Shown here: positions 1-26,817 of the stretch, one piece after another | Layout: every line of letters starts with the position of its first letter | How positions within the stretch are numbered: the stretch's first letter is position 1 | IMG/VR virus record: IMGVR_UViG_3300021373_001270 | Span: 1-26,817 of that record | Direction: 5' to 3' (one strand) | DNA: 26,817 nucleotides | Source: a virus | The notes under the pieces: model-generated | Seen by the model: only the letters and a program-made list of their open reading frames with translations | Databases searched by the model: none | What the model was told of the DNA's origin: nothing | Made by a program: the position numbers and the translations under genes

Positions 1-665
1 TAAGAAGGCCACAATAAAAACTCTGTTTCTCTTGGGTGGAAATGTACCTCATTCTCCAACCAATCTGTTCCCATAAACATCATGTTATCATATCCCTCTC
101 TTCCATGATATTTGTCTCTCGAAGTATGTTGAAAGGTTGCCATTAGATTTGGATTTAAAAACTTTATGGGTGCAGTGTCTTCGTTAGTTGTGATATACCA
201 TGTCCCTGATATAAATGAATCTACATGATTATGAACTTCATGTGCGTGTTCACCTTTATAAACACTTGCCCATGAGAATAAGTGTATATCATGTCTGTTA
301 AGATAATCTAACTCATGACCATATATGTTTGCACAAAACTCAACGTAAGTGTCTTTGATTCTATCAGAAAACTCTTTGTACCAATCCAGTTCGTACATTT
401 CTTCTCTGATTTCATCTATGAAATAGGTGGTGTAATTTCTTGCACGGTCTTCACCTTCTATCTCTTTAACTTTACTTACAAGTCTTCTGATATCTTCCCT
501 CACTTGTTCCATGTCTAATATGAGTTGACCTCTAAACATGTTAGTGGGAAATAAACTCAACACTTGACCATGAGTAGGAGAGAATTCTTGAGGATTATAT
601 CCTCTCTCTTCTACTATTGGTTCTTGTTGATTTTCTATAATATCAGTTTGTTTTGGTGCTTTCAA
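1..665 (-). CDS. 2OG-Fe(II) oxygenase, truncated at window edge
   Basis: Read directly from the minus strand; the frame is open to base 1, so the C-terminus is missing. After an N-terminal stretch containing SLFPTNMFRGQL, typical of phage 2OG oxygenases, comes HEVHNHVDSFISGTWYI, where the HxH plus downstream D supplies the proximal iron ligands and GTWYI is the following strand. Near the edge FLLWPS starts the strand that should lead to the distal His, which lies outside the window. Substrate unknown. Start: the frame has a TAG just upstream and the first usable start is TTG at 665, preceded by GGAG at good distance; the first ATG lies inside the conserved fold. It overlaps the preceding lipoprotein gene by 23 bases. 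Family call is firm, start moderate. Confidence 0.82.
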   Translation of the reverse strand, partial: MKAPKQTDIIENQQEPIVEERGYNPQEFSPTHGQVLSLFPTNMFRGQLILDMEQVREDIRRLVSKVKEIEGEDRARNYTTYFIDEIREEMYELDWYKEFSDRIKDTYVEFCANIYGHELDYLNRHDIHLFSWASVYKGEHAHEVHNHVDSFISGTWYITTNEDTAPIKFLNPNLMATFQHTSRDKYHGREGYDNMMFMGTDWLENEVHFHPRETEFLLWPS

Positions 666-1182
666 TCTCTACTCCGACTCCTTTCTCTCCGTTGGGTAGT
701 GTCACGTTTCTATAATATATGATAACTTCACCGAGTTCTCTTATGTATCTACGAATCTCTTGATTGTTGATTGTCATTTTTTTGTAATCACCAACAGTGG
801 TTGCAACAAATACAACGTCACCATTATTTTGGTCTTTCATATCATCTAAAAATCTATCAAGATATGTATAACCAACAGGCCAATCAGGATTCTCTCTTTC
901 TTCTAATTCACACTGTTTTGGTCTTTTGAGTTTTTCTACTCCATTCTCATCAAATCTTTTTGGTTCGAATGAAATAGTTGCAACACATGGGTTTACAATA
1001 CGTGCTTCTGATACAACATACCATTTTGGTGTTTGTAAAGAGATTTCACGAGGTAATGTAGGTTGTATGATATCCAGTTGAACTGGTTTTGATACTACCT
1101 CAAGTTTCTTTGTTGGTAATAACGAACAACCACTAATCGTTGTTATTAATGCTATCGAGATTACTAATTTCTTTAGTATCAT
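643..1182 (-). CDS. Lipoprotein, candidate outer-membrane spanin (Rz1-like)
   Basis: 179 residues. The N-terminus MILKKLVISIALITTISGC is a textbook lipoprotein signal (Lys-rich n-region, hydrophobic core, lipobox ISGC, lipidated Cys19). The mature part is Pro-rich at first (VSKPVQLDIIQPTLPREI), then a soluble domain with several Cys. The start has GGGAG upstream and lies 50 bases inside the end of the preceding gene, in another frame. That gene encodes a short protein with one N-terminal membrane helix and a coiled coil. This pairing is the classical overlapping i-spanin/o-spanin arrangement that fuses inner and outer membranes at lysis of Gram-negative hosts. It is longer than usual Rz1 proteins (commonly under 100 residues), so an additional role is possible. 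Lipoprotein is certain from sequence; spanin is inference. Confidence 0.72.
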   Translation of the reverse strand: MILKKLVISIALITTISGCSLLPTKKLEVVSKPVQLDIIQPTLPREISLQTPKWYVVSEARIVNPCVATISFEPKRFDENGVEKLKRPKQCELEERENPDWPVGYTYLDRFLDDMKDQNNGDVVFVATTVGDYKKMTINNQEIRRYIRELGEVIIYYRNVTLPNGEKGVGVEIESTKTN

Positions 1183-1516
1183 TTTCTAACTCCCTTAATA
1201 CTTCGTCTGTTCCATTATTAAATCTGATTTCCATCAATCCTGGCTTTGCGATTGCAAGTTTTTCGAAGTTGTGTTTTGATAATATAGACAAATACTTATC
1301 TTTGTCCGCCTCTATTTGTGCATTCTTCCTCTGTAGATTCTGAAGTGCCTTACCTTGTTTTTCAAGGTTGTCTTTAATTGCTTGAATTGTTTGTTTCTGT
1401 TCCTCTACTGCAGATTCCAATTTGACATTGTTTTCTGTAAGTGTTTGATTTTCATTGAACAGATACCATGAACCCAATCCAAGAACTATAATAATTCCTA
1501 TAAAAAATTGATTCAT
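1133..1516 (-). CDS. Candidate inner-membrane spanin (Rz-like)
   Basis: 127 residues. One membrane helix at about residues 4-20 (FFIGIIIVLGLGSWYLF) with a very short cytoplasmic N-terminus, then a long Gln/Lys/Glu-rich coiled coil at about 24-80, then a more globular tail. This N-in/C-out plan is that of phage i-spanins. The start ATG has a strong GAGGAG ribosome site inside the end of the upstream gene (TAATG overlap), and its own 3' end overlaps the lipoprotein gene by 50 bases in another frame. The topology is visible in the sequence; the lysis role rests on that topology and on the neighbouring lipoprotein. No sequence-level recognition of a named Rz family. Confidence 0.7.
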   Translation of the reverse strand: MNQFFIGIIIVLGLGSWYLFNENQTLTENNVKLESAVEEQKQTIQAIKDNLEKQGKALQNLQRKNAQIEADKDKYLSILSKHNFEKLAIAKPGLMEIRFNNGTDEVLRELENDTKEISNLDSINNND

Positions 1517-1743
1517 TATTTCTCCTCGATTTTATAATCTAACCCACTTGCACATCTAATCTCAACAGTTTTCTTTGTGTCAAAATCTCTGAATTTCAAG
1601 TGTTTTTCTTTTTGCACAAAGATTTTTCGTGCAGTGTATTGTGATTTATACATCTGACCAGTGTTTTCTGATTGTCGATATACGGTGATTTCATAAAGTG
1701 GAGATAGAATCATCTTCACCCATAATTTAAATTTTTCCCACAT
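1516..1743 (-). CDS. Small conserved-type phage protein, function unknown
   Basis: 75 residues starting MWEKFKLWVKMILSPLYEI. An upstream in-frame ATG would add six residues, but AGGA sits the right distance before this ATG, so I chose 1743. The N-terminal 20 residues are hydrophobic/amphipathic with aromatic residues; the rest is basic and probably a small beta fold (TARKIFVQKEKHLKF, KTVEIRCASGLDYKI). It is the first gene behind a late-promoter motif and a perfect hairpin, and is coupled by TAATG to the i-spanin candidate, so it may belong to the lysis module. It is not a convincing holin because no full transmembrane helix is present. I do not recognise a named family. Confidence 0.72.
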   Translation of the reverse strand: MWEKFKLWVKMILSPLYEITVYRQSENTGQMYKSQYTARKIFVQKEKHLKFRDFDTKKTVEIRCASGLDYKIEEK

Positions 1744-1760
1744 AATAATCCTCATATGCA

Positions 1761-1784
1761 AATAGACTGGATAACCAGTCTATT
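1761..1784 (-). terminator. Perfect hairpin, possible terminator or 5' leader structure
   Basis: AATAGACTGG, loop TTAT, CCAGTCTATT: a perfect 10-bp stem with a 4-base loop, in the gap between the end of the HAD gene and the start of the next gene. There is only a short T run after it, so it is a weak intrinsic terminator. It also overlaps the predicted start of transcription from the CTAAATA late motif, so it could instead cap and stabilise the late transcript. Confidence 0.6.
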
Positions 1785-1790
1785 ATTTAG
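1784..1790 (-). promoter_or_regulatory. Late promoter motif CTAAATA (lysis module)
   Basis: CTAAATAATAG on the minus strand, matching the T4-type late promoter core as it appears elsewhere in this window (compare TATAAATAATAG upstream of 16600). It precedes the lysis-type genes by about 40 bases, which suits late expression. Motif match only. Confidence 0.5.
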
Positions 1791-1800
1791 TTGTCTGAAA

Positions 1801-2301
1801 TTAACTGTTTCTTAGTTCTTTCAGTATGTTGATTGTCTTTTCAGCACTCTCATGAAGGATACCAATACCACCTGCATCTTCCCATGCTTTGATGTTCTTT
1901 GGTCTATCGTCAATTAGAACGAATCCTTTCTTTGCAAAAGCACCTTTTTGACTTCCACTATAAGTGCAAGTGACTACAACTGTTGGGTCAATATACTTTC
2001 TGACCCACTTGTTCTTATCATAGACTACCAGTTCCCTGTTAACGGTTCCTGCAGCAGTCAATATTTCCCATGGAAGACCTGTATGTTTTACATATCCAAT
2101 CAAGTCTGCATAGTCAACCATTGGAGGTAATAACCCAAATAGTCTCTTGTTTGTTAATTCCTCTTTTCTCAAGTCATACTCACTATGACCTGCATCGTCA
2201 CTGGTAAGAGGTTTACCCATCATTTCAGAACAACCTGCAAGGAAGTCTGCAACGACTCCGTCCATATCAACGAAGATTCTTTTTATTTCTTTATTTTCCA
2301 T
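1801..2301 (-). CDS. HAD-family 5'(3')-deoxyribonucleotidase
   Basis: 166 residues. HAD motif I is FVDMDGVVADF (Asp12 nucleophile, Asp14), motif II is probably the Thr of LTAAGT, and motif IV is FVLIDDRPKNI with the acidic pair; DRPKNI followed by a C-terminal helix is characteristic of the NT5C-type deoxyribonucleotidases found in phages. Expected activity: dephosphorylation of (deoxy)nucleoside monophosphates in the host cytoplasm, adjusting nucleotide pools beside ribonucleotide reductase. A TTG in frame at 2337 would add 12 residues, but that TTG is part of a consensus -35 box and the ATG at 2301 lies exactly 6 bases past the -10 box, so 2301 is preferred and a leaderless mRNA is predicted. 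No Shine-Dalgarno precedes the ATG. Confidence 0.85.
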   Translation of the reverse strand: MENKEIKRIFVDMDGVVADFLAGCSEMMGKPLTSDDAGHSEYDLRKEELTNKRLFGLLPPMVDYADLIGYVKHTGLPWEILTAAGTVNRELVVYDKNKWVRKYIDPTVVVTCTYSGSQKGAFAKKGFVLIDDRPKNIKAWEDAGGIGILHESAEKTINILKELRNS

Positions 2302-2307
2302 ACTGTT

Positions 2308-2337
2308 AGTATACACAAAAATGGGGTGCATTGTCAA
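2308..2337 (-). promoter_or_regulatory. Sigma70-type promoter placed for a leaderless mRNA
   Basis: TTGACA (2332-2337, perfect -35), 18-bp spacer, TATACT (2308-2313, one mismatch to the -10 consensus), then AACAGT and the ATG of the HAD gene. The first base of the ATG falls at the expected +1. Confidence 0.75.
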
Positions 2338-2342
2338 GTGTT

Positions 2343-2654
2343 TTACACTGTTTTTAACACTTTTTCTAACGTGTATGCCTCGTTCTCATCTATGACTCCA
2401 TCAGTCAAAACTTGTCTCAAATGCACCATTTCATGTGCAAGTGTAGTATATCTCTCACTATCGTATTTTATGTAAATGTCTATATGTGTCTCTTCTTTGA
2501 AGTGTCTAGGGTATTCGATGATTCCTTTTTGTTTAAAGGATGGTGGTAATCTTTTGATGTACACGGTGACATTGTGTTCATCTGAAATTTTCAATTGTTC
2601 TGCAAGACCAATTGCGATGTTCAACATCTTTTGGTCTTTACAATATATTTCCAT
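2343..2654 (-). CDS. Minimal HExxH zinc metalloprotease-like protein
   Basis: 103 residues. TTLAHEMVHLRQ (His74, Glu75, His78) is the zincin active-site helix, and DENEAYTLE shortly after can supply the third zinc ligand (Glu90 or Glu92), in the manner of gluzincins such as M78/IrrE-type peptidases. Upstream strands (VTVYIKRL, HIDIYIKY) fit the small beta sheet before the HExxH helix. It is unusually short, essentially only the catalytic core. Its start overlaps the stop of the upstream zinc-ribbon gene (TAATG), so the two are coupled within the nrd operon. Zinc binding is a good prediction; substrate is unknown, and a non-peptidase role is possible. Confidence 0.72.
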   Translation of the reverse strand: MEIYCKDQKMLNIAIGLAEQLKISDEHNVTVYIKRLPPSFKQKGIIEYPRHFKEETHIDIYIKYDSERYTTLAHEMVHLRQVLTDGVIDENEAYTLEKVLKTV

Positions 2655-2782
2655 TATTCATCATCATTTAGTTTTTCACTACAGAAAGGACAATGTTCTA
2701 TTTCGTATTCTCCTTCATGTTCTATAGTAAATTCATTCACACAATTTTCACAAAAAAATGTTTCTTTATGTGTGTCTTCCAT
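2654..2782 (-). CDS. 42-residue zinc-ribbon protein
   Basis: Read from the sequence. MEDTHKETFFCENCVNEFTI begins a four-cysteine zinc ribbon: CENC at residues 11-14 and CPFC at 31-34, joined by an acidic hairpin (HEGEYEIEH). It ends in the acidic tail SEKLNDDE. It is coupled at both ends: its ATG sits on the stop of the upstream gene (TAATG) and its own stop on the next gene's ATG (TAATG). Small ribbons of this kind commonly touch nucleic acid or protein partners; the specific role is unknown. Start and stop are unambiguous in the context. Confidence 0.8.
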   Translation of the reverse strand: MEDTHKETFFCENCVNEFTIEHEGEYEIEHCPFCSEKLNDDE

Positions 2783-3051
2783 TAAATCTCTTCCTTGGGG
2801 ATATAATCATCCTCCGCCTTTTCGGTATTAATAATTACCTTTTTATATAAGTGTTCAAATGATATTCTTTTACCATCAATCACTGCATATGGTAATGGGT
2901 ACTTTGCATCCTTTTCAGAAAACTCTATACCCGATATGTAAACTCTCACTTCGTTATGGATACGGTCAATCATTCCAAACAAGTGTTTCCACCTTTCACA
3001 ATTTACATTGTGGTCTTTCTCGGGTGGAAGATAGAGTTTAAACTGTTTCAT
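2782..3051 (-). CDS. 89-residue operon protein, function unknown
   Basis: MKQFKLYLPPEKDHNVNCER begins a compact alpha/beta protein; a strand-rich section (EVRVYISGIEF, YPLPYAVIDGKRISFEHLY) is followed by a charged tail. The start overlaps the glutaredoxin stop by 4 bases (ATGA-type) and the stop overlaps the zinc-ribbon start. No catalytic signature is visible. It is a real gene by coupling, length and absence of competing frames. It belongs to the ribonucleotide-reductase operon, but I do not recognise the family. Confidence 0.72.
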   Translation of the reverse strand: MKQFKLYLPPEKDHNVNCERWKHLFGMIDRIHNEVRVYISGIEFSEKDAKYPLPYAVIDGKRISFEHLYKKVIINTEKAEDDYIPKEEI

Positions 3052-3278
3052 TGCATATCAGACTTTACTAGTTCTTCCAATTCCGTATAACCCCCAATCT
3101 TGTTTCCATCAACAATGATTTGTGGGAATGTTCTTGCAGTTGGAAATGTTTCCATCATTTCCTCTCTTGTGAAATCAAATCCTAAAAGTTTATATTCGTA
3201 TTCTTCACCGATTCTTTCACATAATGCTTTTGCTTTGTCACAATAAGGACAATTATCTTTTCCATATATTTCAATCAT
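3048..3278 (-). CDS. Glutaredoxin
   Basis: 76 residues, the usual length of a phage glutaredoxin. The active site is CPYC (residues 9-12) in MIEIYGKDNCPYCDKAK; FPQIIVDG carries the cis-proline and KIGGYTEL the glutathione-binding GG motif. It should act as a dithiol electron donor that re-reduces the C-terminal cysteines of NrdA, whose gene is just upstream in the same operon. The ATG overlaps the stop of the 55-residue gene by 4 bases. Family and role are firm. Confidence 0.95.
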   Translation of the reverse strand: MIEIYGKDNCPYCDKAKALCERIGEEYEYKLLGFDFTREEMMETFPTARTFPQIIVDGNKIGGYTELEELVKSDMQ

Positions 3279-3442
3279 ACTAAGTATTTCTCCCTGTCTT
3301 TCTTTGCAGTATATATTGTTCCAGTCTTACGACCATAGTAAGGTTCTTTTTCAATCCCCTTTGTTCCTTCTGAATCAATGAGTAATCCGATAATCCCATA
3401 GAGACTTCCAATCATCATTGCTCCTAATAACACTCCGTCCAT
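3275..3442 (-). CDS. 55-residue membrane-anchored small protein
   Basis: Read from the sequence between nrdB and glutaredoxin. MDGVLLGAMMIGSLYGIIGL is one predicted membrane helix with Gly/Ala spacing, followed by LIDSEGTKGIEKEPYYGRKT and a basic soluble tail. Its ATG overlaps the nrdB stop (TAATG) and its TGA overlaps the glutaredoxin ATG (ATGA), which makes translation very likely. No family recognised. It could place some of the nucleotide-reducing machinery near the membrane, but that is speculation. Confidence 0.75.
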   Translation of the reverse strand: MDGVLLGAMMIGSLYGIIGLLIDSEGTKGIEKEPYYGRKTGTIYTAKKDREKYLV

Positions 3443-4539
3443 TATAGTTTAAAGTCCTCAAATGTAGAATCATCTACATCTTGTTTTATACCACCTATGA
3501 GATAAGATTCAATCTCAGTCTCTTGTGGTGCATTCTGAAGTCCTCTACTGTTGAACCAATGTTTAGTCCATGGTAAAGGGTTATTCGTTGAACTAATGTC
3601 GTATATAGGGTTTAAACCAATTGCACGTAATCTCTTGTTTGCAATGTACTCGACATAGTTCCCTAAAAGTTGTGTTGATAATCCAATCATTGACCCATGT
3701 TGAAATAAGAAGTCTGCCCAATCTTTTTCTTGTTGAACTGCATCTTCATACATCTGATATACTTCCTGTTCACAATCCTTCATGACTTGGTTCATTAACT
3801 TATCATTCTCGTGTTTCTGATAACACTTCAATATGTGTTGTGAGATTGCAAGATGTTGTGATTCGTCCCTTGCAATTAGAGATATAATCTTTGCACTACC
3901 TTCCATCATCTTAAGTTCACCGAATCCAAACGAACATGCAAAGGATACAAAGAATCTGATTCCTTCTAATATGTTTACAGATATAAGTGCAAGGTATAAT
4001 GATTTATAAAGGTCATAATCGTCAACTTTTAATCCAAGTAGTCTTCTACGACCAAGTGCAATAAACTCATCATACTTTTCAGTGACCATTTCTGCACGTT
4101 TTACAATTGCATCTTCGTCTAATATAGTATCAAAGATATCACTTGGGTCTGAGTATACATTCTTTATAATATGAGTATAAGAACGTGAATGGATTGTCTC
4201 CATGAAATCCCATGTGATGATACAAGACTCCAGTTCGGGTAGGGTCACAAATGGTAAGAATGCTATGGATGGAGCCCTACCCTGCACTGAATCTAGTAAT
4301 GTTTGATATCTTAAATTTGAAGTAAATATGTGTTTTTGTGCATCATTCAATTGTTGGTAATCACTTCTATCTTTTTGTAGAGACACTTCTTCAGGTCTCC
4401 AAAAGAATCCCAATTGTGTTTGTGTAAGTTTATCGAATATAGGATATTTAAACTCATCAAATCTTTGAGTGTTTAATTCTTCACCAAAGAATATTTTGTT
4501 CTTTGTAAAGTCTATATTCTTTTTGTTGAATACCGTCAT
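3442..4539 (-). CDS. nrdB: Ribonucleotide reductase class I, small (radical) subunit
   Basis: 365 residues, normal length for NrdB. All dimetal-site residues are visible: Asp83 in LLDSVQGR, Glu114 and His117 in METIHSRSY, Glu192 in LEGIRFF, Glu226 and His229 in RDESQHL. Tyr121 of HSRSY is the radical tyrosine, so this is a tyrosyl-radical (class Ia type) enzyme and not a radical-less variant. It partners NrdA to reduce ribonucleoside diphosphates to deoxyribonucleotides for phage DNA synthesis. The start overlaps the stop of the upstream oxygenase gene by 4 bases (ATGA). Confidence 0.97.
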   Translation of the reverse strand: MTVFNKKNIDFTKNKIFFGEELNTQRFDEFKYPIFDKLTQTQLGFFWRPEEVSLQKDRSDYQQLNDAQKHIFTSNLRYQTLLDSVQGRAPSIAFLPFVTLPELESCIITWDFMETIHSRSYTHIIKNVYSDPSDIFDTILDEDAIVKRAEMVTEKYDEFIALGRRRLLGLKVDDYDLYKSLYLALISVNILEGIRFFVSFACSFGFGELKMMEGSAKIISLIARDESQHLAISQHILKCYQKHENDKLMNQVMKDCEQEVYQMYEDAVQQEKDWADFLFQHGSMIGLSTQLLGNYVEYIANKRLRAIGLNPIYDISSTNNPLPWTKHWFNSRGLQNAPQETEIESYLIGGIKQDVDDSTFEDFKL

Positions 4540-5510
4540 TTATCTTCTACTCTCTTTATGTGGGAAAAGTTATTTATATATTCTTTTGGGTCGTATTTCC
4601 TTTCATTCCAATCTCTACTTATTTGTTGGAATTCATGTGATTGTGTTTCTTGAGCAGAAACATATCTATTTGGTCTACCATCGTATGCAAGTACACTTCT
4701 TTTGTGAGGCATACCTTCTCCTACCTCTAATTGTCCATTAGGTAAATCTTGAATCCTACCCAACTCATTTATCCAGTGACAAAACATATGATATGTGTAT
4801 TCACCCACAAACGTATCTCTCCAATGAATTACATTAGGCCCTTGATACAATAACATATCTCCAACCTCAAGTGTAATACATTTCATCGATGGGTCTTCCT
4901 TTCTTTTTCTAATTGGAACACTTTGAGAAATACTTTGTACATAATCATGGTCGTATTGTTTACCTTCATCATCACTTACATAATTTCTATCGTTTTTTAC
5001 CCATATTTTCCATGGTTTATTATCGTCTGATTTATAATCTAAACATAATGTAGAACTTACTTCACATGATGGTCTATCCAAATGTGCAGTTAAATATGCA
5101 CCTCGGTCATATTTTCTTGTATACACATATGTTTCTTGAAGAGATAAATCTAAAACCTCATTCAACCTTTTAGTAAGATAATTATGCATCATCACACCCA
5201 TAGGTGTTGTGTGTCCACCGTGTGATTTAAATAAACTTTCAGTTGGTGATTTGTATATAATATCTTCTTCTAAATCAAAAATTGCATCATGCATACGAGG
5301 TTGACTTTCGATAGTCTTCCAAACGTCCATCGTCATTTCTATTATTTCTTTGGGAATAAAATTCTTTAACACTAGATATCCATTTTCCATAAAGAACATG
5401 GTTTCTTCATTAGTCCAACCAGTAATCGGTTTATTACCATCGTTGAATGAAGTTTGAATTTTTACATTTTTTTCATTATATTGCACAGGCGTCACAATCC
5501 TCCTCGTCAT
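4536..5510 (-). CDS. 2OG-Fe(II) oxygenase family protein lying between nrdA and nrdB
   Basis: Up to 324 residues. FFMENGYLVLKNFIPKEII resembles the N-terminal entry of phytanoyl- or prolyl-hydroxylase folds. The iron triad is visible: LTAHLDRP (His143, Asp145) and NVIHWRD (His229), with VGDMLLYQG as the strand before the distal His. The substrate is unknown; protein or small-molecule hydroxylation are both possible. The reading frame begins 34 bases inside nrdA. The ATG at 5510 has no ribosome site, while a GTG at 5495, five codons later, directly follows GAGGAGG (only 3 bases between), so the true start may be 5495. It is coupled downstream to nrdB by an ATGA overlap, so expression is locked to the reductase. 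Confidence 0.85.
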   Translation of the reverse strand: MTRRIVTPVQYNEKNVKIQTSFNDGNKPITGWTNEETMFFMENGYLVLKNFIPKEIIEMTMDVWKTIESQPRMHDAIFDLEEDIIYKSPTESLFKSHGGHTTPMGVMMHNYLTKRLNEVLDLSLQETYVYTRKYDRGAYLTAHLDRPSCEVSSTLCLDYKSDDNKPWKIWVKNDRNYVSDDEGKQYDHDYVQSISQSVPIRKRKEDPSMKCITLEVGDMLLYQGPNVIHWRDTFVGEYTYHMFCHWINELGRIQDLPNGQLEVGEGMPHKRSVLAYDGRPNRYVSAQETQSHEFQQISRDWNERKYDPKEYINNFSHIKRVEDK

Positions 5511-7779
5511 TATAATTTGACATTACATTAGCTGCATCTTCTACTGCACTTGGTTTATCTTCTATTACGTCTTCAGTTTTACCGTCCATAGTATTCTGAT
5601 AATACGAAGTTTTCCATCCGTATTTATATGTGTTTAACAAGTCTCTTGCCATTACTGATACTGGAACTTCTCCATTCTCATAATTTTCAGGGTTGTAAGA
5701 CCAGTTCCCACTAATTGCTTGGTCAAAGAACTTCTGCATGACTGCAATTACATTTATATACCCCTCATTGGATTTCATATCCCATAGAAGTGTATAACTG
5801 TTCTTTAAGTGTGAGTATTGTGGAACAACCTGTTTGAGTGTTCCTTTCTTACTCTTCTTAACACTTAGATAATCTCTTGGTGGTTCTACTCCATTAGTTG
5901 CATTAGAAACCACTGAGGAACTCTCTGAGGGCATTTGTGCAGAAAGTGTAGAGTGTCTTAGACCAAACTCCTTTATATCCTTTCTTAATTCTTCCCAGTC
6001 ATATCTAAGTTTAGGGTTTGCAATCTCATCTACTTCTTTTTTATAATGGTCAATGGGTAATTTACCCTCTGCATATTTTGTTCTATGGAAGTATTCACAT
6101 GCACCTTTTTCTTTTGCAATGTTATTGGATGCACGTAATAGATTGTATTGGAAACTCTCTGTAAGTTCGTGTACGAGGTTCCATGCATTAGGGTCATCAT
6201 ACTTAACCTTATTCTTTGCGAGGAAGTGTGCGAGTCCTATGTATCCTATACCAAGACTTCTTCTTGCGAGTGTTGACCTTTGAGCTGCAGTCACTGGATA
6301 CTGTTGATAATCAATCAACTCTTCCAATCCTCTTACTGCGAGGTCACATAGGTTCTCTAGTTCTTCTTCCTTAATAATACCCACATTGATTGCAGATAAA
6401 ATACACAATGCAATCTCACCGTCCCCATCAATGTGTTCGATTGGGTCTGTAGGTAAAGTAATTTCTTGACAAAGATTACTCATGTTCACTTTGTCAAGAA
6501 AACTACTATGTTCATTACAATGGTCAATATTCATAATGTATATTCTACCAGTCTCTGCACGTTCTTTTAATAAATCTGTAATAAGTTCTCTTGCACTTAT
6601 TTTCTTTTTAGGAATAGAAGTTGCACGTTCATACTTCATGTATAATTCGTCAAACTCAGGTGTTCCAAATGCATCGTATAATCCCTCTACGTCTTGAGGT
6701 GAGAACAATGTAATCTCTTCATTCTTCAGAAATCTTTCATAGAAGAGTTTTGATAATTGTATTGAGTAGTCTAATTTACGTACTCTGTTGTCTTCTGTTC
6801 CTTTGTTGTTTTTGAGGACGATAATGTCTTCGATTTCTTGGTGCCATATTGGGAAGTGAACAGTTGCACTTCCACCTCGGACACCATTTTGTGTACAACA
6901 TCGTACTGTTGACTCAAATTTTTTAAGGAAAGGTATAACTCCTGTATGTTGGACTTCACCACCTCTAATTTTTGAACCAATACCACGTATTCTTCCTGCG
7001 TTAATTCCGATACCCGCTCTTTGTGCGACATACCTTCCGATAGCCATATCAGACGAGAAGATACTTCCGAGAGTGTCGTCTGAATCGACAAGGACACACG
7101 ATGCAAATTGTCTAAGTGGTGTTCTAACTCCTGCCATAATTGGGGTTGGTATGTTGATTTTAAATGTTGATATTGCATCATAGTACCTCTTTACATAATC
7201 TAATTTATTTGTATAATTTCTAAACAATGTCATTGCAATTAACATGTACATGAATTGTGGTGTTTCATATACAACATTGTTTGACCTATCTTGAACTAGA
7301 TACTTATCTACAATCTGTTGCAATCCTGCATATGTAAAATCTGTATCTCTTCCGTGTTTGATGTATTTGTTTAGTTCGTTAATCTCTTCTTCTGAATAAA
7401 AGTTTAGTATATCAGAATCGTAAACTCCATAATCTATATTTCTTTGAATGATATCACCAAGTGGTGGATAAATTTCTGAGTCTTTCCATTTTGTATTGAA
7501 CACTTGTTTCTGTATTCCAAAAAGTAATAATCTTGCGGCAACGAATTGATAATTTGGTGATTCTAGTGAAATCAAATCACTTGCACTTTTCACCAATATC
7601 TTTTGTATCTCTTGTGTTGTAATCCCATCAAAGAATTGAAGACCACTATTCATTTCTACTAACGATTCAGAAACACCTGTAATACCTCTACATGCTTTCT
7701 CAACCATTCTATGGATTTTATCTAAATTTATTTCTACCTTTGACCCGTCAGACTTTACAACCTTGATATCCGTGTTCAT
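5476..7779 (-). CDS. nrdA: Ribonucleotide reductase class I, large (catalytic) subunit
   Basis: 767 residues. An N-terminal ATP-cone occupies about residues 1-95 (KVVKSDGSKVEINLDKIHR onward). The catalytic barrel shows FASCVLVD with the first active-site Cys, NLCQEITLP with the Asn/Cys/Glu catalytic set, and MPSESSS. Near the C-terminus TSYYQN holds the two tyrosines of the radical pathway, and the tail ends CDACAI, a CxxC that exchanges electrons with glutaredoxin. Together with NrdB it makes deoxyribonucleotides. Its ATG overlaps the primase stop by 4 bases. An ATP-cone implies that allosteric activity regulation may be retained. Confidence 0.97.
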   Translation of the reverse strand: MNTDIKVVKSDGSKVEINLDKIHRMVEKACRGITGVSESLVEMNSGLQFFDGITTQEIQKILVKSASDLISLESPNYQFVAARLLLFGIQKQVFNTKWKDSEIYPPLGDIIQRNIDYGVYDSDILNFYSEEEINELNKYIKHGRDTDFTYAGLQQIVDKYLVQDRSNNVVYETPQFMYMLIAMTLFRNYTNKLDYVKRYYDAISTFKINIPTPIMAGVRTPLRQFASCVLVDSDDTLGSIFSSDMAIGRYVAQRAGIGINAGRIRGIGSKIRGGEVQHTGVIPFLKKFESTVRCCTQNGVRGGSATVHFPIWHQEIEDIIVLKNNKGTEDNRVRKLDYSIQLSKLFYERFLKNEEITLFSPQDVEGLYDAFGTPEFDELYMKYERATSIPKKKISARELITDLLKERAETGRIYIMNIDHCNEHSSFLDKVNMSNLCQEITLPTDPIEHIDGDGEIALCILSAINVGIIKEEELENLCDLAVRGLEELIDYQQYPVTAAQRSTLARRSLGIGYIGLAHFLAKNKVKYDDPNAWNLVHELTESFQYNLLRASNNIAKEKGACEYFHRTKYAEGKLPIDHYKKEVDEIANPKLRYDWEELRKDIKEFGLRHSTLSAQMPSESSSVVSNATNGVEPPRDYLSVKKSKKGTLKQVVPQYSHLKNSYTLLWDMKSNEGYINVIAVMQKFFDQAISGNWSYNPENYENGEVPVSVMARDLLNTYKYGWKTSYYQNTMDGKTEDVIEDKPSAVEDAANVMSNYNDEEDCDACAI

Positions 7780-8819
7780 ACTTTCTTATACTCCTTAAAT
7801 TTCAGTTTTGCAGATAAACCACTGAAGGTTGATTTATCAATTATATCTTTCACTTCTTCTTTTGTCAATCCACTTTGTATCATGTCATTGATATCTTTTA
7901 GGTCTTGTACTCGTTTGTCATCCCACAAACATACATTGTATCCTAGTTCAATTACTTCTTCTATCTTTTTAAGTATTTCTGTATTACGTGGTTCATTATC
8001 ATAAATGATTATACTATTGTTTTTAAGTTTTTTGTCGATTTTCTTAAAATCACTACCACCGACTGCAATACTGTTTGGTAGGAATAAACTATCTATCGGC
8101 CCTTCAGTCACATAGATAGTTTTTGTTTTGTCCACGTTATCAAGATTGAAGATGAGTGGAAGGTCATCCCTGAATCTCATAGTGAGATATCTAAGAGGAG
8201 AGTCATTGATTGCTCTCCCACTTAGACCTATGAGTTCACCGTCTCTAGTAAACGGCAATAATATTCTAGGGTCATTACCCAAAACTCTATCTCTATACTT
8301 TTTGTGTAGATATGATAAAGTTTGAGGTTTATCAATAAACCATAGATTACTGTAATGATGTTCAGGTATATTTCTATCCTCTAAGTATTGTTTTGCGACT
8401 GGAACCTCATTACAAGGTTTGCACAAAAATTTTAGATTTTCAATACTCATTACATCCTTACTGTTTTTATTTAGTAATTCTTTTCTTGGAGTAAACTTGA
8501 ATGCATTCGCACTGGGCATTCTTCTGTTCTCAGTTTTCTTACCATACTTTTCTTTCATGAGTTCTTTAACAAACTCTTTATGTATGGTTGGAAAGTGGTC
8601 TTTTAGGAAATTTTGTGAGGAAGTGGATTTTCCACAATTGTGACATTTGTATACAAAAGATTGTTCCACTAGAAAGTGAAATCCTCTTGCTTTATATTTG
8701 TTTTTTTGCGAATCACCACAATAATTACAACGGTGATTTAACGTATTCTCATTCTTCCACTTGGATTGTTCTAAGTGCGACATAACCAAGGAAAGATACT
8801 TTCTTTCCAACCATAACAT
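7776..8819 (-). CDS. 61: DNA primase, T4 gp61-like
   Basis: 347 residues. The N-terminal zinc-binding domain has CNYC (Cys31, Cys34) and CHNC (Cys59, Cys62), with CGDSQKNKYKARGFHF matching the phage primase pattern. A Toprim catalytic domain follows: TIYVTEGPIDSLF (Glu239) and SIIIYDNEPRN (Asp274, acidic metal site). It lays down RNA primers for lagging-strand synthesis together with helicase gp41, whose gene lies 15 kb away in this window. The ATG at 8819 follows a -10 box TATACT by exactly 6 bases and has no Shine-Dalgarno, so a leaderless mRNA is predicted. It is the first gene of the nrd operon. Confidence 0.92.
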   Translation of the reverse strand: MLWLERKYLSLVMSHLEQSKWKNENTLNHRCNYCGDSQKNKYKARGFHFLVEQSFVYKCHNCGKSTSSQNFLKDHFPTIHKEFVKELMKEKYGKKTENRRMPSANAFKFTPRKELLNKNSKDVMSIENLKFLCKPCNEVPVAKQYLEDRNIPEHHYSNLWFIDKPQTLSYLHKKYRDRVLGNDPRILLPFTRDGELIGLSGRAINDSPLRYLTMRFRDDLPLIFNLDNVDKTKTIYVTEGPIDSLFLPNSIAVGGSDFKKIDKKLKNNSIIIYDNEPRNTEILKKIEEVIELGYNVCLWDDKRVQDLKDINDMIQSGLTKEEVKDIIDKSTFSGLSAKLKFKEYKKV

Positions 8820-8846
8820 GCATTCAGTATAACACTAAATGCATGT
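8816..8846. repeat. 31-bp near-palindrome overlapping promoter and start codon of gene 61
   Basis: Arms ACATGCATT (8816-8824) and AATGCATGT (8838-8846) are perfect inverted copies; inside, AGT/ACT also pair around a 5-base centre, with one mismatched position. The -10 box lies in the centre and the start codon in one arm. Either an operator for a dimeric regulator or a hairpin after the preceding gene; no T-tract follows, so terminator is less likely. Confidence 0.65.
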
Positions 8847-8854
8847 TTTTACAA
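8826..8854 (-). promoter_or_regulatory. Sigma70-type promoter of the gene 61-nrd operon
   Basis: TTGTAA (8849-8854), 17-bp spacer, TATACT (8826-8831), then GAATGC and the ATG at 8819. Spacing to the ATG is the same 6 bases as at the HAD-gene promoter. Confidence 0.7.
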
Positions 8855-8867
8855 GTGGATTTTCTTA

Positions 8868-9083
8868 TTATTCAGCGTCTATAAGTGCTTGAATTTCTGC
8901 AATTTGAGATTGGTTTGTTGCAAGTGAAGTGTCGTATGAAATCTTTGCAGGATTGTCATCCTCCATGTCATCATAACCTTCAGGTTTTACTGGAGCACCT
9001 GCACCTTCAAACCATGCCTTTCTCTCTGCAAGTTCAGTAGGGACTGTAATCTCTACTCCATTTGGGTCTGTATAACTTGACAT
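8868..9083 (-). CDS. 71-residue acidic protein, function unknown
   Basis: MSSYTDPNGVEITVPTELAE leads into an acidic, soluble protein ending in a short helix (QSQIAEIQALIDAE). A strong ribosome site AGGAGA precedes the ATG, and a GATAAATA late motif plus a 12-bp palindrome lie upstream, so it is probably expressed late as its own unit. No motif or family recognised; a small virion accessory protein is possible. Confidence 0.7.
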   Translation of the reverse strand: MSSYTDPNGVEITVPTELAERKAWFEGAGAPVKPEGYDDMEDDNPAKISYDTSLATNQSQIAEIQALIDAE

Positions 9084-9097
9084 GTTGTTCTCCTATA

Positions 9098-9109
9098 GTT
9101 AATATTAAC
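9098..9109. repeat. 12-bp perfect palindrome GTTAATATTAAC in a late leader
   Basis: GTTAATATTAAC lies between the GATAAATA motif and the ribosome site of the 71-residue gene. A 12-bp perfect palindrome can bind a dimeric protein; as RNA it forms only a weak hairpin. Confidence 0.4.
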
Positions 9110-9112
9110 CTA

Positions 9113-9928
9113 TTATTTATCTTTTGACAAGTCTAAAACCTTCTTTTTTGGGACTTGTAAAACTATTTTTTGAGTGGGTAAACGTTTACTATTGACTCCT
9201 GATGGGTGTGCAATTAATCCTGCACTTGACACTAGTAATAACACTGCAAGTGGGTCAAACACAAAAATAAGTGCAAAAATGACCCATCTAACTGCGTTGT
9301 CAAGGTACTTGACACTTTCCTCTTGACCGTATATCACCTCTGCAACGTACTTGATGGGCCCAATCTTTGAATCCTGTTCGAGTTGTTTTCTTTGAATTGG
9401 AAGTTTTTCTTCAGTATATTGAGTGATAAGTGCAACAGAAGTGTCAATGTCTTGTGCAATCTGTTGACGTTCTTCTCTCTGTTGTCTATTGATGTAGTTT
9501 CTATCTTGTGGTCTACCAGTGGTCACAACTAAATCAAGACCTGCGACTCTATCCTGTAATCTTTTTATCTTATCTTCTTCTGCATCGATTCTGACATCTA
9601 GAATTGATAACTCTAAATTATTACCGTCACCAACAAGTGACACTTCGATATTTGCCTTTGATAGATATCCAAAAATACCAAGTGAAGTGATTAACATTAA
9701 CACTCCAACTGCAGTGAGTAGATACCATTTTAGATAATTGAGTTTGTCCCATGCAAGGTGTAGATAGGCTGCAGTGACTAACTTACCAAATTCTAATGCA
9801 GTCATCATTACAACTGTACCTAAGAATGCACCTGCAAACATAGTTGCCATTCCTATAACTGAAAAGTATGCGGCTATACCTGCAATGACGATAGACGTAA
9901 ATAGGGCTAAGTAATTCAAATATTTCAT
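9113..9928 (-). CDS. Membrane protein with four predicted helices and a central coiled coil
   Basis: 271 residues. Hydrophobic helices at about 4-29, 30-53 and 68-90, then a long charged coiled-coil section at about 105-195 (EEDKIKRLQDRVAGL, REERQQIAQDIDTSV), then a fourth helix at about 214-240 (VIFALIFVFDPLAVLLL) and a basic tail. The second helix carries Glu and Lys (TALEFGKLV). There is no signal peptide. It lies between a PAP2 phosphatase gene and a small late gene. The sequence shows an integral inner-membrane protein; the function is not recognised. Lysis control, superinfection exclusion or envelope remodelling are possible but unsupported. Confidence 0.78.
   Translation of the reverse strand: MKYLNYLALFTSIVIAGIAAYFSVIGMATMFAGAFLGTVVMMTALEFGKLVTAAYLHLAWDKLNYLKWYLLTAVGVLMLITSLGIFGYLSKANIEVSLVGDGNNLELSILDVRIDAEEDKIKRLQDRVAGLDLVVTTGRPQDRNYINRQQREERQQIAQDIDTSVALITQYTEEKLPIQRKQLEQDSKIGPIKYVAEVIYGQEESVKYLDNAVRWVIFALIFVFDPLAVLLLVSSAGLIAHPSGVNSKRLPTQKIVLQVPKKKVLDLSKDK
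9114..9121 (-). promoter_or_regulatory. Late promoter motif GATAAATA
   Basis: GATAAATAATAG on the minus strand, overlapping the last codons of the upstream membrane-protein gene, 30-38 bases before the ATG of the 71-residue gene. It shares ATAAATAATAG with the motif at 16609-16616. Confidence 0.5.
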
Positions 9929-9931
9929 ATT

Positions 9932-10699
9932 TTAAAATTTACGTTTATAAATCTTGTCAAAAACTAAATTTGGAGTGTGTTTCTTTTTCTTTCTCACTAT
10001 CGGAACATTAGATGATACTGCACTACCTGTTGCATTTAGGGGTGCATCCTCATTTAGTTTGTCTGATTTAAAAAATTCTTTAAGTTTATCTGCAATCATA
10101 TATGCACAATGTTTATCTGAAGGATAATGCACTCCTGCATTTATTCTCCCCTCTGCACTCATATCTGCACCTCTTAGTAAGTATTTCTTTTGTGCAGGAT
10201 ACTTCTCTCCATAATAATGTGCAACCATTCGTGCTTGTAATGCATGATTAGATGGATAAGCAGGAGTGTTAGTTGTTTCTAATTTTTCATAAGAGAACTT
10301 CTCAAGTCCTAATTTTTCTGCAATTTGTCTTGGTCTTGGACGATTGAATTTTTGTTTATAATATTTACCAATGTGTTTTACGGAGTCTGTAATGCGTTTT
10401 ATGACCTCTAAATCATATTCTAGGTCTTGACCATCTAAGTGTTCCTTTATATAATAACAAGTGTCTTTGTTGGTGTTTATATAGACTCTTTTGTCAAAGT
10501 CTGATAACATTTCTCTTCTATCAATAATTTCATTAATTTCTGCGAGTGTTTGTTTAGAATTATTTAAAGGTGGAGGAGGAACGTCCATATCCATCCATTT
10601 GTCGTCAAATAGTTTATCCGACTCTTTCTTTTTAAAAGGTTTTGTGGGTTTATCAAAAACTAAATCATTAACTTCTAATATGTTTTTAATATAGGTCAT
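9932..10699 (-). CDS. PAP2-superfamily acid phosphatase-like protein
   Basis: 255 residues. All three signature motifs of the PAP2/class A acid phosphatase superfamily are present: KQKFNRPRP (K-x6-RP, Lys115 to Pro123), PSNH (149-152, usual form PSGH), and RINAGVHYPSD (R-x5-H-x3-D with Arg185, His191, Asp195). The family removes phosphate through a phospho-histidine at the last His. The domain lacks a signal peptide and membrane helices, so it is a soluble phosphatase in the cell or virion. The first 60 residues are extra, charged and Pro-rich (DVPPPPL). Its start overlaps the previous gene by 14 bases. Substrate unknown: nucleotides, sugar phosphates or phospholipids. Confidence 0.85.
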   Translation of the reverse strand: MTYIKNILEVNDLVFDKPTKPFKKKESDKLFDDKWMDMDVPPPPLNNSKQTLAEINEIIDRREMLSDFDKRVYINTNKDTCYYIKEHLDGQDLEYDLEVIKRITDSVKHIGKYYKQKFNRPRPRQIAEKLGLEKFSYEKLETTNTPAYPSNHALQARMVAHYYGEKYPAQKKYLLRGADMSAEGRINAGVHYPSDKHCAYMIADKLKEFFKSDKLNEDAPLNATGSAVSSNVPIVRKKKKHTPNLVFDKIYKRKF

Positions 10700-11252
10700 C
10701 TGCAGTCACCAAGACTCTATCCCCTTCTATCTGACCCACATATAATCTGATTCCATAGATTATACTATGTTCACCAACAAGTGTGATTTCTGTTTTTTCG
10801 GGATATATCTTTTCGTTTTGTTCTTTTAATTGTCTTCTCAATCTATAAGTTTCACCAACTAATCCAGTTGGAATTTGTGCAGCTTCTGATAAATCTTGTG
10901 GTTCAAGTAAATCATTTTGTTTTAGAAGTTTATAAAAATCTTCACATAACTCATCTGCTTGATTTTCAGTCATTTTTGTTTCTTCTTTTAGAAGTGCAAG
11001 TGCAACTGCATAAGAGGCGAACTTGGATTTACCAAAAGGTACTTTATTAATTATTCTCTTTAGATTAAACACTAGTCTATCCAACATAGTGTATGAAGAC
11101 TTTTCATCAGGAGTTTCTATTTTTCTTGACTTGACTCTATTACCGTTTTTGTCAATAAGACCTAATTCATATGCCTTAGTTTTATCAAAAGGTGTTGTTA
11201 ACATTTTGATTATTTTAAAGACTATTAATGTGTTTACTAATTTACCAACCAT
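10686..11252 (-). CDS. Conserved-type phage protein, function unknown
   Basis: 188 residues from ATG 11252; a second ATG at 11204 (MLTTPFDKTKAYELGLIDKN) is also plausible. The first 17 residues are hydrophobic (LVNTLIVFKIIKML). The middle is helical and basic (LVFNLKRIINKVPFGKSKFA), with acidic helices and a C-terminal strand section (ITLVGEHSIIYGIRLYVGQI). A perfect TATAAATA late promoter ends 5 bases before the ATG and there is no Shine-Dalgarno, so translation from 11252 would be leaderless. It sits directly after tRNA-Thr. The family is not recognised by function; late expression suggests a virion or assembly role. Confidence 0.72.
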   Translation of the reverse strand: MVGKLVNTLIVFKIIKMLTTPFDKTKAYELGLIDKNGNRVKSRKIETPDEKSSYTMLDRLVFNLKRIINKVPFGKSKFASYAVALALLKEETKMTENQADELCEDFYKLLKQNDLLEPQDLSEAAQIPTGLVGETYRLRRQLKEQNEKIYPEKTEITLVGEHSIIYGIRLYVGQIEGDRVLVTADDLY

Positions 11253-11257
11253 AATAC

Positions 11258-11265
11258 TATTTATA
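11258..11265 (-). promoter_or_regulatory. T4-type late promoter TATAAATA
   Basis: Perfect TATAAATA between tRNA-Thr and the ATG at 11252, with only GTATT between motif and ATG. It places the expected +1 at the ATG. Confidence 0.7.
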
Positions 11266-11274
11266 CAATTAAGA

Positions 11275-11350
11275 TGGTGCTGGTTGTCGGATTCGAACTG
11301 ACGACCTACTGATTACAAATCAGTTGCTCTACCAACTGAGCTAAACCAGC
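11275..11350 (-). tRNA. tRNA-Thr (anticodon UGU)
   Basis: 76 nt with encoded CCA. Acceptor stem GCTGGTT/AACCAGC, discriminator A, D stem GCTC/GAGC with loop AGTTGGTA, anticodon stem ACTGA/TCAGT and loop TTTGTAA (anticodon TGT), variable AGGTC, T arm GTCAG-TTCGAAT-CCGAC. G1-C72 and C2-G71 fit threonine identity. One A-C mismatch in the T stem (52/62) is the only blemish. It reads ACA codons, which an A+T-rich phage uses heavily. Confidence 0.96.
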
Positions 11351-11353
11351 ACG

Positions 11354-11725
11354 TTATAAATCTCTCAATCTTTCTATTAATTCGTCCTCTAGGGGTAATT
11401 CGGGTCTCCATGTCTCATCAATATACCCAAGGTATAATAACATGGTTTTAATTGAACACCAATATCTCTGTTCTTTTATTTTGAACTCTAACATTCTCAT
11501 GCAAGGTTCATATCCAAAAACATTGAAAAGTGTTATAAGATGGTTTAACATGAGACGTTCTCTCATTTCACCTGATTCATAATATCTATGAAGTAATCTT
11601 TTGAAGTATCTGAATCTACGCAAATCCTCTTCAAAATCTTCCATGTCCTCACATTGAGGGTCATCATAGTGTTTGAGTGCGTATGCAGAAAAGTTTTTTG
11701 TTGTTAATTTGTCAAAAAGACCCAT
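11354..11725 (-). CDS. 123-residue conserved-type phage protein, function unknown
   Basis: An almost fully helical, basic/aromatic protein: MGLFDKLTTKNFSAYALKHY, an acidic turn, then RRFRYFKRLLHRYYESGEMR, LMLNHLITLFNVFGYEP and a Trp-containing C-terminal helix pair. It looks complete and folded, with no catalytic signature. It lies immediately upstream of tRNA-Thr and could share its transcript, which begins after the 11747-11772 hairpin. No clear Shine-Dalgarno precedes the ATG. I know the look of this protein from marine T4-like phages, but not a function. Confidence 0.75.
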   Translation of the reverse strand: MGLFDKLTTKNFSAYALKHYDDPQCEDMEDFEEDLRRFRYFKRLLHRYYESGEMRERLMLNHLITLFNVFGYEPCMRMLEFKIKEQRYWCSIKTMLLYLGYIDETWRPELPLEDELIERLRDL

Positions 11726-11746
11726 AATATATAATTGTTAAGTTTC

Positions 11747-11772
11747 TCTCTAGTATATAGGTATACTAGAGA
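11747..11772. terminator. Perfect 11-bp hairpin, possible terminator or operator
   Basis: TCTCTAGTATA (11747-11757), loop TAGG, TATACTAGAGA (11762-11772) in the 52-base gap between two genes. The minus-strand sequence after it is A-rich with no T run, so a classic terminator is doubtful. It shares the TCTAGTATAC/TATACTAG vocabulary of the uvsX promoter region. Confidence 0.5.
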
Positions 11773-11777
11773 AAACC

Positions 11778-12206
11778 TTAATCTAAAGTTCCGTAAACTT
11801 TGTAAGAACCTGTTTCTAACTGTTCGTATCGAATGTTAAGATTGTAGACTATTTCTTCTTTATCGATTTCATCGATAGGTGTGTCTACTGATTTACCCAT
11901 GATTTGTCCATATCTAGAAAATGGCATGACAAATGAACCATTTGCTTCACTGAACTCTACATCAGAAACTTCATTTCTTGGGTCTTCTGATGGTACACTT
12001 GTTCTATTTAATCCTAATAGTGCAAGTTTCGCTTCCATTTGTTTTACTGCAGACATTGGATTTAGAAATTCTGATACTGCAGTGTGACCTAAAATCGCAT
12101 TGATTTTTGCCTTAACGTCTGCATCATTAATATCATAAGGAACTTTCTCTGAAGTTCTTAAATCTATTCCTTGTGCTTCTGTTATAAAATTTTTAAATGA
12201 TTTCAT
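11778..12206 (-). CDS. Putative capsid-targeted (internal head) protein
   Basis: 142 residues. The N-terminus MKSFKNFITEAQG closely resembles the capsid-targeting sequence of T4 internal proteins (MKTYQEFIAEA), and ITE followed by Ala is a consensus cleavage site of the T4 prohead protease gp21, (L/I)xE before A/G/S. The mature part is mixed alpha/beta (INAILGHTAVSEFL, SFVMPFSRYGQIMG, ELETGSYKVYGTL-like end). A ribosome site AGGA precedes the ATG. The N-terminal match is seen directly; packaging and cleavage are inferred from T4 biology. The mature domain is not recognised. Confidence 0.75.
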   Translation of the reverse strand: MKSFKNFITEAQGIDLRTSEKVPYDINDADVKAKINAILGHTAVSEFLNPMSAVKQMEAKLALLGLNRTSVPSEDPRNEVSDVEFSEANGSFVMPFSRYGQIMGKSVDTPIDEIDKEEIVYNLNIRYEQLETGSYKVYGTLD

Positions 12207-12214
12207 AATTTTTC

Positions 12215-12478
12215 CTATGTTGTAATTGCGACACCAACACCCCTAACATCACTTGAACCTGCAAAAATCTCATCTGACTGAATTTTTTCTACAAGTTCAA
12301 TTGCACCTGCTTTAAGTGTAAAAGTACCTATTAGAGTATTACTTGAATCCTCTATTGAAATGAGTTGGTCGGATGCATTTGTGTTATATAGTCTTACAAC
12401 AGTCGAACCACCAAAGCTCGAACCATTACCACTAGATGTTCCACATGCACCCTCTGAACCTAAAACTTTAATTTTCAT
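12215..12478 (-). CDS. 87-residue small beta-rich protein, probably virion
   Basis: MKIKVLGSEGACGTSSGNGS is Gly/Ser-rich, followed by beta strands (TVVRLYNTNASDQLISIED, TLIGTFTLKAGAIELVEKI) in the style of a small beta sandwich. It is coupled to the preceding Ig-like protein by TAATG. Composition and setting suggest a virion surface or decoration component. There is no named family, and the role is inferred only from style and neighbourhood. Confidence 0.7.
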   Translation of the reverse strand: MKIKVLGSEGACGTSSGNGSSFGGSTVVRLYNTNASDQLISIEDSSNTLIGTFTLKAGAIELVEKIQSDEIFAGSSDVRGVGVAITT

Positions 12479-13017
12479 TATGCTACACTAATATCTGCGT
12501 AAGTTCCTGTTCCACCTGAACCCAATCTGTCACCTGTCACGAATACTTTATCAGATGCAGTAGATGTTCCATCGTCTACGATAGTTCCACTGATTGTCTG
12601 AGCACCGATTGATAGGTCTTCAGTTTGAGAAGGGACAGTAAATGTGAACTCAATGTTGTTTTTACCATCGTGTGCAGCTGCAGTAGCAGTAATTGCACCT
12701 GATACTGAACCAGTGACAACTAATGTTGCACCGTTAGTCACATCAACGTTTTCATTGTAGTTAACAACTACAGTTCCAGTATCACCTTGGTCATATGATG
12801 CATCTTTGAACCATACTCCAGTGATGTCTGCATTACCTAATGCAGTTGCAAGGTTTGTATTTGAACCAACTGCAACTAGAACTTCTTCTAAGTTTCTAGA
12901 ACCAACTGCTTTCTTTAAAACCCAACCTTCTGCTTTTGCAACAACGTTGTTTTTGTCTTCTTGTTTCAGGTATTTTGGTTTCGCTTCATCAGCGTCTGTT
13001 ATTCCCCAAAGTGCCAT
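12478..13017 (-). CDS. Structural protein with Ig-like beta-sandwich domain
   Basis: 179 residues. An N-terminal segment MALWGITDADEAKPKYLKQE is typical of virion proteins in marine T4-like phages. From about residue 65 there is a bacterial Ig-like module: GVWFKDASYDQGDTGTVVVN, YNENVDVTNGATLVVTG and a strand-rich end. Such modules adorn capsids and tails and bind weakly to surfaces. A good ribosome site (AGGAG) precedes the ATG. The Ig-like assignment rests on the NENVDVT-type repeat style; which virion part carries it is unknown. Confidence 0.75.
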   Translation of the reverse strand: MALWGITDADEAKPKYLKQEDKNNVVAKAEGWVLKKAVGSRNLEEVLVAVGSNTNLATALGNADITGVWFKDASYDQGDTGTVVVNYNENVDVTNGATLVVTGSVSGAITATAAAHDGKNNIEFTFTVPSQTEDLSIGAQTISGTIVDDGTSTASDKVFVTGDRLGSGGTGTYADISVA

Positions 13018-13026
13018 TTTTTTCTC

Positions 13027-13584
13027 CTATTTTGCGACTTTTAAAACTGTATCAAAAGTCTTTTTGAAAGACTTTGTGTCTTTCTGTAATAACTGTATGT
13101 ATTTATGTCTTACGGGTGCTCTAACCTTCATTAAAGTGTCATAAACTTTAACTGCATCATCTCTTTTGACCTTAGTTTTCTTATTGTCATTAGTTGATAC
13201 TTCACCCTGTTTTACATTAGTAAGGTCTTTAAACTGACCTAATTGTACTAAAATGTTTTTGTCTGCCCATGATTGTGTTCCACTAGACTTATCTGATAAT
13301 GCACCTACAGCAGTTCTGATTACTTCATCTTCACCTGCTTCTGAATACTTACCACCTGCCATTTTAGAGATTTTCTCTAATTTTTGTCTAAGTTCCTTTT
13401 CGTTCTTAGATTGTGAAACTGCACGTGCAACTTTTTTATTTCCTGCATCAGACATCATTCCAAAATCACCGATTTTTTCTATGATTTTTTTGACTTCCAT
13501 TGCAGATTTTTTAACATACCCAAGTTTTTTAATCTTCTCTCTGAAGATTTTATATCTTGCATCTGCTGTTAAAACTTTTTCCAT
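13027..13584 (-). CDS. 185-residue basic helical protein, virion-associated candidate
   Basis: A Lys-rich, mostly helical protein (MEKVLTADARYKIFREKIKK, MEVKKIIEKIGDFGMM, KKTFDTVLKVAK at the end). No enzyme signature. It is coupled to the upstream 108-residue gene through TAATG with AGAG upstream. It lies in the cluster of basic/acidic helical proteins that I take to be internal head or virion accessory proteins. Function not recognised. Confidence 0.7.
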   Translation of the reverse strand: MEKVLTADARYKIFREKIKKLGYVKKSAMEVKKIIEKIGDFGMMSDAGNKKVARAVSQSKNEKELRQKLEKISKMAGGKYSEAGEDEVIRTAVGALSDKSSGTQSWADKNILVQLGQFKDLTNVKQGEVSTNDNKKTKVKRDDAVKVYDTLMKVRAPVRHKYIQLLQKDTKSFKKTFDTVLKVAK

Positions 13585-13910
13585 TAATCTCTATCCATGT
13601 CAATGACACCATCGTAATATCCTCTTTCGATACCACCCATGTAATTGAATATTTCCTGTTCAGCATTTACTAGACTTTGATAAATCCCATGTGGATTTCC
13701 TCTCGAAGCACTTCCACCCGTTTCTGCAGTGTATTGCATAGCATCTTGCATCTTTGCAACTTTATGAATTGCCTTTTGCATGTTCTTTAAACTTTTGATT
13801 TCTTTCTTTCTATCGAACTCTTTACCTTCAAACTTAGTAGGTTTATACTGAGGTATTCTTGCCTCTTCTATTTGATGCATTTCCTTATATGTTTCTAATA
13901 AGTCTTTCAT
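13584..13910 (-). CDS. 108-residue helical protein with gp21-type site near N-terminus
   Basis: MKDLLETYKEMHQIEEARIP opens with a short amphipathic helix, and IEE followed by Ala fits the prohead-protease consensus at residue 16. The rest is basic and helical (KEIKSLKNMQKAIHKVAKMQ), then a Gly/Ser turn and NAEQEIFNYMGGIERGYYDG. It could be a small packaged protein; the N-terminus is less like the T4 targeting sequence than those at 12206 and 20771. Start follows the previous stop by one base and lacks a clear ribosome site. Confidence 0.68.
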   Translation of the reverse strand: MKDLLETYKEMHQIEEARIPQYKPTKFEGKEFDRKKEIKSLKNMQKAIHKVAKMQDAMQYTAETGGSASRGNPHGIYQSLVNAEQEIFNYMGGIERGYYDGVIDMDRD

Positions 13911-13911
13911 T

Positions 13912-15744
13912 TTACTTTTTGTTGTTTAGGTTCTGAACAATCTTTCTGATGTTATCGCCTGGTTTATAGTTCATGACTGCTTTACCTACATCTGTAAGAT
14001 TTCCTTTTTTGTCATACATCATGTCAATGAACTTAAGGTCTTGTTTATTTAATTTTTCTTCTAATGATTCTTTGTTTATAATCTTTTGTGTTTGAAGTTT
14101 ACCAATCAATGATAATACTGATTGTGACATTTTTAAGATATCTTCGTATTCTTTATTATACTTTTTATCTTTAAGTTCTTTGTCACCCATGTTTACAATC
14201 TTCTGATAATTTTTCTTAATCTTTTCTGCATCTTTTGAAAGTTGTTTCATTGCATTGATTTCTTTATCAGTGACTTCTACGATATCTGATGCATCTTCCC
14301 ACATTTGTCTGTATGTGTCCATAATTGATTCTTTCTTCATAGACTTTCCTTCTTTATCGTATCCAGGCTTCCCTGCTTTTTCTTTCTTGGATATTGCGAT
14401 TGCGGCCTGTTGTGCAGCAGACTTACCACCTTCTGATATCCATTCTGAATCTTTACCTTTATTAGGAAGATTGGATTTTATTTTTTTGACATCACCTCCA
14501 TCGAAAGTTATGTCTAATTCGAGGTCTCTACCCTTTGGTGGTGAAAACTTTAAATTTTTGCCTCCATATTTCTTGATGATGTCCATATACATTTTTTCAT
14601 CACCTCTTTTATATGGTTTGTTTAATTTAACAGAGAAGGCACCTTCATCTACTTCTTCAACAGAATTTTTCTGCATCATTCTTTGTGCAATGTCAACAAG
14701 TGTAGAGATGTTTGAGTTTTCCATTCTCTTCTTGTTTTGGTCATTTACTTTATCATAGATTTGAGAAATCATTGATGCAGTAAACATATCAATCATTACT
14801 CCACCAACTTTAGCTGCACCTTTAGTGTCTACAATTTTCTTAATTGCAGGAACTAAGTTTTTACCTTCTGTTATAGTTTCTTCTTTGATTGGTTTTGCAT
14901 TACCACCACCATGGTCTTCTGCAGTTTTTAATTTTGATATTTGGTCAAGTAAAGGTGCGAGGTCATGATTTGGGTCATTTGTATGATGTTTTGCATATAA
15001 ACTAATCTTGTATGCACTTGAACCTTCTTCAGGAGTTCCAAAAATTCTTTGTCTTGGACTATCCTTTATATTTAACTTATGTTTTTTACCGTATGCAGTA
15101 ATCATTTTCTTTGCAGTTTCAAAATCTTTTTTGTTTTCAGGTGAAGTAATTCTATCACCTCTACCACCTCTGAACTGAACATAGAAGTCGGTGACTCTTT
15201 CATAACCTTTCATGATATATGGTTTGAATTTTTCGTTTAAGATATCGTCTATGAATCTTTCTGCATCGTCTTCATTACTTATCTCACCTGCATCGAATCC
15301 CCATGAAAGTAATTCATCTTCTACTTTTGCAGGTAAATCTTTTTTGTTTTTTCTGAAGTCGTCAATTGCACGTCTATGTCTCATGACTAGTTTTTTCCAA
15401 CTATTGTCTCTTGGGAACATTTTTATAACTTTCTGAATGTTCTCGTCTAATACTTCTTCTTTGACTACTTCTTCGTTTGCATGTCTTAATGCATTTTGAA
15501 CTTCTTTTGATTTGAGAATTTTATCCCCATAAAATTTTTTGATTTCTTGACGTGCAACAGTGTCTGCACCACCTAAATCGAGTGCAACCTCTACTGCCTT
15601 TTTTACTTGTGGGTCTGAAACTTTATTCTTTTTGAAATACTGGGAAACTTCTTTACCTGTAAGTTTTTGTTTACCATAAGGGCCGAGAGCATTTACTTTC
15701 CCGTCTTTGTCTAAAACTTTTTTTGCTTCTGCAAATAGGTTCAT
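13912..15744 (-). CDS. Large Lys-rich modular virion-associated protein
   Basis: 610 residues, the largest of the cluster. It appears to be built of separate blocks: an N-terminal helical block (1-100), a block with KKLVMRHRRAIDDFRKNKKD, an alpha/beta block (FKPYIMKGYERVTDFYVQFR), a helical block after residue 294, an alpha/beta block (YGGKNLKFSPPKGRDLELDI), a linker with GGKSAAQQAAIAISKKEKAG, and a C-terminal coiled coil. Prohead-protease-like sites occur at block joints (ITE/G near 293, ISE/G near 438). Start has GAGG. No catalytic signature is seen. An internal head protein cut during maturation is a reasonable reading. Confidence 0.72.
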   Translation of the reverse strand: MNLFAEAKKVLDKDGKVNALGPYGKQKLTGKEVSQYFKKNKVSDPQVKKAVEVALDLGGADTVARQEIKKFYGDKILKSKEVQNALRHANEEVVKEEVLDENIQKVIKMFPRDNSWKKLVMRHRRAIDDFRKNKKDLPAKVEDELLSWGFDAGEISNEDDAERFIDDILNEKFKPYIMKGYERVTDFYVQFRGGRGDRITSPENKKDFETAKKMITAYGKKHKLNIKDSPRQRIFGTPEEGSSAYKISLYAKHHTNDPNHDLAPLLDQISKLKTAEDHGGGNAKPIKEETITEGKNLVPAIKKIVDTKGAAKVGGVMIDMFTASMISQIYDKVNDQNKKRMENSNISTLVDIAQRMMQKNSVEEVDEGAFSVKLNKPYKRGDEKMYMDIIKKYGGKNLKFSPPKGRDLELDITFDGGDVKKIKSNLPNKGKDSEWISEGGKSAAQQAAIAISKKEKAGKPGYDKEGKSMKKESIMDTYRQMWEDASDIVEVTDKEINAMKQLSKDAEKIKKNYQKIVNMGDKELKDKKYNKEYEDILKMSQSVLSLIGKLQTQKIINKESLEEKLNKQDLKFIDMMYDKKGNLTDVGKAVMNYKPGDNIRKIVQNLNNKK

Positions 15745-15746
15745 AA

Positions 15747-15995
15747 TTAACCTCTATACTTTTTATCTTTATCAGAACACGAACCTTCTTCTACTTCGTC
15801 TTCTTCGTTTTTTCCTTTGAAATTTTTGTCAACGTAGTCAAAGAATTTTTTCTTTTCTTCGTCTGATTTGAAATCTGCAGGTGAGTTTACACCAAATTTT
15901 TTAAGTGCTGATTGAAAAAACTCATCATAATCTTTACCTTGTTTGAGTAAAGTTTTTGATGATTCGATTAAATCTTTAGGTAGGTCGTGTATCAT
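15747..15995 (-). CDS. 82-residue charged protein, function unknown
   Basis: MIHDLPKDLIESSKTLLKQG begins a helical protein with the segment FGVNSPADFKSDEEKKKFFD and an acidic tail ending in SCSDKDKKYRG. Its start overlaps the upstream gene by 4 bases (ATGA), and the next gene begins 3 bases after its stop. It reads like an accessory or head-interior protein of the same style as its neighbours. No family with known function recognised. Confidence 0.7.
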   Translation of the reverse strand: MIHDLPKDLIESSKTLLKQGKDYDEFFQSALKKFGVNSPADFKSDEEKKKFFDYVDKNFKGKNEEDEVEEGSCSDKDKKYRG

Positions 15996-16600
15996 TGGTT
16001 AAGTTCTCCCTTTTCAAAGTAGTCAAACATTTTTTGTTTACCTTCTTCGTTAAGTTTCAATTGTTTTGCAAGACGACCTAACATGTTTCTTTCTACAAGT
16101 TTTTCGGTTGTCTTTTCTACTGATTCTCTTACTGGAGTTTCTTCGACCTCATCTTTAATAGGTTTGATACCTTGGTCTTTGAACATCTTCATCAACTGAT
16201 TGTTTGTTGCAAGTTTGATTTTATTATCTTTACCAAGTGCTTTTACAGTTTTTAAAAATCCTTGTGGATTTTGTTTCTGCATTGCTTGAATGACCTTTAC
16301 ACCAGTCATGTTTAACATTTTTGCAACACCATAACCAGCATCTTTATCACCTTTGAGATTGAATAATTTATCAATCATCTCACCAGCAGATGCTTCTAAG
16401 ATTATGTCTTCTTCTATATTTACAGACTCTAAGTCTTCTATTTCAGGAAGTGTATCTTCCTCAAAAGAATTTTGTAGTTCTTGTTCGATTTCTTCGTCAA
16501 GAATCTCGTCTGCAGTCTTCTCTACACTACCCTCTTTTAGAGTAATGTGATTACGGACTTCTTCAAGTTTCTCTTTCCAGTTTTCTGATTTATAACTCAT
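15992..16600 (-). CDS. 202-residue acidic helical protein, head-interior candidate
   Basis: A very acidic first half (ILDEEIEQELQNSFEEDTLP) is followed by a basic helical domain (MIDKLFNLKGDKDAGYGVAK onward). Prohead-protease-like sites LKE/G (near 22) and ILE/A (near 70) flank the acidic part, as in T4 core proteins that are cut to small peptides. The start ATG lies 8 bases after a perfect TATAAATA and has no Shine-Dalgarno, so it would have almost no leader. It begins a late transcript that runs into the 82- and 610-residue genes. Function inferred from composition. Confidence 0.7.
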   Translation of the reverse strand: MSYKSENWKEKLEEVRNHITLKEGSVEKTADEILDEEIEQELQNSFEEDTLPEIEDLESVNIEEDIILEASAGEMIDKLFNLKGDKDAGYGVAKMLNMTGVKVIQAMQKQNPQGFLKTVKALGKDNKIKLATNNQLMKMFKDQGIKPIKDEVEETPVRESVEKTTEKLVERNMLGRLAKQLKLNEEGKQKMFDYFEKGELNQ

Positions 16601-16608
16601 AGTACTAT

Positions 16609-16616
16609 TATTTATA
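16609..16616 (-). promoter_or_regulatory. T4-type late promoter TATAAATA
   Basis: Perfect TATAAATA, then ATAGTACT and the ATG at 16600. It lies in the 11-base gap after the cupin-like gene and overlaps its stop-codon region. Confidence 0.7.
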
Positions 16617-16938
16617 TAATTGGGAACCTTATTACTAGGTCATCCTCACCTTTTATTATTCTATGGTAAGTGTATCTAGGTATGTGATACTCTTTACCTA
16701 TTTCTAATTCTTGAGGAAGTTCATCTTCCTTTTGTAGTTTCCATTCTGAACCACTCAATATATGTATGGTTCTATTCTGACGGTCTCTATGCCAGATTAA
16801 TTCATCTGCATTTACATCCTCAGAAAACGTTCTAACAACGTATTTCTCAAGCGTCCCGTGTTTGGTATATTCCTTTTCAGTGTAAGGTTTAGTCGTCAAC
16901 TTCGGGGTCGTAGTTATCAGTTTTTTGGTTATATCCAT
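16612..16938 (-). CDS. Small cupin-like protein
   Basis: 108 residues from MDITKKLITTTPKL, chosen because GGAAG precedes this ATG; a longer frame upstream has no ribosome site. The cupin pattern is visible: ELIWHRDRQNRTIHILSG (first barrel motif with His and Asp), WKLQKEDELPQEL, then GKEYHIPRYTYHRIIKG (second motif). Single-domain cupins may bind a metal and a small ligand, or serve as structural barrels; no specific substrate can be named. It overlaps the upstream gene by 50 bases in a different frame, and both frames look genuine. Confidence 0.72.
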   Translation of the reverse strand: MDITKKLITTTPKLTTKPYTEKEYTKHGTLEKYVVRTFSEDVNADELIWHRDRQNRTIHILSGSEWKLQKEDELPQELEIGKEYHIPRYTYHRIIKGEDDLVIRFPII

Positions 16939-17140
16939 AAAAACTTCCTTCCTTTTCAATGTCAAAAATACCATGCACAAAGTTCTCTGCAACATTCTCT
17001 GCATAAGTTTCAGAATGTTTATGAACTTGTCTTGTCTCTTTTAAGTCGTCTCTGTATAGGTCGACTTCAAACCCTTCTTTCTCTCTGCGAATGACTGCTT
17101 TTCTACCTTCATTCCAATATTCACTAATCACTGTATTCAT
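16889..17140 (-). CDS. 83-residue protein, function unknown
   Basis: MNTVISEYWNEGRKAVIRRE leads into strands (GFEVDLYRDDLKETRQV), then a helix (SETYAENVAENFVHGIFDI) and an acidic tail. A strong ribosome site AGGAGA precedes the ATG. The pattern 'basic strand, Asp/Tyr strand, helix ending in a C-terminal Trp/Phe-like patch' looks like a small alpha/beta fold, but no family with a known role is recognised. Its end overlaps the cupin-like gene start by 50 bases. Confidence 0.72.
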   Translation of the reverse strand: MNTVISEYWNEGRKAVIRREKEGFEVDLYRDDLKETRQVHKHSETYAENVAENFVHGIFDIEKEGSFYGYNQKTDNYDPEVDD

Positions 17141-17154
17141 AATGTTCTCCTATA

Positions 17155-17691
17155 TTACCAAAAAAATGAACCCCCACCACTTAAACCTAATTGTTTTGCA
17201 TAGTGTGGTAATCTACATGCCCAATATGATGCAGTTGTTTTATCGTTCTGTTGGTCACATTTATGACGAGCTGCGAATGATTTTCTTGCATCTTTATTGT
17301 TTAATTTTACTTTGAGACCTGTTGTGTCTCCCCATGTAATCTTTTTGACTTTGTCTCCGTCTTTCACATAGACGTAATATTTTTTTGGGCCACCGACTTT
17401 TGGTTTGTTGAGTTCGGGTTGTTTTTCTTCTTTTTCCTCTACTATCATCGGACAATCGAGAGGGACTAATTCACCCTCATATACTTCGAATTCACCTAAA
17501 TCAGTCTCTAGTATTTGTTTGTCAACCTCTGTAAGTGTGTATCGACCCTCTGCAACTAGTTTACGTGCTTCTTTGATGGTCTCAAAATACATCATAGAAC
17601 CTAATCTAAACGGATTGTCTAATAGGTTTGTTTTCTCCTGTTGGAGTGTATCAAGTGTTTCGCTGATTGCAAGTTGGTGAAAGGTTTTCAT
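17155..17691 (-). CDS. Virion-associated candidate with FAARHKC...YWACR domain
   Basis: 178 residues from the ATG at 17691, which overlaps the upstream stop (TAATG); a longer frame has no support. The N-terminus MKTFHQLAISETLDTLQ is similar to T4-type targeting sequences but has Thr after the Glu. The C-terminal 75 residues (KKYYVYVKDGDKVKKITWGD, ARKSFAARHKCD, KTTASYWACRLP) form a compact conserved-looking domain with Cys and His that may bind zinc; I have seen this style in proteins near phage heads, without known activity. It ends Gly-rich plus FFW. Confidence 0.72.
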   Translation of the reverse strand: MKTFHQLAISETLDTLQQEKTNLLDNPFRLGSMMYFETIKEARKLVAEGRYTLTEVDKQILETDLGEFEVYEGELVPLDCPMIVEEKEEKQPELNKPKVGGPKKYYVYVKDGDKVKKITWGDTTGLKVKLNNKDARKSFAARHKCDQQNDKTTASYWACRLPHYAKQLGLSGGGSFFW

Positions 17692-18182
17692 TATCCACCT
17701 GCTTTCTTTGCGAGGTCTTTGTCTGCACCACCCCATGTTCCTTTTGATTTAGTGACAAAGGAATTCACTCTTGCATGTCCCCATTGGACTGCTGTAGTGC
17801 CTGGTCTATGACCTGATTGCCATGCCTTTACACCTCTTTGGAATACTTGTTTGAGTATACCTAAAGATATACCAGTCTTCTCCGCCTTTTTCTTTAATGA
17901 TGCATCAGGACTTTCTTCTAAATCTTCTTCTTCAACTTCTGCAATTGATTCTTCTTTAAGTCTTACTTTGATTGCTTCGTTGTAAGGGAAACCTTTTAAA
18001 GGATTATCAAACACTTGACCGAAGTGTTTCTTTTTCTTTTCTTTTGCTTCTTCGTGATATGCTTTATTTCTATCCTCGATATATTTTTCTACTGCCTGTC
18101 CTGGCGTATCTTCCTGATATGCATTTCTGATTTCATCAGTTCCTACTTCGTGGACTCCGTTATCGTGTTTATTTCCTGCCAT
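17691..18182 (-). CDS. 163-residue protein with HRPGTTAVQWGHARVNSF motif
   Basis: The N-terminal half is charged and disordered-looking (EKYIEDRNKAYHEEAKEKKK). The C-terminal domain from about residue 100 (KTGISLGILKQVFQRGVKAW, SGHRPGTTAVQWGHARVNSF, TWGGADKDLAKK) is a conserved phage domain of unknown function that I recognise by its HRPGTT/WxxARVNSF signature. LEE/S before this domain matches the prohead-protease consensus. The start lies 14 bases inside the previous gene. Probably virion-associated; no biochemical role known to me. Confidence 0.72.
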   Translation of the reverse strand: MAGNKHDNGVHEVGTDEIRNAYQEDTPGQAVEKYIEDRNKAYHEEAKEKKKKHFGQVFDNPLKGFPYNEAIKVRLKEESIAEVEEEDLEESPDASLKKKAEKTGISLGILKQVFQRGVKAWQSGHRPGTTAVQWGHARVNSFVTKSKGTWGGADKDLAKKAGG

Positions 18183-19479
18183 TTGGTAATAACCCCTTTT
18201 CTTTTAGTTTTCTAAGTCTAGGTTCAGACCTATTGTATTTTTGTGATACAATCGATAGATTAGACTTATCGTTGTTCATAGGGTTATTATCCTTATGATG
18301 TACGTCTTTTCCTTTTATATCTTTTCTATCTTTTAAAATTCTACGTGCTTCATTTCTTTTTGCACGTCTTTTAATTTGTTCAGGTTTAGAGTGATAATCT
18401 GCATACTCTTTTTTATAATCCCTATCTTCCTCAACCTCTTCTTTCTTATTTTTCTTGATAGATTGTCTTGCAAGTTTTATTATTCGTTGTTGATGTGCTT
18501 TTTGATTAGACTTTTCTTTATCTCTTAATTTATCTGCAAGTCTTTCTTCAATAGTTTCTTCGGATTGTGATTCTCTTTTCTTTTCTGCAGATTTTCTATC
18601 TGCATCACGTTTTGACTGAATCTGTTTATCTTGTGTTTCTTTTTCTTTTTGACCTTCTACTCTTTTAGTTTCTCTATCGTGTCTATCTTTAAGTGCTTCT
18701 AATTCTTGTTCATGGTTTGCCTTGAGTCTTTCCATTTCTTCTGCATGTTTTGCCTTAAGTTGAGCTGCATCAACAGCTGCATCTTCTTGTAGTGAATCAC
18801 CCATTCTTAAAAATAGAGTTCCTTTCTTTTGTTCTTTATCTGATACAGTCATTCCAACCATTTTTGCAATTTGATTTACAAGTTTTACACCATCTGACTC
18901 TCTCTTTCTATATAAGTTTTCCATTTTCTTTTGGATTTCTTTTGCAACTGTTTTTATAACTTGATGTGCTGGTGCAACTAATTTACCTTCTTCTAGTTGT
19001 TCACCCATAACTAAACCTGATAATTGTTGTGCAATTACTACGAGTTGTGATTGTGGTAATGATGCAAGGACTTCCATTTGTTTTTTAGATAAACCTTTGA
19101 CTTTAGATAATGCCTTTTTGATATCAACCTTTTCTTCTATTTCTTCGGGAACACAATTAGGAACCATTTTGTCCCCTTTCTTTTTCATACCTTTTTGTGT
19201 ATATCCATCCCAACACTCATCCTGTTCTCCTTCTCCAAACATTTTCTTATACTTCTTAGTGTGTTGAGAAGGTTTTGTTTCTGCACCTTTATCGCCTGGT
19301 GCAGGTTCTGTACTACCACCTTTACTAAAGTGAGCTGCACGTTTATCTTTTGTAGACTTAGACATTTCATCCCCGTCAGCATCTTTTGCATAGTACTTTT
19401 TAGGTTGAGTGCCTTTTTTATCCTCAACATCTTTATCCTGTTGAGTTCGTCTTAACTTTTCTCTTAAACTTTCTAACAT
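18169..19479 (-). CDS. Virion-cluster protein with long coiled coil and C-terminal HNH-like motif
   Basis: 436 residues. N-terminal disordered Lys-rich part with YYAKDADGDEMSKSTKDKRA; a block with CWDGYTQKGMKKKGDKMVPN; a helical block 120-190; a long coiled coil from about 230 to 330 (ERLKANHEQELEALKDRHDR); then a C-terminal module KDVHHKDNNPMNNDKSNLSI (His394, His395, Asp397, Asn398...), which is the beta-beta-metal HNH nuclease pattern HHxDxNPxNNxxxNL. The ATG lies 5 bases after CCTAAATAG and lacks a Shine-Dalgarno. The HNH motif is seen directly; whether it is catalytic or used for DNA binding is unknown. LEE/G near 155 is a possible maturation site. Confidence 0.75.
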   Translation of the reverse strand: MLESLREKLRRTQQDKDVEDKKGTQPKKYYAKDADGDEMSKSTKDKRAAHFSKGGSTEPAPGDKGAETKPSQHTKKYKKMFGEGEQDECWDGYTQKGMKKKGDKMVPNCVPEEIEEKVDIKKALSKVKGLSKKQMEVLASLPQSQLVVIAQQLSGLVMGEQLEEGKLVAPAHQVIKTVAKEIQKKMENLYRKRESDGVKLVNQIAKMVGMTVSDKEQKKGTLFLRMGDSLQEDAAVDAAQLKAKHAEEMERLKANHEQELEALKDRHDRETKRVEGQKEKETQDKQIQSKRDADRKSAEKKRESQSEETIEERLADKLRDKEKSNQKAHQQRIIKLARQSIKKNKKEEVEEDRDYKKEYADYHSKPEQIKRRAKRNEARRILKDRKDIKGKDVHHKDNNPMNNDKSNLSIVSQKYNRSEPRLRKLKEKGLLPNGRK

Positions 19480-19480
19480 A

Positions 19481-19492
19481 CTACTATTTAGG
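19481..19492 (-). promoter_or_regulatory. Late promoter motif CCTAAATAGTAG
   Basis: CCTAAATAGTAG, one base, then ATG at 19479. The 12 bases are identical to those at 22007-22018. Confidence 0.6.
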
Positions 19493-20771
19493 TCTTTTTA
19501 GACTGTAATTCCTGTTCTCTCCATTTCAGAGCAGGTTTGTTTGAAGGGAATGAAGTAGTCCATCCCATTAATTTTGCATAGAGACTATTTGCTTTCTTCT
19601 CTAAAGTTTCGAGGTCATCATCATTTCTTACCTCTACAAAGTCTCTACCAAAAATCTTCTTAAGATTATTCATATTTTTTTGTGCATTTTCCCAGTCTTT
19701 TTGCACAATTTCTTTTGGTAATTTTCTCGGTCTCATTTCATTTCGTTTTTGTGCATTATCTAGAGATGCGTTTACGTATATCATTTTTGATTCATATCCG
19801 ATTTTATCTAACATTGTTTTGTATGCCTTTACCTTTGTAAGGTTTGCACTTGTAGTGTCAAATATCATACCAAGTCTACCCATAATATAGCCGTCCATAT
19901 TCTTTGCAGTAATCTTTTTTGCCTTTGCACGGATTGGGTCTACTTTACTAAAGTCTGCACCTCTAAGGTCAAGTGTAAGTCCTGCCTTTTTAAGTCCGTT
20001 CTCGAATGCTTTATCTGTATTAACAAGTTTAAGACCAAGTGCCTTTAAAGATAATTTATCTACGACTGTAGATTTTCCTGAACCTGGCCCACCTGAGAAG
20101 AACACTGCCTTGAATACGCCTGGGTCATATACACCTTCTGTAATCAAATCTTCTACCATATAGTGTGGAAGTGTTCCTTCTGCAATACCCATTCCTTTAC
20201 GGATATCTTTATATAATAATTCTTTGTCTCTCTTATTTCTTGTTGGAACTCCGTCTGAGAATGCATCAAAGTCTCCCTTCTCTGCATATGCTCTCATTTT
20301 ACTTGCACTCATTCCACTTACGTCATCACTATTAGAATCTCTTTCTCCTGCAGATACAACTTCAATAGAATCAAACTTGTAGAATCCATGACGTGCTTTA
20401 ACTCCGTTATATTTGTTCAATAACATGTCAAATTCTTTGATACGGTCTGAACCTACAACCATTCTTATTTTTTTATATCCTTTATAGTGTAGTTCATTTG
20501 CAATATCAAACACTGTTCTTGCATTTGCATCAACAACAATTCTTCCGAAAAATTTTCTTAGATATTTTATTTTGTCTTTGTGTGATAGTGGATTTTTTTG
20601 ACGGTCATTCGAGTGTGAAGTAAACAAAAGAGGCACATATCCACCACCAGTTTCTTTCTTCAATTTATCGACTAACTTTGCATGTCCAGTAGTTGGAGGG
20701 TTAAATCGTCCAAAGGTAAATACTGCACCCTTGTCTTTTGCTTCTGTTAAAAATTTACCAAATGTTTTCAT
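19488..20771 (-). CDS. Capsid-targeted nucleotidyltransferase-kinase fusion (predicted)
   Basis: 427 residues. The ATG at 20771 overlaps the upstream stop (TAATG). Residues 1-11, MKTFGKFLTEA, nearly copy the T4 internal-protein targeting sequence MKTYQEFIAEA, and LTE/A is a prohead-protease site. Next is an HxGH-type nucleotidyltransferase domain: VFTFGRFNPPTTGHAKL (TTGH at about 27-30) and SGMSASKMRAYAE (ISSTxxR-like motif). After a second protease-like site, LITE/G near 212, comes a P-loop kinase-like domain: VFFSGGPGSGKSTVVDKL (Walker A 227-235), NTDKAF, and a late basic RPRKLP lid. The order resembles NadR (NMN adenylyltransferase plus ribosylnicotinamide kinase), but the kinase part looks more zeta-toxin/polynucleotide-kinase-like. 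Substrates are unknown. Confidence 0.83.
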   Translation of the reverse strand: MKTFGKFLTEAKDKGAVFTFGRFNPPTTGHAKLVDKLKKETGGGYVPLLFTSHSNDRQKNPLSHKDKIKYLRKFFGRIVVDANARTVFDIANELHYKGYKKIRMVVGSDRIKEFDMLLNKYNGVKARHGFYKFDSIEVVSAGERDSNSDDVSGMSASKMRAYAEKGDFDAFSDGVPTRNKRDKELLYKDIRKGMGIAEGTLPHYMVEDLITEGVYDPGVFKAVFFSGGPGSGKSTVVDKLSLKALGLKLVNTDKAFENGLKKAGLTLDLRGADFSKVDPIRAKAKKITAKNMDGYIMGRLGMIFDTTSANLTKVKAYKTMLDKIGYESKMIYVNASLDNAQKRNEMRPRKLPKEIVQKDWENAQKNMNNLKKIFGRDFVEVRNDDDLETLEKKANSLYAKLMGWTTSFPSNKPALKWREQELQSKKT

Positions 20772-21973
20772 TAGTTGTCCCAATTCTTTTGTGCAGTAAA
20801 GTTATTAAATGCAAACTCCATTCTATCTACGAGTTTTACAGCACTACCTGTTTTGTCAATTGCAACATATCCTTCAGGATTTACTGCTTCAAAACCTTTA
20901 TCAGTCTTTTTGAAAGTTCCGATACTCTTTATTCTATTTAGTCCAGTGATGATAATCTGTTTTGCTTCTACTAGATAACCCATAAAGTCCGTCAAGTTTT
21001 CGATAAGTTTTTTAAGACCTCTCATTTCTGCGTAAAGTTGGTCACCTATTTCTGTTTTGATTTGTTTAGTTTTTTCCATTTTAACTTTTGCAACTACTTT
21101 ATTTTTCCAATACGATTGAAAAAATTGCATGTATCCATTATAAGAAGGATTGTATTTACCGTCTCTGATAAGTGTGTTGCAATATGTCTTGTATGAACCA
21201 CCAGCACCTTTTTGGAGTATAGTTTCTTGCACTTTCATAAACTTCTCTAATTCTTTTCTTTTTATACCATGGAATGCTTTACCTACTGCAGTGAGTTTTG
21301 AAGTAAGTGCAAGTGTTTCTTTTGCAGTGAGTGTAGAATTACCTGATACGTCTTTGTATGTCGCATCATCAACCCATACGTCTCTACTTTTACCTAAAGT
21401 AGAAATATTTGCACCAAAAGATGCAGATAGGTCTTCGATTGAACTACCAGTGTAAGTAGTGTGAAACACTATTCCCATTTTTGCATCGTCAATCTCTTTA
21501 CCCAATACGGAATCTTTTTGAACTGCGTATAGAATAGTATTTGGTTGGAAAGTTATAAACGATTCACCATTTATTTTTTGTGTCTTTTTATCGTCTGTAA
21601 ACATCAAATCGCCTTGCATGACATTTGACCATGATAATTTGGATAGATATTTAAAAGAGGTTAGGAACTTTTCCTGTAATTGATTTGAAAGACTTGAATC
21701 GTCTTTGATTTCTTGTTCAGTTGTATAAAACTTAGGTTCTTTATTAAAAAGTGATTTTTTTGCAACAAAAAATCTACCATCATCAGGATGTTTTCCACAA
21801 AAGATTGCAGGAGCTCCGTCCCATTTGACTGTCATGTTTACTGAAGAGTTAGAACTACCCTTCATCATGTCTCGAAGACCTCGTAAGAAGTTTATTGCAC
21901 CACGACCACCATCAATCCCCTGATTGATAATCTCGTCTTCTAAATGTTCAAGATGTAAGTTTTTTGCACCCAT
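20771..21973 (-). CDS. Predicted covalent nucleotidyltransferase (ligase-fold) protein
   Basis: 400 residues. MTVKWDGAPAIFCG holds motif I of ATP-dependent ligases and capping enzymes (Lys50-Trp-Asp-Gly, the AMP-lysine site). VMQGDLMF (119-125) fits motif III with Asp for Glu. NPEGYVAIDKTGSAVKLVDR fits motif IV (Glu367-Gly-Tyr-Val) and motif V (Lys380-Leu-Val). The gap between motifs III and IV, about 240 residues, is far longer than in known ligases and includes a helical block with many Lys. The start has no Shine-Dalgarno and lies 7 bases past a TATAAT. It is coupled to the nucleotidyltransferase-kinase gene by TAATG. The protein type occurs in marine T4-like phages as an uncharacterised family; ligase activity is inference. 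Confidence 0.78.
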   Translation of the reverse strand: MGAKNLHLEHLEDEIINQGIDGGRGAINFLRGLRDMMKGSSNSSVNMTVKWDGAPAIFCGKHPDDGRFFVAKKSLFNKEPKFYTTEQEIKDDSSLSNQLQEKFLTSFKYLSKLSWSNVMQGDLMFTDDKKTQKINGESFITFQPNTILYAVQKDSVLGKEIDDAKMGIVFHTTYTGSSIEDLSASFGANISTLGKSRDVWVDDATYKDVSGNSTLTAKETLALTSKLTAVGKAFHGIKRKELEKFMKVQETILQKGAGGSYKTYCNTLIRDGKYNPSYNGYMQFFQSYWKNKVVAKVKMEKTKQIKTEIGDQLYAEMRGLKKLIENLTDFMGYLVEAKQIIITGLNRIKSIGTFKKTDKGFEAVNPEGYVAIDKTGSAVKLVDRMEFAFNNFTAQKNWDN

Positions 21974-21980
21974 AATAGTA

Positions 21981-22009
21981 ATTATACACTTTTTTCATGT
22001 GTTTGTCTA
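21981..22009 (-). promoter_or_regulatory. Sigma70-type promoter before the ligase-like gene
   Basis: TAGACA (22004-22009), 17-bp spacer, TATAAT (21981-21986), then 7 bases to the ATG at 21973. The -35 overlaps the late motif at 22007-22018, so early and late polymerase forms may compete or alternate. Confidence 0.6.
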
Positions 22010-22018
22010 CTATTTAGG
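22007..22018 (-). promoter_or_regulatory. Late promoter motif CCTAAATAGTAG
   Basis: Identical over 12 bases to 19481-19492. It sits about 35 bases before the ATG at 21973. Confidence 0.55.
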
Positions 22019-22040
22019 TATTTTTAAAGGGTAATATTGA

Positions 22041-22460
22041 TTATGCAGGGTCAGCTTGTATAGTTGCAAGAGTAGATTCTGCAGTTGCGAGTTCAGACTC
22101 TTTTGTTGAAATCCAAGAAGTCCAATCACCGTTTTCATAACCCTCTGAACCAATCATTTCCCACTGCCACCAATTGTAGTTTACATCAGGAATCATAGTT
22201 GTTCCACTATCGTCATATGGTTCCTTGAGAGTTCCAGTCATATTGTTATTTTCAGAATCGTATGTTAAACCACTCCATGTTGAGTTTGGATTATTAGTTC
22301 TCCAGTCTGCCCAAAATGCAGTTCTAGTTCCATTCCACACACGAAAAGGATTACCTTTTCCTACAAAATTGTATGAAACGTCTTTAACCCAGTTTATATC
22401 TTCTTTTAAACCATCGACTATGTCTTGTTGGTCTGCAATTTGTTTTGTTGTATAAGGCAT
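22041..22460 (-). CDS. 139-residue Trp-rich structural-type protein
   Basis: The N-terminal helix MPYTTKQIADQQDIVDGLKE is followed by a Trp/Tyr/Asn-rich middle (NPFRVWNGTRTAFWADWRTN, YNWWQWEMIG) and a C-terminal Ala/Glu helix (KESELATAESTLATIQADPA). The composition resembles tail-fibre or neck accessory proteins, though no family is recognised. It has the best late-gene layout in the window: TATAAATA, a leader of about 30 bases, and GGAG before the ATG. Confidence 0.72.
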   Translation of the reverse strand: MPYTTKQIADQQDIVDGLKEDINWVKDVSYNFVGKGNPFRVWNGTRTAFWADWRTNNPNSTWSGLTYDSENNNMTGTLKEPYDDSGTTMIPDVNYNWWQWEMIGSEGYENGDWTSWISTKESELATAESTLATIQADPA

Positions 22461-22490
22461 ATGTACTCCGTAAGATAAATCTTATATCTT

Positions 22491-22498
22491 TATTTATA
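22491..22498 (-). promoter_or_regulatory. T4-type late promoter TATAAATA
   Basis: Perfect TATAAATA 31-38 bases before the ATG at 22460. A short palindrome (TAAGAT, 2 bases, ATCTTA) and then GGAG lie between. Confidence 0.72.
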
Positions 22499-22501
22499 CT
22501 T

Positions 22502-23125
22502 TTAAGTTCTTTGTTTATGTACAGGTGATAAGAATTTATCATAAATTTCATTAAAATTATCACCTTTATACTCATAATCTTGTGTAAAGGATAACCAAGT
22601 TTCTTTTGATTTTTCCTTATCACTTGTATATAAGTCTTCCATATATGTGATTGGAATTGCAAGTTGTTGTGATAAAGTATTGATTACCTTTTCTGTATAT
22701 AAAAAATCATCAATTAAAGGTTTATCCTTTTCTGTAAGTTCTACGGGTTTAAACTCATACTTATCCCACCATGTACCATATTTGTGTGCATGTAGAGCCG
22801 ATAGTAATCTTTGAGACAAATCTCGTCTAGTTATTATAATTACCTTATCAAACTGTAGACTAAACTCCATAAACCATAGTGTTCTTACCTCTGCATCTTG
22901 TTCATGAGACAAAGATTTCAATTCGGGGTCAATATACATTTGATAACATGGAAGACATTTTATCACATGGTTATCGGGAACTACAAACTCTTGTGTTTGT
23001 CTTGGTGATTTCTGATAATCCCAATTGAAAGGTTCAGATATTTGTGAGAGGTTATAATGTTCTGACAAACACCATATCAATCTTGAAGTTCCACACCTAC
23101 CCGAACCAAGTATTAAGACTTTCAT
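22502..23125 (-). CDS. Sulfotransferase-like P-loop protein
   Basis: 207 residues. VLILGSGRCGTSRLIW at the N-terminus is the sulfotransferase form of the P-loop that grips the 5' phosphosulfate of PAPS. VIIITRRDLSQRLLSALHAH around residues 95-113 carries the Arg and Ser expected to bind the 3' phosphate. The rest of the small alpha/beta domain fits (length 200-250 typical). It would transfer sulfate from PAPS to a carbohydrate or other acceptor; the acceptor is unknown, perhaps a cell-surface or virion glycan. It overlaps the 53-residue gene by 4 bases (ATGA), so is coupled to it. Confidence 0.8.
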   Translation of the reverse strand: MKVLILGSGRCGTSRLIWCLSEHYNLSQISEPFNWDYQKSPRQTQEFVVPDNHVIKCLPCYQMYIDPELKSLSHEQDAEVRTLWFMEFSLQFDKVIIITRRDLSQRLLSALHAHKYGTWWDKYEFKPVELTEKDKPLIDDFLYTEKVINTLSQQLAIPITYMEDLYTSDKEKSKETWLSFTQDYEYKGDNFNEIYDKFLSPVHKQRT

Positions 23126-23283
23126 ATTTTAGTAAGTGTACTACTCTTTAACTGTTTATCTATTTTGGTAATTTGTTTTTTAACAGATTCGTCTTCTTTG
23201 TTTTGCCTAAGTTTTTTCTTCAATTCAATTTTTTCTTGAATCTTATTAATCACATCGTTAGGTTTTAATGTTTTTTTAACCAT
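23122..23283 (-). CDS. 53-residue basic coiled-coil protein
   Basis: Read from the sequence between the oxygenase and sulfotransferase genes. MVKKTLKPNDVINKIQEKIE is followed by LKKKLRQNKEDESVKKQITK and a short tail. Its ATG overlaps the upstream stop by 8 bases and its TGA overlaps the next ATG (ATGA). A single charged helix pair is expected; no family recognised. Coupling at both ends and lack of any other frame support it as a real gene. It may bridge or regulate its two neighbours, but this is only a guess. Confidence 0.72.
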   Translation of the reverse strand: MVKKTLKPNDVINKIQEKIELKKKLRQNKEDESVKKQITKIDKQLKSSTLTKI

Positions 23284-24082
23284 AATTTCTAAAACTTGGG
23301 GGTTTGTGCGACTCCTCTCTCATACCAAATGGAACTTGAACTGCAGATATATTTCCTGAAATTGTAATTCTATAATCTTCAGAGGTATAAAAAGGATATA
23401 CAGAATGAGTTGTTTCTGAAGGGAATATTAAACCTACCCCCTCATGTTTTTTTGATAATCTTATAGAATGGTCTGTATTGGTTTTAACGTATGGGTCGAT
23501 TCTACTTATATTAAAACAACTATTTACTCCTGATTTGTCATTAAAACAACTATTAAGGTCTGTAAAATAACTAAATTCATCTGTATCATATGGTATTTTC
23601 ATAAAAATCACAAATGAATAATCACCACTATGTGTATGTGGAGGATTAAATTCATATCTTTTTTGATAATTTACCCATAACATATCTAATTGTATTGTCC
23701 ATTCGGTACCATCAGAAGTCATTTCTTTTATTTTTTGTTGAAAAGAAGGTTTAAAATTGTCACCATCTAAAATATCAGCAGATACTCCAGTGTATTCAGG
23801 TATAACTTTTCTAGTTGCTTTCGTATCAAATCCATAAGTGTCCTCATATTCATATACTAAAGATTCTAAAAATATACTAAATTTTTCCCATAGTTTTGGT
23901 TTAATATTATTTAAAGAAAACTCACTTTGTAAATGACCTGCAAGGTTTGGAACCATAGTATCAGTAAGATTATCATTTGGTTCTGTGCCTATATATTCAT
24001 TCATAATCTCTGAATATATGTCTGTTGGGAGTTTGAACTGTACAACTCCACTTGTGGATAATTTCAATTCTCTTGTAATCAT
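23276..24082 (-). CDS. 2OG-Fe(II) oxygenase family protein
   Basis: 268 residues. NPPHTHSGDYSFVIFMKIP gives the proximal iron ligands (His149 with His151/Asp154), GVGLIFPSETTHSVYPF the distal His226, and EDYRITISGNI Arg238 for the 2-oxoglutarate carboxylate. The distal part matches the LFPSxxxHxVxP pattern usual in marine-phage oxygenases. The N-terminal 130 residues are family-typical but not diagnostic. An in-frame 30-base near-duplication gives NSCFNDKSGV/NSCFNISRID around 177-196. Coupled to gene 41 by an ATGA overlap upstream. Substrate unknown. Confidence 0.88.
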   Translation of the reverse strand: MITRELKLSTSGVVQFKLPTDIYSEIMNEYIGTEPNDNLTDTMVPNLAGHLQSEFSLNNIKPKLWEKFSIFLESLVYEYEDTYGFDTKATRKVIPEYTGVSADILDGDNFKPSFQQKIKEMTSDGTEWTIQLDMLWVNYQKRYEFNPPHTHSGDYSFVIFMKIPYDTDEFSYFTDLNSCFNDKSGVNSCFNISRIDPYVKTNTDHSIRLSKKHEGVGLIFPSETTHSVYPFYTSEDYRITISGNISAVQVPFGMREESHKPPSFRNYG

Positions 24083-25449
24083 ATTTTAAAATCACTATAT
24101 TTTGCATGACTCCCTTTATCAAATACGGGTGTATCATCTGCAGAGTCATATAACTCTTCTTGTGCTTCTTGTTCACAATCGTAGAGTTTCATTCTACTTC
24201 TATCGATTCCAATGACAAATCTTTTAAAGACTGTAGGGTCATTGTATCGATTCTTTAACTGTTTGACTACTAACTGGTCTAGTTCTTCTAGTTCGTCACT
24301 AGTAATCAATGCAAACATAAAGTCTGCAGTTGCAGGTAGACCAAAAGATTCTGAAGTATCAGTAAGTTCGATATCACTATTTCCATAACCACTTCTAGTA
24401 GTTTGAGTTGCACTCACGATAGGGACATCATACTCAACTGCAAGTCCTCTAAGTTCTTCTGCAATACTCTTAACCAATGTGTAAGAGTTTGCACCTTGAC
24501 CTGGCCTTACTCTATGTGATGCACATATATTTAGGTAATCTATGAATATCATATCAGGACTAAAATCCTTTTTCAAAGAAAGTTCCTGTAATAAATGTCT
24601 AAAGTGTCCTACGTGTGCAGATGCAGTAGGATATTCTTTGATAATCAGTTTACCTTTAGTTTTATCTCTGAGTTTATCAATCTTCTTATCATACATTTTC
24701 TTAGATAAGTCGGGAAGTTCTTTCATAGGAACGTTCATGATGTTCGCATCAATACGTTCTGCGATTCTCTCTTCTGACATTTCAAGTGTAATGTATAGAA
24801 TGTTCTTGTTCATCATCAGAGCGGCACCTGCCATGTGACACATGAACAATGATTTACCAACACCAGTTCCTGCAAGACAAATGTTTAGAGTCTTATTAGG
24901 TAAACCACCCTTAGTAATTTTGTTGAAGTATTCTATATCAAACGGAATCTTCTCTTCTTCCGTGTGATAGAACTCAAATCGTCTATCTGAATCCTCTATT
25001 TGGTCGTGTCCAATGTGTGTGTCAAAGGACACGGAAAGTGCATCTTTCAATAGTTCGGGTATTTCACCTTTAGAACGTTTAGACTTTTCATCCAAGACTT
25101 CAATAGAGTCCATGACTGCAATATAGATTGCTCTATCTTTACACCATTTCTCTGTTTCGTCTACTAACCACTCTTCAGCAGTTTCTTCGGATGTTCCCAT
25201 GTTCTGTAGAATCGTTTTTGATGACTTCACAACATTATCGGATAACGTTGTGTTGTTATCAAGGTTTATGAGAAGTGCCTCTACAGTTGGGGATTTATTG
25301 TATTTGTCAAAGTTAGTTCTTACTTCTTTAAATACAGTCTGTTCGTCTAATTCGTTGAAATACTCTTCCTTAATGAAAGGAAGCACTTTTCGTGAAAAAG
25401 AATTACTCTGAATCAGATTCTTCAGTATTGTCGTTTCTAGTCTCACCAT
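24079..25449 (-). CDS. 41: Replicative DNA helicase, T4 gp41/DnaB-like
   Basis: 456 residues. An N-terminal helical domain (1-150) is followed by a RecA-like motor: GTGVGKS (Walker A, 194-200), [16 protein letters not shown] with the catalytic Glu223, [13 protein letters not shown] (Walker B, Asp304), the sensor [10 protein letters not shown], and [21 protein letters not shown] near the arginine finger. It unwinds the fork 5' to 3' and works with primase gp61. [20 protein letters not shown] resembles the T4 gp41 start, so 25449 is kept even though no ribosome site precedes it. The start overlaps uvsX by 47 bases in another frame. Confidence 0.95.
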
Positions 25450-26452
25450 ACTTAAAATATTCCTGCGCTTTTTCCTCTAATGCATTCATTACATCTTCTG
25501 TAAAATACTTTTCGGGATTGTTATTGATTGTCTTACCAAACTCTGTCTTACCGTTTGGAAGTTCCACTCTTGTAGACGATTTCTTAAAGATACCGAATGC
25601 AAGTGCCATATCGAGTAATCCGTAATATCTATCTAATCCTTTGTCATAGGATAGTCTTACATCAACTACTCTATTCTCTACGGTCAATCTTGACTTCGCA
25701 TTTTTACAATGAATTATATTTCCAATTACTTCGGTTCCTTCCTTCTCTTTTTTCTTTGAAAGGTAAACAATAGAAGAGGCTGCATATTTCAATCCACTTC
25801 CACCACCCATTTCTTTTTGAGGGAACATAGAACCAATCACATCATATGTGTGGTTAGTGACAATCATAGGAACTCCTGCACGACCAAGTTTTAGAGTTAA
25901 GACTCTGAATGCACCCTTTACTACTTGGGCACGTGTCATGTCTCTTGTCTCTTTACCGTCTGCAGTGTCTTCGATTTCTTTGGTTGTTGATAACATACCA
26001 AGTGAATCAAGACACATCATCATTTTTGGTCTTTTTTCTTTAGGTGTTTCTAGATACTTATCTAGTATACTGATTGCTTGTGTTCTGAATTCTTGAACCG
26101 TGACAACTGGAATAATAACGAATCTTGAAGAATCAATTCCTCTTGACTCAATCATTTCTTTACTGATTGCAGATTCTGATTCAAAATACATTACTGCAGA
26201 ATCAGGATTGTCTTCAAGAAACTGTTTACACATTCCTAGTGCAAAGAAAGTTTTACCTGTTGCAGACTCACCTGCGATTGCAGTGATTTTGTTTGAAGGT
26301 AGTCCACCGTGTAGTGAACCACTCAATAATGCGTTGAAGATGTAGGAACCTGTATCAACAAAGTTATCTACGTCTCCAGCGGCAACTCCCTCAGAAACTA
26401 TATTTGCATATTCGTTTCCACTGGACTTGACTAAATCTTTTATAAATGACAT
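25403..26452 (-). CDS. uvsX: RecA-like recombinase UvsX
   Basis: 349 residues. Walker A GESATGKT (61-68), Glu-rich strand MYFESESA, Walker [12 protein letters not shown] (Asp149), then [25 protein letters not shown] and [14 protein letters not shown], the DNA-binding L2 loop region. The C-terminus ends acidic (NTEESDSE), as is common for RecA/UvsX proteins. It catalyses strand exchange in recombination-dependent replication and repair. GAGGAG precedes the ATG. It is driven by the sigma70-type promoter at 26482-26510 and thus is likely early/middle. Confidence 0.95.
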
Positions 26453-26481
26453 AAAACACTCCTCATAAATGTATACTTACT

Positions 26482-26510
26482 AGTATACTCTAGAGTCTAA
26501 TGTCTGTAAA
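26482..26510 (-). promoter_or_regulatory. Sigma70-type promoter of uvsX
   Basis: TTTACA (26505-26510), 17-bp spacer, TATACT (26482-26487). About 22 bases of leader with GAGGAG then reach the ATG at 26452. A GTATACT/AGTATAC inverted repeat (26471-26488) lies over the -10 and start site, a possible operator. Confidence 0.72.
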
Positions 26511-26520
26511 GGGGTTTTTT

Positions 26521-26673
26521 TTAATTTTTTTTGTGGTCTTCTATGCAATCAAATTTGATGTGTTCTTCCATCATAGTTTTGATTTGTTTTATCTGCATTT
26601 CCATCATAATAATAAAACCAAATATAGATGCAATTGATAGAATGTAAAAACAATCTAAGGGTGATAATGTCAT
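26521..26673 (-). CDS. 50-residue single-helix membrane protein
   Basis: Read from the sequence. MTLSPLDCFYILSIASIFGF continues with IIMMEMQIKQIKTMMEEHIK: one membrane helix at about 8-24, then a Met/Lys/Glu amphipathic helix and a basic end. The ribosome site GAGGT precedes the ATG, which overlaps the upstream stop (ATGA). No family recognised. It ends just before the uvsX promoter. Confidence 0.7.
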   Translation of the reverse strand: MTLSPLDCFYILSIASIFGFIIMMEMQIKQIKTMMEEHIKFDCIEDHKKN

Positions 26674-26817
26674 AATTCTACCTCACCTTTTTCTAGTATA
26701 ATTTCTCTATTTGCGAGGTGTTGTTGTTCGACTAAATCTTTGTTTTCACCATTATATTTTACTGCATGGTGGTCTTTAATCATTTGGTCATTGATATTAA
26801 TTTCTGTTTCGTATACG
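26670..26817 (-). CDS. C-terminal end of an unknown protein (cut by window edge)
   Basis: Open frame for 48 residues up to the window edge (VYETEINI onward), ending in REIILEKGEVEL and TGA. It is charged and helical, with DQMIKDHHAVKYNG in the middle. Its stop overlaps the next start (ATGA). Too little is visible to name it; the beginning lies outside the window. Confidence 0.62.
   Translation of the reverse strand, partial: VYETEININDQMIKDHHAVKYNGENKDLVEQQHLANREIILEKGEVEL

Follow-up and report, generated by a model that had tools for sequence, protein, structure and literature searches.

An enzyme fusion with a T4-type capsid-targeting sequence, a probable head cargo of a marine T4-like phage

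Does a phage enzyme that begins like an internal head protein of T4 travel inside the virus particle, and what would it do once delivered? The question is raised by a gene on a 26.8-kb virus fragment (the whole stretch of DNA analysed, called the window below). A first-pass annotation had described it as a nucleotidyltransferase-kinase fusion with a T4-like capsid-targeting N-terminus. The feature is real, and its strand, which that annotation did not give, is minus. The closest annotated relatives by the enzyme protein are Pelagibacter phage HTVC008M, Methylophilales phage Melnitz, Phage C48C1 and cyanophages, all listed as Kyanoviridae, and the gene probably encodes a cargo enzyme of a marine T4-like phage of this type. 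The best explanation overall, and one that is held with considerable confidence, is that of a tagged enzyme that is packaged in the head and would be ejected with the DNA; an activity in repair is a guess.

The gene and its enzyme domains

The reading frame starts at an ATG at 20771 on the minus strand, ends with a stop codon that finishes at 19488, and encodes a protein of 427 amino acids with the N-terminus MKTFGKFLTEAKDKGAVFTFGRFNPPTTGH. Its parts are:

19488..20771, minus: coding sequence for the tag, nucleotidyltransferase and P-loop kinase, 427 aa
20742..20771, minus: capsid-targeting sequence MKTFGKFLTE (residues 1-10) with a predicted prohead-protease cut at E10/A11, from the T4 match and conservation
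20187..20729, minus: nucleotidyltransferase domain, residues ~15-195, NMNAT/NadR-like superfamily, from profile matches
20682..20693, minus: TTGH, the (H/T)xGH nucleotidyltransferase motif, from the sequence
20292..20318, minus: SGMSASKMR, from the sequence and alignment
19617..20114, minus: P-loop kinase domain, residues ~220-385, AAA_33/zeta/PSTK/PNK-like, from profile matches
20067..20093, minus: Walker A motif GGPGSGKST, residues 227-235, from the sequence

Among relatives, the ATG and the tag are kept while the codons 5' of the ATG vary, which supports the start codon at 20771; an alternative TTG start four codons upstream was rejected for the same reason. The start overlaps the stop codon of the upstream DUF6267 gene by one base (TAATG).

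Both enzyme motifs that had been noted, TTGH and the GGPGSGKST P-loop, are present. Orthologues from S-SZBM1, S-N03 and S-CREM2 have PHxGH at the position of the former, and SGMSASKMR is presumably the counterpart of the ISxTxxR motif in NMNAT-type enzymes. The nucleotidyltransferase domain matches CTP_transf_like PF01467 (27.9 bits against a cutoff of 21), phrog_3041 'cytidyltransferase' (6.3e-58) and PHROG 395 (1.9e-47). The kinase domain matches AAA_33 PF13671 (37.9 bits against a cutoff of 27), phrog_505 polynucleotide kinase (1.7e-8) and Zeta_toxin PF06414, which is the top Pfam match by E-value (38.5 bits against a cutoff of 22.3).

The N-terminal tag

In the T4 record, the internal proteins IPII and IPIII begin with MKTYQEFIAEA and IPI with MKTFKEF..ITEA. 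The N-terminal tag that these proteins share with Alt is ten residues long, with aromatic residues at positions 4 and 7 and (I/L)xE preceding a small residue; propeptides of internal head proteins of this kind measure about 10-19 residues. A review (PMC9026906) assigns targeting to residues 4 and 7 of the T4 capsid-targeting sequence and processing to residues 8 and 10. The enzyme has F, F, L and E at these four positions and thus matches T4 at every position important there, so that the likeness claimed for MKTFGKFLTEA holds at positions 4, 7, 8 and 10. In a model of the enzyme, residues 1-11 have a pLDDT below 50.

Protein starts were searched with the strict pattern M-x(0-2)-K-x-[FYW]-x-x-[FYWLM]-[ILMV]-x-E-[AGS]. 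Two of the 36 genes in the window match, the enzyme gene and one other, against 0.0005 expected from shuffled N-termini:

11778..12206, minus: second tagged protein of the window, MKSFKNFITE/AQ, 142 aa, from the strict pattern

Among annotated phages, homologues of this second protein occur only in HTVC008M and Melnitz, and a search for a family match gave none. Whole relatives yield 0-2 matches against 0.002-0.004 expected from shuffling: one or two per genome in G001, G002 and C48C1, and none at the protein starts of the HTVC008M and Melnitz genomes. The shuffles, together with the conservation described below, reject a chance origin of the enzyme's N-terminus.

Among 49 distinct close homologues, K2, F4, F7, E10 and A11 are near-invariant and positions 5, 6 and 9 variable. 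At the cleavage site L8-T9-E10/A11, E is conserved in 94%, P3 in 94% and A/G/S in 92%, untagged homologues included. When cyanophage, Melnitz and HTVC008M orthologues (29-37% identity) are added, conservation of K2, F4 and E10 stays at 90% or more, while the residues after the tag (~85) are unrelated in most cyanophage orthologues. The tag is kept at 76 of 80 close-relative loci, but homologues of the kind that the first-pass annotation had named as a refutation, with the enzyme domains and without the segment, do occur: the remaining four (L059, L060, L078 and L080) start with MKEVSFTFGRFNPPTTGH, the HTVC008M enzyme has a degenerate tag (MKTLKELLRKK), and distant homologues in Caulobacter phage Cr30 and E. 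coli jumbo phages keep the domains without a tag. Since some homologues retain the domains without it, the tag is a module that can be gained and lost rather than a universal feature. The four untagged close relatives retain both of the linker sites discussed below, or near-forms of them. Another tagged protein was looked for at these loci and none was found; compensation by a tagged DUF6267 protein is absent in L059, L060 and L080, and L078 ends before DUF6267.

The head machinery was read in the near-complete relatives G001, G002, HTVC008M, Melnitz and C48C1, where homologues of gp20, gp21, gp22 and gp23 were found, including the protease of gp21 type and core of gp22 type that accompany the T4 internal proteins and Alt. 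The gp23 proteins of the five carry NLEEA, FLGEI, FLSEA, FLTET or TLDEA aligned exactly with the T4 gp23 maturation site FLTEA, and four of the five gp21 homologues have IxEA near their own N-terminus. Because gp23 and gp21 homologues carry such sites, the specificity of a gp21-type protease fits the FLTE/A of the tag. Residues 1-10 would then be a T4-type capsid-targeting sequence, which is well supported, with F4 and F7 directing the enzyme into the prohead core and the protease presumably cutting after E10 during maturation.

The linker, the neighbouring genes and the activity

The enzyme belongs with the capsid-targeting-sequence cargo of T4-like phages, among which T4 Alt, cut at ITE-6 and LTE-619, is the precedent for an enzyme as cargo. 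The cargo here is a nucleotidyltransferase-kinase fusion rather than a small IP-type protein or an ADP-ribosyltransferase, and unlike the T4 proteins it has conserved candidate cut sites between its domains. These sites, which are new beyond the first-pass finding, are:

20175..20186, minus: IAEG (residues 196-199), the first of two conserved linker sites that are candidates for the prohead protease, from conservation
20133..20144, minus: ITEG (residues 210-213), second conserved candidate site, in a low-confidence stretch, from conservation and the model

Among the 49 homologues, Glu reaches at least 90% conservation in nine columns, of which only three fit [ILVM]xE/[AGS]. E10 closes the tag, E198 and E212 flank the inter-domain linker, and P2 holds 4-6 kinds of residue. 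In the first linker site, I and E are found in all 49 homologues and A/G/S follows E in 96%; in the second, E and G are found in all 49 and P2 is variable. Over the whole window, the excess of [IL]xE[AGS] is not significant (18 observed, 17.1 expected), and the argument for the linker therefore rests on conservation and not on site density. The enzyme gene is the sole gene that stands out, with 3 sites against 0.57 expected (p about 0.015, uncorrected for 39 genes).

Residues 199-219 of the linker have a pLDDT below 50 in the model and are predicted to be flexible. HTVC008M encodes the same two enzymes, near its DUF6267 gene gp127, as separate genes in the opposite order: gp130, with a degenerate tag (MKTLKELL), lacks an [ILV]xE[AGS] site, and the kinase gp129 starts with MIPFILKE/GLYDPG and keeps a candidate site (LKE/G). 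Taken together, the linker sites, the low model confidence and the separate HTVC008M kinase suggest that the fusion may be a polyprotein processed in the head into two enzymes, with possible cuts after E198 and/or E212 separating the nucleotidyltransferase from the kinase.

That the tag is real and the linker stays uncut, leaving one bifunctional packaged enzyme like NadR or the ATP sulfurylase/APS kinase fusions, falls just short of an even chance. Nucleotidyltransferase-kinase single chains are known (matches to NadR 6gye and to 1m8p and 3cr8), and conservation extends over the whole linker, to residues without bearing on cleavage as well (P202, Y204, M205, E207 and D216). The Glu residues of so uniformly conserved a linker may therefore serve folding and not cleavage. 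Against this stand the protease context of both Glu residues with their variable P2, the predicted flexibility of the stretch and the split arrangement in HTVC008M.

The genes around the enzyme gene include:

20771..21973, minus: upstream gene DUF6267, overlapping the enzyme gene by one base and untagged here, from profile and motifs
18169..19479, minus: downstream gene; in Melnitz its N-terminal part follows the tagged nucleotidyltransferase in one chain, from comparison with Melnitz
17691..18182, minus: DUF5824 gene, which follows the nucleotidyltransferase in the same chain in Melnitz, HTVC008M and L296, from profile and comparison
17155..17736, minus: gene that supplies (in part) the last segment of this Melnitz polyprotein, from comparison with Melnitz

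The Melnitz-3 protein QZI94972 has a tag-like start, MKKFSEIIEARG, followed by the orthologous nucleotidyltransferase. It is a 650-aa chain without the kinase that joins, in this order, the first half of 19488-20771 and parts of 18169-19479, 17691-18182 and 17155-17736, which in the window (17155-19479) are three individual genes. Polyprotein-like fusions of the nucleotidyltransferase with DUF5824 and other genes separate in the window were observed at L002:8001-9953, L001:10666-12456 and L296:2071-3363; several [ILV]xE[AGS] sites occur in those of Melnitz and L296 and none in that of HTVC008M.

The DUF6267 protein has nine invariant residues among 21 divergent members (K50, D52, G53, Q120, D122, E367, G368, V370 and V382). 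Its KxDG, EGxV and KLV (V382) resemble what we take to be the KxDG/EGxV/KxV motifs of covalent nucleotidyltransferases (ligases), and QxD is also among its invariant motifs. Such motifs suggest a covalent, ligase-type nucleotidyltransferase. Structural proof failed: the AlphaFold model is poor (mean pLDDT 71.5, with residues 39-53 and 348-400 below 50), and searches with Foldseek and against PDB profiles gave no match. DUF6267 is tagged in L229, L257, L286, C48C1 and Melnitz, and the phrog_455 profile matches both DUF6267 and the nucleotidyltransferase, each in a different part.

The 'nucleotide-metabolic or end-healing' activity first proposed for the enzyme is a reasonable guess from fold families. 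A PDB search for a clue to the substrate gave weak matches to NadR and L-seryl-tRNA(Sec) kinase, generic P-loop kinase folds and nothing more. Because the kinase is PNK/PSTK-like and the neighbour ligase-like, end repair is slightly favoured as a guess, with NAD rebuilding second. The (H/T)xGH nucleotidyltransferase and a phosphotransferase resembling a 5'-OH polynucleotide kinase might carry out nucleotide or nucleic-acid repair, with the ligase-like DUF6267 protein probably joining in to combine end healing and sealing; alternatively, they might rebuild NAD-type dinucleotides.

The latter would resemble NadR in pairing an NMNAT-like enzyme with a nucleoside kinase; carried in the virion from the start, the pair would restore NAD+ against host defences that deplete it. 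This is rather unlikely. NadR has the same domain order, nucleotidyltransferase then P-loop kinase, and the nucleotidyltransferase shows weak similarity to it (TIGR01526, 8e-5; PDB profile 6gye, 0.014) and to NMNAT families. However, membership of NadR was rejected, since the score of 22 bits is far below the curated cutoff of 341, and the kinase half matches AAA_33, zeta, PSTK and PNK families rather than AAA_28, which is presumably the family of the NadR kinase (E = 0.06). A ligase-like neighbour is also unlike an enzyme of pyridine nucleotides. On the other side, cyanophage authors named the S-SCSM1 orthologue NMNAT (PMC9602691), and NAD+ reconstitution by phages is an established counter-defence (PMC12774641).

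Virions and the tag on other proteins

Orthologues of the nucleotidyltransferase appear in cyanophages under the names 'cytidylyltransferase', T4-GC190, Syn9 gp184 and S-SCSM1 'NMNAT' (PHROG 3041, 395), with the same tag and mostly in the same neighbourhood, near gp41 and DUF6267. Most differ from the window enzyme in two ways: the tag is followed by a variable insert of up to ~90 aa, and the kinase is replaced by a different C-terminal domain. Four of them were detected in purified virions by mass spectrometry: T4-GC190 of S-SM1 (PMC3037559), ORF154 of S-CREM2 (PMC10665884), S-SZBM1_140 of S-SZBM1 (PMC9146016) and ORF91 of S-SCSM1 (PMC9602691). Their N-termini are MKKFSAFLNEA in S-SM1, MKNFSSFLTEA in S-CREM2, MRFRQFIIEA in S-SZBM1 and MKSFLQFLKEA in S-SCSM1. 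The tag is thus present on all four T4-like orthologues reported in purified virions, none of these isolates having the exact nucleotidyltransferase-kinase fusion.

The proteomics authors themselves raised the carry-over of a highly expressed enzyme (S-CREM2, PMC10665884; S-SCSM1, PMC9602691). The protein would in that case be an ordinary cytoplasmic enzyme of the infection stage, and its N-terminus would have a different role, for instance as an amphipathic helix that binds a partner. The small number of peptides, three for S-CREM2 (PMC10665884) and two for S-SZBM1 (PMC9146016), and the existence of untagged relatives speak for this. An untagged NMNAT has also been reported in virions of S-CBWM1, but because it lacks the tag and comes from another phage type, that case alone is weakened. 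Carry-over is nevertheless improbable, since the presence of the protein in virions is reported by several independent studies of cyanophages, and the tag fits the T4 targeting and cleavage residues and occurs on several unrelated proteins of such phages. The packaging in the head that had been proposed is supported both by the tagged orthologues in virions and by the conservation of the tag far beyond that of the adjoining sequence, and packaging of the enzyme in the virus particle is well supported. The current picture is that the enzyme would be present in the mature virion, as others have shown for orthologues, and would be ejected with the DNA and active before phage genes are expressed.

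That the kinase half is of zeta type, phosphorylating UDP-GlcNAc and injected for early disturbance of the host, is very improbable: despite the Zeta_toxin match and the 50 bits of HTVC008M gp129, the AAA_33, PSTK and phage PNK families score comparably, and the match thus probably reflects the shared P-loop fold.

On repeated occasions, proteomic studies of cyanophages have detected a 'cytidylyltransferase/NMNAT' in particles, with no mechanism to account for it and with contamination that the authors could not rule out. For the T4-like orthologues, the tag provides a testable reason for their presence in virions. Its connection with the enzyme appears to be unrecorded, as no published link was found in the open-access literature searched, and the papers on the cyanophage orthologues that were consulted make no mention of the tag. 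It can also be used to look for enzymes that abundant aquatic T4-like phages may inject.

A DNA-pattern scan of IMG/VR viral contigs for the tag alone, in which proportions are indicative, gave at least 79 usable proteins in at least 27 similarity clusters, most of them without known function. Among the matches listed, the largest cluster is the present nucleotidyltransferase family (33 of 79), Q or E is favoured at the unconstrained position 6, and the other tagged proteins include DUF6267 (L229, L257 and L286), DUF5661 and DUF6321 proteins, a DPBB domain (L235), a GNAT acetyltransferase (L243) and a 5'-3' deoxyribonucleotidase (L260). It may be, though this is put forward tentatively and stands somewhat below an even chance, that marine and freshwater T4-like phages have a modular system of enzyme injection in which the ten-residue tag is moved between unrelated enzymes, several of them polyproteins cut in the head, so that a kit for end repair or nucleotide rebuilding enters with the DNA. 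The enzymes in question are the present nucleotidyltransferase and its kinase fusion, the ligase-like DUF6267, a 5'-3' deoxyribonucleotidase, an acetyltransferase and DPBB domains.

Several individual loci were observed in passing. At L260:519-1094, the tag is fused to a 5'-3' deoxyribonucleotidase (phrog_2643), a candidate injected enzyme. L243:3736-4529 holds an adjacent tagged pair, one a GNAT acetyltransferase and the other weakly RNA 2'-phosphotransferase-like, and at L235:5138-5554 and in L281 the tag is found on a DPBB (lytic transglycolase/RlpA-like) domain. For the C48C1 cytidyltransferase (L003:5990-7407, WJE87962), the deposited start, MNPPTIGH, truncates the catalytic motif, and a GTG start further upstream gives the tag-like IKNFSQYLLEE. 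In cyanophage P-SSM7, another protein close to the nucleotidyltransferase (L138:4997-5515) has the tag-like start MKTYSQFIEEGKK. Elsewhere in the window, an oxygenase-like gene (4536-5510) was seen by eye between genes for ribonucleotide-reductase-like large (5476-7779) and small (3442-4539) subunits.
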